Source: Pseudomonadota bacterium (GTDB lineage Bacteria; Pseudomonadota; Gammaproteobacteria; QQUJ01). From it: a stretch of DNA of 64,000 bases. A program made the position numbers and the translations under genes. The stretch is taken from the NCBI GenBank assembly GCA_008501635.1, contig QQUJ01000010.1, forward strand, positions 372,001-436,000. Reading direction: 5' to 3'. A model generated the notes under the pieces. It made no database searches, was not told where the DNA came from, and saw only the letters and a program-made list of their open reading frames with translations. Positions 1-64,000 of the stretch are shown here, one piece after another. How positions within the stretch are numbered: the stretch's first letter is position 1; the number at the start of each line of letters is the position of its first letter.

Positions 1-695
1 TTGTCGAACTTGGATTTGGTCACCGAGTCGTTGACGTTGATGGCGGGGAAGGGGAGCGAACCCTCCTTCTCGAAGTGGTAGAGACGGTGCACGCCGGTGG
101 TGGTCTCTTCGGTGACGCCGCGGATGCCGGCGAGCACTTTGGAGTACCAGCCGGGCTGTTCGGCGAGGCGTTTCCGGATCGCGGCGAACAGCACCGTCTC
201 TTCTTCGTTGGTGGGGTTGGCGATCAGCGAGGGATCGTTTTCGGCGCGAGCCCCCAAGTGGATCAGCAGAGTGGCGTCGCCACCGTCGTCGAGAATCAGA
301 TTGGCGCTGCCGCCGTCCGACCACTCGAAGATGCGGTGGGTAAACTGCCAGTACTCCTCCAGACTCTCGCCCTTGTAGGCGAAGACCGGCGTGCCGCCCG
401 TGGCGATGGCGGCGGCGGCATGGTCCTGGGTGGAGAAGATGTTGCACGACGCCCAGCGCACATCGGCGCCCAGGTCCTTCAGCGACTCGATGAGCACCGC
501 GGTCTGGATGGTCATGTGCAGGGAACCGGCGATGCGCGCGCCTTTGAGCGGCTGTTCGGCGCGGTACTTGTCGCGCACCGCCATCAGGCCGGGCATCTCG
601 GTTTCGGCGATGGCGATCTCCTTGCGACCCCAGTCGGCAAGCGAGATATCGGCTACGTGGTAATCGGAGGCAAGCTTCTTGGCTGCATCGTTCAT
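1..695 (-). CDS. ahcY: Adenosylhomocysteinase, N-terminal part (cut by window edge)
   Basis: Reversibly hydrolyses S-adenosylhomocysteine to adenosine and homocysteine in the cytosolic methyl cycle. The minus-strand translation starts [17 protein letters not shown] and includes [14 protein letters not shown] and [16 protein letters not shown], hallmarks of the family. About 231 codons are present, roughly half of the usual 430-470. The ATG at 695 has a GGAG ribosome site at 704-707. It lies downstream of metK on the same strand and directly below an SAH riboswitch, which fits feedback by its own substrate. Confidence 0.96.
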
Positions 696-713
696 CACAA
701 AGACTCCATGATT

Positions 714-790
714 GAACGAGCGCCGTTACTACCTGGAACCGGCTTGTCGAGCCTGGCGGATGATCCCGTCGCAACGCTCCTCGACCTGCC
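714..790 (-). ncRNA. SAH riboswitch upstream of ahcY
   Basis: On the minus strand this stretch carries the SAH-riboswitch core. A P1 helix GTCGAG/CTCGAC (785-780 with 751-746) encloses GAGCGTTGCGAC and CCGCCAGG. A downstream CGCTC (722-718) can pair with GAGCG (779-775) as the pseudoknot. A GCCG/CGGC stem lies between. The element ends a few bases above the ahcY ribosome site at 704-707, so control of translation initiation is likely. Known members of this class switch ahcY on when SAH accumulates. The identification was made by eye, not by a covariance model. Confidence 0.88.
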
Positions 791-858
791 GAGCCGCCCT
801 GGGCGGCGTGGGGCGCATAGTTTTACACAAAAGCGGGGAGGGGTGGAACCCCAACGCC

Positions 859-989
859 ACCCTCACCCCAACCCCTCTCCCTGAGAGCGAAGCAAGGATG
901 CGTTGCCTCGCCGGCCAACACCTCCGCCGTTCGCATCCGGGAAGACACTATCGCCCCTCTCCCCGTGGGAGAGGGGTTGGGGTGAGGGT
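859..989. repeat. Perfect 23-bp inverted repeat with inner hairpin
   Basis: The arms 859-881 and 967-989 are perfect 23-nt reverse complements (ACCCTCACCCCAACCCCTCT...) separated by 85 nt. The right arm also forms a tight hairpin with 954-963 (CCCCTCTCCC, loop CGT, GGGAGAGGGG). It sits between metK and the ahcY riboswitch. This pyrimidine-rich sequence resembles the REP-like intergenic palindromes of many proteobacteria. It may also act as a processing or attenuation element between the two genes. No long T tract follows on the minus strand. Confidence 0.75.
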
Positions 990-1001
990 GAGGGGTTGGT
1001 G

Positions 1002-2228
1002 TTACAGCCCCGCGGCGTCGCGCAGCATCTCCGCCCGGTCGGTTTTCTCCCAGGGGAAGGCGGTGAAGGTTTCATCTTTTTTCACTACTGCGCCGTTCTC
1101 GCGATCCTCCCAGTGATAGGTCATCTCAACCGGTTCGCGGCCGAAGTGACCATAGGCAGCGGTGGCCTGGTACATGGGATGGATGAGATCGAGCATCTGA
1201 ATGATCCCGTAGGGGCGCAGGTCGAAGTGTTCGCGTACCAGGCGTTCGATTTTATCGTCGGCGATCTTGCCGGTACCGAAGGTCTCCAGTGAGATGGAGG
1301 TGGGTTCGGCCACGCCGATGGCATAGGAGGTCTGGATCTCGCAGCGATCGGCGAGTCCCGCCGCGACGATATTCTTCGCCACATAACGCGCCGCGTAGGC
1401 CGCCGAGCGATCCACCTTGGAGGGATCCTTGCCGGAGAAGGCGCCACCGCCGTGGTGGGCGGAGCCGCCGTAGGTGTCCACGATGATCTTGCGCCCGGTG
1501 AGGCCGCAATCGCCCACCGGCCCGCCGATGACGAAGCTGCCGGTCGGGTTGATGTGGAATTTGGTGTGCTTGCTCAGCCACTTGGCGGGCAGCGTGTGCT
1601 TGATGATCAGCTCCATCACCGCTTCGTGAAGATCCTGGGTCTTGACGCCCGGATTGTGCTGCGTGGAGAGCACCACGGCGTCCACTCCGGCGATCTGGCC
1701 GTCTTCGTAGCGGAAGGTGACCTGGCTCTTGGCGTCGGGGCGGAGCCACGGCAGCAGGCCGTTCTTGCGCACCTCGGCCTGGCGCCGCACCAGCCGCTGG
1801 GCGTAGGTGACGGGCGCGGGCATCAGCACATCGGTCTCTTTGGTGGCGTAGCCAAACATCAGCCCCTGGTCGCCGGCGCCTTGCTCTTCGGGATTGGAAC
1901 GATCAACACCCTGGGCGATGTCCGAGGACTGTTTGCCAATGATGTTCAGAACGCCGCAGGTGCCGCCGTCGTAGCCCACCTCGGAGCTGGTGTAGCCGAT
2001 CTCGCAGATCACCCGGCGCACCAGATCCTCGAGATCCACCCAGGCGTGAGTGGAGACCTCACCCGCCACGATGGCGACGCCGGTCTTGACCATGGTTTCG
2101 CAGGCGACGCGCGAACGTTTGTCGCGGGCGATCAAGGCATCCAATACGGCGTCCGAAATCTGGTCGGCGACCTTGTCGGGATGTCCTTCCGAGACCGACT
2201 CGGAGGTGAACAGGAAACTTTTGCTCAT
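1002..2228 (-). CDS. metK: S-adenosylmethionine synthase
   Basis: Makes SAM from methionine and ATP. The protein is 408 aa if it starts at the ATG at 2228 ([20 protein letters not shown]), which matches the family N-terminus. The reading frame stays open further upstream, but that part does not look like MetK. Diagnostic motifs are [15 protein letters not shown] and [19 protein letters not shown] (the ATP and phosphate loops). It is slightly longer than the usual ~385 aa. It precedes ahcY on the same strand, giving a methyl-cycle pair separated by a repeat and a riboswitch. Confidence 0.97.
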
Positions 2229-2496
2229 CGTGTGTCTAGGGCTCCGTGGCAGAGGCGCAGACCGCTGCGCCGCACAAATGAAGGCGGAAATGATACTAGA
2301 ACCCATCCCAAAATCCCATGCGAGCTGTGCCGGCCGCCCGCGGCTCCAGCGCGGTGTTACGCTCACTCATTGGGAATGACCCAACTGCGCTCGTCACGCC
2401 CGGCCCTGCCGGTTGGCTCCAGAGGTGCGCTGGCGGTGTTCTCGGCTTGCCGATGGCGTTGCTAGTGGCCGCATTATCGGACCTGCCCGGCGCGGT

Positions 2497-3477
2497 TCAG
2501 AACCAGCGCCACCATTTGAAGAGTACCAACTGCAGTCCCACCAGTACCGCCATCGCCGCGGTGACGATGAAAAACGCATCACCGGCATCGGCGCCCGGTA
2601 TGCCGCCGACATTGATGCCCAGCAGACCGGTGAGAAAACCCAGCGGCAAAAAGAGCGCGGCAACGATGGAGATGACGTACATGCGCCGGTCCATCTGCTC
2701 GGAAAGACGGCTGTTGAGCTCCTCCTGGGTGACGGCGGCCCGTTCGCGCGCCGAGTCCAGGTCTTCGACATAACGCGTGGTGCGGTCGGCGATTTCGCGC
2801 AGCTGCAGCTGCTCGCGCTCACCCAGCCAGTTGAGCTTTTCACCGTGGATACGCGCCAGGGCTTCGCGCTGCGGGGCGAGATAGCGGCGCAGCATGATCG
2901 CCTGGCGACGAATCTGGGCGAGTTTCGGTCGCAGCTGGTGGCTCTGTTCGGTGAGCACCGCCTCCTCCAGATCGTCGACCTGCTCGTCCAACGATTGGAT
3001 GACATCGGCCATACGATCCACCAGACGTTCGCTGATTTCAACAAGAAATTCAGCGCTGGAACGCGGGCCCCGCCCCGCCCTGATCTCTCCGCCGATCTCC
3101 TGCACGGCTATCAGCCGCCGGTGGCGCAAACTGATGATGCGCCGGCTGTCGGCCCAGAGGCGGATGGAGACCATATCTTCCGGGTCGGAGCCTGGATTGA
3201 GGTTGACCCCACGCAGGGTGATGATGAGGCCCTCGCCCAGATGCACGCAGCGCGGCCGGGTCTCGGTGGCCAGCAGCGCCTCCTGGATGATCTCATCGAG
3301 TCCGCTCTGCTCTTTGATCCATTGCTGTGAGCGCGGCGCCGAATAATCCATGTGCACCCACAGCACCCCCTGATCGGGCTGCCAGGCGGAGGCCTGTTCC
3401 CAGTCCAGCGGCGTCCCGCCGCCTTGTTGGTCGAGCAGGAAGGCGCAAATCAGGCCGTCGCCGCTGTTTGTCGTCAT
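2497..3477 (-). CDS. CorA-family transporter, ZntB-like (GIN variant)
   Basis: Inner-membrane divalent cation transporter of the CorA superfamily, 326 aa from the ATG at 3477 (MTTNSGDGLI). It has a long soluble N-terminal domain, a coiled helical stalk (DRMADVIQSLDEQVDDLEE) and two C-terminal membrane segments. The loop after the first segment reads LLGINVGGIPG, so GIN replaces the CorA GMN motif; this is typical of ZntB zinc or proton-coupled transporters. Its start overlaps the stop of the upstream CorA by 1 nt (TGATG), so the two are probably translationally coupled. The ion transported cannot be read from the sequence. Confidence 0.88.
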   Translation of the reverse strand: MTTNSGDGLICAFLLDQQGGGTPLDWEQASAWQPDQGVLWVHMDYSAPRSQQWIKEQSGLDEIIQEALLATETRPRCVHLGEGLIITLRGVNLNPGSDPEDMVSIRLWADSRRIISLRHRRLIAVQEIGGEIRAGRGPRSSAEFLVEISERLVDRMADVIQSLDEQVDDLEEAVLTEQSHQLRPKLAQIRRQAIMLRRYLAPQREALARIHGEKLNWLGEREQLQLREIADRTTRYVEDLDSARERAAVTQEELNSRLSEQMDRRMYVISIVAALFLPLGFLTGLLGINVGGIPGADAGDAFFIVTAAMAVLVGLQLVLFKWWRWF

Positions 3478-4550
3478 CAGAACCAGCCTCGGTGCTTGAA
3501 GGCGATCAGCATCGCTACGGCGACAACGATCATTACACCCCATACGCCCGGATAGCCCCAGGCCCAACTCAGTTCGGGCATTGCCCAGGGCCCGGCCTGG
3601 CGGTCGAAGTTCATGCCATAGACACCGACAATGAAGGTGAGGGGGATGAAGATGGTGGCGATGACGGTCAGCACCCGCATGGTCTGGTTGACTCGGTTGC
3701 TGACATTGGAGAGGTAGATGTCGAGCATGCCGGTAACCATCTCACGATAGCTTTCCACCAGTTCGAGTACCTGTATGCTGTGATCGTAGCAATCACGCAG
3801 GTAGATGAGCGTGTGCTCCTTCATGTGCTGGTCTTCATTGCGCAGCAAACCATTCATCACCTCGCGCTGCGGCCACAGCGTTCGCCGCAGCAGCAGCAGC
3901 TCGCGACGCAGCCAATGGATACGCGCCAGGGTATCGCGCTGCGGGTTTTCGATGAGGTCGATCTCGATCTCTTCGACCTCATCGCCGAGGGACTCCAGCA
4001 CCGGAAAGGCCTGGTCGACCACCGTATCGACCAGGGCATAGGCCAAATAGTCGGGACCGCGATTGCGGATCGTGCTGCCGAGTTTGCGCAGCCGGTCGTA
4101 GACGGGCTGGAAGGGATGCGTGGTTCCCGAGCAGATGCTGATGACGAAATCCGCGCCCAGAAAGAGACTGAGCTGATCGTTGAACAGGGTTTTCTCTTTA
4201 AGTCGCGGGTAGCGCAGGATGGCGAAGAGCTGGGCGTCGTAGGTTTCGAGCTTGGGGCGCTGGCCGATATTGAGCACGTCTTCGAGTGCCAGATTGTGCA
4301 GCCCGTAGGCTTCACCGATTTCGCGCAGCAGTGCGATATCGGGTGTGCCGGTGATGTTGAGCCAGGTGATGGTGTGCGGGCCGCGCTGCTTGAGGCAATC
4401 CTGGACGCTGACATGATCGCGCAGCAGCACCGATTCGGGCGTGTAGTGGGCCAGACGCAGGCGCACTTCGCCGTTCGGCTCATGCCCCGAGGTGCGCAGC
4501 GTGCCCGGTGATGTACCGGGTGGATGGTAGCTTTTGTCGAACAGTCCCAT
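3477..4550 (-). CDS. corA: CorA magnesium/cobalt transporter
   Basis: Forms a pentameric Mg2+/Co2+ channel in the inner membrane. The protein is 357 aa, starting at the ATG at 4550 with a strong GGAGG site at 4556-4560. The C-terminal pore region contains the signature YGMNF (VGVYGMNFDRQAG) followed by a second membrane helix and a basic tail (FKHRGWF). The N-terminal cytosolic domain and stalk are of normal length. It is the first gene of a two-gene unit with the ZntB-like paralog and faces away from the thioredoxin-like gene at 4693. Confidence 0.93.
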   Translation of the reverse strand: MGLFDKSYHPPGTSPGTLRTSGHEPNGEVRLRLAHYTPESVLLRDHVSVQDCLKQRGPHTITWLNITGTPDIALLREIGEAYGLHNLALEDVLNIGQRPKLETYDAQLFAILRYPRLKEKTLFNDQLSLFLGADFVISICSGTTHPFQPVYDRLRKLGSTIRNRGPDYLAYALVDTVVDQAFPVLESLGDEVEEIEIDLIENPQRDTLARIHWLRRELLLLRRTLWPQREVMNGLLRNEDQHMKEHTLIYLRDCYDHSIQVLELVESYREMVTGMLDIYLSNVSNRVNQTMRVLTVIATIFIPLTFIVGVYGMNFDRQAGPWAMPELSWAWGYPGVWGVMIVVAVAMLIAFKHRGWF

Positions 4551-4692
4551 TACGCCCTCCTTCCTTTGGTTAGCCCGGCACTATCATCTTGAAAGAGTAC
4601 TAGATGCTAGCATGCTGATATTTCAGCTTCCCGCAAGCGCCCCAGCGGGGGATGAACTGCTACGCTAAGCACTGAGTGAGGAGGATGCGATT

Positions 4693-5250
4693 ATGATTCT
4701 GCTGGAAACCCCGGTCTGTGAGTTCGGCACGCCCGCCATTGATTTTTCCCTGCCTGGTGTCGATGGCAAGGTCTGGAGCCTCGAGGAGTGCCGCGGGGAA
4801 AAGGGAACGCTGGTGATGTTCATCTGCAACCACTGTCCCTACGTCAAAGCGATCAGCGACCGGCTGGTGCGCGATACGCGCGAGCTGCTCGATTACGGCA
4901 TTCGCAGTGTGGCGATCATGGCCAACGACCCCACCGATTACCCGGAGGATTCGTTCGAGAACATGCAGCAGCTTGCCGCCCAGCTGGATTTCCCGTTTCC
5001 CTATCTCCTCGACGAGTCCCAGGCGGTGGCCAAGGCCTACGGTGCCGTGTGCACCCCGGATTTCTTCGGCTATAACGCGGACCTCCAGTTGCAGTACCGG
5101 GGGCGTCTGGATGCCAGCAGGAAAGAGGCGGCGGCGCCGGGAGCAAGGCGCGATCTGTTCGAGGCGATGAAGCAGGTCGCCGCAACCGGCAAGGGGCCGC
5201 GCGAGCAGATTCCGAGCATGGGATGTTCGATCAAATGGCGCGGCGAGTGA
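4693..5250 (+). CDS. Thioredoxin-family (AhpC/TSA-like) protein
   Basis: A 185-aa thioredoxin-fold protein with FICNHCPYVKA, a CxxC-type redox motif (CNHC) followed by Pro. It has no signal peptide, so it is likely cytosolic. The family is often annotated as thioredoxin family protein or peroxiredoxin-like, and its substrates are mostly unknown. The conserved CTPDFFGYN near residues 118-126 carries the cis-Pro loop region. The gene stands alone between the divergent corA pair and tkt. An exact function cannot be given. Confidence 0.85.
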   Translation: MILLETPVCEFGTPAIDFSLPGVDGKVWSLEECRGEKGTLVMFICNHCPYVKAISDRLVRDTRELLDYGIRSVAIMANDPTDYPEDSFENMQQLAAQLDFPFPYLLDESQAVAKAYGAVCTPDFFGYNADLQLQYRGRLDASRKEAAAPGARRDLFEAMKQVAATGKGPREQIPSMGCSIKWRGE

Positions 5251-5346
5251 GAGAGCCGACTGCCCGTAGATCAGGGACTGCCTGGCCCGCCACCCCTCTC
5301 TTTTGGGGGAGTGATAAACCAGACAGACAGTTATGATAAAAAAGTT

Positions 5347-5370
5347 TTAGATAAGATACCCCTTATCTAA
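5347..5370. promoter_or_regulatory. 24-bp perfect palindrome upstream of tkt, candidate LysR/CbbR operator
   Basis: TTAGATAAG-N6-CTTATCTAA is a perfect 9-bp inverted repeat 141 bp before the tkt start. Its core GATAAG-N6-CTTATC (5350-5367) has the same spacing as GATAAG-N6-TTTATC at 22368-22385, just before the CbbR-like regulator gene. LysR regulators bind such dyads and autoregulate, and CbbR commonly controls Calvin-cycle genes, so a CbbR site is a reasonable inference. The protein-site link has not been shown. Confidence 0.55.
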
Positions 5371-5510
5371 TATTGCCCACCCATAATAATTCAGGGACAA
5401 TGGCTCCCCCTTAGCACGGGGCGGGGGTTTGCCGTGTTTGTGGCTCTATCGATCACCTTCCGAATCCGCCCTTTAGTGTCAACCACTTAGAGAATTTTAG
5501 GAGAGACGCC

Positions 5511-7508
5511 ATGCCCTCCCGCCGTGAACTTGCCAACGCCATTCGCGCCCTCAGCATGGATGCCGTCCAGAAGGCCAAATCGGGCCATCCGGGCGCCCCC
5601 ATGGGCATGGCCGATATCGCCGAAGTGCTGTGGAACGACTTCCTCAAGCACAATCCGGTCAACCCCGAATGGGCCGATCGCGACCGTTTCGTGCTCTCCA
5701 ACGGCCACGGCTCGATGCTGATCTACTCGTTGTTGCACCTGAGCGGCTACGACTTGAGCATCGAGGACCTGAAAAACTTCCGTCAGCTGCACTCCAAGAC
5801 GCCGGGTCACCCGGAGTACGGCTATACGCCGGGTGTGGAGACCACGACCGGCCCCCTCGGGCAGGGCCTCACCAACGCAGTTGGCATGGCGATCGCTGAA
5901 AAGGTGTTGGCGGGCACGTTCAACCGTGATGGACACTCTATCGTCGATCACTACACCTATACCTTTGTCGGCGACGGCTGCCTGATGGAGGGTATTTCGC
6001 ACGAGGCCTGCTCACTCGCGGGCACGCTGGGTCTCGGCAAGCTGATCGCGTTCTACGACGACAACGGGATCTCGATCGACGGTCATGTCGAGGGTTGGTT
6101 CACCGACGACACGGCGAAGCGCTTCGAGGCCTACGGCTGGCATGTGGTGCGCGACGTCGACGGGCATGACTCCGAGGCAATCGCCAAGGCGATCCGCGAG
6201 GCCCGTTCGGTCAACGACAAACCCACACTGATCTGCTGCAAGACTGTGATCGGCTACGGTGCGCCCAATCTGTGCGGCAGCCATGACTGTCACGGCGCGC
6301 CGCTGGGCGATGACGAAATCAAGGCCACACGCGAGAACCTGGGCTGGAATCACGAACCGTTTGTCATCCCGCAGGAGATCCAGGCCGCCTGGAGCAAGCG
6401 CGCCAAGGGCGCCGAGTTGGAAGCGGCGTGGTCCGGGAAATTCGCCGCCTACCGCAAGGCCCATCCGGAGCTGGCCGCCGAGTTCGAGCGTCGTGTGATC
6501 AAAGGCGAGCTGCCCAAGGATTTCGCCACCCAGGCGGCCGCGTACGTCGCGGCCTGTGCCGAGAAGGGCGAGACGGTCGCTTCGCGCAAGGCGAGCCAGA
6601 ATGCTATCAATGCCTACGGGCCGCTGCTTCCCGAGCTGCTCGGCGGCTCGGCCGATCTGGCGGGCTCGAACCTGACTTTGTGGAAGGGCTCGAAAGCGCT
6701 CTCCAGTACCGTATCGGACGGCAACTACATCAACTACGGCGTGCGCGAGTTCGGCATGTCGGCGATCATGAACGGCATCGCGCTGCACGGCGGTTTCGTG
6801 CCTTACGGCGGCACGTTTCTGATGTTCATGGAGTATGCGCGCAACGCCGTGCGCATGGCCGCCCTGATGAAGATCCAGTCGATCTTTGTCTACACCCACG
6901 ACTCCATCGGGCTCGGCGAGGATGGCCCTACGCATCAACCGGTCGAGCAGATCGCCTCGCTGCGTCTGATTCCCAACATGTCGGTGTGGCGACCCTGCGA
7001 TACCGTCGAGTCCGCGGTCGCCTGGCAGTGCGCGGTCGAGCGCCGTGACGGGCCGACCAGCCTGATCTTCTCGCGCCAGAATCTGCCGCATCAGCCGCGC
7101 AGCGCGGCGCAGATCGATGCCATCAAGCGCGGTGGTTACGTGCTGGCGGAGGCTGATGGGGGTAAACCTGACGCCGTGATTATCGCCACCGGCTCCGAGG
7201 TCGGTCTCGCCATGGAGGTGCGCCAGCTGCTGGCCGCCAAGGGTAAGCGGGTGCGCGTGGTGTCGATGCCCTCCACCGATGCCTTCGACGCCCAGGACGC
7301 TGCCTACCGCGATTCGGTGCTGCCCAAGGGCATCCGGTGTGTCGCGATTGAGGCGGGTGTCACCGCGGGATGGTACAAGTACGTGGGGGGCGACGGTCGG
7401 GTGATTGGCGTCGATCGCTTCGGTGAATCGGCGCCCGCGGGTCAGCTTTTCGACTATTTCGGCTTCACGCCGGTAAAGGTTGCCGAGATTGTGCAAGAAA
7501 TTCTGTAA
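5511..7508 (+). CDS. tkt: Transketolase
   Basis: Thiamine-diphosphate enzyme that moves two-carbon units in the pentose phosphate and Calvin cycles. The protein is 665 aa, the normal full length. Motifs include [18 protein letters not shown] at the N-terminus, the ThDP-binding [13 protein letters not shown] segment, and [16 protein letters not shown] in the pyrimidine domain. The ATG at 5511 has an AGGAGA site. It heads the tkt-gap-pgk-pykA-fba block, an order often seen in autotrophic gammaproteobacteria. A palindromic operator-like site lies upstream at 5347. Confidence 0.97.
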
Positions 7509-7583
7509 AATCACGGCCCCAGTGGCGCGAACTCGGCGGTTTTCGACATGAGTGCCGCTACATCCACGCGCCTCAAGCGGTGA

Positions 7584-8615
<1,032 letters not shown>

Positions 8616-8633
8616 CTGATCCGCAGCGCTTTC

Positions 8634-8667
8634 CTGCATCCCCACTGCGTGCGCAGTGGGGATGCAG
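8634..8667. other. Perfect 16-bp stem hairpin between gap and pgk
   Basis: CTGCATCCCCACTGCG and CGCAGTGGGGATGCAG are exact reverse complements separated by only TG. No T tract follows, so it is not a canonical intrinsic terminator. In a gap-pgk transcript it could protect the gap mRNA 3' end or set unequal expression of the two genes. Confidence 0.8.
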
Positions 8668-8727
8668 CCCTTGGTGCGGCAGACCGCTGATGATCCTGAA
8701 CAGCATTCATTGAAGAGAAATACCGAC

Positions 8728-9909
8728 ATGTCCGTTATCCAGCTGACCGATCTCGATCTCAAGGGCAAGCGCGTTCTGATCCGCGCCGATCTCAATGTTC
8801 CCGTCAAGGACGGAAAGGTCACCTCCGATGCACGCATCAAGGCCTCGGTGCCCACTATCGAGCACTGTGTGAAGGCAGGGGCCCGCTGCGTGATGGTGAT
8901 GTCGCACCTCGGCCGCCCGGAAGAGGGCGTGTACGACGAGGAGGCTTCGCTGCAGCCGGTCGCAAAACATCTGTCCGCGCTTATTGGACAACCGGTGACC
9001 CTGGTAAAGGACTATCTTGATCAGCAGCCGACGTTGGCGGATGGCCAGGTGGCCGTGCTTGAGAATGTGCGTTTCAACACCGGCGAAAAGAAGAATCTCG
9101 ACGACACCGCGCGCAGGTATGCACAACTGTGCGACGTGTTCGTCATGGATGCCTTCGGCACCGCCCACCGTGCCCAGGCTTCGACCCACGGGGTGGCGAA
9201 GTTCGCGCCGGTCGCCTGCGCCGGATTGCTGTTGAGCGCTGAACTGGTTGCACTCGACAAGGCGTTGGCCAATCCCAGGCGCCCCATGGTGGCGATCGTC
9301 GGCGGTTCCAAGGTGTCGACCAAGCTCACCGTGCTGGAATCGCTCGCCGAAAAGGTCGACCAGCTGGTGGTCGGCGGCGGCATCGCCAATACCTTTCTGG
9401 CGGCGGACGGCAAGCAGATCGGCAAGTCGCTGGCCGAGCTGGATCTCATCCCGACCGCAAAGAGTCTGATGGCCAAGATGCAGCAGCGCGGCGCGACCAT
9501 ACCCATTGCCGTCGATGTCGTGGTCGGCAAGAAATTCGACGCCGACGAGCCGGCCGTCGTCAAAGATGCCGCGCAGGTGGCGGAGGATGACATGATTTTT
9601 GATATTGGCCCGCAGAGCGCACAGCAGCTGGCGGACATCATCTTGCAAGCAGGCACCGTGGTGTGGAACGGTCCGGTTGGTGTGTTCGAGTTCGATCAGT
9701 TCGGCACCGGTACCGAAACCATCGCCAGGGCCATCGCCGCAAGCAACGCCTTCTCGATCGCCGGGGGCGGCGATACTCTGGCGGCGGTCGACAAGTACGG
9801 TATCGCCGACCAGATCTCCTACATCTCGACGGGCGGCGGCGCCTTCCTTGAGTTCCTGGAAGGCAAAAAGCTGCCGGCGGTCGCCATCCTCGAGGAGCGG
9901 GCACAATAA
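8728..9909 (+). CDS. pgk: Phosphoglycerate kinase
   Basis: Transfers the acyl phosphate of 1,3-bisphosphoglycerate to ADP, or the reverse in the Calvin cycle. The protein is 393 aa from the ATG at 8728 ([20 protein letters not shown]). Motifs are [24 protein letters not shown] and [11 protein letters not shown], with the nucleotide-binding GGGDTLAAV near the C-terminus. The start is 25 codons inside the longest frame, since the upstream part overlaps the intergenic hairpin. The spacing to pykA is short, consistent with an operon. Confidence 0.97.
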
Positions 9910-9944
9910 GCGCCAACTCCAACACGACTAGGGATTCCAGCAGA

Positions 9945-11387
9945 ATGCTCCGACGCACCAAGATCGTCGCGACGCTGGGTCCCGCCACCGACGATCCTGC
10001 CGTGCTGGATGCGATGATCAAGGCGGGCCTCGATGTTGCGCGCATCAACTTTTCTCACGGGTCGCCGGACGATCACCGGCGTCGTGTCGAGCTGGTGCGT
10101 CGACGTGCCGCCGCGGCGGGTCGCGCCATCGGCGTGCTGATGGATCTGCAGGGCCCGAAGATTCGCATCGAACGGTTTGCCGATGGGGCGATAGAGCTGG
10201 TGGACGGTGCGCTGTTCGCACTCGATACCACATTGGCCGCGGATGCCGGAGACACGGCGCAGGTGGGTGTCGCCTACAAGGAACTGCCCGCCGACGTGGT
10301 GCCGGGCGATACGCTGCTGCTCGACGACGGCGCCATCATGCTGACGGTGGTCGATGTCACCGCGACGCGTATCAAGACCCGCGTCGCAGTGGGCGGCAAG
10401 CTCTCCAACAACAAGGGCATCAATCGTCAGGGCGGCGGATTGTCGGCAGCCGCGCTGACCGACAAGGACCGCGAGGACATTCGCATCGCAGCCGAACTGT
10501 CCGCCGATTATCTGGCCCTCTCTTTTCCGCGCGATGCGGCCGATGTGGAAATGGCGCGCGTGTTGATGGAACAGGCGGGCGGCGAATCACGCATTATTGC
10601 CAAGATTGAACGCACCGAGGCGGTTCAGGATGCCGAGGCCATTATTGCCGCGGCCGACGCCATCATGGTGGCGCGCGGCGATCTCGGTGTGGAACTGGGA
10701 GACGCCGAGGTGCCTGGCGTACAGAAACGCCTGATTCGCATGGCGCGCCAGCGCGATCGCGTGGTGATCACCGCGACACAGATGCTGCAGTCGATGGTCG
10801 ACAGCCCCATACCCACGCGGGCCGAGGTCTCCGATGTCTCCAATGCGGTGCTGGACGGCACCGATGCCGTGATGCTTTCGGCTGAAACCGCGACCGGCAA
10901 ATTCCCGGTCAAGGCGATCGCGGCGATGGACCGCGTCTGCCGCAGCGCGGAGCGGCAGCGCGAGGCGATGAGCTCCAATCATCGCATGGATGACTCGTTC
11001 CATCGTGTCGATGAGGCCGTGGCCATGGCCGCCATGTACGTCGCCAACCATCTGCCGGTGCGGGCAATCGCCGCGATGACCGAATCGGGCGATACGCCGC
11101 TGTGGATGTCGCGCATCAGCTCCGGAATTCCGATCTATGCGATGACACCCCACGAGTCGACGCAGCGCCGGGTCACGCTGTATCGCGGTGTCTATCCCGT
11201 CCCCTGCGCCACGCCCGCGGATCATACGACGGCCAATCGTCTCGCCATCGACGAGCTGAAAAAGCGCGGCGCGGTTGAAGACGGTGACATGGTCATCATC
11301 ACCAAGGGCGATCTGATGGGACTGCATGGCGGCACCAACGCCATCAAGGTCGTGCGTGTCGGCGAATTGGTCCCGATAGAGGATTAG
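9945..11387 (+). CDS. pykA: Pyruvate kinase, PykA type
   Basis: Converts phosphoenolpyruvate and ADP to pyruvate and ATP. The protein is 480 aa, the same length as E. coli PykA, and closely similar in memory-based comparison. Motifs are TKIVATLGPATDDP, ARINFSHGSPDDH, DLQGPKIRIE, and the catalytic region around KIERTEAV and MVARGDLGVE. ATATQML/STTATGKF-like segments are represented by ITATQMLQSM and SAETATGKFP. It lies between pgk and fba on the same strand. Confidence 0.96.
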   Translation: MLRRTKIVATLGPATDDPAVLDAMIKAGLDVARINFSHGSPDDHRRRVELVRRRAAAAGRAIGVLMDLQGPKIRIERFADGAIELVDGALFALDTTLAADAGDTAQVGVAYKELPADVVPGDTLLLDDGAIMLTVVDVTATRIKTRVAVGGKLSNNKGINRQGGGLSAAALTDKDREDIRIAAELSADYLALSFPRDAADVEMARVLMEQAGGESRIIAKIERTEAVQDAEAIIAAADAIMVARGDLGVELGDAEVPGVQKRLIRMARQRDRVVITATQMLQSMVDSPIPTRAEVSDVSNAVLDGTDAVMLSAETATGKFPVKAIAAMDRVCRSAERQREAMSSNHRMDDSFHRVDEAVAMAAMYVANHLPVRAIAAMTESGDTPLWMSRISSGIPIYAMTPHESTQRRVTLYRGVYPVPCATPADHTTANRLAIDELKKRGAVEDGDMVIITKGDLMGLHGGTNAIKVVRVGELVPIED

Positions 11388-11447
11388 AGAGCGTTCAGAT
11401 TTTAGAACGGCATTTTTCAATGCCAGCAACTTTTAAGGAGTAAACCC

Positions 11448-12512
11448 ATGGCACTAATCAGCCTGCGACAGATGCTCGATCACGCCGCCGAACATGGCTA
11501 CGGCGTACCGGCTTTCAATGTGAACAACCTGGAACAGATGCGCGCCATCATGGAGGCGGCCGCCGAGACCGATAGCCCGGTGATCGTGCAGGCCTCGGCC
11601 GGCGCCCGCAAGTACGCGGGTGCACCCTTTCTGCGTCATCTCATTCTGGCCGCCATCGAGGAGTGGCCGCACATCCCGGTCTGCATGCATCAGGATCACG
11701 GCACCTCGCCAGCCGTCTGCCTGCGTTCGATCCAGCTCGGGTTTTCATCGGTGATGATGGATGGTTCGCTGGGTGAGGACGGCAAGACGCCGACCAGCTA
11801 CGACTACAACGTCGATGTGACGCGCCGCGTGGTGGAGATGTCGCATGCCGGCGGCGTCTCGGTGGAAGGCGAGTTGGGTTGCCTCGGTTCGCTCGAGACC
11901 GGTCAGGCCGGCGAAGAGGACGGTATCGGCGCGGTGGGCACGCTCGATCATTCGCAGTTGCTGACCGACCCCGAAGAGGCAGCCGATTTCGTCAAGAGGA
12001 CCGGTGTGGATGCACTGGCGATTGCCATCGGCACCAGCCACGGCGCCTACAAGTTCACCCGTCCGCCGACCGGTGACATCCTCGCTATTCAGCGCGTCAA
12101 GGAGATCCATGCCCGCATCCCCAACACCCACCTGGTGATGCACGGCTCCTCATCGGTGCCGCAGGACTGGCTGAAGATGATCAACGACTATGGCGGTGAC
12201 ATGGGCCAGACCTATGGCGTGCCGGTCGAGGAGATCGTCGAGGGAATCAAACACGGCGTACGCAAAGTCAATATCGACACCGATCTGCGCATGGCTTCCA
12301 CCGGTGCGGTGCGCAAATTCCTCGCCGAGCATCGCAAGGAGTTCGATCCGCGCAAATTCCTCGATGCCGCCACCAAGGGCATGAAGGCGGTCTGCAAGGC
12401 GCGTTACGAGGCTTTTGGAACCGCCGGCAATGCCTCGAAGATGAGCGCACTGAGTCTCGACCAGATGACCGCGCGTTATCAATCGGGCGAACTCGATCCC
12501 AAGGTAACCTGA
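11448..12512 (+). CDS. fba: Fructose-bisphosphate aldolase, class II (Calvin-type)
   Basis: Zinc-dependent aldolase that joins dihydroxyacetone phosphate to glyceraldehyde-3-phosphate or erythrose-4-phosphate. The protein is 354 aa. Motifs are [16 protein letters not shown] with the zinc His and catalytic Asp, [33 protein letters not shown] and [10 protein letters not shown]. The length and sequence match the Calvin-cycle subtype (TIGR01521-like) rather than the E. coli FbaA subtype. An AAGGAG site precedes the ATG. It is the last gene of the block and is followed by an intrinsic terminator at 12532. Confidence 0.96.
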
Positions 12513-12531
12513 ACAACCTGGCAGGCGTATG

Positions 12532-12563
12532 AAAGGGGGCGCTCCGTGAGCGCCCCTTTTTTT
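12532..12563 (+). terminator. Intrinsic terminator after fba
   Basis: GGGGCGCT (12536-12543), loop CCGTG, AGCGCCCC (12549-12556), then seven T residues at 12557-12563. It closes the glycolytic/Calvin block 20 nt after the fba stop. Confidence 0.92.
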
Positions 12564-12682
12564 GTTCGGCTCATCGGGCCGGCGAAGTGGTGGCTTGCTC
12601 GGTCTCGGCTACACTCGAGAGGTTGGTTTCAGCGCAACGCATGGGCGTTGCTTCCGCGAGCGCAGAGATTGGGGTTTCAGTT

Positions 12683-12979
12683 ATGGCCGCTTACTATTTG
12701 ATTGTCGATGTGCGTATCGACGATGCCGATGAGTACAAGAACTACATGCTGGGTGCCAAGCCGATCGCCGAACGCCACGGTGGTGAATATCTGGTGCGGG
12801 GAGGTGATTTTCAGGTCATGGAAGGCGACTATTTCCAGCCGCGCCGACTGGTCGTGATCCGCTTTCCCTCCAAGGCGGCATGCGAGTCTTTCTACCACAG
12901 CCCGGATTATCAGCAGGTGCGGCAGATTCGGCTGCCGGTAAGCGATATGGTGATGGTGGGTGTTGAGGGGTCCGAATAA
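12683..12979 (+). CDS. DUF1330 family protein
   Basis: A 98-aa protein starting MAAYYLIVDVRIDD and containing VVIRFPSKAACESFYHSPDYQ, the core of the DUF1330 dimeric alpha-beta barrel family. The function is unknown; ferredoxin-like folds of this kind often bind small ligands. The frame extends 32 codons upstream, but the ATG at 12683 matches the family start. It is convergent with tpm, 37 nt away. Confidence 0.85.
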   Translation: MAAYYLIVDVRIDDADEYKNYMLGAKPIAERHGGEYLVRGGDFQVMEGDYFQPRRLVVIRFPSKAACESFYHSPDYQQVRQIRLPVSDMVMVGVEGSE

Positions 12980-13016
12980 ACAACGGCGCCGCGCATTGGC
13001 GCACGCGGGGCCGGAA

Positions 13017-13673
13017 TTATCGCTTAACGAGCTTGAACACCTTTTCCTGCAATGAGGTGAGGCCGCGTTGAATGAAACGTGGATTCTCGGCGAGCACATC
13101 CATCTCGCGCAGCTTCTCGATGTGCATCTCGTCTTCGAACAAGCGGCGTACCTCGCTCTCGGGGACGGAGAATGGCGGTCCTTTTATCTCGTGTTCCGGG
13201 TACTCCATGCTGATCAGCAGCATTTGAGTTCCTGTCGTCAGCAGCGCACAGAGGTGCTTCGCGTAGCGCGGGCGCATTTCCGGCGGGAAGGCGATGAGCG
13301 ACGCGCGGTCGTAGACGGTGACCTTCCCGCCCAGGTCAGCGGTTAGCAGCTCGAAGAAGTCGCCCTGCAACAGCGTTAGGCGGCCGCTCTGGTAACGCTT
13401 GAATGTTGATTCCGTTGTGACCGTCGGCGCGAGGTGGTTTTCCTTGAAAAAGTCCTCGACGGCGATTGCGCTGAGTTCGATACCGATGACATCGAATCCC
13501 TGTTCGGCCAGCCATAGCATGTCTTTGCTTTTTCCGCACAATGGGACAAAAACAGTCGCAGGCGGTGTCGATGCGAGTGCCGGCCAGACCGACTGCAGGT
13601 GCAGGTTGATGCGTTCCTGGTGGAAGGCAATTTCGTTCTTGTACCAGCGGCGATGCCAGAAGTCAGGCTCCAT
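13017..13673 (-). CDS. tpm: Thiopurine S-methyltransferase (TPMT family)
   Basis: SAM-dependent methyltransferase of the bacterial Tpm family, linked to methylation of thiopurines and of selenium or tellurium compounds. The protein is 218 aa, the usual length. It begins MEPDFWHRRWYKNEIAFHQ and has the SAM-binding segment VFVPLCGKSKDMLWLAEQG followed by VIGIELSAIAVEDFF. DRASLIAFPP and LLISMEYP are also family hallmarks. It lies just downstream of the GGDEF-EAL gene on the same strand, with no obvious link in function. Confidence 0.94.
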   Translation of the reverse strand: MEPDFWHRRWYKNEIAFHQERINLHLQSVWPALASTPPATVFVPLCGKSKDMLWLAEQGFDVIGIELSAIAVEDFFKENHLAPTVTTESTFKRYQSGRLTLLQGDFFELLTADLGGKVTVYDRASLIAFPPEMRPRYAKHLCALLTTGTQMLLISMEYPEHEIKGPPFSVPESEVRRLFEDEMHIEKLREMDVLAENPRFIQRGLTSLQEKVFKLVKR

Positions 13674-13724
13674 GCGTATCCTCTTCGTCGGTTGGAGGCG
13701 CGAGGGAGAATACGCGACGGATGG

Positions 13725-16700
13725 TCAGGTTTTGTCGCGCGCCTCTCTCAAACGCTTTGCGTCTTCGTACTGGTTGAACGCTTCGCGCACATTGCGTCGC
13801 AGATCTTCATCATCGCATGGCTTGGTGAGAAAGCGAAAGATCGCACCGCGATTGATAAGTTCGGCTGCCGCCTGAATGTCAGTCGAGCCGGTCAGTTCAA
13901 TACGGATGGTCTCGGGGTGCAGTTCACGCACCTTGCTCAGAAATTCAACACCGCTCATCTCCGGCATGCGTTGATCCGAGATAACCACTTCAGCTCCTTC
14001 CGTGGCGAGAAGTTCCAGGCCCTCCAGCGCGCTGGGTGTTGTCAGGATTCGATAACCCTCACGGCGCAGCACCCGGCGCAGCGCGTTGAGCGCTTCGATC
14101 TGATCGTCGACGATCAGGACGGTGCGTTTGTTGCTCCTGTGAACCGGCATGGTGTCAAAGAGCGTACGACCCAGGCGCAGCAATTCCGCCGCTTCATCCG
14201 CCGTGATGGGTTTACTGAACAGAAAGCCTTGCAACTCATCGCAGTGGTGGTGCTGCAGATAGCGTGCTTGCGCCTCGGTTTCGACGCCTTCGGCGATCAC
14301 CTTGAGCCGCAGGCTGTGGGCCATGGCAATGATGGTGCGGGCGATGGAAGCTTCGTCTGGATCGCGGGTGAGGTTGGCGATGAACGATCGATCGATCTTC
14401 AGGTAGTCGAAGGGGAAGCGGCGCAGGTAGGCGAGGCTGGAGTAGCCGGTGCCGAAATCGTCCATTGCCAGGTTGAGACCAATCTCCTTGAGCCGTTGCA
14501 ACGCCGTGATTGCCTCAGCGGCGTTTTCCATGACGACGCTCTCGGTGAGTTCCAGCTCGAGATTGCGCGGGTCGATCTGACAACTGCGCAGCACATCGCC
14601 GATCTCCTGGGGCAGCTCTGGCCGTTGCAACTGCAGGGCCGAAATATTGACGGCCATCGCAATGCTCGGTAGCCCGTCATCCTGCCACTGACGCAACTGG
14701 CGACACGCAGCGTGCAGCACCCAGTCGCCGATATGAGGGATCAGGCCGGCGTCCTCGGCGACAGGGATAAAAACAGCGGGCGGAACCATGCCGCGCTCCG
14801 GATGCTGCCAACGTACCAGGGCTTCGACACCGACCACGCGTCCATGGGTGAGATCGACGCGGGGTTGGTAATGCAGCAACAACTCGCCGTTCTCCACTGC
14901 GTGGCGCAGTTCGGTCTCCATGCGCAGCCGCTCGGCGGCATTGGCGTTCATCTCCTGGGTGAAAAACTCGAAACGGTTCTTGCCTTTCTGTTTGGCGCGA
15001 CCCATGGCGATGTCTGCGTTGCGCAACAGCGCTTCGGCATCGTCGCTGTCTTTCGGAAACGCGCTGCCACCGATGCTGCAGGTGATCTTGAGCTCGTGTC
15101 CCTCGACGTGAACGGTTTGAAGGAAGCTCTCCAGAATGCGTTTTGCAACAATCAGCATTTCGTCGGGTTCGTGCAGCTCCGGAAGTATGACGACGAACTC
15201 GTCACCGGAGAGGCGAGCGACCGTATCGAAGTTGCGCGCGCAGTGCGCGATACGCTCCGCGGTGGCCTTCAGGACCTGATTTCCGATGCGGTGGCCAAGG
15301 CTTTCGTTGATCGCCTTGAGACGATCGACGTTGAGCAGCAACAATCCGCAAAACCCTTGGTAGCGTTGGGCATGCGCTATTGCCTGTGCCAACCGATCCT
15401 GCATCAGGTTGCGGTTGGGCAGGCCGGTCAGCTGGTCGTGGGTGGCCTGGTGCAGCAATTGATCGGCGAAACGTTTGCGATCGGTGACATCGGACATCAC
15501 GGCGAGATGTTGAGCAATACGCCCGCTGGGATCGTGGACAGGGGAAATACTGAGTTCATTCCAGAACATGCTGCCGTCCTTGCGGTAGCAGCGAACCGCT
15601 GCGGAACCGCCCTCGCCGCGCTTGATGGCGGTGCGCAGTTTGATCATCGCCGGTTGATTTTTTTCGTGTGCAAGCAGGATGTCGGGACTGCGGCCGAGCA
15701 GTTCGCTGCGCGTATAGCCGGTGATGCGTTCGCAGGCCTTATTGACGTAGATGATGGGCTGGCGGGCGCGGGTGGCGTCGGTGATGACAATGGCATTGTG
15801 GCTGGCTTCGATCGCCTTGCTTTTGAGTCGCAAGTCCTGCTCCATCTCCTGGCGCGCGAGTTGCGCCAGGCGTTTGCCTTGAGTCAGCTGGAGGCGCGCG
15901 AACTGCGCCGCCTTGCGTTGCAGAACCGCCAGGTAACTGAGGCCAAGCAGGGTGAGAAGCGCGCCGCCGCCAAGAGCAAGCCAGGCGCTGCGATCGAAAT
16001 GCAGCGCAGCATCGGTGACAGACGGAGGAAAGAGATCCAATTGCAGCGTTCTGCCGCCCACATCAAGGCGGGTCGTCAGAAGACGTTCCGTGGGTTGTGC
16101 TGAAATCGGATGCAGGATACGGGTTGAACCCTCGCCATTGGCTGGGAGCAGGAGTCGCAGTTTCAGCTTCGGACTGTCGAGGAGCTTCAAGGTGGTGTCG
16201 ATCAGGTGATCGACATCGAGCAGTGCGGCGATTGACTCCGCCCCGGTCTTACCGGCCGGGATGGCGATGACCCAGTCCTGATTGGGATGGAGCGGCATTG
16301 GAAGATTGATTATGACGGGCTGGGTTCGTGGGGTGGGGAAGCCCGCTGACGGCCCGATCACTCCCGACAACTGCGCGGCAATTTCAAGCGGGAGGGCGCG
16401 ATGGAGCCGCGACCGGCTCGATTCATCGGGCCTGATCCAAAGCAGCGCGGCCAATCCCGGTGTTGCGCTCAACGCGCGATGCGCCAGGTTCTCGAAACCT
16501 TTGTCTTTGGGTTCGGGTAACTGCTGAAAGTGCGATGCCAGCGCTTGAAGAAGGACAAAATGGTGTTCGAAAGCGGCGGTGAGCTGGTTGCCGGCCAAGC
16601 GCAGCAACCGCTGGTTCTCGCTGCGGTAGCTCTGTTCGGTGTTAGCGGTTTGCAGCGTATGGATCGCGAGAAAGGCTGCCCCGGATATGGCTGCGCCTGC

Positions 16701-16778
16701 CACCGCCGCAATGGCCAGGGTGCGGAAGCCAATCAGGGAGATGGGTGGTTGTCTCTTTTGCCCCGATCCTGGCGGCAT
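13725..16778 (-). CDS. Membrane PAS-GGDEF-EAL protein with C-terminal receiver domain
   Basis: A 1017-aa cyclic-di-GMP signalling protein. In order: membrane helix (about 18-38), periplasmic sensor-like region, second helix (about 275-293), PAS (about 330-440), GGDEF (about 445-605), EAL (about 620-870) and a receiver domain (about 885-1005). The cyclase signature reads RLSGDEF near residue 523, with Ser for the first Gly; such variants can be active. The EAL motif (EALVRW, near 650) and MDDFGTGYSSL are intact, so phosphodiesterase activity is likely. The receiver has VDDQ, SDQRMPEMSG and TKPCD. A receiver at the C-terminus is less usual than at the N-terminus. The signal sensed is unknown. 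Confidence 0.93.
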   Translation of the reverse strand: MPPGSGQKRQPPISLIGFRTLAIAAVAGAAISGAAFLAIHTLQTANTEQSYRSENQRLLRLAGNQLTAAFEHHFVLLQALASHFQQLPEPKDKGFENLAHRALSATPGLAALLWIRPDESSRSRLHRALPLEIAAQLSGVIGPSAGFPTPRTQPVIINLPMPLHPNQDWVIAIPAGKTGAESIAALLDVDHLIDTTLKLLDSPKLKLRLLLPANGEGSTRILHPISAQPTERLLTTRLDVGGRTLQLDLFPPSVTDAALHFDRSAWLALGGGALLTLLGLSYLAVLQRKAAQFARLQLTQGKRLAQLARQEMEQDLRLKSKAIEASHNAIVITDATRARQPIIYVNKACERITGYTRSELLGRSPDILLAHEKNQPAMIKLRTAIKRGEGGSAAVRCYRKDGSMFWNELSISPVHDPSGRIAQHLAVMSDVTDRKRFADQLLHQATHDQLTGLPNRNLMQDRLAQAIAHAQRYQGFCGLLLLNVDRLKAINESLGHRIGNQVLKATAERIAHCARNFDTVARLSGDEFVVILPELHEPDEMLIVAKRILESFLQTVHVEGHELKITCSIGGSAFPKDSDDAEALLRNADIAMGRAKQKGKNRFEFFTQEMNANAAERLRMETELRHAVENGELLLHYQPRVDLTHGRVVGVEALVRWQHPERGMVPPAVFIPVAEDAGLIPHIGDWVLHAACRQLRQWQDDGLPSIAMAVNISALQLQRPELPQEIGDVLRSCQIDPRNLELELTESVVMENAAEAITALQRLKEIGLNLAMDDFGTGYSSLAYLRRFPFDYLKIDRSFIANLTRDPDEASIARTIIAMAHSLRLKVIAEGVETEAQARYLQHHHCDELQGFLFSKPITADEAAELLRLGRTLFDTMPVHRSNKRTVLIVDDQIEALNALRRVLRREGYRILTTPSALEGLELLATEGAEVVISDQRMPEMSGVEFLSKVRELHPETIRIELTGSTDIQAAAELINRGAIFRFLTKPCDDEDLRRNVREAFNQYEDAKRLREARDKT

Positions 16779-17000
16779 GACGATCCCTTCCGTGACATCC
16801 TGTTGTCGGTTGTTTTTGTTGTTGTTTCAGCCAGTTCGCGTCGACAGCGAACAGGACTAGAGCAATCTGACCTTCCCATTTCCATCCTAGCCTATACCTG
16901 GCGAATGTAAACCAATCAGTTATGTAGATGATCAGTAAATTTTATGGTGCTTCAGGCGGTGCACCGCCTGGACGCCGAACGGGAACCAGGCAGGGTGTGG
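16779..17000. other. Intergenic region upstream of the GGDEF-EAL gene
   Basis: This 222-bp stretch holds the minus-strand leader of the GGDEF-EAL gene and the 3' flank of the ubiI-like gene. The part around 16900-16945 is AT-rich and could hold a promoter. No gene, repeat or terminator could be recognised. Confidence 0.4.
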
Positions 17001-18200
17001 TCAGATAGGGGCATTCATGCCCATGGCATAGCGCATCACCCAGCTTTTGAGCGGGCCGGAGTGATCAGCCACGTCCATCCCCAGGGACCGGGCCCAGCGC
17101 ACCGGCGCAGACTCCAGCGCGAACAGCCCTGCGAAAAGATCCATTGCCCGCATGATCGAGGCGTTGTGGGGTCGCCGCCGGTGCTCATAGGTCTGCAGCA
17201 GTTTCTGCGCGGCGATATCCTGCCGGTCCTGCGCTGCCTCGCAGAGGAGGCGGCCCAGCGTTGCGGCATCGAGAAAGCCGAGATTGGCACCCTGGCCGGC
17301 GAGCGGATGCACGGTATGCGCGGCATCGCCGATCAGCACCATCCGTCCGCGATGGTAGTTGACGGCATGCCGGCGGTGCAGCGGGAAGCAGCCACGGGGT
17401 CCGATTGACTCCACTCGTCCAAGCGCCTGACCCGTCGCGCGGGTATACGCCGCGCAGAAGGCGTCGTCATCGAGAGCCATGAGGCGATCGGCCTCCGCAC
17501 TACGCGTATGCCAGGCGATGGAGCAACTGCCGTCGTAGAGGGGCAGAAAGGCGACAGGACCACTGGGCAGGAAGCGCTGCCATGCCGTGTTGCGATGGGG
17601 ACGACTGGTTTGCACATTGCCGACAATCGTCTTTTGACCGTAGCCCCAGCCCGTGGTGGCTATCCCCGCCAGCTCCCGCACCCTGGAACGGCCGCCGTCG
17701 GCGCCAACCGCCAGACGTGCCATCAGTTCCGTGCCATCGTCCAGGCGCAGCTGCGCCGCCGCACTGGTGTTGCTCAGGTGCGTCAAACGGGCCGGACAGA
17801 GGAGACGCAGGTTGCGTTGCTGTTCGAGTTGCCGCCAGAGTGCGTGTTGGATACGCCGGTTTTCGACGATATGACCGAGATCGGGTTCTCCGATTTCCGT
17901 CGCGTCGAAGTGGGTGCTGCCGGTTCCGCCCGCGTCCCAGACATGCATATGCCGAAAGGGACAGGCGCGATCGACCAGTGCGCCCCAGACATCGACACGC
18001 TCGAGCAGTTGCTGTGAGGCGCGACTGATGGCGCTCACCCGCAGATCGGGAGGGAGGTTGTCGAGGGGCGTTGGCGCCTGCCCTTCGATCAGCGCTACGC
18101 TGAGCGGTGCGTCTTTCAGCGCAGCGGCTAGAGCGGCGCCCACCATGCCGCCGCCGACAATGACGATATCGAATGAGACGGAAGGTGCCGGGCGGCTCAT
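17001..18200 (-). CDS. UbiH/UbiI/UbiF-family ubiquinone biosynthesis monooxygenase (UbiI-like)
   Basis: FAD-dependent hydroxylase of the ubiquinone ring, 399 aa from the ATG at 18200 (MSRPAPSVSFDIVIVGGGMVGAAL). It has the Rossmann GxGxxG start, ADGGRSRVRE, and GDAAHTVHPLAGQGANLGFLDA near the C-terminus, the second FAD motif of this family. It overlaps the ubiH stop by 4 nt (ATGA), matching the E. coli ubiH-ubiI (visC) order, so UbiI (C5 hydroxylation) is the best guess. UbiF cannot be excluded from the sequence alone. Confidence 0.88.
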   Translation of the reverse strand: MSRPAPSVSFDIVIVGGGMVGAALAAALKDAPLSVALIEGQAPTPLDNLPPDLRVSAISRASQQLLERVDVWGALVDRACPFRHMHVWDAGGTGSTHFDATEIGEPDLGHIVENRRIQHALWRQLEQQRNLRLLCPARLTHLSNTSAAAQLRLDDGTELMARLAVGADGGRSRVRELAGIATTGWGYGQKTIVGNVQTSRPHRNTAWQRFLPSGPVAFLPLYDGSCSIAWHTRSAEADRLMALDDDAFCAAYTRATGQALGRVESIGPRGCFPLHRRHAVNYHRGRMVLIGDAAHTVHPLAGQGANLGFLDAATLGRLLCEAAQDRQDIAAQKLLQTYEHRRRPHNASIMRAMDLFAGLFALESAPVRWARSLGMDVADHSGPLKSWVMRYAMGMNAPI

Positions 18201-19396
18201 AGCGGCAGGCCGCGACCCAATCGCGTAGGCGCATCCAGTCCACCGGTACCGATATGCACCAGGGCGCTGCGCAGTGGTGGCAGGCGTTGCAACAGCTCCA
18301 GTCCGAGTCCGAACCAGTTTTTTCTGGCGGGTGTGCACTCGTCCAGCAGGCGCGCAAGCCCGTCGGTGAATGCGAGCACCCGTCGATGATCGGCCAGGCG
18401 GCGCCCGGCGTAGGCGGTGAGCAACGCAGGGTCACCGAGATCCATTCCGGCGCGTACAGCGTTGGCAATGCCTTCTGCCAGGGTCGCTGCATCGCGCAAT
18501 CCCAGGTTGAAGCCCTGCGCCCCGATCGGGTGTACGGTGTGAGCGGCGTTGCCGATAAGCGCCGTGCGCTCGGCGGTCAGGGTCCAGGCGCTGAGCTGCT
18601 TGAGCGGGTAGCTCGAGCGTGGACCCTTCAGTGCCGTCAGCCGCACGCTGGTTCCCAGCTGTGCCTGCAGACGAACGAGGAAGTCGCTGTCCGCAAGCGC
18701 CAGCAGCTCCTCGCTCGCGGCCTGCGGTTGCACCCAGACCAGCGCCCAACCCGCACTTTCGGGCAGCAGGGCCAACGGTCCACCCGGAGTGAGTACTTCG
18801 TAGGCGATGTCGGCGCCGGGGGGTGTCGATTCAACCCGGGCTACGATGGCTTGCTGAGCGTAATCGTGTTCGTGGCTGCCGATGCCGAGCGCCTCGCGTA
18901 CGCGGGAGTGCGTGCCATCCGCGCCTACCAGGAGGGGGGCGCCGAGCTGCCTGTCGCCGGCATGTACTGTCACCTCGGTAGCGCCGACCGTGACCTCTTC
19001 CAGGGTGGCCGGGGCGATCCAGTTCACTCCCCGCTGAGAGAGGTGGCGGTGCAGCACAGCGATCAGCTCGGCGGCGGGCAGCGTGTAGCCCAATGCACCC
19101 AATCCCCGCTGACGGCCATCGAGGCTGGCCCCCGGCCTGTTGCCACCGGTAGCAAGTTCGACCTGGCGAATGGCGGTCGCGCGCGGTCCCAGTTGGCGCC
19201 AAAGCCCCAAGCCGGCGAGTATGCGCACGCTGCTGTCGGCGAGCGCCAGCACCCGGTGGTCGGTGACGCGCGCGGCTTCCAGGCGGGCTGCATGCGCGTC
19301 GACCAGGGCAATGCGCCTCAGCCAGGGTGTCAGTGCACTGGCCAGCGCGGCCCCGGCGGGGCCAGCGCCGCAGATGATGAGATCGAATCGTTCCAT
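18197..19396 (-). CDS. ubiH: 2-octaprenyl-6-methoxyphenol hydroxylase
   Basis: FAD-dependent monooxygenase of ubiquinone biosynthesis, 399 aa. It starts MERFDLIICGAGPAGAALA, with RVTDHRVLALADSSVRIL, VGADGTHSRVREALG and GNAAHTVHPIGAQGFNLGLRD. The GAQGFNLGLRD form is typical of UbiH. It is translated together with the downstream UbiI-like paralog through a 4-nt overlap. Oxygen is the normal cosubstrate, so this implies aerobic ubiquinone synthesis. Confidence 0.92.
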   Translation of the reverse strand: MERFDLIICGAGPAGAALASALTPWLRRIALVDAHAARLEAARVTDHRVLALADSSVRILAGLGLWRQLGPRATAIRQVELATGGNRPGASLDGRQRGLGALGYTLPAAELIAVLHRHLSQRGVNWIAPATLEEVTVGATEVTVHAGDRQLGAPLLVGADGTHSRVREALGIGSHEHDYAQQAIVARVESTPPGADIAYEVLTPGGPLALLPESAGWALVWVQPQAASEELLALADSDFLVRLQAQLGTSVRLTALKGPRSSYPLKQLSAWTLTAERTALIGNAAHTVHPIGAQGFNLGLRDAATLAEGIANAVRAGMDLGDPALLTAYAGRRLADHRRVLAFTDGLARLLDECTPARKNWFGLGLELLQRLPPLRSALVHIGTGGLDAPTRLGRGLPL

Positions 19397-19528
19397 CGGG
19401 GGACGTTCAGCGGGTCTCCGCGGTTGGGCAGGCGGCCTGCAGGTCGGTTCAGCGCACTATCTTCGCGCCTTCGGCACAGCTGCGTCATTGCGCGAAATCA
19501 ACTGCGAGGGCCTTGCCGGGGCACCTGG

Positions 19529-20506
19529 TCAGGGCAGCAGGATGGTCGAGCCGCTGGTTTTGCGCGCCTCGAGGTCGCGATGCGCCTGCGCCGCCTCCGC
19601 CAGCGGATAGCTCTGATTGACCGCGATGCGCACGGTGCCGCTGCCTATTACCTCGAAGAGTTCCGTTGCGCTCGCTACCAGATCCTCGCGCCTGGCGGTG
19701 TAGGTCATCAGCGTGGGTCGGGTGACGAAGAGCGATCCTTTCTGCGACAGCAACAACAGATCGAGCGGTGGCACCGGTCCCGAAGCATTGCCAAAGGTGA
19801 CCATCATCCCCAGCGGCCGCAGACAGTCGAGAGAGGGCATGAAGGTGTCCTTGCCCACTGCATCGTAGACCACAGCGACACCCTGGCCGTCGGTGATCGC
19901 CTTGACCCGCTCGACGAAGTTCTCCTCGCGGTAAAGGATGGTGTGATCGCAGCCATGGGCGCGGGCCAGCTCTGCCTTTGCGGGGCTGCCGACGGTGCCG
20001 ATCACTGTTGCCCCCAGGTGTTTTGCCCATTGACAGGCGATCAGTCCCACGCCGCCGGCAGCGGCATGCAGCAGGATGGTCTGCCCCGGTTCCACCCGGA
20101 AGGTGCGGCGCAGCAGGTATTGCGCGGTCATGCCCTGGAGCATTGCCGCGGCGGCGGTGCGGAAATCGATCTCCTGCGGCAGTTTGACCAGGCGGTGGCC
20201 GGGTAGCAGTCGCGCCTCGGCGTACGCACCCACCGGGAGACCGGCGTAGGCGACCCGGTCGCCCGGTGCCACCTCGGTCACCCCGGCGCCGACGGCCTCC
20301 ACCACACCCGCTCCCTCCATGCCGAGAGTGGCGGGCAGCCCGGGCAACGGGTAAAGACCGGTGCGGTGATAGACATCAATGAAATTGAGCCCCACCGCTT
20401 CCTGGCGCACCAGCGCCTCGCCGGGACCGGGTTCACCGATCTCGACGGCTTCCCACTGCATGACTTCGGGGCCGCCCGTGCGATGGATGCGGATGGCGTG
20501 GGTCAT
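19529..20506 (-). CDS. qor: NADPH:quinone oxidoreductase, zeta-crystallin type
   Basis: Medium-chain reductase of the Qor family, 325 aa from the ATG at 20506 (MTHAIRIHRTGGPEVM) with a TAGGAG site. Motifs are GLNFIDVYHRTGLYPLP, GMEGAGVVEAVGAGV and the NADP-binding AAAGGVGLIACQWAKHLGA. It lacks the zinc-ligand cysteines of alcohol dehydrogenases, as expected. It is probably a one-electron quinone reductase in the cytosol. It lies upstream of the two ubi hydroxylase genes on the same strand, 132 bp from ubiH. Confidence 0.94.
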   Translation of the reverse strand: MTHAIRIHRTGGPEVMQWEAVEIGEPGPGEALVRQEAVGLNFIDVYHRTGLYPLPGLPATLGMEGAGVVEAVGAGVTEVAPGDRVAYAGLPVGAYAEARLLPGHRLVKLPQEIDFRTAAAAMLQGMTAQYLLRRTFRVEPGQTILLHAAAGGVGLIACQWAKHLGATVIGTVGSPAKAELARAHGCDHTILYREENFVERVKAITDGQGVAVVYDAVGKDTFMPSLDCLRPLGMMVTFGNASGPVPPLDLLLLSQKGSLFVTRPTLMTYTARREDLVASATELFEVIGSGTVRIAVNQSYPLAEAAQAHRDLEARKTSGSTILLP

Positions 20507-20597
20507 GGGGCAATCTCCTATTGCGTGCGCTAGGGGCACTCTGCATTAAGAGGGTAGTCTAAAGGTCGTTGCCGGTCAGCAGAGGAGGTGCAAGGTG

Positions 20598-21134
20598 ATG
20601 ACCAAAAGATGGGTGGCGGCGCTCGGTGCACTACTGATGACGGGATGCTCGACGCAGGCCAGCTACACGGTGCAGCAGGTCGCGCAGCAGTTGCCCGTTG
20701 GCGCCCGCCTGGAGATTGCAACCCCGTTCACCTACCCCGGAGGCCGCACCACACTTTGGTTTCAGGGGGGTGAGATCAAGCCCTCGCGGGGACTAAATCT
20801 GTGGACCTGGCACTGTTCGCTCGATCTCCATTTCAGCGCGCGCAGCGAGCAGGCGCGGGAATACGGCAGCGGCAGTTTCATCATTACCGGGATACGCGAG
20901 GAGCGATTGGCCGCGGTCGAAGGCTGGGCTTTGCGGCGGGCGAGTCTCTTCGCGAGGGATGAGGACTATATGCTGGGAATCGTCTTCCATCTTTCCGCCC
21001 CGGATCAACCCGAGGTGCGCCAGCTGCGTTGCGAACGGCGATTCGAAGACTGGTCGCGGGAAAGGGCTCTGAGCCTGGCGGATTTGCGGGAGACGCTGGG
21101 CGGGTATCTGGTGGTCGCCGCGCCGGGCGGTTGA
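20598..21134 (+). CDS. Putative lipoprotein, function unknown
   Basis: A 178-aa protein with a short signal sequence and lipobox LLMTGC, so it is probably an outer- or inner-membrane lipoprotein. The mature part has no motif I recognise; it contains several tryptophans and a CSLDLHFSARSEQ segment with two Cys (CSL, LRCERR) that could form a disulfide. An AGAGGAGG site at 20581-20588 serves either the GTG at 20595 or the ATG at 20598; the ATG was chosen. It faces purC. Confidence 0.75.
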   Translation: MTKRWVAALGALLMTGCSTQASYTVQQVAQQLPVGARLEIATPFTYPGGRTTLWFQGGEIKPSRGLNLWTWHCSLDLHFSARSEQAREYGSGSFIITGIREERLAAVEGWALRRASLFARDEDYMLGIVFHLSAPDQPEVRQLRCERRFEDWSRERALSLADLRETLGGYLVVAAPGG

Positions 21135-21179
21135 GCCCCGCCCCGATCACGGGGTGCGGGGCACGCGCCAGTTCGGGTG

Positions 21180-22076
21180 CTATTCGCCGGTGAGCCGATG
21201 CAGCGCTTCCTGGTATTTCTCCGCGGTTTTGGCGGCGATCTCGTCGGGGAGCTCGGGTCCTGGGGGTGTTTTGTCCCAGTCCAGGGTCTCCAGATAGTCG
21301 CGCACAAACTGTTTATCGAAGCTCGGCGGGCTGCATCCGGGTTCGTAGGAGTCTGCCGGCCAGAAGCGTGAGGAGTCGGGTGTCAGCACTTCGTCGATCA
21401 GCACCAGCCGATCGTCGGCGTCCAAACCGAACTCGAACTTGGTGTCGGCGATGATGATGCCGCGCTCCAGCGCGTATGCGGCTGCCTCCTTGTAGATGGC
21501 GATGCTGACGTCGCGTACCTGATTCGCCAGGCCTTCACCCAGCAGGTCCACCGCCTTTTCGAAGCTGATGTTCTCGTCGTGATCGCCCACCTCCGCCTTG
21601 GTGGAGGGAGTGAAGATCGGTTCGGGAAGCCGATCGGCCTGACGCAGGCCGGCCGGCAACTGGATACCGCATACCGTGCCTTGTTTTTGATACTCCTTCC
21701 AGCCGGAGCCGACAATATAACCGCGCACAATCGCTTCAATGGGCAACGGTTTGAGCCTGCGCACGACTATGGCGCGACCTTCGACGGTATTGCGCTCGGC
21801 GGGGTCGGGCAGGACCTGCGCCAGCGGAATGGCGGTCAGGTGATTGGGAATCAGGTGACCGGTGCGGGCGAACCAGAAATTGGAAAGCGACGTCAATATG
21901 CGCCCTTTGCCCGGGATCCCCGTGGGCAGTACGACATCGAATGCGGAGAGGCGATCGGTGGTGACGATCAGCATGTGTTCGTCGTCGATGGCGTAGATGT
22001 CGCGCACCTTGCCGCGGGCGATCGGGGTCAGCGTCGTCAGCAGGGATTCGAATAGGACCTTGGGTGTCTCGCTCAT
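21180..22076 (-). CDS. purC: Phosphoribosylaminoimidazole-succinocarboxamide synthase (SAICAR synthase)
   Basis: Joins aspartate to CAIR in de novo purine synthesis. The protein is 298 aa from the ATG at 22076 ([18 protein letters not shown]). It contains [52 protein letters not shown] and [15 protein letters not shown], classic PurC segments of the longer (about 300 aa) type. A separate promoter is plausible, since a terminator lies just upstream at 22135-22159 in the same direction and TAAAAT occurs near 22105. Confidence 0.96.
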
Positions 22077-22134
22077 GGGATTTATCGTCGCCGGGGAAAA
22101 CACGCATTTTAGCGGGATTGCCGGTAATGGTGCC

Positions 22135-22159
22135 AAAAAAAGAGGCCCTGGCGGGCCTC
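22135..22159 (-). terminator. Intrinsic terminator upstream of purC (minus strand)
   Basis: Read on the minus strand: GAGGCCC (22159-22153), loop GCCA, GGGCCTC (22148-22142), then seven T (plus-strand A 22141-22135). It would stop transcription entering from the region beneath cbbR before purC. No annotated gene precedes it, which points to a short non-coding transcript or an attenuated leader. Confidence 0.88.
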
Positions 22160-22318
22160 CAATACCAGCTGCGGAGAGAGGGTGTGCCGTTCCACCGCCG
22201 CCGTATGACCAATGTCTGTCGGCGCTCCCAATGACGGGTTGAATCGACACATCGTCCCCAGGCAATGGCCCCCGGATCTGAAGGCTGGGAGCGGGCTGCC
22301 ACTGTCTGAAGGGTATAA
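22135..22318 (-). ncRNA. Candidate small RNA or purC leader ending at an intrinsic terminator
   Basis: About 180 nt between a TATATT/TTATA-like minus-strand promoter element near 22318-22330 and the terminator at 22135-22159, with no convincing ORF. Internal pairing is strong: CGCTCCCA and TGGGAGCG form an 8-bp stem, with further short stems (GCCG/CGGC, GGTG/CACC). It diverges from the CbbR-like gene, and the shared palindrome at 22368 lies between. It does not match the 6S, 4.5S or tmRNA sequences I know. A purC attenuator is the main alternative. The 5' end is a guess. Confidence 0.35.
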
Positions 22319-22367
22319 ATATAGGTGGCGTCAGTCATATAGAAAATTAAATTCTTTTGATTTGATG

Positions 22368-22385
22368 GATAAGTTAAACTTTATC
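22368..22385. promoter_or_regulatory. GATAAG-N6-TTTATC operator-like palindrome before the cbbR-like gene
   Basis: This 18-bp dyad matches the core of the tkt-upstream palindrome at 5350-5367 in sequence and spacing. It lies 29 bp before the LysR gene start and on the other side faces the candidate small RNA. This is the usual place for LysR autoregulation. The assignment is an inference. Confidence 0.5.
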
Positions 22386-22414
22386 TGAAATCGACCCTAC
22401 CGAGACACCAAGCC

Positions 22415-23326
22415 ATGCATGTGACTCTGCGCCAGATGCGCGTGTTCGAAGCGGTGGCGCGCCACCTCAGCTATACCCGCGCCGCCGAGGAGCTCTACCT
22501 CACTCAACCCGCTGTCTCGATGCAGATCAAGCAGCTGGAGGAGAACGTCGGTCTGCCGCTGTTCGAGCAGATCGGCAAACGCCTGTTCCTCACCGATGCC
22601 GGGCAGGAGGTGCTTGGCTGCAGCCGCGGGATCTCCCGCCAGCTCAAGGAAACCGAGGAGATGATCGAGGACATGAAAGGCGTGCGCCAGGGACGTCTGC
22701 AGGTGGCAGTGGCCAGCACGGCCGGCTATTTTGCCTCGCGCCTGCTGTCGGCGTTTGCGCGTGAGCACGAGGGCATCACCATCAGTCTCGATATCACCAA
22801 CCGTGAGCACCTGCTGCGCCAGGTGATGGACAACGAGACCGACATGGCCATCATGGGCAAGCCGCCCGAGGAACTCGACCTGGAAGCCGAGTCGTTCATG
22901 GACAATCCGCTGGTGGTGATAGCCGCCCCGGATCATCCGCTGGCGGACAAGAAGCGCATTGCGCTGAAACGGTTGCAGGACGAGGTGTTCGTGGTGCGCG
23001 AGCGGGGATCGGGCACCCGCAGCGCCATGGAGCGGTTCTTTCGCGAGCGCGACATTACCATCCAGACCGGCATGGAGATGACCAGCAACGAGGCCATCAA
23101 GCAATCGGTAATGGCCGGTATGGGGCTGGGCCTGGTGTCGGCCCACACGCTGGAGCTGGAGCTGGAGGCAGGGCGGTTGGCGGTGCTCAATGTGACCGGC
23201 TTCCCGATCATGCGGCACTGGTATCTGGTGCACCGTAAGGGCAAGCGACTCTCACCGGTCGCCCGGGTGTTCCATGACTATGTCCTTGCACACGCCGGCG
23301 AGGTGTGGCAGATGCCGCAGATCTGA
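22415..23326 (+). CDS. LysR-family regulator, CbbR-like
   Basis: A 303-aa LysR regulator. The N-terminal winged helix reads MHVTLRQMRVFEAVARHLSY, TRAAEELYLTQPAVSMQIKQ and GLPLFEQIGKRLFLTDAG, which closely resembles CbbR activators of Calvin-cycle operons. The C-terminal co-inducer domain is complete (ISLDITNREHLLRQ, MGLGLVSAHTLELEL). CbbR members respond to NADPH or phosphorylated sugars. No RuBisCO gene lies in the window, but tkt, gap, pgk and fba do, and tkt shares a palindrome with this gene's own promoter region. Confidence 0.85.
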   Translation: MHVTLRQMRVFEAVARHLSYTRAAEELYLTQPAVSMQIKQLEENVGLPLFEQIGKRLFLTDAGQEVLGCSRGISRQLKETEEMIEDMKGVRQGRLQVAVASTAGYFASRLLSAFAREHEGITISLDITNREHLLRQVMDNETDMAIMGKPPEELDLEAESFMDNPLVVIAAPDHPLADKKRIALKRLQDEVFVVRERGSGTRSAMERFFRERDITIQTGMEMTSNEAIKQSVMAGMGLGLVSAHTLELELEAGRLAVLNVTGFPIMRHWYLVHRKGKRLSPVARVFHDYVLAHAGEVWQMPQI

Positions 23327-23436
23327 CCTCCGACCCCTCCCAAGTGGGGTAGTTTCGCCACCAGTGGGATTTCCTAAGCTCGAGGGCCGCGCTCGCGTGC
23401 AACGCAGCGTTGGGCGCAACCACCGAGGAGGAGATT

Positions 23437-23997
23437 ATGCGAAAACTGATAGTAATGGGCATCACGCTCTGTTTGCCGCTGCTGGCGGGGGCCGATGAAA
23501 CACAGCAGCGCACCGCCGACAGCCGGGCAGTCATCAAGGCCTTTTTTGGCGAACTGAAGGGGGAACTGGAGGGCGCCATGAAGAGCGGTGGTCCGGTCAA
23601 TGCCATTGCCGTGTGCAACCAGAAGGCGCCGGGCATCGCCAAGCAACACAGTGCTGCCAAAGGGTGGGGGGTCGGGCGCACCAGCCTCAAGATCCGCAAT
23701 CCCGCCAACACACCCGACGCCTGGGAAATCCACGTGCTGAAACGTTTCGAGGAGCGCAAGGCCGCCGGTGAGAAGCCGGATCAGCTGGAGCATGCCGAGA
23801 TCGTTACCGAGGGTGGCAAGCGCGAGTTCCGTTACATGAAGGCGATTCCGACCGCCGAGGTCTGCACCAAGTGCCACGGCGCCACCGTTCCCGCCGAAGT
23901 CGAGGCGAAGTTGCAGGCGCTCTATCCCACCGATCAGGCGCGCGGTTACCAGCCGGGCGATCTACGCGGCGCATTCACCATTCGCCAGCCCATGTAA
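23437..23997 (+). CDS. DUF3365 (Tll0287-like) periplasmic haem protein
   Basis: A 186-aa exported protein starting [20 protein letters not shown] (signal peptide) with a GAGGAGGAG ribosome site. A single haem c motif CTKCH lies near residue 145. The Tll0287-like domain is indicated by [12 protein letters not shown] and the [11 protein letters not shown] segment. Family members are c-type haem sensors or redox proteins; the specific role here is unknown. Its maturation would need the ccm genes located downstream. Confidence 0.85.
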
Positions 23998-24085
23998 TAC
24001 CCGGCGACGACGGTTGGCGCTTGTGCCGGCCGTCGTCGCCCTCTACTGTTGTACCTGTCCTACGCGAAATAGTGAGGTGTGGTTT

Positions 24086-24469
24086 ATGTACGGTTTTTCC
24101 AAGCGGGTTGATGGCGGTTTCGATGACGCAGTGACCAAGGTCACCGAGGCGTTGAAAACCGAGGGCTTCGGGGTGCTGACCGAAATCGATGTCAAAGCCA
24201 CATTGAAGGCCAAGCTCGGTGTTGAGCGGCGTCCCTATGTGATTCTCGGTGCCTGCAATCCGCCGCTGGCGCACCAGGCATTGGAATCGGAGCCCGATAT
24301 CGGTTTGTTGTTGCCCTGCAACGTGGTGGTGCGTGAGGGGGAGGATGGGGGTATTGATGTTCTTTTCATCGACGCCGACGTCATGCTCTCGATTGTCGGG
24401 CGCGACGACATGAAGCCGTTTGCCCAGGAGGTCAAGGCGCGCCTGCTGCGCGTGCGGGATGCCTTGTAG
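24086..24469 (+). CDS. DUF302 family protein
   Basis: A 127-aa cytosolic protein beginning [24 protein letters not shown] and containing [31 protein letters not shown] and the DFIDADVML-like segment [11 protein letters not shown], all typical of DUF302. The family is common in sulfur-oxidising and metal-handling bacteria, and its function is not established. The conserved Cys pair (GACNPP, LPCNV) is present. It lies just before the ccm operon but is separated by 112 bp with a possible new promoter (TAGAAT at 24531). Confidence 0.87.
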
Positions 24470-24581
24470 TCACCGCTCTTCACCCGGCCGTCCTTGATCC
24501 GGATCAGGCCCAATTTGGCGGCCGATCGGGTAGAATGCGGCATCCCAGATGCCACAATTCGCCCAGTTGACCACCGAATCG

Positions 24582-25250
24582 ATGCCAATCATGACGGAGG
24601 TGCCCAGCTCCGGGGTCCAGGTCACGCCCCACCGGCTGGAGGCGGTTGACCTCGAGTGCACCCGTGGTAATCGGCGCCTGATCACCCATCTCGACTTTGT
24701 GCTCGAAGCCGGGACGCTGCTCCACGTCCGCGGACCCAACGGCTGCGGCAAAACCACCCTGCTGCGCGCCCTGTGCGGGCTGTTCGAGCCCCAGGAGGGT
24801 GAAATCCGCTGGGATGGCAGCTGCATTCGCTCCCTGCGTGAGGAGTACTTCCGCGAGGTGCTCTACCTGGGGCATCTGAACGGCATCAAGCACGAGCTGA
24901 CCGGGATCGAAAACCTGCAGATTGCCGCGACCCTCGATGGCGACAGTGTCACCGCCGCGCAGGTGTGGGAGGCGCTGAAACGGCTGGGATTGGCCGGCTT
25001 CGAGGATCTGCCCGCCAAGGTGCTGTCACAGGGTCAGAGGAAACGGGTGGCCCTGGCGCGCTTGCTGCTGTCGGAGGCGAGCCTGTGGATTCTGGACGAA
25101 CCCTTCACCGCCCTCGATGCCGGCGCGGTGGATCTGCTGCAGGCGCTGATCGTCGAGCATGTGGAGCAGGGCGGGATGGCGGTGTTGACCACGCATCAGG
25201 AAGTGGCGCTCACTTCGAGCCAGATCCAGACACTGGATCTGGGCGGCTGA
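24582..25250 (+). CDS. ccmA: Cytochrome c maturation ATPase CcmA
   Basis: ATPase subunit of the CcmABCD complex, which releases haem-loaded CcmE. Walker A is GPNGCGKTTLLRALCG, the signature motif is LSQGQRKRVALARLLL, and Walker B is LWILDEPFTALD. The start is uncertain: ATGs at 24549, 24582 and 24591 are all in frame with no clear ribosome site. The first would lie only a few bases below a TAGAAT -10-like box at 24531, so a later start is preferred. It is the first gene of ccmABCDEFGHI. Confidence 0.93.
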   Translation: MPIMTEVPSSGVQVTPHRLEAVDLECTRGNRRLITHLDFVLEAGTLLHVRGPNGCGKTTLLRALCGLFEPQEGEIRWDGSCIRSLREEYFREVLYLGHLNGIKHELTGIENLQIAATLDGDSVTAAQVWEALKRLGLAGFEDLPAKVLSQGQRKRVALARLLLSEASLWILDEPFTALDAGAVDLLQALIVEHVEQGGMAVLTTHQEVALTSSQIQTLDLGG

Positions 25251-25257
25251 GTCAGGC

Positions 25258-25929
25258 ATGTTACAGACCTTCCTCTGCATCGTACGCCGCGATATCACCC
25301 TGGCCATGCGCCGTCGCACCGAGTTTCTGACCACGCTGTTTTTTTTCATTATCGTGGTCAGCCTGTTTCCGCTGGGAGTGGGCACCGAAAAACAGGTGCT
25401 CCAGCAACTCGGACCGGGCGTGGTGTGGGTGGCCGCGCTCCTCGCCTCGATGCTGGCCCTGGAACGGCTTTTCGCAGGCGATTACGCCGATGGCACGCTG
25501 GAGCAGATGCTGCTGACCCCGCAGCCACTGGCGGTACTGGTTTTGGGAAAGGTGTTCGCCCACTGGTTATTGACGGGGTTGCCGCTGGTGCTGGTCGCGC
25601 CGTTGATCGGGCTGCAGTATGGGCTTCCCGATGTGGCGCTTGGCGTTATGATGCTCTCCCTGTTGCTGGGGACGCCCGTGCTGAGTCTGGTCGGTGCCAT
25701 CGGCGCCGCATTGACGCTGGGGCTGCGCGGTGGCGGTATTTTGTTGTCGCTGCTGGTGCTACCGCTCTACATCCCCGTTTTGGTATATGGGTCGGGGGCG
25801 GTAGGTGTCAGCACCCTGGGATTTTCCGATGTGCAGCCTTTCCTGGCGTTGTTGGCGGCCTTCCTGATTTTGGCGCTGGTGTTTTCACCCCTGGCGTCGG
25901 CGGTGGCGCTGCGCATCTCCATCGAATAA
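25258..25929 (+). CDS. ccmB: Haem exporter/maturation protein CcmB
   Basis: Six-helix membrane subunit of the CcmABCD release complex, 223 aa, starting MLQTFLCIVRRDITLAMRRR. It contains FPLGVG, LFAGDYADGTLEQML and LPLYIPVLVYGSGAV, classic CcmB segments. It starts 7 nt after ccmA. Confidence 0.95.
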   Translation: MLQTFLCIVRRDITLAMRRRTEFLTTLFFFIIVVSLFPLGVGTEKQVLQQLGPGVVWVAALLASMLALERLFAGDYADGTLEQMLLTPQPLAVLVLGKVFAHWLLTGLPLVLVAPLIGLQYGLPDVALGVMMLSLLLGTPVLSLVGAIGAALTLGLRGGGILLSLLVLPLYIPVLVYGSGAVGVSTLGFSDVQPFLALLAAFLILALVFSPLASAVALRISIE

Positions 25930-25951
25930 GCATAGGAACTAGGCAATCCTC

Positions 25952-26710
25952 ATGAATTTCAGCTGGTACCGATACGCGTCGCCGACCACCTTTTACCCAT
26001 TGGCGGGACGGCTGATTCCCTGGTTCGTCGTGCTGACGGTGATCACGCTGGTGGTGGGGCTCTACTGGGGCTTTTTCGAGACCCCGGATCGCCTCGGCGG
26101 CAGCAACCCGCAGAAGGAGTACTATCGCATCATCTTTGTGCATGTCCCGGCTGCCTGGATGTCGATGTGGCTCTATGTGGTGCTGGCGGGCTGGTCGGCC
26201 ATCGGGCTGATCTTCAACACCCGCCTCTCCTACATGATGGCGGCGGCCGTGGCGCCCACCGGGGCGATCTTCACCTTTATTGCGCTCTGGTCCGGCTCGT
26301 TCTGGGGGCGCCCGAGCTGGGGTACCTGGTGGGACTGGGACCCGCGGCTCACTTCGGAGCTGATACTGTTTTTTCTCTACGGGGGCTATCTGGCGCTGCA
26401 TTCGGCCATCGATGACAGTCGCCGCGCCGATCGCGCTGCGGCGCTGCTCGCCATCGTCGGCCTGGTCTGCATTCCGGTGATCTTCTGGTCGATCAACTGC
26501 CCCGATCCCAACCAGTGCGCCGCGTTGCATCAGCGCTCCTCCATGTCGCAGATAGACCCCGACATTCTCTTCGCCATGTTGACCCTGACCTTCGCTTTCT
26601 GGATGTACTCCTTCGTGACCGCCTTGATGCGGGTACGCAGTATCATTCTCGAGCGCGAGGCGGACAGTGAATGGGTCGGACAGCAGATCAGGCAGGAGGG
26701 CGGACGATGA
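25952..26710 (+). CDS. ccmC: Haem transport/handling protein CcmC
   Basis: Inner-membrane protein that loads haem onto CcmE, 252 aa with six membrane helices. The tryptophan-rich haem-handling motif is present as [14 protein letters not shown], and flanking His residues occur in [11 protein letters not shown] and LHSAIDD. Its stop overlaps the ccmD start by 4 nt (ATGA). Confidence 0.96.
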
Positions 26711-26874
26711 TGGAGTTCCTCAACCAGGGCGGTTATGCCTTCTATGTCTGGTGCTCGTACGGGGCCTGCGTGGTGCTGCTGGTCGCCGAAATCATTCAAT
26801 TGCGGCGCAAGCGTCGAACCATTCTGGCGCGTGCGGGTCGATTAATGCGTATGCGCGCAGAGGCAGGACAATGA
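26707..26874 (+). CDS. ccmD: Haem exporter protein CcmD
   Basis: A 55-aa single-helix protein, [19 protein letters not shown] followed by a hydrophobic helix and a basic tail ([12 protein letters not shown]). It helps CcmABC form the holo-CcmE complex. The ATG at 26707 overlaps ccmC by 4 nt, and a second ATG follows at 26710. Its own stop overlaps the ccmE start (ATGA). Confidence 0.92.
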
Positions 26875-27332
26875 AAGCCAGACACAAACGATTCGTTTTT
26901 GTAGGTGCGGCCGTGGTGGCGGTGGGCATTGCCGCGGTATTGGTGCTGAACGCCTTGCAGAGCAATATCGCCTATTTCTTCAGCCCGACACAGGTGCTCG
27001 CTAAAGAGGCGCCGCTCGACCGGGCGTTTCGGCTGGGCGGGCTGGTGGAGGAGGGCAGCATTGTGCGGCGTGAGGATGGTCTCACCGTGAATTTCATGGT
27101 CACCGATACCGCCAAGAGCGTCACCGTGAGCTACACCGGCATCCTGCCTGATCTTTTCAACGAGGGGCAGGGGGTGGTGACCAAGGGCAAACTGGGCGGG
27201 GACGGCATCTTCTACGCGGAAGAGGTGCTGGCCAAGCACGACGAGGCCTACATGCCGCCCGAGGTGGAGAGCGCCATCAAGGCGGCGCAGAAGGCCGGGA
27301 CGACGCTGGCCAATCCCCACGATCAGAAGTGA
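26871..27332 (+). CDS. ccmE: Haem chaperone CcmE
   Basis: Membrane-anchored periplasmic chaperone that carries covalently bound haem, 153 aa. One N-terminal helix is followed by the OB-fold ([40 protein letters not shown]). The haem-binding His lies in [13 protein letters not shown], an intact HxxxY-type site. The start is set by the ATG at 26871 overlapping ccmD. Confidence 0.96.
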
Positions 27333-27343
27333 GGGTATGAGAG

Positions 27344-29329
27344 ATGATTCCTGAGTTGGGTCACTTTGCCCTGGTGCTGGCGCTCTGTCTGGCGCTGATC
27401 CAGGGCGTGGTGCCGCTGGTCGGTGCCGCCAAGGGCATCCCGGGCTGGATCGCGTTGGCGCGTCCCGTCGCCTGGGGTCAGTTTCTGTTTCTGGCGTTGG
27501 CCTTTGCTGCGCTGACCTACAGTTTCGTCACCAATGATTTCTCGGTCGCCTACGCGGCGAACAATTCCAACTCGGGGCTCCCCATCCAGTACCGCATCTC
27601 GGCCGTCTGGGGCGGACACGAGGGTTCGTTGCTGTTGTGGGTGCTGATCCTTGCCGGCTGGGGTGCGGCGGTGGCCAGTCTGAGCCGTAATCTGCCGCGC
27701 GACATGGTCGCCCGCGTATTGGCAGTCCTGGGGCTGGTGGGCATCGGTTTTCTGCTGTTCTTGCTGCTTACCTCCAACCCCTTCGCCCGGTTGGCATTGC
27801 CGCCGGCCGATGGGCGCGATCTCAATCCGCTGCTGCAGGACTTTGGCCTGGTGGTGCATCCGCCCATGCTCTACATGGGCTATGTCGGTTTCTCGGTGGC
27901 GTTTGCGTTTGCGATCGCAGCGCTGCTCAGCGGCAGGCTGGACGCGGCCTGGGCGCGCTGGTCGCGGCCCTGGACCACGGTGGCGTGGGTCTTTCTCACC
28001 GCCGGCATCACATTGGGTAGCTGGTGGGCCTATTACGAGCTGGGTTGGGGCGGCTGGTGGTTCTGGGACCCAGTGGAAAACGCCTCGTTCATGCCGTGGC
28101 TGGTGGGTACCGCGTTGATCCACTCACTGGCGGTGACCGACAAGCGCAGCGTCTTCAAGAACTGGACGGTACTGCTCGCCATCTTCGCCTTTTCGCTGAG
28201 TCTGCTCGGCACTTTCCTGGTGCGCTCGGGCGTGCTGACCTCGGTGCATGCCTTCGCTACCGATCCGACACGCGGCATCTTTATCCTCGGTTTTCTGGCG
28301 GTGGTGATCGGCTCTTCGCTGCTGCTCTACGCGTGGCGCGCGCCAAAGGTGACAAGCACCGGCAGTTTCCGGCTCTATTCCCGGGAGACGCTGCTGTTGA
28401 CCAACAACGTCATCCTGCTGGTGGTGACGGCGACAGTGTTGCTGGGGACCATCTACCCCCTGGTGATCGACGCGCTGGGCATGGGCAAGCTCTCGGTCGG
28501 CCCACCCTATTTCAACGCGGTCTTTGTGCCGCTGATGCTGCCGCTGGTCTTTCTCATGGGCATCGGCCCGATGGTGCGCTGGAAACAGGACGAGCCGCGC
28601 AAGACCGTCCGCGAATTGCGGTTGGCCTTTATGGTGGCTGTGGTGCTGGGTCTGATCCTCGCCTATTGGGCGGGGGGCGAGTTGGCGCCGATGGTGGCGC
28701 TGGGATTGGCGGCGGCGGTGTGGGCGGTCGCCGCCACGGTCCAGGATCTGCTGAGCCACGCCGGAAACAAGGGCAGTTTGCTGGAAGGTCTGCGCAGTCT
28801 GCCGCGCCACCACTACGGCATGAGCCTGGGTCATCTCGGGGTGGCGGTCTTTATCGTCGGAGTGACGCTGGCCGATGGTTACAGCATCGAGCGCGACCTG
28901 CGCATGGCGCCGGGCGATAGCGTCGAGATGGGCGGCTATACCTTCGTTTTCGATGGTGTCAAACAGGGGCGCGGCCCCAACTACACCACTTCCCACGGGC
29001 AGGTCAGAGTGTTGAAGGAGGGGCGGGCGGTCACCACGCTGTTACCCGAAAAGCGCATCTACACGGTACAGCGCATGCCGATGACTGAGGCGGCCATCGA
29101 TCCCGGTCTGTTCCGTGATATCTACGTCGCCCTGGGCGAACCGCTGGAGAACGGCGCCTGGGCGGTGCGCGTCTATCATAAGCCGTTCCAACGCTGGATC
29201 TGGTTCGGTGGGGTGTTCATGGTGATCGGCGGTCTGCTGGCCGCCAGCGATCGCCGCTACCGCTTGGCACGCCGGCAGCGGGTCGCGGCCACCAGCGCCA
29301 CGACCGGCGGCGCCGAGGTGCGCGCATGA
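27344..29329 (+). CDS. ccmF: Cytochrome c haem lyase subunit CcmF
   Basis: Large polytopic subunit of the CcmFGHI haem ligation machinery, 661 aa. It holds the WWD haem-handling motif (GGWWFWDPVENASFMPW), plus HPPMLYMGYVGF and LGTFLVRSGVLTSVHAFA, all diagnostic. About 15 membrane segments are expected. It begins 12 nt after ccmE, and its stop overlaps the ccmG start by 4 nt. Confidence 0.97.
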   Translation: MIPELGHFALVLALCLALIQGVVPLVGAAKGIPGWIALARPVAWGQFLFLALAFAALTYSFVTNDFSVAYAANNSNSGLPIQYRISAVWGGHEGSLLLWVLILAGWGAAVASLSRNLPRDMVARVLAVLGLVGIGFLLFLLLTSNPFARLALPPADGRDLNPLLQDFGLVVHPPMLYMGYVGFSVAFAFAIAALLSGRLDAAWARWSRPWTTVAWVFLTAGITLGSWWAYYELGWGGWWFWDPVENASFMPWLVGTALIHSLAVTDKRSVFKNWTVLLAIFAFSLSLLGTFLVRSGVLTSVHAFATDPTRGIFILGFLAVVIGSSLLLYAWRAPKVTSTGSFRLYSRETLLLTNNVILLVVTATVLLGTIYPLVIDALGMGKLSVGPPYFNAVFVPLMLPLVFLMGIGPMVRWKQDEPRKTVRELRLAFMVAVVLGLILAYWAGGELAPMVALGLAAAVWAVAATVQDLLSHAGNKGSLLEGLRSLPRHHYGMSLGHLGVAVFIVGVTLADGYSIERDLRMAPGDSVEMGGYTFVFDGVKQGRGPNYTTSHGQVRVLKEGRAVTTLLPEKRIYTVQRMPMTEAAIDPGLFRDIYVALGEPLENGAWAVRVYHKPFQRWIWFGGVFMVIGGLLAASDRRYRLARRQRVAATSATTGGAEVRA

Positions 29330-29862
29330 AGGCGCGTTTCCTGGTGCCCCTGGCGCTGTTCATCGGCCTGGTGATCCTGTTCGGCGCCGGGCTTGGGCTC
29401 AATCCGCGCGAGGTTCCTTCCCCGCTGATCAACAAGCCAGCGCCGGAGTTCTCCCTGCCCGCCCTGAGCGATCCCGAGAAGAGCGTCTCCAGACAGAATC
29501 TGCAGGGCGGGGTGACGCTTTTCAACGTCTGGGCCAGCTGGTGCGTGGCGTGTCGCCAGGAGCACCCGCTGCTGGTGGAGATCGCCCGCAAGGGCGTGGT
29601 GCCGATCTACGGGCTCAATTACAAGGACACCCGTCCGGCGGCGCAGGAGTGGCTGGCGCGACTGGGCAATCCCTATGTGGACAGCGCCTTCGATGAAAAG
29701 GGCCGCGTCGGAATCGATTGGGGTGTCTACGGCGTGCCCGAGACCTTCGTCGTCGATCGCAGCGGCATGATCCGCTACAAACACATCGGACCCATCAGCC
29801 CCGAGGATTGGGAGCAGAAGATCCTGCCCAAGATCCGGTTGATCCAGGAGGAGAAGGGGTGA
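29326..29862 (+). CDS. ccmG: Thiol:disulfide oxidoreductase CcmG (DsbE)
   Basis: Membrane-anchored periplasmic thioredoxin that reduces apocytochrome c or CcmH, 178 aa. One N-terminal helix, then NVWASWCVACRQEHP with the active site CVAC (most homologs have CPTC or CxxC variants), and YGVPETFVVDRSG with the cis-Pro. It overlaps ccmF by 4 nt and ccmH by 1 nt. Confidence 0.95.
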   Translation: MKARFLVPLALFIGLVILFGAGLGLNPREVPSPLINKPAPEFSLPALSDPEKSVSRQNLQGGVTLFNVWASWCVACRQEHPLLVEIARKGVVPIYGLNYKDTRPAAQEWLARLGNPYVDSAFDEKGRVGIDWGVYGVPETFVVDRSGMIRYKHIGPISPEDWEQKILPKIRLIQEEKG

Positions 29863-30332
29863 TGCGGCACTATCTGGCGCTGTTGGTTCTGCTGATCTCG
29901 GGTGCGGCCGGTGCCGCCATCGAAGTCTATGAGTTTGCGAATGCGCAACAGGAGGAGGCCTTCAAGGAGCTCACCTTCGAGCTGCGCTGCCTGGTGTGTC
30001 AGAACCAGAATATCGCCGATTCCAACGCCGACCTGGCCAAGGATCTGCGCAACGAGATCCACAAGATGTTGAACGAGGGCCAGGACAAACAGCAGGTCGT
30101 CGATTTCATGGTGGCGCGTTATGGCGACTTCGTGCTCTACCGTCCGCCGGTCAACACCTCCACGGCACTGCTCTGGTTCGGTCCCTTTCTGATCGGGGTC
30201 GTCGGATTGATCCTGTTGGTTCGGTTCATCCGTTCCAGCGCGGCCAAACCCGCGGTGGCCTCTGAACTCTCCAACACCGATCGCCAGCGTCTCGACGATC
30301 TCCTGGACGACAACCGGAACAAAAATTCATGA
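29862..30332 (+). CDS. ccmH: Cytochrome c maturation protein CcmH
   Basis: Periplasmic thiol protein of the haem ligation complex, 156 aa from the ATG at 29862. It has a signal sequence, the redox motif LRCLVCQNQNIADSNA (CxxC), FMVARYGDFVLYRPP, and a C-terminal membrane helix. It corresponds to the short CcmH form (the N-terminal half of E. coli CcmH), with CcmI encoded separately next door. Its stop overlaps ccmI by 4 nt. Confidence 0.95.
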   Translation: MRHYLALLVLLISGAAGAAIEVYEFANAQQEEAFKELTFELRCLVCQNQNIADSNADLAKDLRNEIHKMLNEGQDKQQVVDFMVARYGDFVLYRPPVNTSTALLWFGPFLIGVVGLILLVRFIRSSAAKPAVASELSNTDRQRLDDLLDDNRNKNS

Positions 30333-31540
30333 CCCTCTTTACGATCATCGCTGCCGCCATGGTGTTGGCTGCGCTGGGACTGGTGCTGCCGCCGTTGCTG
30401 GGCCGTGGGCGGGGCAGTGCCGAAACACGCCAGGAACTCAACGTGGTAATCCATCGCGAACGTCTCAGCGAGCTGGATGCGGATCTCGCCGAGGGTGCCA
30501 TCGACGAGACGCAACACCAGCAGGCGCGCGCCGAACTGGAGCGCGACCTTCTGGAGAATACCGCAGACGACGGCGGGGAGATCGAGGGGAGTGCCCGCCC
30601 GGGTGGCCGTTGGGTGGCGATCGCCGTCGCGCTGGCCTTGCCGGTGTTGGCGGGAGGTCTCTACTGGCAGCTCGGTGCCCGTCACTTGATCGACGGAGTC
30701 CCTGCCCAGGCCGAGGATCGCGGTCCCTCCGTGGAGGAGATGGTGACGCGTCTTGCCGAGCGCATGGAGAAAAATCCCGATGACCCGACGGGATGGGTAA
30801 TGCTGGGGCGTTCCTATCTGGTGATGGAGCGTTATGCTGAAGCGGTGCAGGCCTACGCAAAGGCCTACGCTCTGGCCAGTGATCAACCCGAACTGCTGGC
30901 CGATTATGCCGAGGCCCTTTCCATGGCCGCCGGTGCCAGCATGGCTGGCCGACCGGTGGAGCTGATCAGGGAGGCGCTGCGCCTCGACCCCGAAAACACC
31001 AAGGCGTTGTGGCTGGCCGGTATCGCCGCCTATCAGGGGGGAGAGCGTGCCTCGGCGGTGGCGGTGTGGCGCAGGCTGGCCTCGCTGTTGCCCCCCGAGA
31101 GCGACAATGCCAGCGTGGTCAACGATGCCATAGCCCGCGTCCAGGGGGAGCTGCAGGGCAACAGCGCCGTGCCATCCGTAACCGCCGTCAGCGAGGCCAA
31201 GGTGGTGGTCGCGGTGGAACTGGCCGCAGGACTGAGCGCGCAGGCCGCCCCGGAGGACACGGTGTTCGTCTTTGCCCGCCCCGATCAGGGACCACCGATG
31301 CCGTTGGCGGCGGTGCGTCTGCAGGTCAAGGACCTGCCGACGACCGTTACCCTCGATGATACGCAGGCGATGATGGCGGAGCGCAAACTCTCTTCCCAGC
31401 AGCAGGTGACGGTCAGCGCACGCGTATCGAAATCGGGTAACGCGGTGGCGCAGACGGGCGATCTTCAAGGCAGTATCGCCCAGGTACCGGTGCGCTCAGG
31501 TGAACCGGTTAAACTGATCATCGATCAGCGTGTGCAGTGA
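30329..31540 (+). CDS. ccmI: Cytochrome c maturation TPR protein CcmI (CycH)
   Basis: Apocytochrome chaperone of the ligation complex, 403 aa. Two membrane helices near the N-terminus (about 1-22 and 92-112) flank a cytosolic segment. They are followed by TPR repeats (DPTGWVMLGRSYLVMERYAEA and ENTKALWLAGIAAYQGGERA) and a C-terminal beta-rich domain (VFVFARPDQGPPMPLAAVRL). It is the last ccm gene. A small hairpin (31550-31566) without a long T tract follows. Confidence 0.93.
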   Translation: MTLFTIIAAAMVLAALGLVLPPLLGRGRGSAETRQELNVVIHRERLSELDADLAEGAIDETQHQQARAELERDLLENTADDGGEIEGSARPGGRWVAIAVALALPVLAGGLYWQLGARHLIDGVPAQAEDRGPSVEEMVTRLAERMEKNPDDPTGWVMLGRSYLVMERYAEAVQAYAKAYALASDQPELLADYAEALSMAAGASMAGRPVELIREALRLDPENTKALWLAGIAAYQGGERASAVAVWRRLASLLPPESDNASVVNDAIARVQGELQGNSAVPSVTAVSEAKVVVAVELAAGLSAQAAPEDTVFVFARPDQGPPMPLAAVRLQVKDLPTTVTLDDTQAMMAERKLSSQQQVTVSARVSKSGNAVAQTGDLQGSIAQVPVRSGEPVKLIIDQRVQ

Positions 31541-31797
31541 AGCGGTTGGAGGCGCAGCTTGCGCCTGCACCCCTACTTTTCTCTCCCATCCCAACGCCTC
31601 CTTTTATCGCGTTTTCGCTGTCTGCCGGGGGTACACCAGGAGCGTAAGACGCTCATAAAAAAATTCTGTTCTACTGCCTATTGCTTTTGTATTTCGCGCA
31701 CCGCAGATTAGCGCCGCCACAGCCCCGCTTGTGAGAAAAACAGGTCGGCAAGGGGGGCAGGCGAAAACGTGATTCTGTCGTTGGGAGAACTGATGAA
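31541..31797. other. Intergenic region between ccmI and kamA
   Basis: It contains two small hairpins: AGGCGCA-GCT-TGCGCCT at 31550-31566 and GAGCGT-AAG-ACGCTC at 31640-31654, the latter followed by ATAAAAAAAT. Neither has a proper T tract, so termination after ccmI is uncertain. The promoter for the kamA cluster probably lies in the AT-rich part at 31650-31700. Confidence 0.45.
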
Positions 31798-33132
31798 GTG
31801 AAGACCCGAATCATCCAGCGAGGTGGCCGTCCCCCCTCCAATCAAGATCCAACCTGTCTGATTGACGATCAGGCTGAGGAGCCTCCGAGTTCGGGCCACG
31901 CCGCCGAAAACGTAATCTCCCTCCCCCTTTTTCATGCGCCTCGCGTCGCCTCACTCGCGCGGGCCTCCCGTTTCCCCATCAGTCCCCAGAGTCAGGCGTT
32001 CCGTCGCCGCTATTTCACGCAAACGAACAGCGCCGAGTGGAGTGACTGGCGCTGGCAGCTGCGCCACCGCATTCGCGATCTGCGTGAGCTGGAACGCATC
32101 TTCGCTCTTTCACAAGACGAACGCGCCGCCATTGCCCGTCACGAAGGGCCGCTGCCGGTCAGTATCACGCCGTACTACGCCAGCAGGATGAATCTGGGCG
32201 ATGCCCTCAATCCGTTGCGCCGCACTCATATTCCGGTGGGCGACGAATATCTGAAGACGCCCGGCGAGGCGAGCGATCCCCTGGGCGAGGACGGCCATAC
32301 CGCCGTACCGGGACTGGTGCACCGTTACCCGGATCGGGTGCTGTTTCTGACCTCGCCCTTCTGCTCGACCTATTGCCGCTACTGCACGCGCTCGCGCATG
32401 GTGGGCGAGAGCGGCGAGTACGAGTTCGGCACCTCGCAATGGGAGCGCGCCATCGCCTATATCGAGGCGCACCCCGAGATCCGCGATGTGCTGCTCTCGG
32501 GTGGCGATCCGCTGACCCTCTCCGACGACAAGCTCGAGTGGCTGCTGAGCCGCTTGCGGCGTATTCCGCATGTGGAGTTCATCCGCATCGGCACCAAGGT
32601 GCCCGCGGTGCTGCCGATGCGTATCACCCGCAACCTGACGCGTATGCTGCGCCGCTATCATCCGCTGTGGATGAGCATTCACTTTACTCATCCCGATGAG
32701 CTGAGTCCCGAGGTGAGCGAGGCCTGCGCACGCCTGGCCGACGCGGGTATTCCGCTTGGCAGTCAGACGGTGCTGCTGAAGGGGATCAACGACGAGGTGG
32801 CGACGCTGAAACAGCTCTATCACGGCCTGTTGATGCGCCGCGTGCGGCCCTACTATCTCTACCAGTGCGATCCGATTCACGGCTCGGCGCATTTTCGCAC
32901 CTCGGTGGAGCGGGGCCTGGAGATCATGCGCGGCCTGCGTGGTCACACCACCGGTTACGCGGTGCCCACCTACGTCATCGACGCGCCGGGCGGCGGCGGC
33001 AAGATTCCGCTGCTGCCGGAATATCGCGTCGGGCGCGAGGGTGACGATCTGCTGTTGCAGAACTTCGAAGGCAACCACTACCGTTATCCCGATCCGCAGG
33101 ATCCTGGAGGGGAGGCAACGCCATGCGCATAG
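31798..33132 (+). CDS. KamA-family radical SAM protein, lysine 2,3-aminomutase-like
   Basis: A 444-aa radical SAM and PLP enzyme. The iron-sulfur motif CSTYCRYC (C189, C193, C196) and the KamA markers WSDWRWQLRHRI, ITPYY, GLVHRYPDRVL, VRDVLLSGGDPL-type, RVRPYYLYQCD and VIDAPGGGGK are all present. KamA converts L-lysine to beta-lysine; glutamate aminomutases are close relatives, so the substrate is open. The start is GTG at 31798. It has an N-terminal extension of about 55 residues and lacks the cysteine-rich C-terminal tail of clostridial KamA. It overlaps the next gene by 10 nt. Confidence 0.9.
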   Translation: MKTRIIQRGGRPPSNQDPTCLIDDQAEEPPSSGHAAENVISLPLFHAPRVASLARASRFPISPQSQAFRRRYFTQTNSAEWSDWRWQLRHRIRDLRELERIFALSQDERAAIARHEGPLPVSITPYYASRMNLGDALNPLRRTHIPVGDEYLKTPGEASDPLGEDGHTAVPGLVHRYPDRVLFLTSPFCSTYCRYCTRSRMVGESGEYEFGTSQWERAIAYIEAHPEIRDVLLSGGDPLTLSDDKLEWLLSRLRRIPHVEFIRIGTKVPAVLPMRITRNLTRMLRRYHPLWMSIHFTHPDELSPEVSEACARLADAGIPLGSQTVLLKGINDEVATLKQLYHGLLMRRVRPYYLYQCDPIHGSAHFRTSVERGLEIMRGLRGHTTGYAVPTYVIDAPGGGGKIPLLPEYRVGREGDDLLLQNFEGNHYRYPDPQDPGGEATPCA

Positions 33133-34118
33133 GCATGACCTACGATCTGCGCGAGGAGTATCTCGCGGCCGGTTACGGCGAGGAGGAGACCGCGGAGTTC
33201 GACAGCCCCGATACCGTCGCGGCCATCCGTGGCGCTCTGGAGCGTCGCGGCCACGAGGTTGTGCCGATTGGTCACGTGCGCGCATTGGCCGCGCGCCTGG
33301 TGGCGGGCGAGCGCTGGGATCTGGTGTTCAACATCGCCGAAGGCTTGCGCGGGCTGGCCCGCGAGGCGCAGGTGCCGGCACTGCTGGAGGCCTACGAGAT
33401 TCCCTACACCTTCTCCGATCCGCTCACCCTGGCGCTCACCCTGGACAAGGGGATGACCAAGCGCATCGTGCGCGATCACGGCATTCCGACCGCCGCCTTC
33501 ACGGTGATCTACGGCGAAGCCGACCTGGCGACGGTGGATCTCGACTACCCGCTGTTTGCCAAGCCGTTGGCCGAGGGTACCGGTAAAGGCATCAGTGCCA
33601 GGTCGCACATCACCTGGCCACGGCAACTCAACGCGGTGTGCCGTGATCTGCTGCAGCGTTTTCAGCAGCCGGTGCTGCTGGAGCATTATCTGCCGGGCCG
33701 CGAGTTCACGGTCGGTATCCTGGGCAGCGGAGCGGAGGCGCGCTCGGTCGGCGTGATGGAGATCCTCTTTACCGACCACGCCGAGGCCTTTGGTTATTCG
33801 TTCGAGAACAAGGAGCACTACGAGGATCGTGTTGTCTACCGCCGTGTCGATGACGCCGAAGCGCGCATGGCCGCCGAGACCGCGCTGGCCGCGTGGCGGG
33901 TGCTGCGCTGCGAGGATGGCGGGCGCGTGGACCTGCGCTCCAACGGCCGCGGCATCCCGCAGTTCATGGAGGTCAATCCGCTGGCGGGTCTGCATCCGGT
34001 GCGCTCCGATCTGGTGATTCTGGCGCGGCTGATGGGCCACGATCATGCGTGGTTGATCGATGCCATTGTCGACTCGGCCGTTCAGCGTCATGGCTTGACC
34101 CGCTCGGTCGCCGCTTGA
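33123..34118 (+). CDS. ATP-grasp ligase, D-Ala-D-Ala ligase-like (first of two)
   Basis: A 331-aa ATP-grasp protein related to D-alanine-D-alanine ligase. It starts MRIGMTYDLREEYLAAGYGE. Visible ATP-grasp features are DKGMTKRIVRDHGIPTAAF, LFAKPLAEGTGKGI (lysine and glycine-rich loop) and QFMEVNPLAGLHP (metal-binding E and N). The start overlaps kamA by 10 nt, so the two are coupled. It is not likely to be the cell-wall Ddl, because it lies with kamA and a second ligase. It may join an amino acid to the aminomutase product. Confidence 0.85.
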   Translation: MRIGMTYDLREEYLAAGYGEEETAEFDSPDTVAAIRGALERRGHEVVPIGHVRALAARLVAGERWDLVFNIAEGLRGLAREAQVPALLEAYEIPYTFSDPLTLALTLDKGMTKRIVRDHGIPTAAFTVIYGEADLATVDLDYPLFAKPLAEGTGKGISARSHITWPRQLNAVCRDLLQRFQQPVLLEHYLPGREFTVGILGSGAEARSVGVMEILFTDHAEAFGYSFENKEHYEDRVVYRRVDDAEARMAAETALAAWRVLRCEDGGRVDLRSNGRGIPQFMEVNPLAGLHPVRSDLVILARLMGHDHAWLIDAIVDSAVQRHGLTRSVAA

Positions 34119-34130
34119 GATGAACGGTTG

Positions 34131-35135
34131 ATGGAACGCGCACCCAACGTCGCTGTGGTACTGCACGATGCGGTATCACGCGATGCGGCCCCGGACAGAC
34201 TCGATACGCTGGCGCAGGTGCAGGCGGTGAGCCGGGCGCTGGAGCAGTTGGGGTGGACGACGCACAGGCTCACTTTTGATCTGCAACTGCAGGCGGTGGT
34301 GAGTCGCTTGAGAGAGTTGCGCCCGGCGCTGGTGTTCAATCTCGTGGAATCGGTGGACGGCGATGCGCGCCTGCTGCATTGGGCAGCGGAGTTGCTGGAA
34401 CATCTGCGCCTACCCTTTACCGGCTGCGGCAGTCGGGCCGTGGTTACCACCGGCGACAAGCTGCTCGCCAAGCGGATGATGCGCGACGCCGGCATCCCCA
34501 CGCCGGAATGGTGCGCGACGGGTGATTTGAAGGAGTGCCATGAGTTCGCCGACGGCCCGTGGATCATCAAACCGGTGGCCGAAGACGCTTCGGTGGGGCT
34601 CGATGCCGAGAGCGTGGTGGACGAACCCGGTGTGCTCGCCGCCCGCCTGCGTTCGCGCAGCGCGCGCTGCGGCGGTGAATGGTTCGCCGAACGCTATATC
34701 GACGGGCGCGAATTCAACGTGAGCCTGCTCGCAGGTCCGCAGGGGCCGGAGGTGTTGCCGGTGGCGGAGATCGAGTTCGTTGATTTTCCTCCGGATCGCC
34801 CCCGTATCGTCGACTACGAGGCCAAGTGGGCAGCGCAGAGCGCCGCGTACCTCGGCACCCGGCGGCGTTTCGATTTTCCGCGGCGCGACGACAAGCTGAT
34901 TGCCAGACTGCAGGCGGTGGCACTGCGGTGCTGGGGCCTCTTTGGGTTGCGCGGTTATGCGCGGGTCGATCTGCGCGTCGATGATCACGGAAACCCCTGG
35001 GTGCTGGAGATCAACGCCAACCCGTGCCTGACGCCCGACGCCGGATATGTCGCCGCGGCCGCCCAGGCCGACCTCAATTACACTGCCCTGATCGAGCGCC
35101 TGCTGCCGGTGCGGCACAACCGCCGGGCGGCCTAG
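34131..35135 (+). CDS. ATP-grasp ligase, D-Ala-D-Ala ligase-like (second of two)
   Basis: A 334-aa ATP-grasp protein, divergent from its neighbour. It contains GDKLLAKRMMRDAGIPTPEW, IIKPVAEDASVGL, FAERYIDGREFNVSLL and LEINANPCLTPDAGY (the metal-binding motif). The ATG at 34131 starts 12 nt after the first ligase gene. Two ATP-grasp enzymes in a row suggest two successive amide-bond steps, or one enzyme with two partners. The substrates are unknown. The stop codon lies in the left end of an inverted-repeat-bounded element at 35132. Confidence 0.84.
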   Translation: MERAPNVAVVLHDAVSRDAAPDRLDTLAQVQAVSRALEQLGWTTHRLTFDLQLQAVVSRLRELRPALVFNLVESVDGDARLLHWAAELLEHLRLPFTGCGSRAVVTTGDKLLAKRMMRDAGIPTPEWCATGDLKECHEFADGPWIIKPVAEDASVGLDAESVVDEPGVLAARLRSRSARCGGEWFAERYIDGREFNVSLLAGPQGPEVLPVAEIEFVDFPPDRPRIVDYEAKWAAQSAAYLGTRRRFDFPRRDDKLIARLQAVALRCWGLFGLRGYARVDLRVDDHGNPWVLEINANPCLTPDAGYVAAAAQADLNYTALIERLLPVRHNRRAA

Positions 35136-35300
35136 GAGTCTGCCCGAACAATGGATCACCTGCTGCGAGTGTCCCACAGCGGCCCTTGCCGGCGCTCCTG
35201 CTCGTCGCGCAGCGCCCACTACGCTTCTCCAATGAACGCCAGAAATGGCTCGCGGTGCCGCGCTCTCGTGACGGTGCCCACAACCCGGACAGTCTCCTAG
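35132..35300. mobile_element. MITE-like element with near-perfect terminal inverted repeats
   Basis: A 169-bp segment bounded by CTAGGAGTCTGCCCG (35132-35146) and CGGACAGTCTCCTAG (35286-35300). The reverse complement of the right end, CTAGGAGACTGTCCG, matches the left end at 13 of 15 positions. It codes for nothing convincing. It sits exactly between the second ligase stop and the start of the GNAT-deacetylase gene. CTAG at both ends could be part of the repeat or a target site. No transposase is present, so this is probably a non-autonomous element. Confidence 0.55.
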
Positions 35301-37556
35301 ATGTTTCGTATCCGCCACGTGCCCGGTGATACCACACCGGCCAATGCCGCGACCGTGATCCAGGTTCAGGCCATTCTGCGCGAACGCTTTCCAGCGCTGG
35401 CCCAGGAGGAGATCGATAAACTTCCCGTAGCGCTGCGCGATCCCTTCCGCCAACGCTTTCGCCCGGTGCTGCTCGTCGCGGAGGACGAACGCGAACGGGT
35501 GCGCGGCTTTGCGCTGCTGCTCCATGCGCCGGATCTGCGTTTTTGCTATCTCGATTTCATCGCCACCTCGGCCAAGCGTTCCGGCTCCGGCATTGGCGGA
35601 GCGCTCTACGAGCGTGTTCGTGAAGAGGCGGCGGCGCTGGGCGCCATGGGCATCTTTTTTGAATGTTTGCCCGACGATCCCGCGTTGTCGCGTGATCCGG
35701 CCATTCGTCGTGAGAATGCCAAACGCTTGAAGTTCTACGAGTCCTACGGCGCGCGCCCGGTGGCCAACACTGCGTATGAAACGCCGCTCAACCCCGAAGA
35801 TGACAATCCGCCTTACCTGGTCTTCGATGGTCTGGGCCAGGAGCAAATGCCCAGCCGCGATCAGGTGCGTACCGTCGTACGCGCAATCCTCGAGCGCAAG
35901 TACGGCGATCTCTGTCCCCCCGAATATGTGCGCAAGGTGGTCGGCTCCTTTAGTGACGATCCTGTGCAACTGCGTGCGCAACGTTACCTCAGCGGTGAGC
36001 CGCCTTTGGTCGTGCCCCAGCGCACTGCACCGATCGCGCTGGTGGTGAACGACAAGCACGATATCCATCACGTGCGCGAACGCGGCTACGTCGAAGCGCC
36101 GGTACGGATCTCGGCGATCCTCAAGGCGCTGGAACCCACCGGTCTGTTCGAGCGCTTCGAGCCTCAGCACTATCCGCAGAGCCATATCCGGGCGGTGCAC
36201 GACGGGCAGCTGGTGGATTACCTGCGCCGCGCCTGCGCGCAGGTGGGCGTGAAGCGTTCGGCCTACCCCTATGTCTTCCCGATCCGCAATCAAACGCGCC
36301 CCCCACGCGACCTGCCGCTGCGCGCCGGCTATTTTTGCATCGATACCTTCACGCCCATCAACGGCAACGCCTATCCTGCGGCCGAACGCGCGGTGGATTG
36401 TTCGCTCACCGCCGCCGCGCAACTGGTCGGCGGGCGGCGCTTCGCCTATGCGCTGGTGCGCCCGCCCGGTCATCACGCTGAGCGCAGTGCCTTCGGTGGT
36501 TTCTGCTACTTCAACAACGCGGCGGTTGCGGCCAATTATCTGAGCCGTTACGGGCTGGTGGCGGTACTCGATATCGATTACCACCATGGCAATGGCACGC
36601 AGGATATCTTCTATGATCGGCGCGATGTGCTGACCGTCTCGCTGCACGGTCATCCCAGTTTTGCCTATCCCTACTTCAGCGGTTTTGCCGACGAGGAGGG
36701 TGTTGGCGCCGGCGCCGGATTCAATCTCAACATCCCGTTGCCGGAAGCATTGGATGCCGAGCACTATCGACGCGCGCTGGTGCGAGCCCTGCGGCGTATC
36801 GAGCAGTTCCGGCCCGATTTTCTGGTGGTGGCGGCCGGTTTCGACACCGCGAACGGTGATCCCACCGGTTCATGGTCCAATCGAGCACCCGATTTCGTGC
36901 GCATCGGCAAGCTGATCGGCGGTCTGGGATTGCCCACGCTGGTGGTGCAGGAGGGCGGTTACCGGGTGCGTACCCTGGGGGTCAACGCACGTTCGTTTTT
37001 CGTTGGTCTGGATCAGGGCGCCGCGACGCCCGCTGCTGCGCGGCGCCGCAAGCGTTCGCTGCGTGCACCCACTTCAGCTGTTACCTGGCGCGAGACGGTA
37101 CGCGAGGAGGATGCCGAGGCGGTACGGGCGTTGGTTGCGGCGACCGGCGTGTTCAGCAGCGAGGAGGTAGCGATCGCCAGGGAACTGGTCGAGGCGCGCC
37201 TGGCGCACGGGGTGGAGTCGGGCTATCACTTTCTCTTTGCCGAGGCGGAGGGGAGACTGCTGGGTTACGCCTGCTTCGGTCCCATCCCGGGCACCGAGGG
37301 GCGTTACGATCTTTATTGGTTGGCCGTGGACCCGGGTCAGCAACGTGGCGGTGTAGGCCGGGAGCTGATGACACGGACCGAGGAGCGGCTGGTGGAACTT
37401 GGTTGCGCGATTCTCTTTGTCGACACCTCGGGTCGCGATCACTACCGTCCGGCGCGCAGCTTCTATCGCCGCTGCGGGTATCGCCAGGTTGCAGAGTTGA
37501 TGGATTATTTCCGCATCGGCGACAGCAAGGTGATTTTTGCCAAGCGGTTTTTGTGA
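35301..37556 (+). CDS. GNAT - histone deacetylase-like amidohydrolase - GNAT fusion
   Basis: A 751-aa three-domain protein. Residues 1-215 are GNAT-like (RSGSGIGGALYERVREEA). Residues ~235-575 are an arginase/deacetylase-fold amidohydrolase of the HDAC/acetylpolyamine amidohydrolase group. Residues ~595-751 are a second GNAT (VDPGQQRGGVGRELM). The deacetylase site is intact: HH at 391-392 (RPPGHHAERS), zinc ligands D426 and H428 (DIDYHHGNG) and D515 (GFDTANGDP), and EGGY at 551-554. It follows the aminomutase and two ligases, so it probably edits the acyl state of a small diamine-like product or of its enzymes. Confidence 0.87.
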   Translation: MFRIRHVPGDTTPANAATVIQVQAILRERFPALAQEEIDKLPVALRDPFRQRFRPVLLVAEDERERVRGFALLLHAPDLRFCYLDFIATSAKRSGSGIGGALYERVREEAAALGAMGIFFECLPDDPALSRDPAIRRENAKRLKFYESYGARPVANTAYETPLNPEDDNPPYLVFDGLGQEQMPSRDQVRTVVRAILERKYGDLCPPEYVRKVVGSFSDDPVQLRAQRYLSGEPPLVVPQRTAPIALVVNDKHDIHHVRERGYVEAPVRISAILKALEPTGLFERFEPQHYPQSHIRAVHDGQLVDYLRRACAQVGVKRSAYPYVFPIRNQTRPPRDLPLRAGYFCIDTFTPINGNAYPAAERAVDCSLTAAAQLVGGRRFAYALVRPPGHHAERSAFGGFCYFNNAAVAANYLSRYGLVAVLDIDYHHGNGTQDIFYDRRDVLTVSLHGHPSFAYPYFSGFADEEGVGAGAGFNLNIPLPEALDAEHYRRALVRALRRIEQFRPDFLVVAAGFDTANGDPTGSWSNRAPDFVRIGKLIGGLGLPTLVVQEGGYRVRTLGVNARSFFVGLDQGAATPAAARRRKRSLRAPTSAVTWRETVREEDAEAVRALVAATGVFSSEEVAIARELVEARLAHGVESGYHFLFAEAEGRLLGYACFGPIPGTEGRYDLYWLAVDPGQQRGGVGRELMTRTEERLVELGCAILFVDTSGRDHYRPARSFYRRCGYRQVAELMDYFRIGDSKVIFAKRFL

Positions 37557-37586
37557 GCCAGTAGGATTGGATTGAGGTCAAGTTGT

Positions 37587-37916
37587 GCGGCTACGCCGCG
37601 TGTTTATTGAATTGGGGAGTCCGCCCCCGAAGTCGAACTACTGTGAGACTCAGACCATCCATGGTCTTCGCCCTGCGGGCAACCTTCGGATGCCCCAATT
37701 CGATCCCGTCGAATTGGTCTTTGCTTGTCCAAAGACAATTTCGTCGGGAACGAAATTGGGCGCACATTAGTGCGCCTGAAAGGTCCAGACCACGGGCCGT
37801 CTGGATCCAAAAGTAGCCAAAGGAAATGACATCCCACAGCGCAGTCCGCCTTTGGCGGGTTCCCTGCGCGCCTCCGCGCTCAGCGGCGTTCACGAACTCG
37901 CGATCCCTGAGGGATC
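37587..37916. repeat. Dense array of about 11 short hairpins
   Basis: Successive perfect palindromes: GCGGC/GCCGC (37587-37599), AGACCAT/ATGGTCT (37652-37667), GCCC/GGGC (37670-37680), CCAATTCGA/TCGAATTGG (37695-37717), TTGTC/GACAA (37725-37738), CAATTTCGT/ACGAAATTG (37736-37758), GGCGCAC/GTGCGCC (37759-37776), CCAGAC/GTCTGG (37785-37804), CCGCC/GGCGG (37846-37858), GCGCG/CGCGC (37866-37879) and GATCCC/GGGATC (37902-37916). A weak minus-strand frame spans it, but hairpin spacing fits a structured non-coding element better. Similar sequences recur as intergenic repeats in proteobacteria, from memory. Confidence 0.7.
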
Positions 37917-38003
37917 ACTCAAACATGCGCTCGCTTGGTTCCGCTGATCGCTCCGGTGCTCGGCTGTGCTGAAGGGGATTTTTGAGATAGGTTCTAACCT
38001 TTC

Positions 38004-38230
38004 TTAAGTCTTTATCAGCTTCGGCAGCTGTCTCAATTCTGCAACCTTCCTACGCAACGTGCTGAGCTTTAGCTGGTATGTTGCCAACGTCCCAGTGCAC
38101 CGCTCCCTCGATCCCGCCCGGCTGCTGCACCTTGTGATGACACATCTTCTGCAGGGTGTTGACGATGAAGGGCGAGAAAAAATCGAGGCATAGCGGGAAC
38201 AACTCCCATCACCGGACGGACGATACCCGT
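38004..38230 (-). pseudogene. Decayed fragment of a BacNaV sodium channel 3' end
   Basis: Across changing minus-strand frames it encodes GIVRPVM, then FFSPFIVNTLQKMCHHKVQQ and GIEGAVHWDVG, then LSTLRRKVAELRQLPKLIK. These match in order GIVRPVMESFPYAW, IIVNTMQEMHHREVQQ, AIEEAVHTDTG and ISALRMEVAGLRQLLEQEK of the intact channel at 38901-39728. The stretch for the last part of the S6 helix is deleted, and there are at least two frameshifts. It is a remnant of a tandem copy, separated from the intact gene by the hypothetical gene at 38356. Confidence 0.75.
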
Positions 38231-38355
38231 CCAAAGCCTCTATATCGTCCGCCAACATTCTGATTGCGTTTGATTTATTTAAGGGCAAGAAAAGTGTGGC
38301 TATATTTTATCGACCCGCTAAACTTGTACAAACCAACAGATAAGCAGATTGATAC

Positions 38356-38739
38356 ATGGCTGCGCATCAGTTTCAGGTTGTATTTCTGGGGGTCGTGGAG
38401 GAGGGGCTGGCCGTGGAGAACGTCCGCGAGGCCATGGCCAAAGAGTTCCGTCTCCAGCCCAAGTTCGTCGAGCATCTGTTTTCGGGTCGACCCGTGGTCG
38501 TCAAGCGCGGCGTCGATGCCGAGACCGCGATGCGCTATAAGTACCTGATTGACACCATGGGGGGTAATTCGCGCATCGAGCCCATGCCGATCCAGCCAAC
38601 TCGACCAGGTATGGCCGGATTCGTGGAGCGCCGCTCCGCTTTTCGCCGGCAATTGAGCGATCGACGGTGCGCGGTAAGGACGGTGGGATTCACGGATGAC
38701 AGGCGTCAGGGTTGCGGTCGCCGGTCAACAGATTACTGA
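38356..38739 (+). CDS. Small hypothetical protein with LFSGRPVVVKRG domain
   Basis: A 127-aa protein starting MAAHQFQVVFLGVVEEGLAV. Residues 1-75 resemble a small alpha-beta module (KFVEHLFSGRPVVVKRGVDAE, then a glycine-containing end IDTMGGNSRIEP) that I recall as a stand-alone or N-terminal domain of many gammaproteobacterial membrane and signalling proteins. The tail is rich in RR pairs (RRSAFRRQLSDRR, DDRRQGCGRR), a common disordered pattern. The function is unknown. It lies between the sodium channel fragment and the intact channel on the opposite strand. Confidence 0.6.
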   Translation: MAAHQFQVVFLGVVEEGLAVENVREAMAKEFRLQPKFVEHLFSGRPVVVKRGVDAETAMRYKYLIDTMGGNSRIEPMPIQPTRPGMAGFVERRSAFRRQLSDRRCAVRTVGFTDDRRQGCGRRSTDY

Positions 38740-38900
38740 CAACGACACATAGATCCGCGATAGGACACTGTACTAGGAGTGCTCCATGCTGCTGATACGA
38801 GCAGGCTCCGTAGCATTTCTGTGTCTCGATCACTTGCTCCGCGTAGTACTTCGCGTCTTGGCGGGAGAACGCCGTATTCCGATCTCTCCGACTACCTCGC

Positions 38901-39728
38901 CTAACTCTTTTCCTGCTCCAGCAGTTGCCGCAGGCCGGCGACCTCCATACGCAAAGCGCTGATCTCGGCCAGCACAGTGCCGGTGTCCGTATGCACTGCC
39001 TCCTCGATCGCCTCCTGCTCCTGCTGCACCTCGCGATGATGCATCTCCTGCATGGTATTGACGATGATGGCGATGAACAGATTGAGCATGGTGAAGGTGG
39101 CGAGCAGGATGAAGGGAACAAAGAAGATCCAGGCGTAGGGGAAGGACTCCATCACCGGGCGCACGATGCCCATCGACCAGCTCTCCAGCGTCATGATCTG
39201 AAACAGGGTGTACATGGACTCGCCGATGGAGCCGAACCACTGCGGGAAGGCGCCGCCGAACAGCCCCGTGGCCATCACTGCGGCGACGTAGAACAGGATC
39301 AGCATCAGTCCGGCGATCGAGGCGATGCCGGGGACGGCGTGCAGCAACGACTCCACCACCAGCCGCATGCGCGGCACCAGCGAAATCAGACGCAAGACGC
39401 GCAAAACGCGCAGGGTACGCAATACCGCCAACGGGCCGGAGGCTGGCACCAACGCGATGCCCACCACGATGAAATCGAAGACGTTCCAGGGTTCCAGGAA
39501 AAAGCGCAGGCGCCGGGCGAGCAGCTTGATTGTGATCTCCACCACGAAGACCGTAAGAATCGCCTTGTCGAGCAGGTGCAACAGGTCGCCGAACCTCGCC
39601 ATCATGTAAGCGGAGGTCTCCATACCCAGGGTGATGGCGTTGATGACGATCAATACCAGTATGGCGTGTTGGATGCGGCTCGATTCCACCCAGGCGCAGA
39701 GGCGTTGCAGTGAAAGGCGTTGGTTCAC
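38901..39728 (-). CDS. Voltage-gated sodium channel, BacNaV family
   Basis: A six-helix tetrameric ion channel, 275 aa if started at the GTG at 39728. S4 has regularly spaced arginines (AVLRTLRVLRVLRLISL). The pore filter is TLESWSMG at residues 180-187, the sodium-selective LESWS signature of NavAb, NavMs and NaChBac. S6 ends at NLFIAIIVNTMQE and is followed by a C-terminal coiled coil (SALRMEVAGLRQLLEQE). Longer starts at 39812 and 39887 exist, but they cover a promoter-like TATACT. It suggests a sodium-rich (marine or alkaline) habitat. Confidence 0.9.
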   Translation of the reverse strand: MNQRLSLQRLCAWVESSRIQHAILVLIVINAITLGMETSAYMMARFGDLLHLLDKAILTVFVVEITIKLLARRLRFFLEPWNVFDFIVVGIALVPASGPLAVLRTLRVLRVLRLISLVPRMRLVVESLLHAVPGIASIAGLMLILFYVAAVMATGLFGGAFPQWFGSIGESMYTLFQIMTLESWSMGIVRPVMESFPYAWIFFVPFILLATFTMLNLFIAIIVNTMQEMHHREVQQEQEAIEEAVHTDTGTVLAEISALRMEVAGLRQLLEQEKS

Positions 39729-39846
39729 GCGGTCTATCCGTCGATTAGAGGTCGTGTTCGGGCGGTGGGTGGTTGGCCAGCCCTTCGCGGGCGCTAGTAT
39801 AGCAACGCTCATCGGGTAACAGAGAGGAACGGCGAGCAGTGTGCGC

Positions 39847-41007
39847 CTATGGCACCGGGCGCAGGAGTGTGAGCGCGGTTTGTGCAACGAACAGCGCGGC
39901 GACGGCTGCGATCAGGGGAGCCCCGACGGTGTAGCCCGCCAGATGCAGGCCGGCACCGGTCCAGAACAGCGTGAGCCGGTAAGCCGCACCCCAGCCGATG
40001 CGTCGCTGCCAGAGTTGACGCTGGCGATCATCGCGCTCCGGGCGCAGCCACACCGGCAGCAGCTGCGTTAACGCCCCGGTAATCAGGGGCAGCAGAAACA
40101 GGCCCAGCATGGCTATCAGCAAGGATCGTCCGGTCCCCGGCATGACGCCGTGCCAGATGGTGAGCGCCAGCGTCGCCGTCAGACCCAACAGGGCGCCGGT
40201 GAGTGTGACGCCAGCCCCGTGCCAGCTGAGCAGGTGGCCAAGCCGCGATCTGAGGCTCAGGATCAACCGCAGCACCGGGATCAGCCAGAGGACGATGCCA
40301 AGCAGCCCCAGCGGCCCCCAGGCGATCGCGCCCAGGGCGGCGATCAACGTACCACCTATCACCCATTTAATATCCCTCTGTAGGCGCGCAGGGCTGGCCG
40401 GGTCGGTGTAACCTGCCACTGTGGGGAGCAGCACCTGTAAAGTGCCCACCGCGGTGATCCCGACAAAGCCCAGCAGATTGAGGTGCAGGTGAAGTTGGCG
40501 CAGACTGGTCCAGTGACGGGGGAAAATCGCGGATAAGAGTAGAGCGGCGAGCGCCAGCACCAGGCATGCAAGCGCTGCCTGATACCAGCGCAGGCAGGGA
40601 TGGGGAGCACCGATGCAGTCGCGTGCACGACGCTGCGCGATCAGCAGCAGATCGATGCCCGCCGCCATACCCAGGGCCGCCGCCGGATAGATCAGCGGGA
40701 ACCAGAACTGCTGTCCGCTGATCGCAAGCAGGCCGGCAGCGAGCCCCAGCAATGCCGGCCGCTGATCACCCGCACGGGGGGCGGTGCGGGTCAGTACCGG
40801 AATGAAGTGAGCCATCGCTCCGAGGATCAGCGGCAGCACGCCGAGTCCGAGGAAAAGATGGAGGCTCGCTGCGGGAAGGAGGATGCCGAAGCTTTTGAGT
40901 ACCAGGGCGGTGCAGGCCAGGAACAGCGTGAACAGGCCCAGAGCCGGTAGTACCCCCTTGCCCGCAATGCGTAAATTACGATTCTGAATCAAAGGTTTAA
41001 TGTCCAT
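39847..41007 (-). CDS. Polytopic membrane protein, NnrS/oxidase-subunit-like, divergent from norC
   Basis: A 386-aa protein with about 12 membrane helices, from the ATG at 41007. Conserved His residues lie in helices (LGAMAHFIPVL, LRQLHLHLNLLGFVG, TIWHGVMPG), with LLPTVAGYTDPA reminiscent of haem-copper oxidase-like or NnrS-like membrane proteins found near nor genes. It is transcribed away from norC and shares the intergenic FNR-type box at 41039. A role in NO response or haem handling is plausible but not shown. A second protein of NnrS type lies at 48054. Confidence 0.7.
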   Translation of the reverse strand: MDIKPLIQNRNLRIAGKGVLPALGLFTLFLACTALVLKSFGILLPAASLHLFLGLGVLPLILGAMAHFIPVLTRTAPRAGDQRPALLGLAAGLLAISGQQFWFPLIYPAAALGMAAGIDLLLIAQRRARDCIGAPHPCLRWYQAALACLVLALAALLLSAIFPRHWTSLRQLHLHLNLLGFVGITAVGTLQVLLPTVAGYTDPASPARLQRDIKWVIGGTLIAALGAIAWGPLGLLGIVLWLIPVLRLILSLRSRLGHLLSWHGAGVTLTGALLGLTATLALTIWHGVMPGTGRSLLIAMLGLFLLPLITGALTQLLPVWLRPERDDRQRQLWQRRIGWGAAYRLTLFWTGAGLHLAGYTVGAPLIAAVAALFVAQTALTLLRPVP

Positions 41008-41038
41008 GTGGATGCATCGAGTACCGGCTCTCGCAGCA

Positions 41039-41052
41039 TTGACCCATATCAA
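41039..41052. promoter_or_regulatory. FNR/DNR-type box upstream of norC
   Basis: TTGACCCATATCAA matches TTGAT-N4-ATCAA with one mismatch. It is followed by GG, as are the boxes at 58103 and 62798. The centre is about 76 nt before the norC start, which allows a class II promoter with a short leader. It also lies 32 nt from the divergent gene's start. It is probably bound by an FNR, ANR or NO-responsive DNR/NnrR protein. Confidence 0.75.
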
Positions 41053-41121
41053 GGATAACCGAGTGCTAACGCCTGACCATTCTTATCCATTATCAACTAT
41101 GCAACCAAAGAGGAACGAGCG

Positions 41122-41550
41122 ATGAGTGGTGGAGGATTCACCAAGGAGATGGCTCGCAACATTTTTTACGGCAGTGCGGCCTTCTTCTTTCTGTTGTTTG
41201 TCTCTCTGACTTTCGATACAGCGCGTTCACTACCGGAGCGCGACCATCGCGAAAACATTACCCCGGCGGTAGTGCTGGGTAAGAAGATCTGGGAGGACAA
41301 CAACTGCATCGGTTGTCACACCCTGCTGGGCGAGGGTGCTTATTACGCACCGGAACTGGGCAATGTGTATGCTCGCCGCGGTCCGGAATTCATCAAGATC
41401 TGGATCAAATCGATGCCAACCAACACACCCGGTCGTCGACAGATGCCGCAGTTCAATCTCAACGATGAGGAGTTGAACGCGCTCGTTGAGTTCCTCAAGT
41501 GGACCGGCGAGATCAATACCGCCAAGTGGCCACCGAACATCGAAGGCTAA
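41122..41550 (+). CDS. norC: Nitric oxide reductase subunit C
   Basis: Membrane-anchored cytochrome c of cNOR that passes electrons to NorB. The protein is 142 aa with one N-terminal helix (NIFYGSAAFFFLLFVSLTF) and a haem c site CIGCH at residues 62-66. A Met ligand candidate lies in RRQMPQFNLN. The ATG has an AGGAACGAG site. It is the first gene of norCBEFQ and sits 70 nt below an FNR-type box. Confidence 0.97.
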   Translation: MSGGGFTKEMARNIFYGSAAFFFLLFVSLTFDTARSLPERDHRENITPAVVLGKKIWEDNNCIGCHTLLGEGAYYAPELGNVYARRGPEFIKIWIKSMPTNTPGRRQMPQFNLNDEELNALVEFLKWTGEINTAKWPPNIEG

Positions 41551-41557
41551 GGGCTAG

Positions 41558-42997
<1,440 letters not shown>

Positions 42998-43132
42998 GGC
43001 CTGACAACCCGGCCCGGTTTCGGTAGCGCATTTCGGGTTCAAGGCTGCGGCCCCACCAGGGGCCGCAGTCACGTCTGACGGCCCACAACCCTACAACAGG
43101 TGGTGAAACTGAGTGACTGGCGCGAGGAGAAG

Positions 43133-43723
43133 ATGGGAGTGATTGCCGCCGAGATGCCGCGTGTTCGGCACGCGGCGCCGCCCGGCGATCTGGCGATCTG
43201 GATTTTCATTCTCGCCGAGCTGCTGGTGTTCGGGATCTTCTTTGTTGCCTACGCGTTTGCGCGTACCCACAACGTCGCACTCTTCGATCTCTATCAGGCA
43301 TCGTTGGATCGCACGTCGGGCTTTATCAATACCCTGGCGCTGATCACCAGCAGCTACTTCGTGGTGCGCGCGGTGCAGGCAGCGCAAACCGGCAAGGCGC
43401 GAACTTGCAGTCACTGGTTGTGGGCCGCGTTCCTGATGGGAGGCCTGTTCGTCGTGATCAAACTGACGGAGTTTGCGCACCATGTGAACGCCGGGGTGAC
43501 ACTGAGCACCAACACCTTCTACATGTTCTATCTGTCGCTCACCTTTTTCCACTTCATGCACGTGCTGATGGGAATGGTGATCGTTGGCTTCATGGCGGTG
43601 AAGGCGCGGGGCGGTCGTTATACAGCAGCCGAGCATCATGGGCTGGAATCGGGCGCATCGTACTGGCATATGGTCGATCTGGTGTGGTTGGTGCTCTTTC
43701 CGCTCGTCTACCTGATGCATTGA
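43133..43723 (+). CDS. norE: NorE, cytochrome c oxidase subunit III-like protein
   Basis: A 196-aa membrane protein of the subunit III fold with about five helices (DLAIWIFILAELLVFGIFF, FINTLALITSSYFVVRA, FYLSLTFFHFMHVLMGM-like, SYWHMVDLVWLVLFPLVYL). NorE proteins support cNOR activity. The ATG at 43133 follows GAGGAG closely and fits the family start; GTG at 43100 and 43103 are alternatives. Confidence 0.92.
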   Translation: MGVIAAEMPRVRHAAPPGDLAIWIFILAELLVFGIFFVAYAFARTHNVALFDLYQASLDRTSGFINTLALITSSYFVVRAVQAAQTGKARTCSHWLWAAFLMGGLFVVIKLTEFAHHVNAGVTLSTNTFYMFYLSLTFFHFMHVLMGMVIVGFMAVKARGGRYTAAEHHGLESGASYWHMVDLVWLVLFPLVYLMH

Positions 43724-43732
43724 GAGATAGGT

Positions 43733-44011
43733 ATGCCTGCACGCTCACACGGGTTGCAACGCCACGCCGCATTGTTCGTTTACATTGCGATGGTGTTGTT
43801 GACGACCGTGACCTTCAGCGCCGATCGCTGGGGACTGTCAGGTATCGAACTGGTGCTGGGCGTGCTCCTGATTGCGCTGTTCAAAGGGCGGTTGGTGGTG
43901 GATTACTTCATGGGCCTGCGCCAGGTGCGTTGGTTCTGGCGCGCTATTCTTTACGGATATCTCGCGGTTCTCGGCGTGCTCATTGCCACGGCATTTATAC
44001 TCACCCAGTGA
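43733..44011 (+). CDS. norF: NorF-like small membrane protein (oxidase subunit IV-like)
   Basis: A 92-aa protein with three predicted helices (LFVYIAMVLLTTVTF, IELVLGVLLIALF, FWRAILYGYLAVLGVLIA). It has the K/R-rich junction FKGRLVVDYFMGLRQV of prokaryotic subunit IV/NorF proteins. It starts 9 nt after norE, as in other nor clusters. Its exact role is unclear. Confidence 0.87.
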   Translation: MPARSHGLQRHAALFVYIAMVLLTTVTFSADRWGLSGIELVLGVLLIALFKGRLVVDYFMGLRQVRWFWRAILYGYLAVLGVLIATAFILTQ

Positions 44012-44039
44012 ACGTACCCATATTTTCATGGAGTCGAAA

Positions 44040-44855
44040 ATGACAGCCGCGAAGTCCGAGATCGCTACCGCGAGTTCTGAACCCCCGTTCTATCTTCCCC
44101 AGCATGGCGAGTTGGAACTGTTCGAGCACGCCTGGCGCAATCAGCTGCCGGTACTGATCAAAGGCCCCACGGGGTGCGGCAAGACGCGTTTCATCACACA
44201 CATGGCGGCCAGATTGGGACGCCCTCTGTTTACGGTCGCCTGCCACGATGATCTGACCGCTGCCGATCTGGTGGGCCGCTACCTGATCGGCGACAACAAG
44301 ACCTACTGGACCGATGGACCGTTGACGCGGGCCGTACGCGAGGGGGGGATCTGTTACCTCGACGAAGTGGTGGAGGCGCGCAAGGACACCACCGTGGTGC
44401 TGCACCCGTTGACCGACGACCGGCGCATCCTGCCGCTGGAGCGTACCGGCGAGGTGCTGCATGCGCCGCCCGAGTTCATGTTGGTGGTCTCCTACAATCC
44501 GGGCTACCAGAATCTGTTGAAGGGGATGAAACCGAGCACCCGTCAGCGCTTTATCTCGATGCGATTTGATTTTCCCGCGCCCGAACTGGAGCAGACCATC
44601 GTCATCCGCGAGTCGGGGATCGACGAGCTGCGGGCACGCAAGCTGGTGGCCCTGGCGGATTCGCTGCGCGCGCTGAAGGACCACGATCTGGAAGAGAGCG
44701 TGAGTACGCGGCTGTTGGTCTATGCGGCCACGCTGATGGTCAGCGGTTACCCGCCGCTGGAGGCCTGTCGCGCCGCGATGATCGAGAGTCTGACCGATGA
44801 CGAAGAGACCGCCGCGGCGCTGCTGGATGTGGCCCATGCCACGTTCGGCTCGTGA
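44040..44855 (+). CDS. norQ: NorQ, AAA+ ATPase for NOR activation
   Basis: MoxR/CbbQ-type AAA+ ATPase, 271 aa. Walker A is GPTGCGKTRF, Walker B is ICYLDEVVEA, and sensor 1 lies near VVSYNPGYQ. Together with the von Willebrand protein NorD it inserts the non-haem iron of NorB. The ATG at 44040 has GGAG 6 nt upstream and is preferred over the ATG at 44028, which has no ribosome site. Confidence 0.96.
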   Translation: MTAAKSEIATASSEPPFYLPQHGELELFEHAWRNQLPVLIKGPTGCGKTRFITHMAARLGRPLFTVACHDDLTAADLVGRYLIGDNKTYWTDGPLTRAVREGGICYLDEVVEARKDTTVVLHPLTDDRRILPLERTGEVLHAPPEFMLVVSYNPGYQNLLKGMKPSTRQRFISMRFDFPAPELEQTIVIRESGIDELRARKLVALADSLRALKDHDLEESVSTRLLVYAATLMVSGYPPLEACRAAMIESLTDDEETAAALLDVAHATFGS

Positions 44856-45033
44856 GGATCGCTGCGATCAGTGGCAGCCGCCACCCGGACAGCGCCCTGC
44901 GGTGGTGCGCTGTTTCGTCATTGTCCACCCACTGTTCGTCCTGCTCGGAATGGTGGGGCTGGCCAGGGCCATGACGGGTCAACACTATCGCTATCCGCTG
45001 TTCGGTGTCGCGCGCGATGAGGTAAAGAGGTAA
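44836..45033 (+). CDS. Small hypothetical membrane protein in the nor operon
   Basis: A 65-aa ORF starting at the ATG at 44836, inside the end of norQ in another frame. It runs to 6 nt before the ferredoxin gene. It has one hydrophobic segment (VVRCFVIVHPLFVLLGMVGLA), then RAMTGQHYRYPLFGVARDEVKR, slightly reminiscent of the end of DUF4870/Tic20-like proteins. It fills what would otherwise be a 180-bp gap in a tight operon. I do not recognise a function. Confidence 0.5.
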   Translation: MPRSAREDRCDQWQPPPGQRPAVVRCFVIVHPLFVLLGMVGLARAMTGQHYRYPLFGVARDEVKR

Positions 45034-45038
45034 CAGCG

Positions 45039-46160
45039 GTGAGTCTGCACAAAGCGCAATCCATTCAACGCAAGCGTCTGTTGGCGCGTGCGGCTTTCTT
45101 TTTGTTGTTCGTGCTGGCGCCGCCGCTCGATATCTTCCGACTCGATCTCGGCCTCGGGCATCTGATTCTTTTCGGCCAGGACTGGACACTGGGGGGAGGC
45201 GCGCTGCTGGCTGGCGAAATCACCGCCTACCAGGCGGCGCTGCGCATCGTGCTGTTCGGGTTCGTGCCCATCGTGTTGCTGGTGGCGGCGGGTTTCGTGA
45301 TCTCCTGGAAATTCGGCCGCATCTATTGCGGGTGGATGTGTCCCCACTTCACGGTCGTTGAGGTGATCAACGGGCTGATGCGCCGCGCCAGCGGCAAGCC
45401 CACACTGTGGGAGAAGGAGCGGCTGCCGGAGCGCCAGCCCGATGGCCGCATCGAGACACCGGATCGACACTACTGGTTGTTGACAGTGCCGGCCATTGCC
45501 GCTTTTGCACTGCTCTGGGCGGTGGTTCTGCTCACCTATCTGCTGCCGCCGCAGGAGATCTACGGCAACCTGCTGTCCGGTACGCTGACACGCAACCAGA
45601 CCATTTTCATCGCTGCCGCGACCACCGCGTTCTTCGTGGAGTTTCTGCTGGCGCGACATCTGTTCTGTCGCTTCGGCTGTGCCGTGGGGTTGTTCCAGAG
45701 TTACGTCTGGATGTTCAACAAGCGGGCGCTGGCGGTCGGTTTCGATCACACCCGCAAGGAGGCCTGCATCGACTGCAACGCGGCGTGCGAAAACGCCTGC
45801 CCGATGCGGCTCAAACCGCGCTCCATCAAGCGCAGGATGTTCTCCTGTACCGAGTGTGGCCGCTGCATCCAGGCCTGCAACGAAGTGCAGGCCGACAACC
45901 CGCAGGGTTCGTTGCTGCAGTGGGTGAGCGGGGTCTGCGCCGGTGATGTCTCCGAGCGCGATTTTGGCCGCAAGTACGTCTGTTACGACGAGCGTTGTTT
46001 TCTGCAGAATCGCCATGCGCCACCGGGTGCGATCATGCCGGTAGCCAATCCCGTCGGAAGCTGCTGCGCCGGCGGCTGCGACGATGCAACGATCGAGCAA
46101 TCGCTCGATCAGGCGGAGGATGAGTGGAAGAGCGGGTCGGCAAACTCTGGCACCGGCTGA
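45039..46160 (+). CDS. CcoG/RdxA-like polyferredoxin membrane protein
   Basis: A 373-aa inner-membrane iron-sulfur protein with a GTG start at 45039. Four to five helices carry FGRIYCGWMCPHFTVVEV and LFCRFGCAVGLFQSYVW (CxxC-type cytosolic loops). They are followed by two 4Fe-4S motifs, CIDCNAACENACP and CTECGRCIQAC, and a Cys-rich end (GSCCAGGC). It resembles CcoG, the copper-reducing factor for cbb3 oxidase, and the NapH/NosR families. It lies between norQ and norD, so it may serve NorB/NorC maturation or electron supply. The norD gene overlaps its end by 37 nt. Confidence 0.85.
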   Translation: MSLHKAQSIQRKRLLARAAFFLLFVLAPPLDIFRLDLGLGHLILFGQDWTLGGGALLAGEITAYQAALRIVLFGFVPIVLLVAAGFVISWKFGRIYCGWMCPHFTVVEVINGLMRRASGKPTLWEKERLPERQPDGRIETPDRHYWLLTVPAIAAFALLWAVVLLTYLLPPQEIYGNLLSGTLTRNQTIFIAAATTAFFVEFLLARHLFCRFGCAVGLFQSYVWMFNKRALAVGFDHTRKEACIDCNAACENACPMRLKPRSIKRRMFSCTECGRCIQACNEVQADNPQGSLLQWVSGVCAGDVSERDFGRKYVCYDERCFLQNRHAPPGAIMPVANPVGSCCAGGCDDATIEQSLDQAEDEWKSGSANSGTG

Positions 46161-47953
46161 TCTCCCGCGCCGCGCGCGCCGGTTATCCCGCGGCGGCCGT
46201 GCACCTCGACGAGGTGCGTATTGCGGCGGGTGTCATGTTCCGTGCGCTGGGGGGTGATGGCGGGCTGGCCGTGGAGGGGGCGACCCCGGAGCGCCACGGC
46301 GCGCGGCGCAATCTGCTGCAATGGTTCGCCGGCACCGGGCAGCGCTCGGAGCGCTGTTCCCGGGATGGCGAGCGTCTGCGTCTGCCGCCACTTATCGATC
46401 ATTTTCCGGAACGTGTGCTGAATCGCGACCTCTATCTATGGCTCGCTGCCCTCGCCGCGCGGGGTGCCGTGAGTGCGGACGGTTGGTTTGTCGCCAACCA
46501 GGCGTTGGCGCGCGGCGTGCTGGAGCACTACCCGGGCATGGCGGGGCGTTACCGTCGACTTCTCGCGGCCCACCTCGAGGAGCGTCCCCACCCGGATCGT
46601 CTGCCGGCGGATGAAGCTGCGCAGGAGCGCGCGATTCGCCAGGCCCTCGATGCACCGGGCAGCGTCGATCATTTGCCACCGGCGCGCCGCCCCCATCTTG
46701 GTGTGCCCTTGTGGCTCTATCCGTCCCCGCATCGCCCGGCGCCGGCCCCCGCAGCGGAGAACGATCAGGAACAACCCGCGGAACAGGGCCAGAGTCGACA
46801 GGCGCGTGGGGTACGGCGCCGCAAGGCGGAACGGGTCGCGATGCCCGATGGCAATGATGGGCTGGTCTTCAACCGCATGGAGACCATCCTCAGCTGGGCG
46901 GAGTACATCCGGGTCAACCGCGCGACCGAAGAGGACGAGGATCCCGATGCCGCGAGTGCGGCACAGGATCTCGATGTCTTGAGCGTGGCACGCGATAACA
47001 AGAGCACCGCGGCGCGGCTGCGCTTCGATCTCGATCTGCCTCCTGCCGAGAGCGACGATACGCCGTTGGGAGATGGCATCCTGCATCCGGAGTGGGATTG
47101 GCGCAAACAGCGCTATCGTCCCGGTTACTGCCGCATTCAGCCGATGATCGCCGTGGATGCGGTAGTGAGCGAATTACCCCTGCATCTGCAAAAATCCGCA
47201 CGGCGGGTGCGCGCCCAGTTCGAATTTCTGCAACCGACTCGTATCTGGCGCAATGCTCAACCCGAGGGCAGCGAACTCGATCTCGGCGCCTGCCTCGATC
47301 ATGCCGCCGACCGCCTGCGCGGCCACCTGGATGCCGAACGCGGACTCTATCGCGATATGCGCAACGACGCGCGCGACATGGCCTGTCTGCTGCTCGCCGA
47401 TCTGTCGCTCTCCACCGATGCGTGGGTGAGCAACGACGCGCGTGTTATCGATGTGATCCGCGACAGCCTGTTTCTGTTTGCCGAGGCGCTGGAGGCGGTG
47501 GGCGATCGGTTCGGTATCTACGGATTTTCTTCACGACGGCGCGACTATGTGCGCTTTCATGTGATCAAGGACTTCAACGAGTGCTACAACGCGCAGGTGC
47601 GGGGGCGGTTGCAGGTGATTCGGCCGGGCTATTACACCCGTATGGGGGCTGCGCTACGCCAGGCCATCACGATACTCACCGAGCAGCGCGCGACACAGCG
47701 CCTGCTGCTGATTCTCACCGACGGCAAACCCAACGATCTTGACCAGTATGAAGGTCGTTACGGTATCGAAGATACGCGCAAGGCCGTGCACGAAGCGCGA
47801 CAGGCGGGATTGCAGCCGTTTTGCGTCACCGTTGACGAGCTGGCGGGTGATTACCTGCCGCATCTGTTTGGTTCGGGTGGGTATGTGGTGATCCGCCGCG
47901 CGGCCGATCTGCCCCGTGAGTTACCGCTGCTCTATGCCCGGTTGACAGGATGA
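46124..47953 (+). CDS. norD: NorD, von Willebrand factor A protein
   Basis: NOR activation protein that works with NorQ, 609 aa. The C-terminal VWA domain has the MIDAS motif DLSLST and LILTDGKPND. Features typical of NorD are EWDWRKQRYRPGYCRI and RGPYYTRMGAALRQA-like segments (RPGYYTRMGAALRQ). GTG at 46124 is the start, with GGAGG upstream. It is out of phase with, and overlaps, the ferredoxin gene by 37 nt. Confidence 0.95.
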   Translation: MEERVGKLWHRLISRAARAGYPAAAVHLDEVRIAAGVMFRALGGDGGLAVEGATPERHGARRNLLQWFAGTGQRSERCSRDGERLRLPPLIDHFPERVLNRDLYLWLAALAARGAVSADGWFVANQALARGVLEHYPGMAGRYRRLLAAHLEERPHPDRLPADEAAQERAIRQALDAPGSVDHLPPARRPHLGVPLWLYPSPHRPAPAPAAENDQEQPAEQGQSRQARGVRRRKAERVAMPDGNDGLVFNRMETILSWAEYIRVNRATEEDEDPDAASAAQDLDVLSVARDNKSTAARLRFDLDLPPAESDDTPLGDGILHPEWDWRKQRYRPGYCRIQPMIAVDAVVSELPLHLQKSARRVRAQFEFLQPTRIWRNAQPEGSELDLGACLDHAADRLRGHLDAERGLYRDMRNDARDMACLLLADLSLSTDAWVSNDARVIDVIRDSLFLFAEALEAVGDRFGIYGFSSRRRDYVRFHVIKDFNECYNAQVRGRLQVIRPGYYTRMGAALRQAITILTEQRATQRLLLILTDGKPNDLDQYEGRYGIEDTRKAVHEARQAGLQPFCVTVDELAGDYLPHLFGSGGYVVIRRAADLPRELPLLYARLTG

Positions 47954-48053
47954 TCGAGTGGCAGAGGGGCGAATTATGGTACGTAAAACGTTATCATTCT
48001 CGCTTGTTGCCGTCGCTACCCTATTTGTCAGATGAGTAAGAGTTAGGAGATTC

Positions 48054-49298
48054 GTGTTGTCCGATACTGCAAAACCCCTGCATCCCGGATTGTGGGAAAT
48101 CTTCACTGCCGCCCCGCATCGCATGATGTTCTTCGGCGGCGTATTCCAGTTGGTGGCCACGCTGGTGTTCTGGAGCGCGGAACTCATCGGGCGCTATACC
48201 GGCCTGTGGGCGCCCTTTGCCACTACGGTACCTGCGACGTGGGCACACGCGTTTCTGATGCTCTACGGGCTGTTTCTGTTTTTTATCTTCGGATTTCTGA
48301 TGACCACCTATTCGCGGTGGCTGAACGGCCCGTTGGTGGAGCGCGCGCACTACGTGACGTCCTTTCTGTTGCTTTTCGGCGGCCTGCTGCTGTTCTACGT
48401 CGGCCTCTTTACCGCTCGGCCGATCGCCGTATTGGGGGTCGGGGTGTTTTTGCTGGGATGGGGCGTCGGCATCGCGGCGCTGTGGCGTGTCTTTCGCCTG
48501 TCATCGGCCATGGATAAAGGCTATGAGCGTTGGTTGAATCTGGCGCACGTGTTGGGTTGGTTGGGCGGCGCACTCTATCTCGCCTGGCTGCTGGTGCCGC
48601 GCTGGGAACTGCTGCAACTCTCGCTGAATCTCGGACTGTGGCTGTTCCTGGTGCCGGTGTTCATCACCGTGGCGCATCGCATGGTGCCCTTCTTCTCGTA
48701 TTGCGCGCTGCCCGACTACGAACAGATTCAACCACGCTGGAGCCTGCCGGTGATCTGGGCAGGGTTGGCGCTGCACGCGCTGTTGGAGTACCTGGGTGCG
48801 ACCGCGTGGACTTTTCTGGTCGATCTGCCGCTCGCGGCGGTGATTTTCTGGCACAGCGTGGCGTGGAAGATCGGTCGCAGCTTTACCATCCGGCTGCTCG
48901 CCGTCCTGCATGTTGCCATTTTCATGTTCGGCATCGCGCTGACGCTGTTCGGTATCCGCAGTCTGGCGGTGCTGATGGGCGGCGCCGACCTGCTGGGGCG
49001 CGCGCCGTTGCACATGCTCGCCATCGGTTTCCTGGGCGCGATGGTCGTCGGCATGGCCACCCGCGTCTCGCTGGGTCATTCAGGGCGCGAACTGGAGATG
49101 GATACCTATAACTGGGTCTGTTTCTGGGGAATGATTGCGGTAGCGGTGCTCAGGGCGCTGAGCGAATTTTCTGTGCTCAATGGCGTGATCAATTTCAACG
49201 TGATCGCCGCCGTCGGGTGGTTGGGGATTACCATTGCGTGGGTGGCGCGTTTTGGGCCGCTCTACCTGCGGCCGCGTGTGGATGGTAAACCCGGATAG
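48054..49298 (+). CDS. nnrS: NnrS family membrane protein
   Basis: A 414-aa polytopic haem- and copper-containing membrane protein linked to nitrosative stress. It opens EIFTAAPHRMMFFGGVFQL, with AHAFLMLYGLFLFFIFGFL and a late LGRAPLHMLAIGFLGAMVVGMATRVSLGHSG, the NnrS signature region. The start is GTG 48054 with AGGAGA just upstream (TTG at 48057 is possible). It lies 100 bp below norD and may belong to the same unit. Confidence 0.93.
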   Translation: MLSDTAKPLHPGLWEIFTAAPHRMMFFGGVFQLVATLVFWSAELIGRYTGLWAPFATTVPATWAHAFLMLYGLFLFFIFGFLMTTYSRWLNGPLVERAHYVTSFLLLFGGLLLFYVGLFTARPIAVLGVGVFLLGWGVGIAALWRVFRLSSAMDKGYERWLNLAHVLGWLGGALYLAWLLVPRWELLQLSLNLGLWLFLVPVFITVAHRMVPFFSYCALPDYEQIQPRWSLPVIWAGLALHALLEYLGATAWTFLVDLPLAAVIFWHSVAWKIGRSFTIRLLAVLHVAIFMFGIALTLFGIRSLAVLMGGADLLGRAPLHMLAIGFLGAMVVGMATRVSLGHSGRELEMDTYNWVCFWGMIAVAVLRALSEFSVLNGVINFNVIAAVGWLGITIAWVARFGPLYLRPRVDGKPG

Positions 49299-49676
49299 AG
49301 CAGAGCCACTGCGCGATTGAGCTACCTTCCCTGCCGCCGGCGATAAATGCGAGGATGTCAGGTGGAGGAGACGGCGATTCATGCGCACCTGGCGGTGCGC
49401 CGCCGGGTGTCGGGTGCGCATGGGTGGTTTTGCGGGATACAGTGACCGGATCACGGGGTCGGGCGGGGGCGATGTAATTTGCCTCCCGCCTCAAGATTTG
49501 CCAGAGTAGCGGCGGGATGGAGAGCACGAGCCGGCGTCGAACACGGACCGTCAATTAGAAGCATCGCTTCGCCATAAACCACAATCGGGAGTATTTTTGG
49601 CCGTTTGTCTTTGGTCGATTGCCGCTTCGAGGCCGACCTCTAACAGGCGCCTCGGCGCCGTGTAGACCGATTTCCT
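49299..49676. other. Intergenic region between nnrS and nirI
   Basis: A 378-bp stretch without a convincing gene. A perfect palindrome GGCGCC-TC-GGCGCC lies at 49646-49659, just above the nirI start. No FNR-type box and no terminator was found by eye. It probably contains the promoter of nirI. Confidence 0.4.
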
Positions 49677-51239
49677 ATGCGACCATACGACTACACTAAG
49701 GATCCTTGGGTAATGGTAATTCCAGTACCGGTCCAGCAGTTCCTGCGGTTGATCTTGATCGGGCTGGTCCTGCTGCCGACAACCCTGCCGGCTGCGCAAC
49801 CGGTGACGAAGCGCATCGAAGCGCTGGCCGAGCAGTACTTCCCCGATGCTCAATCGGTCAGCGAATTTTCCGGAACGCCACCCGCGGCCTCGGTCTACGC
49901 CGGTAAGCAGCTGCTCGGCTATCTGTTGATCACCGATGATGTCGTGCACATTCCCGGGTATTCAGGTGCGCCGATCTACACCCTGGTCGGATTCAGTCTG
50001 GAGGGGGAGATTCGCGGGGTGGAGATCCTCCACCATCAGGAGCCGATCCTCGAGGCGGGGGTGACGGAGGCGGACCTGCAGCGCTATCTGGATCAGTACC
50101 CGGGCAAACCCATCGAGCGACGCATCCGTATTGGCCGTACCGTGCGGCCCGACGACATCGCCATCGACGGTCTCACCGGCGCCACGATCACCGCCATGGT
50201 GATCAATGAAGCGATCACCACGTCGATCAGAAAGGTGGCAGAATCGCGCGGGCTCCTGAAGGGCAGCGATCCAGTCGAGTCCGTGGGGCCGACCCCCCAC
50301 CCGGCGGCCGATCTATGGCGCGAGATCTGGGACGACCGCCAGGTGGAGATCGTGGTGTTAGGCATCGGACTTGCCGTCCTGCTGGGGGTTCTGATTTTTC
50401 AGGACTGGCTGGTGCGCAAGCCCAATATGCTGCGCTGGCTGCGCGATGGCTACCTGCTCTTTACACTGATTTTCATCGGCTGGTACACCCACGCACAGCT
50501 CTCGGTGCTCAATGTGTTCACCTTCATTCAGGCAGTGCTGCGCGATTTTCGCTGGGAGACCTTTCTGGTCGATCCGCTGATCTTCATCCTGTGGGGCTTT
50601 GTTGGTGTCACGCTGCTGCTGTGGGGCCGGGGGATCTATTGCGGCTGGTTGTGCCCGTTCGGCGCGCTGCAGGAGTTGATTTACAAGATCGGACGCAAGC
50701 TGGGCATATCCTGGGGATGGGAGCCGCCGCCCTCGGTGCAACAGCGCCTGGAAGCGATCAAGTACATCGTCTTTCTCGGACTCTTCGCGGTCTCTTTACA
50801 GTCCATAGGCAATATCGGCAGCCTGGTCGAGATAGAGCCCTTCAAGACCGCCATCACCCTGCGCTTCCAGCGCGAGTGGGGTTACATCGCCTACGCGGTA
50901 GGATTGCTGGTTACGGCCCTGTTTATTCGAAAGTTTTTCTGCCGCTATCTCTGTCCGCTGGGTGCGGCGCTGGCGATTCCCGCCCGCCTGCGTATTTTCG
51001 ACTGGCTGCAGCGGCGCAAGGAGTGCGGTCGCCCGTGCCAGATCTGCGCCAATGAGTGCGAGAGCCGGGCCATTCGCATCACCGGCGAGATCAATGCCAA
51101 TGAATGTCACTACTGTCTCGAGTGCCAGGTGACCCACTGGAGCGAGGAGCGCTGCCCGCCGCTGGTCGATAAGCGCCTGGCGCGCGAGCGCAGTCAGCTG
51201 ATGCGGGGTAACCCGCCACCGAGCGACAAATCGGCCTGA
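49677..51239 (+). CDS. nirI: NirI/NosR-family flavo-ferredoxin membrane protein
   Basis: A 520-aa inner-membrane regulator or electron donor of the NosR/NirI family. It has an N-terminal periplasmic FMN-binding domain with the flavinylation-type motif DGLTGATITA, several helices, and NapH-like loops YCGWLCPFGALQEL and FCRYLCPLGAALAIP. The C-terminal ferredoxin-like motifs are CGRPCQICANECE and CHYCLECQ. As it lies directly before nirS, NirI is the better name than NosR, and no nosZ is in view. The start is uncertain (ATG 49677 or 49713). Confidence 0.88.
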   Translation: MRPYDYTKDPWVMVIPVPVQQFLRLILIGLVLLPTTLPAAQPVTKRIEALAEQYFPDAQSVSEFSGTPPAASVYAGKQLLGYLLITDDVVHIPGYSGAPIYTLVGFSLEGEIRGVEILHHQEPILEAGVTEADLQRYLDQYPGKPIERRIRIGRTVRPDDIAIDGLTGATITAMVINEAITTSIRKVAESRGLLKGSDPVESVGPTPHPAADLWREIWDDRQVEIVVLGIGLAVLLGVLIFQDWLVRKPNMLRWLRDGYLLFTLIFIGWYTHAQLSVLNVFTFIQAVLRDFRWETFLVDPLIFILWGFVGVTLLLWGRGIYCGWLCPFGALQELIYKIGRKLGISWGWEPPPSVQQRLEAIKYIVFLGLFAVSLQSIGNIGSLVEIEPFKTAITLRFQREWGYIAYAVGLLVTALFIRKFFCRYLCPLGAALAIPARLRIFDWLQRRKECGRPCQICANECESRAIRITGEINANECHYCLECQVTHWSEERCPPLVDKRLARERSQLMRGNPPPSDKSA

Positions 51240-51354
51240 GGCTTACGTTTTGTTTGATTTGTGACAGGGGATCGCGCATCCTGTGCGCCGATAAACTGGC
51301 CGACGCCGGATCGCAAATGTCAACCAGGCGCGCATTTCCCGCCAATAAGAATAA

Positions 51355-53175
<1,821 letters not shown>

Positions 53176-53185
53176 ATCCGCGACC

Positions 53186-53215
53186 AGCGGCGGGGTTAAA
53201 TCCCCGCCGCTTTTT
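53186..53215 (+). terminator. Intrinsic terminator after nirS
   Basis: AGCGGCGGGG (53186-53195), loop TTAAAT, CCCCGCCGCT (53202-53211), followed by TTTT. It lies 11 nt after the nirS stop. Confidence 0.93.
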
Positions 53216-53396
53216 CGTTGTGCAATCCCTGCTCCGGGCTGCACTCCGCTATCCGTCCGTCGGTTTGTCCATTCCGACACCCGAACCGCATTGAAACTGG
53301 GATTGTTCGATTTGGGTTGACCGGATAGCCGTTCTTTATCACCATCCCCTTCTTTACCGCAGCCTGCCATCCCGGTTCCATCCGGGAACCCGACGA

Positions 53397-53786
53397 ATGA
53401 CAGAGCATTACCTTCTGATCAAAACCATCCATCTTGCGAGTGTGTCGGCAAGTTTCTTGCTGTATACCCTGCGGGGTATATGGATGCTGAACGAATCTGC
53501 GTGGTGCGATACGTTCTGGGCGCGACGGCTTCCTCATATCAATGATACGGTTTTGCTAACTGCGGGAATCTTGTTGACCATGATCCTGCATCAATACCCA
53601 GGCACCCACGCGTGGTTGACCGCGAAACTGGTCGGCCTGTTGGTACACATTGGCCTGGGGTTTGTCGCCTTTCGGGGAGTACTGAGCCGGCGTGTGCGCA
53701 CCATCGCCTGGTTGGGATCGTTGCTCGCCTTTGGCTATGTCGTTACAGTGGCGCTTACACGCAACCCATTGCCGTGGATAAGCTGA
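53397..53786 (+). CDS. SirB2-like integral membrane protein
   Basis: A 129-aa four-helix membrane protein starting MTEHYLLIKTIHLASVSASF. It resembles SirB2/YchQ in having an early K/H in helix 1 (IKTIHLASVS), RGIWML and LTAKLVGLLVHIGLGFVAFR. The biochemical function of the family is unknown. It is oriented with the small gene at 53845. Confidence 0.85.
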   Translation: MTEHYLLIKTIHLASVSASFLLYTLRGIWMLNESAWCDTFWARRLPHINDTVLLTAGILLTMILHQYPGTHAWLTAKLVGLLVHIGLGFVAFRGVLSRRVRTIAWLGSLLAFGYVVTVALTRNPLPWIS

Positions 53787-53844
53787 CAGTCAACTGCCGG
53801 CAGGAACCGATGCGGGGAGTTGAAATCGCGGAAGGAGGTTAGTT

Positions 53845-53946
53845 ATGTCGACTTTTTTAATTGTTGGAATTGTGCTCAATGTGAGTTTGACCAGCCTGGC
53901 GATCTGGTGGGTGGTTCGTAATATGCAACCCAAACCAAAAAAGTAG
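53845..53946 (+). CDS. 33-aa single-helix membrane protein
   Basis: A 102-nt ORF with a strong GGAAGGAGG site 7 nt before the ATG at 53845. The product, MSTFLIVGIVLNVSLTSLAI followed by WWVVRNMQPKPKK, is a single membrane helix with a short basic tail. It lies next to the SirB2-like gene and near the oxidase-like locus. Tiny helices of this sort are often subunits of respiratory oxidases or membrane assembly factors, which is only an inference here. Confidence 0.65.
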   Translation: MSTFLIVGIVLNVSLTSLAIWWVVRNMQPKPKK

Positions 53947-54133
53947 CGTAACCGCGTGTTCACGCTGGTCGGGCAGCGACTTCGGGCGGTGTCCATGTAA
54001 GAGGTTCCTTAACCTTGTCCGCTTAATCCGGCGTTCGCACGCATCTGCGCTGTTCAGACGCTTCCACTAAACGGCGCATCTCGAAGGGTTCGGATCCTGC
54101 CTGAACGCAAATCCCCCCGTATTGAAACAGATG

Positions 54134-54811
54134 CTAGCGAGCAGTGCGCTGATAGTGTTCGCGAAGTTGGCTGAACAGGGTCACCATATCAGCAGGCGTG
54201 TGCGGAGGCGAGAACCGACCGAACAGTCGCGCCTGCGGATCGATCAGCAGGATCGACGCCGTATGGTTGATGTCGTAATCGGTGGCGCTGCGCGACTCCG
54301 CTTTCTCGTAAAGTACAAACAACTTTGGCGTTAGCGCTGCAATCGCCTCCTCCGTTCCCGTTACACCAACAAACTGCGGGTTGAAGTATCCGAGATACTC
54401 TCCCAGACGCTCGGGGGTGTCGCGCTGAGGATCGACAGACAGAAACACGTACTGCGGTTTGGCAGTCAGTCCGGTCGGCGCCGCCACCTGCTCGGCAACA
54501 GCCTGCAGAACCGCCAGCGTCGAGGGACAGACGTCCGGGCACGAGATGTAGCCAAAAAATAGAAACGTCCAGCGCCCCTGGAATGCTTCTTTGGTGAAGG
54601 GGCGATTCAGATGGTCGGTCAAGGTAAAGTCTGGCAACGGTTTCGGTTCCGGCCATAGCACTGATTGGAGTGCTGCCGGGATACGGGTTGGCGACGGGGC
54701 TTCAGAGGCTGGGCGATTGATCCAGTACGCTACGACCGTGGTCGCGATCACTAACGCGATGATCGCAATACTTTTTAATCGTTGTCTTCTGTTATTCGTG
54801 GTGTCGTTCAT
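54134..54811 (-). CDS. SCO1/SenC-family copper chaperone
   Basis: A 225-aa membrane-anchored thioredoxin-like protein. One N-terminal helix, copper site CPDVC (FFGYISCPDVCPSTLA), and the distal His ligand in DYDINHTASILLID. SCO proteins assemble the CuA site of subunit II. It is the last of a minus-strand set with two ctaA-like genes. Confidence 0.94.
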   Translation of the reverse strand: MNDTTNNRRQRLKSIAIIALVIATTVVAYWINRPASEAPSPTRIPAALQSVLWPEPKPLPDFTLTDHLNRPFTKEAFQGRWTFLFFGYISCPDVCPSTLAVLQAVAEQVAAPTGLTAKPQYVFLSVDPQRDTPERLGEYLGYFNPQFVGVTGTEEAIAALTPKLFVLYEKAESRSATDYDINHTASILLIDPQARLFGRFSPPHTPADMVTLFSQLREHYQRTAR

Positions 54812-54836
54812 AAGGTTTTGCCGGGTCGAGTAACAC

Positions 54837-55898
54837 TTAACGTTGGGCGGTGAACAGAGGCGGACGCGTTCGATAGAGTGCGTGGGTCAGGAACAGGGCT
54901 GCCGTAAGGAGCACTACGGCGCCGGCTTGATGCGTTGCAGCGAGCGTTGTCGGCACGCGCAGAATCAGCGTCGAAATACCCAGCGTGACCTGTGCCAGGG
55001 CGGCAAATAGCAGTAGATGCAGACCGAGGCGCGCTCGCGGCGCCAGCGCTTTACCGACGCTGCTCACCCATAGGGCAAACACCAGTATCAGCGTGGTGAT
55101 GGCCAGTATGCGATGGTCGAACTGAACAGTGGCTGCATTCTCGAACAGGTTGCGCCAGGCCGGTTCGAGCACCATGATTCCCGGCGCCACCCAGCTATCA
55201 CCCATCTTGGGAAAGGTATTGTAGGAGTAACCGGCCTTCAAGCCGGCGACGAAACCACCCGAGAGCAGAGTGAGGAATATGAAGGCGGTGACAAACAGGG
55301 CGAAGCGACGCCTGGGATGCGCTCTGCCTTCGCCTCCATACCCCTCCCTTACGAACCAAAGATCCAGCGCTGTCCAGAGCATATAGGAATAGATAATCAC
55401 CGCAGCGGATAGGTGCGCTGTCAGGCGATACTGGCTGACATGGGGATCGTGAACCAGACCGCTCATCACCATGTACCAACCCAATACACCTTGGAGTCCC
55501 CCAAGGATGAACATGGCAATGAGCTTGGGGATCAGCGCCCGGTCGATGCGGCGCAAGAATAGAAAAATCAGGAAGGGAATCAGGAACGCTGCTCCAATGA
55601 GACGGCCGAGCAGGCGGTGGCTGTACTCGAACCAGAAGATCATCTTGAAACCTTCCAGTGACATGCCGATGTTCTTCTTCTGATACTCGGGAAACTGCTT
55701 GTATTTTTCGAAGGTGCTGACCCATTCACTGTCCGACAGCGGTGGGATGGTTCCCATGATCGGATCCCACTCCACGATGGAAAGCCCCGACCCTGTGAGT
55801 CGGGTGACGCCTCCCAGCACAATCATGGCAAGCACCAGTGCACAGCAGGCGAACAGCCAGAGGGCAACGGGCCGGTTTTCAGTGATGGGATGTGCCAT
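54837..55898 (-). CDS. ctaA: Haem A synthase, CtaA/COX15
   Basis: Oxidises haem O to haem A, 353 aa with eight helices. It contains GGVTRLTGSGLSIVEWDPI, FEYSHRLLGRLIGAAFL (His ligand), GLVHDPHVSQYRLTAHLSAA and VQFDHRILA, typical of type 2 CtaA. It overlaps the upstream CtaA-like gene by 20 nt, so the two are coupled. Confidence 0.94.
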   Translation of the reverse strand: MAHPITENRPVALWLFACCALVLAMIVLGGVTRLTGSGLSIVEWDPIMGTIPPLSDSEWVSTFEKYKQFPEYQKKNIGMSLEGFKMIFWFEYSHRLLGRLIGAAFLIPFLIFLFLRRIDRALIPKLIAMFILGGLQGVLGWYMVMSGLVHDPHVSQYRLTAHLSAAVIIYSYMLWTALDLWFVREGYGGEGRAHPRRRFALFVTAFIFLTLLSGGFVAGLKAGYSYNTFPKMGDSWVAPGIMVLEPAWRNLFENAATVQFDHRILAITTLILVFALWVSSVGKALAPRARLGLHLLLFAALAQVTLGISTLILRVPTTLAATHQAGAVVLLTAALFLTHALYRTRPPLFTAQR

Positions 55899-56904
55899 GG
55901 TCGAACTCTTTTAAATTATCAGCGTTAAGGGGTGACGGTGCGCCTGCGGCCAAATGATGGTGTAGTGCGCCCAACATGGCAACAAGCAGTAACGGTGCGC
56001 CGATGTTGTGTCCCAGCGCTATGGCAAGAGTGGAGGGCGCCACTGCAGTGCCCATGCCCAAGCCGGATTGAAACAAGAGCAACAGGAGTAGCGCCGCATC
56101 CCAGCCTCGCGGGCGCTGGCCTGTGGTTAGAAGTTTCCAGATGAAAAACGCGCCCCAGACCAGCAGAACTGCCGCGCCGATGCGATGGCTGAGTTGGATG
56201 GCGATTTGCTCCGCGCCACCTATGACCGTGCCCGAGCTGTCGGTAGGCAGCGAGCGAAACAGATCCAGCGCATCGCCAAGCGCCGTCGAAGGCCACAACA
56301 GGCCGTTACAGTCGGGCACACTGGCGCAGGCCAGGGCCGCGTACTTGGCACTGGTGATGGCCCCCAGAACGATTTCAGCCGTAACCAGAACCAGCCCTAT
56401 GCCGATCCAGATCGGCATGGCGATCATTGATTTGGTGAGTGCGGTGGCGGGCGACCGGGTTTCGAGATAGAGCCACCAGAGCAGACCAAGCAGGGAGATG
56501 CCTCCCAAAAGATTGCCAACGGTTACACTGGGGCTGCGCGATCCGCCAGCCCAGAGCCCTAATGCCACAAGAAAAACGAGGTTCGCCAGGGCGAGCAGGG
56601 AAAACATCAGCGCGGTTCGGCGTTCTCGTCTGGCTACACAGAGCACCGCGATAGCCACCACCAGCACGGCGATGAGCCCGGCTACTGCGCGGTGCGCCCG
56701 GGTCGCCCAATGGGGTTGAGCTTTCAGGGAGGGTTTGTGGTCGGTTTTGAGCGGCTCGGTGAGCGTTGGGTCCGAGCCAATCCGCCCATAGCATGCGGGC
56801 CACTCACTGCAACCACTACCCGCATGGGAGTGGCGCAAATAGGCGCCCAGCACCAACAACACCAGAACAAGTACCCAGGCGGCCAGTGCAAGGCGCGAGA
56901 TCAT
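55879..56904 (-). CDS. CtaA/COX15-like protein, divergent second copy
   Basis: A 341-aa membrane protein of the CtaA family. It has LGAYLRHSHAGSGCSEWPACYG (with two Cys, as in haem A synthase loops), a His in ATRAHRAVAGL, LACASVPDCNGLLWP and LSHRIGAAVLLVWG. It is more divergent than the downstream CtaA. The pair may act together or at different steps of haem A formation. Its 3' end overlaps ctaA. Confidence 0.87.
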   Translation of the reverse strand: MISRLALAAWVLVLVLLVLGAYLRHSHAGSGCSEWPACYGRIGSDPTLTEPLKTDHKPSLKAQPHWATRAHRAVAGLIAVLVVAIAVLCVARRERRTALMFSLLALANLVFLVALGLWAGGSRSPSVTVGNLLGGISLLGLLWWLYLETRSPATALTKSMIAMPIWIGIGLVLVTAEIVLGAITSAKYAALACASVPDCNGLLWPSTALGDALDLFRSLPTDSSGTVIGGAEQIAIQLSHRIGAAVLLVWGAFFIWKLLTTGQRPRGWDAALLLLLLFQSGLGMGTAVAPSTLAIALGHNIGAPLLLVAMLGALHHHLAAGAPSPLNADNLKEFDHGTSHH

Positions 56905-56958
56905 TCGGGTAAACGGCTGGCAGCGTTGGGAAAGCGAGTCAGCGAAAATCGCAGACCG

Positions 56959-57624
56959 CTACTTCGTCTTGGGTCTGTGGATGACTTCACCCCGCACCAA
57001 GCGCAGGTACTTGGGCTCTCTTTTCCAATCAACACGATCGTGTCCAAGATCGAACTGCCAGGACCAGGCGCCCTCGGGGTAGAAGCCGTAGGTGGAAACC
57101 GTCCAGTAGGCGCCCGCCTGTGTATTGGGGAAATAGGCGGGATCGATGGTCGGAGGGGGATTGCGAAAGCGCAGATCGTTGATCGAACCGATTTCCGCAT
57201 GGCCAGGTACGCGCCAGTCATCAAAACCACACAATCGTTCTGCTCTTACCGCCAATGTGAAGGAACGGGTATCGCAGTCACTATGGCTGCAGGTGCCCTT
57301 GTTGGGAATGCCAGGTTCGCCCTCGCTGCCCTCGAGGTCTGGTTCATACCAGGAGTAGGTGTGCTCTTTTGAGTGGAGGCCGTCTCCAGTGGTCTTTACC
57401 TCCCACACAAGATTGGTACGTGGGTCACGGACGCAGGACCAGGGGGCAGTGGCGAAATCGCCGTTGCCGGTGTATGCGGCGCCGTCGGCGTGGATTCGCT
57501 CCAGCGGTATTGGCGCAGCGGTTTCCTCGCTGGATCGGCCACAACCGGACAATAGAATAGTCGTCAGCGCTGTACAGACCAAGATAGAAATACGACTGAA
57601 TACGTACGGGGGTTGTGGCTGCAT
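56959..57624 (-). CDS. DUF1566 lipoprotein
   Basis: A 221-aa exported protein with a lipobox LLSGC, from the ATG at 57624 (MQPQPPYVFSRISILVCTAL). The C-terminal part is DUF1566/Lcl-like: RDPRTNLVWEVKT, FDDWRVPGHAEIGSI and ending KYLRLVRGE. Function unknown; these domains often occur in surface or periplasmic proteins. A longer frame upstream is not favoured. It is the first gene of the minus-strand unit leading to ctaA and SCO. Confidence 0.8.
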   Translation of the reverse strand: MQPQPPYVFSRISILVCTALTTILLSGCGRSSEETAAPIPLERIHADGAAYTGNGDFATAPWSCVRDPRTNLVWEVKTTGDGLHSKEHTYSWYEPDLEGSEGEPGIPNKGTCSHSDCDTRSFTLAVRAERLCGFDDWRVPGHAEIGSINDLRFRNPPPTIDPAYFPNTQAGAYWTVSTYGFYPEGAWSWQFDLGHDRVDWKREPKYLRLVRGEVIHRPKTK

Positions 57625-58284
57625 TGGTAGTGTATGCCTGTAACTGGTAGAGACCGCTGAACCAATAAGTTTTTCGCAGTATTTGGGCGGCAAGGTGTCT
57701 GCGCGGGGTGAAGCATGTTTGTGTGCAACTCGCGGCATCATAACGGCACGATTGTAGTTGGTGCAATGTCGCGAGAGTCCCATCGAATACCGCGCCTCGG
57801 AAATAGATGGGAGCGAATCTCATCATCATTGCACATCGGGCCGGTAGAATTCAGCGCAGCCATCGAACCAGCTTGAATTCATCGTAAGACTGAGTGTGGC
57901 ACTTGACATTGACGGGGTGTACTTGGACTATATGCCACCAAGGGGGAGTACCAGGAACAAATTAATTGTACGCCGTTTAACCCAGCTGATTACGCATGCG
58001 GCGTGCCTGAAAAACCAACTGACAACCAGACCGAGCGGGATATCGGTGGCTTGCGAAGCGAGGTTCGAGCACCCCCTTTACAACATTGGTATGTGGAGTT
58101 TCTTGACGTATATCAAGGCTGGGGTTTCAGTGCGATTATTGAATAGCGCGGGGGAAAACTAACACCGCTATGGGATATCACCACGGTTCCAGGCGCAGCG
58201 CGCATGTTTTTCAACGAATATTGAAGTCGCCAGCGCGCGCGTTAGAGCATCAATTTCGATCCAAACGATAAGTCGAGGTGTGCC
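57625..58284. other. Gene-poor region upstream of the oxidase-like operon
   Basis: A 660-bp divergent intergenic region. It contains the FNR-type box at 58103-58116 and a TTGACA-TTGACG direct repeat (57903-57914) that could hold promoter -35 elements. A GTG-started frame at 57896-58162 has no ribosome site and overlaps the FNR box, so it was not called. Otherwise nothing was recognised. Confidence 0.5.
58103..58116. promoter_or_regulatory. FNR/DNR-type box upstream of the oxidase-like operon
   Basis: TTGACGTATATCAA, followed by GG, is almost identical to the norC box (TTGAC-N2-AT-ATCAAGG). It lies 169 nt before the small gene at 58285, so a leader of about 130 nt is likely. It suggests that this oxidase-like operon is controlled together with nor. 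Confidence 0.72.
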
Positions 58285-58455
58285 ATGCAAGAAGAAACGA
58301 GGGGGCAAGCTGCAAACCCTAAAGAGAAAATCCCGGTGATGCAGAAGGTATTGGATAACCCGTTCCTACTCCTGTTTTTGGGTGTCGTAATGCCTACGGT
58401 CTTTTACATAATCTGGGGGATTATGGAAGTGGTAACCATCCCCATAGCCAAGTAA
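58285..58455 (+). CDS. 56-aa small membrane protein preceding subunit II
   Basis: A 171-nt ORF from the ATG at 58285: a polar N-terminus (MQEETRGQAANPKEKIPVMQ), then one helix (PFLLLFLGVVMPTVFYIIWG) ending VVTIPIAK. It lies 58 nt before subunit II. Small single-helix subunits (IIa, CbaD-like) are known in B-type ba3 oxidases, so it may be one. The match is by position and topology only. Confidence 0.65.
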   Translation: MQEETRGQAANPKEKIPVMQKVLDNPFLLLFLGVVMPTVFYIIWGIMEVVTIPIAK

Positions 58456-58513
58456 AAACAGTCCGGTAGGAATCTGATAAAACAGCAAGAACGCTCACGA
58501 AAGGGGAAATCCT

Positions 58514-59050
58514 ATGAGTGCCATACTGCCACCGAATAGACGTCTCTGGTGGAAACAACCGATAGATCGTTTGGAGGGGACCTGGGTCGTACTGGCGCTG
58601 GTCTGGTGTTTGATCATGTTCACCATGATGCCGCTCTGGCATGCGATCGGAAAACAGAACCTCTCGAATGAAGCCTATCGCACCACTGCCGAGATGTTTT
58701 CGGGCAAAGTGGAGGCCATGGTCAACCAGCACAAGGTTCGCGAAGAGGCGGGTCTTCCGGTAGTTGCGCCTCCGGCAGGTAGCGACGTTTATATGTTGGC
58801 CCGCTTATGGCAGTGGTACCCGCTTCTTGAACTCGAGAAGAATAAGACCTACCGGCTGCATCTCTCCTCCGTAGACTGGAACCACGGTTTTTCGCTGCAA
58901 CCGCTCAACATCAACCTGCAGGCGGTGCCGGGATACGAAATGGTGGTGACAATCACGCCGGATACAACCGGCGAATTTACGGTTGTATGTAACGAATTCT
59001 GCGGCATCGGTCATCACATGATGCTCGGCAAGATCTACGTAAAAGAATAG
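58514..59050 (+). CDS. Haem-copper oxidase subunit II with CuA site
   Basis: A 178-aa protein with one membrane helix (TWVVLALVWCLIMFTMM) and a periplasmic cupredoxin domain. The CuA ligands are complete: H124 (VDWNHGFSL), C159 and C163 (CNEFCG), H167 and M170 (GHHMM). It is the short form seen with B-type (ba3-like) oxidases. It takes electrons from cytochrome c. It lies just before the catalytic subunit, with 12 nt between. Confidence 0.93.
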   Translation: MSAILPPNRRLWWKQPIDRLEGTWVVLALVWCLIMFTMMPLWHAIGKQNLSNEAYRTTAEMFSGKVEAMVNQHKVREEAGLPVVAPPAGSDVYMLARLWQWYPLLELEKNKTYRLHLSSVDWNHGFSLQPLNINLQAVPGYEMVVTITPDTTGEFTVVCNEFCGIGHHMMLGKIYVKE

Positions 59051-59062
59051 GGGGATATTTTC

Positions 59063-60775
59063 ATGGCCGATGCACAATTTAGAACCTGTGAAAGCACAGG
59101 TCTCCGGTATCACAAACCGGCCGAGACGCTCATCAAGGCTCATGCCGTCATGGGTGTGGTCTGGCTGCTGATTGGCGGTGTACTGGCTTTGCTGGTGACG
59201 CTAACCCGCTGGCCGGCGGTCCATATGCTGCCAGCCGCCGAGTTTTATCAGGCACTGACGGCCCACGGTCTGGATATGCTGATCTTCTGGATCATCTCGT
59301 TCGAAATCGCGATCGTCTATTTTTGCGCAACCACACTCTTGGGCTGTCGTATTGCGACTCCGCGTATCGCCTGGTTGGGTTTCGCGTTGATGCTGATCGG
59401 CAGCGTGGTCACCAATTTGGCGATCCTGAATGGCGATTCCAGCGTCATGATGACCTCCTACGTGCCGATGCCGGCCAATCCGAACTTCTACCTCGGAATC
59501 ATCCTGTTTGCGGTGGGCGCGTTGATCGGGTGTTTTGTCTTTCTGGGCACGCTGGTGGTGGCCAAGGATGAGCAGACCTACGTCGGCTCGCTGCCGTTGG
59601 TCACTTTTGGTGCGCTCGTGGCGGTCATCATCGCTATTTTCACCATCGCCTCGGGTGCGATCCTGTTGATTCCTACCTACCTTTGGTCAATCGGGTACAT
59701 AGGTCATATCGACGCGCTGATGTATCGCGTGATCTGGTGGGCAATGGGTCACTCCTCCCAGCAGATCAATGTCTCGGCTCACGTGGCAGTATGGTATGCG
59801 ATCGCAGCCATCGTATTTGGCGCCAAGCCGATGTCAGAGAAAGTCAGCCGCGGTGCCTTCCTGCTCTACATCCTCTTTCTGCAGCTCGCCAGTGCGCACC
59901 ATCTGCTTTCTGATCCGGGTATCAGTTCCGAATGGAAGATGTTCAACACCAGTTATGCGATGTACCTGGCGGTGCTGGCCAGCATGATCCACGGGTTGAC
60001 GGTACCAGGTTCCATTGAGGTGGCGCAGCGCAAGAAGGGCTTCAACAACGGCCTGTTTGAGTGGATCCGCAAGGCGCCGTGGGGAAATCCGGTTTTCTCC
60101 GGCATGTTCATATCATTGATCGGATTTGGATTCCTCGGCGGTATTTCGGGTGTCATGATGGGTACCGAGCAGTTGAATCTCATCATTCACAACACCATCT
60201 ATGTGCCGGGACATTTCCATGCCACCGTAGTGGTAGGAACGACCCTTGCTTTCATGGCGCTCACCTACTTTCTTATCCCGACGCTGTTCCGGCGTGAGGT
60301 GATCAACCCGGTACTGGCCAAGTGGCAGCCCTATCTGTTCGGTTTGGGTATGTCGGTCTTTGCATTGGGCCATATGGGTGCCGGCACGCTGGGCGTATCA
60401 CGGCGTCACTGGGATATGGCGTTTACCGGTTCAGCGCTGGGTTACGAGTATCCGGCGGCGGCTTATCTGCTGATGGGAATCGCTGGAATTGCCGGTGTCG
60501 TCGCCATCGTGGGTGGAGCAGCCTACATCTGGATTACCGTGGGATCGTTGTTGTGGGGCAAGAAGGTGGGAGAAGCGCCGACCTATGGTGCTGCACCAAC
60601 CACCCCGATCCAGTCGGAGGAAATCGCTGCTGACGCGGATGACCACTCCGGAATCGGGATTGCCGGTTTCATCGCCCCCGGCACATTTCTCCTCGCATTG
60701 ACATTCCTGGGTATCTTCGTGGTCTATTACTTCATCAACTGGAAGTATCTGTCCTCGGTCTGGCCCTTGAGCTAG
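59063..60775 (+). CDS. B-type haem-copper oxidase subunit I-like protein lacking the active-site Tyr
   Basis: A 570-aa, roughly 13-14-helix subunit I with numbering close to Thermus ba3. Metal ligands are kept: H68 (low-spin haem region, TAHGLDM), CuB ligands H230 (WAMGHSSQQ) and H279-H280 (ASAHHLLSDPG), and H384/H386 (PGHFHA). The tyrosine expected at +4 from H230 (HxxxY, cross-linked to His) is Gln234. This is abnormal for an oxygen reductase and recalls NO-reductase-like members of the superfamily. The gene lies with ctaB, two ctaA, two SCO genes and a CuA subunit. Substrate is unproven. Confidence 0.88.
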   Translation: MADAQFRTCESTGLRYHKPAETLIKAHAVMGVVWLLIGGVLALLVTLTRWPAVHMLPAAEFYQALTAHGLDMLIFWIISFEIAIVYFCATTLLGCRIATPRIAWLGFALMLIGSVVTNLAILNGDSSVMMTSYVPMPANPNFYLGIILFAVGALIGCFVFLGTLVVAKDEQTYVGSLPLVTFGALVAVIIAIFTIASGAILLIPTYLWSIGYIGHIDALMYRVIWWAMGHSSQQINVSAHVAVWYAIAAIVFGAKPMSEKVSRGAFLLYILFLQLASAHHLLSDPGISSEWKMFNTSYAMYLAVLASMIHGLTVPGSIEVAQRKKGFNNGLFEWIRKAPWGNPVFSGMFISLIGFGFLGGISGVMMGTEQLNLIIHNTIYVPGHFHATVVVGTTLAFMALTYFLIPTLFRREVINPVLAKWQPYLFGLGMSVFALGHMGAGTLGVSRRHWDMAFTGSALGYEYPAAAYLLMGIAGIAGVVAIVGGAAYIWITVGSLLWGKKVGEAPTYGAAPTTPIQSEEIAADADDHSGIGIAGFIAPGTFLLALTFLGIFVVYYFINWKYLSSVWPLS

Positions 60776-60791
60776 GATTACGCTGGATAGT

Positions 60792-60820
60792 ATCGGGGGC
60801 GCGGATATCGCGCCCCCGAT
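60792..60820. other. Perfect 12-bp stem hairpin between subunit I and ctaB
   Basis: ATCGGGGGCGCG (60792-60803), loop GATAT, CGCGCCCCCGAT (60809-60820). It lacks a T tract, so it may be a transcript-stabilising or processing element after the oxidase subunits rather than a full terminator. Confidence 0.75.
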
Positions 60821-60853
60821 TGACTACGATTCATCTTACCGGTGGAGAAGAAC

Positions 60854-61762
60854 GTGCCGCGCACTATCCATGCCGAGTCCTCATGGTCAGGCGGATCACT
60901 GCAGTTGATCAAACAATTAGGCAACGTCTGTAAGCTGCGTATTGGTGTGACCATTGCGTTTACCGCATTAGCGGGGATAGCAATCACACCGGGCTCATCG
61001 CTGACGACGATGCAGATCATTGTGCTCGGATTGGCGGTGTTGATCTCTTCAGCCTGTGCCGGTGGATTCAATCAGTACGTGGAGCGTGATCTCGATGCGC
61101 GCATGGAAAGGACGCGCTCTCGCCCCTTTGTAACCGGTGAGTTCAATCCAACCTGGATGTGGCCGGTGGGATTGACCACTATGCTGGCATTCTCGGTGAT
61201 AGCGGCCGGGTGGGCGACCAATATGGTGGCGGCGCTGTTTGTGTTTCTGGGAGCTTTTTTCTATGCCGTTGTCTATACGGTATGGCTGAAACGCCGCACG
61301 TGGCTCAATATCGTCATCGGCGGGCTAGCGGGAAGTTTTGCGATACTGGCCGGCGCCACCGCCGTGGATCCACAGATCACCGCCGTTCCTTTGATATTCG
61401 CCATCGTACTGTTTCTCTGGACGCCATCGCATTTCTGGAGTCTCGCGATCGTATTGCATAAAGACTATGCAGCCGCCGGTGTTCCCATGTTGCCGGTGGT
61501 GGTCGGTGATCGCCGCGCAGCGGAGGTGATTCTCGCCAACTCGATTCTGATGGTCGCCATATCGGTGCTGCCCGTATTCTACGGAATGGGTTGGATCTAC
61601 CTTGTGGGCGCCGCCGCAGGCGGCCTCTATTTCCTGTTCAAGAACCTTCAGTTGGTGGCTGAGCCAACGCCGAAGGTCGCCAGGGCCAGTTTTTTTGCTT
61701 CACTCGTGCAGCTGACCTCTCTGCTGGTTGCCAGCATTCTGGACGCTCAACTTTTAGGTTGA
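60854..61762 (+). CDS. ctaB: Protohaem IX farnesyltransferase (haem O synthase)
   Basis: UbiA-family membrane enzyme adding a farnesyl group to protohaem IX, the first step to haem O/A. It contains NQYVERDLDARMERTRSRP (the Asp-rich prenyl-diphosphate site) and YTVWLKRRTWLNIVIGG, with LWTPSHFWSLAI and HKDYAAAGVPMLPVV. GTG at 60854 has GGAG 6 nt upstream; GTG at 60842 is the longer alternative. With the two ctaA genes it supplies haem A to the adjacent subunit I. Confidence 0.94.
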   Translation: MPRTIHAESSWSGGSLQLIKQLGNVCKLRIGVTIAFTALAGIAITPGSSLTTMQIIVLGLAVLISSACAGGFNQYVERDLDARMERTRSRPFVTGEFNPTWMWPVGLTTMLAFSVIAAGWATNMVAALFVFLGAFFYAVVYTVWLKRRTWLNIVIGGLAGSFAILAGATAVDPQITAVPLIFAIVLFLWTPSHFWSLAIVLHKDYAAAGVPMLPVVVGDRRAAEVILANSILMVAISVLPVFYGMGWIYLVGAAAGGLYFLFKNLQLVAEPTPKVARASFFASLVQLTSLLVASILDAQLLG

Positions 61763-61877
61763 CGTTGCAGAGCTAGAGACCTTTTCGGTCTCGCGAGGAC
61801 CCGCAGGGCCAATACTCCGACAGCGGGTCAGGCGCTGTTGGTAGTGTATTTTGTTCCCGTCGAGCGCAGTAACACAC

Positions 61878-62801
61878 ATGCCCCCACCATTTCGTTTTAT
61901 GCGACCAATTGAATCCCGGTTACGGCGGATTTATCTTCGTCGTCCACCCGCTGAGAACCGGCCCTGCTATTGGCAGCGGTTGGCTCGATCCGCGCAGCTG
62001 TTCATTTCCATCATCCTATTGATACCGGCCGTCGCGATAGCGGCGCCAAAGGGCACTCAGCCAACCAACGAACAGAACCCAATATTTGATGGGAAAACGG
62101 CCCTTGCTCGAAGCCAGGCGGCGATCGGTCGGACACTCGCTAATTACTCGTTCGTCAGTTCTGCCGGGGCCACCGTGCAGCTGGATGATTTGCGGGGAAA
62201 ACCGTTGGTGATCAGCCTGGTCTATAGCAGCTGTTACCATACCTGTCCGATGACCACGCGCTATTTGGCTGAGGCGGTGCGTAAAGCCCGTGATGCTTTG
62301 GGAAACGACGCCTTCAATGTCTTGACGATTGGTTTTGATACTCCCCAGGACAATCCTCTGACCATGGCCAGTTTTGCCAAGCATCAGGGTGTGGAGATGC
62401 CAGGTTGGTATTTTGTGAGCGGTGAGCAGACCACGATCGACGGAATCCTGAGTGATGTCGGTTTCACTTATGCACCGTCCCCGAAGGGTTTCGATCACCT
62501 GGTGCAAACCACCGTTGTCGATCAGGATGGAAAGATCTACGTTCATGTCTATGGGGAGATTTTCAGCACCCCGCTTCTGGTAGAGCCGCTCAAGCGGCTG
62601 GTGCTCGGAGCACGCCCCGAAGACGGGTTTGCAACGACCTTCGTTAAGGGGGTGCGTCTATTCTGCACCACCTACGATCCCGCGAATGACGCCTACCGAT
62701 TCGATATGTCCTATTTCATCGGACTGGTCATTGGCGGCAGCATTATCCTGGGGACAGCAGGGTATTTGGTCAGGGATTACTATCGTTCCCGGCGCTCTTG
62801 A
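61878..62801 (+). CDS. SCO1/SenC-like protein with C-terminal membrane helix
   Basis: A 307-aa protein of the SCO family with the copper site YSSCYHTCPMTT (CxxxC) and a His ligand candidate in GFDHLVQTTVV. An N-terminal signal or anchor (LFISIILLIPAVAIAA) and a C-terminal helix (FIGLVIGGSIILGTAGYLV) flank the thioredoxin-like domain, a less common architecture for SCO. The ATG at 61878 is one of several in-frame starts. It is the second SCO of the locus. Confidence 0.85.
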   Translation: MPPPFRFMRPIESRLRRIYLRRPPAENRPCYWQRLARSAQLFISIILLIPAVAIAAPKGTQPTNEQNPIFDGKTALARSQAAIGRTLANYSFVSSAGATVQLDDLRGKPLVISLVYSSCYHTCPMTTRYLAEAVRKARDALGNDAFNVLTIGFDTPQDNPLTMASFAKHQGVEMPGWYFVSGEQTTIDGILSDVGFTYAPSPKGFDHLVQTTVVDQDGKIYVHVYGEIFSTPLLVEPLKRLVLGARPEDGFATTFVKGVRLFCTTYDPANDAYRFDMSYFIGLVIGGSIILGTAGYLVRDYYRSRRS

Positions 62802-62811
62802 TCTGTATCAA
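62798..62811. promoter_or_regulatory. Perfect FNR/DNR-type box upstream of the cytochrome b-ferredoxin gene
   Basis: TTGATCTGTATCAA is an exact match to TTGAT-N4-ATCAA and overlaps the last codons of the SCO gene. It is again followed by GG. The centre is about 56 nt before the ATG at 62861, ideal for a class II promoter with a start of transcription near 62846. Confidence 0.8.
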
Positions 62812-62860
62812 GGAGGGTGTTACGGCCCCGTTGTTAATCTTTGCGCGTTAGTCAGGTATT

Positions 62861-64000
62861 ATGGTGCCCGCGATATCTGATCGAGCCGAATCGGGCCGGA
62901 GATTTACACCATTGCTTAAGTACATCCAGACACCCGCCCATGCGCTGCTGCATAGGGTGGAGGGCTTTTTTAACCTGCTGTTTGGCGAAAAAGCCAATCC
63001 TTTCCACTACCTGGGTGGTTTGACCATTTTCTTCTTCTGGGTGGTGCTGGTCAGCGGGATCTACGTCTTCATTTTCTTTGAAACCAACGTCTGGGGCGCA
63101 TACCAATCCGTCGAGCGGCTGACCCATGAGCAGTGGTACATCGGCGGTGTTATGCGCAGCTTGCATCGTTATGCCTCGGATGCCGCGATCATAACCCTGG
63201 CCCTGCACATCCTGGGTGAGTTTTCCAAGGATCGGCACCGGGGCTTCCGCTGGTTTTCCTGGTTTACCGGCATCCCCTTGCTGTGGATGGTCTTTCCCCT
63301 GGGTATTACCGGGTATTGGCTGGTGTGGGATCAATTGGGTCAGTACGTGGCTATCGCCAGTTCGGAGCTTATGGACTGGCTCCCAATATTTACTGATCCT
63401 ATGGCACGAAATTTCCTCACGGAAGATGCGCTGAGCGACCGGTTTTTCACGCTTATGGCATTTATCCATCTGATCGGATTACCGATATTTCTGATTTTTG
63501 GAGTGTGGTTTCACCTGCTGCGCATCAGTCGTCCCAAGATCAATCCACCGCGCAAACTGGCGCTGGGTAGTATGGCGGCTTTGCTGGTCCTTTCGTTTGT
63601 CGCGCCCGCCACGAGTCAAGGCCCCGCGGATCTGTCACGCGTAGCCACTAACCTGGAGTTTGATTGGTTTTATCTTCTGGCCTACCCGCTGTTGGATAGT
63701 GGGTCACCCGCCCTGCTGTGGGGTGTATTGTTTGGGGTCAGCGTCTTTTTCTCGGTATTGCCCTGGTTGCCCCCGCTGCGCCAGCTTCCGACGGCCAAGG
63801 TCGATCTGGATCACTGCAACGGCTGCGCACGCTGTTTTGCCGATTGCCCGTTCGGCGCTATTACCATGGTGCCGCGCAGCGATGGTCACGCCTCGCATAC
63901 CCAGGAGGCGACCGTCGATGCCTCTTTGTGTGCGAGTTGCGGCATCTGCGCTGGTGCCTGCCCCACGGCCATGCCTTTCCGCCGCGATGAGGCGCTGCCG
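62861..64000 (+). CDS. Cytochrome b6-like protein fused to a 2x[4Fe-4S] ferredoxin (3' cut by window)
   Basis: At least 380 codons, open at the window end. The N-terminal two-thirds is a cytochrome b domain with two bis-His haem sites, H102/H116 (SLHRYASD, LALHILGE) and H203/H218 (FIHLIGLP, VWFHLLRI). The 14- and 15-residue spacing matches the b6 type. After further helices come the ferredoxin motifs CNGCARCFADCP (from residue 319) and CASCGICAGACP. It may form a quinone-linked electron bifurcation or transfer module with soluble partners. Its partners lie beyond the window. Confidence 0.87.
   Translation, partial: MVPAISDRAESGRRFTPLLKYIQTPAHALLHRVEGFFNLLFGEKANPFHYLGGLTIFFFWVVLVSGIYVFIFFETNVWGAYQSVERLTHEQWYIGGVMRSLHRYASDAAIITLALHILGEFSKDRHRGFRWFSWFTGIPLLWMVFPLGITGYWLVWDQLGQYVAIASSELMDWLPIFTDPMARNFLTEDALSDRFFTLMAFIHLIGLPIFLIFGVWFHLLRISRPKINPPRKLALGSMAALLVLSFVAPATSQGPADLSRVATNLEFDWFYLLAYPLLDSGSPALLWGVLFGVSVFFSVLPWLPPLRQLPTAKVDLDHCNGCARCFADCPFGAITMVPRSDGHASHTQEATVDASLCASCGICAGACPTAMPFRRDEALP

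Follow-up and report, generated by a model that had tools for sequence, protein, structure and literature searches.

The window analysed here, a stretch of 64,000 nucleotides, carries a forward-strand block of genes for the Calvin cycle and lower glycolysis (5511-12512). The block opens with tkt (cbbT; 5511-7508), encoding a transketolase (TIGR00232, 1015 bits), and continues with gap (7617-8615), pgk (8656-9909), pyk (9945-11387) and fba (11448-12512), each recognised by an NCBIfam match. Further along the same strand lies a gene for a LysR-type regulator (22415-23326), with purC (21180-22265, minus strand) adjoining it divergently. A preliminary description had noted a dyad of the form GATAAG-N6-(C/T)TTATC before both the Calvin-type block and the LysR gene, and both copies are present. 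The first, GATAAGATACCCCTTATC (GATAAG-ATACCC-CTTATC; 5350-5367), lies about 140 bp upstream of the tkt start codon. The second, GATAAGTTAAACTTTATC (GATAAG-TTAAAC-TTTATC; 22368-22385), lies 30 bp before the regulator gene, with one mismatch between its arms, GATAAG and TTTATC.

The tkt dyad had also been described as a perfect 24-bp palindrome at 5347-5370, which is incorrect. Perfect 9-bp arms, TTAGATAAG and CTTATCTAA, flank a 6-bp centre (ATACCC) that is not self-complementary. A possible tkt promoter (TTGCCC-N17-GACAAT, 5373-5401, plus strand) might sit directly downstream, although it is weak, agreeing at 8 of 12 consensus bases and falling below the scan threshold. Both dyads contain TAA-N8-TTA, and so fit the published consensus for the regulator CbbR, TNA-N7/8-TNA (PMC2942843).

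Genome-wide searching combined pattern and profile searches. Scanning the whole genome (3,929,709 bases) for GATAAG-N6-YTTATC, as the preliminary description had proposed, returned exactly these two places, both intergenic and both before genes related to the Calvin-Benson-Bassham (CBB) cycle. About 0.23 sites per genome would be expected from base composition (61% GC). The reversed control pattern had no match in the whole genome, and dinucleotide shuffles of the window gave none for the strict pattern. The pattern is not portable: across 56 genomes of the same class it matched about as often as its reversed control, and none of the matching loci encodes a homologue of tkt, cbbR, RuBisCO or prk.

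The regulator gene and its proposed control element

The product of the gene at 22415-23326 matches the helix-turn-helix and substrate-binding domains of LysR-type proteins (PF00126 and PF03466). Its best family match is NF045990, a CbbR model, at 300 bits against a cut-off of 450; the model name, TransRegCbbRRhodb, suggests CbbR proteins of Rhodobacter type as its basis. In named genomes of gamma- and betaproteobacteria, the 80 best homologues share 58-71% identity with the protein, and the next-best LysR match within the genome itself reaches only 35%. Judged above all by its neighbourhood, the gene is a CbbR orthologue, as its earlier likening to CbbR had anticipated, because a form I or form II RuBisCO large-subunit gene stands divergently upstream of its counterpart in 63 of these 80 relatives. 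In several of the other 17, the region is cut by contig ends.

The intergenic regions upstream of the cbbR orthologues share a conserved element, within which conservation is highest at the dyad. ATAA-N8-TTAT occurs in 64 of the 80 regions against a shuffle mean of 1.5, and the stricter ATAAG-N6-CTTAT in 41 of 80 against 0.04. A second ATAA box and the -10 of a divergent promoter stand at constant distances from the dyad. Indeed, the spacing ATAA-N28-ATAA-N8-TTA is found upstream of 51/80 orthologues (0.04 in shuffles), and the aligned consensus reads ACTATA ... CATAATTAAAACTCAATnTTTTTGATTGTTATnATAAGnTAAnnCTTATG. Read towards RuBisCO, TATAGT would be the -10, with the ATAA box near -35 and the dyad as the recognition site distal to both. 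Such a layout is usual for LysR-type regulators, and by the register the dyad would be centred near -65.

The same architecture is present here. A 77-bp profile (R1), built from 51 relatives with this genome left out, matches the purC/cbbR intergenic region on the plus strand at 22317-22384 (profile positions 6-73, E 2.6e-6). This extended element comprises the predicted divergent -10, the ATAA activation box and the recognition dyad. By the register of the profile, the -10 of the divergent promoter would be TATATT (22318-22323, minus strand), which would place the dyad centre near -65.

The RuBisCO promoter and other candidate sites

Searched against the whole genome at E values up to 10, profile R1 returned only one further match (C17:301454-301525, E 0.039). 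This lies in the promoter of the form I RuBisCO cluster cbbLS-cbbQ-cbbO, on a contig other than that of the window. The dyad there is CATAAG-TAAAAA-CAAATG, which the strict pattern misses because one arm is degenerate. Candidate half-sites for recognition and for activation thus stand in a set spacing to the promoter before cbbL as well as between cbbR and purC; the tkt site has neither this extended register nor a match to the profile. The cbbR and cbbL sites are almost certainly CbbR operators, as predicted from their sequence.

The profile also finds RuBisCO promoters in other genomes. In the closest relative, the RuBisCO gene (cbbL) carries a separate copy of the element. Of eight regions retrieved around weaker profile matches in relatives' genomes, six have RuBisCO genes beside the match, including operons that do not adjoin cbbR. 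Another has only a CbbR-like LysR gene, and the last, in a Ferrigenium genome, has none of the genes tested. The match in this Ferrigenium genome (G085:C7:39628-39697) is strong (E 3.6e-7), with no homologue of RuBisCO, cbbR, the tkt block or prk within 2 kb, and is possibly a further CbbR target.

Other loci in the genome deserve mention. Two more genes resemble the RuBisCO large subunit with weak family scores, one on contig C10 (152428-153249, 138 bits) and one on C19 (117890-118387, 59 bits). They possibly encode RuBisCO-like proteins, and no CbbR profile match lies near either. About 300 bp before prk (C10:210122-210745) there is a weak TNA-type, CbbR-like site, AATTAGCTTTAATTTATT, whose score was reached by none of 100 shuffles.

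Conservation is sparser on the tkt side, where few relatives keep the dyad. Among the tkt regions of 26 relatives, ATAA-N7/8-TTAT occurs in seven, more than any other of the 16 AT-only dyad words compared, none of which exceeds three. These copies have a spacer of N7 between ATAA and TTAT and represent about five independent lineages. A matrix of the N6 dyad was not enriched in the relatives' tkt promoters. A 20-bp model of the core dyad proved too short for any find in the whole genome, and a core-dyad matrix ranks a few unrelated genome sites above the tkt site. In several gammaproteobacteria, a TGGGnnAAT element is conserved some 210-260 bp before tkt (six loci), together with a long GC-rich leader; this is perhaps a conserved promoter or a leader RNA.

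A predicted CbbR regulon and its alternatives

CbbR is a long-known LysR-type switch for the CO2-fixation genes of the Calvin cycle. We propose, with a probability of roughly 0.8, that both dyads are operators of the CbbR encoded at 22415-23326. The proposed LysR-type site is bipartite: CbbR, answering to some effector, would bind the dyad (TNA-N8-TNA) as its recognition half. Between purC and cbbR and at the RuBisCO promoter (C17:301454-301525), the activation half would be the second ATAA box, 32 bp nearer the divergent or downstream promoter, so that the recognition dyad would be centred near -65. CbbR would autoregulate its own gene and activate cbbLSQO. Through the dyad at 5347-5370, which is likely to be a CbbR operator, it would most probably also control tkt-gap-pgk-pyk-fba.

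The preliminary description had envisaged a small regulon defined by a single operator sequence. The regulon itself gains support from the two sites in the genome, the CbbR orthologue, the conserved dyad and the third site at RuBisCO. The strict sequence does not define it: one arm of the RuBisCO dyad is degenerate, and the core dyad has no diagnostic value by itself. This is a CbbR regulon of a known kind, to which the present work adds the site at the RuBisCO promoter and an extended element conserved in relatives. Our general understanding of CbbR is unchanged. What the analysis provides is the names of the genes likeliest to be under CbbR control in an autotrophic gammaproteobacterium with scattered cbbR, RuBisCO and tkt operons, and a 77-bp profile that locates RuBisCO promoters in related genomes even away from cbbR.

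A different regulator might act at tkt. On this account, CbbR would bind only the dyad beside cbbR, and the tkt palindrome would serve another LysR protein or a dimeric repressor, the likeness arising by convergence on an A/T-rich palindrome. The missing extended register would fit, as would perfect 9-bp arms more symmetric than those of typical CbbR sites and the presence of at least 13 other LysR-like matches in the genome. However, no third place in the genome has the GATAAG/YTTATC hexamers at this spacing, relatives repeatedly show ATAA dyads upstream of tkt, and the genes downstream belong to the Calvin cycle. Further, EMSA established that in Acidithiobacillus ferrooxidans the promoter of the equivalent operon, cbb3 (tkt, gap, pgk), is bound by CbbR in vitro (PMC2942843). 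We therefore regard a second regulator as unlikely.

Chance resemblance between two non-functional dyads is far less probable still. The loosened dyad, ATAA-N7/8-TTAT, is indeed common and unspecific, with 37 sites in the genome against 22 for its reversed control; the sites inspected adjoin genes for a FadL-like porin, a methyltransferase and a cytochrome, and we rejected the loose pattern as noise. ATAAG-N5/6-CTTAT also occurs inside coaE (as ATAAG-N5-CTTAT), the tkt site being its only intergenic occurrence. Set against this are the excess of strict sites over expectation, their placement before CBB genes, and the deep conservation in relatives of the dyad at cbbR. A role as hairpins or terminators within leader transcripts, rather than as protein sites, is scarcely credible for the dyads: they are inverted repeats, and the tkt copy lies 140 bp ahead of the start codon, but the arms are A/T-rich, conservation tracks the promoter register rather than a transcript, and Rfam has no match at either dyad. 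Elsewhere in the window, at 711-788 on the minus strand, Rfam does recognise an SAH riboswitch (RF01057, 54 bits).

The preferred reading, CbbR control of both loci, places this genome close to characterised systems. The LysR-type CbbR gene, the TNA-N8-TNA dyad, the geometry of the divergent promoter and the RuBisCO promoter as a predicted target are shared with the CbbR operators of autotrophic proteobacteria. As in the cbb1-cbb4 regulon of A. ferrooxidans (PMC2942843), there is a separate tkt/gap/pgk operon with a predicted CbbR site, and the tkt-gap-pgk order is identical to that of cbb3. The two differ in gene content, trpEG adjoining tkt there and not here, and in the nature of the evidence, which is EMSA for A. 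ferrooxidans and sequence-based prediction for our site.

The cbbR-cbbL regions of autotrophic proteobacteria differ from the arrangement here, in which the divergent neighbour of cbbR is purC, and the RuBisCO genes, with a separate copy of the element, are found on a different contig. The conserved divergent promoter, which faces RuBisCO in relatives, here faces purC. Five relatives, including the closest, likewise have purC directly and divergently adjoining cbbR, and there it separates cbbR from the RuBisCO gene. This suggests that purine synthesis and the cbb control region are repeatedly linked. A hairpin resembling an intrinsic terminator, GGAGGCCCGCCAGGGCCTC followed by T6 (22160-22141, minus strand, pointing towards purC), lies between purC and the putative CbbR-controlled divergent promoter at about 22311. 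We speculate, with considerable doubt, that this promoter yields a short RNA of about 180 nt under CO2-fixation control, or an attenuated purC transcript through which purine synthesis would be tied to CbbR.
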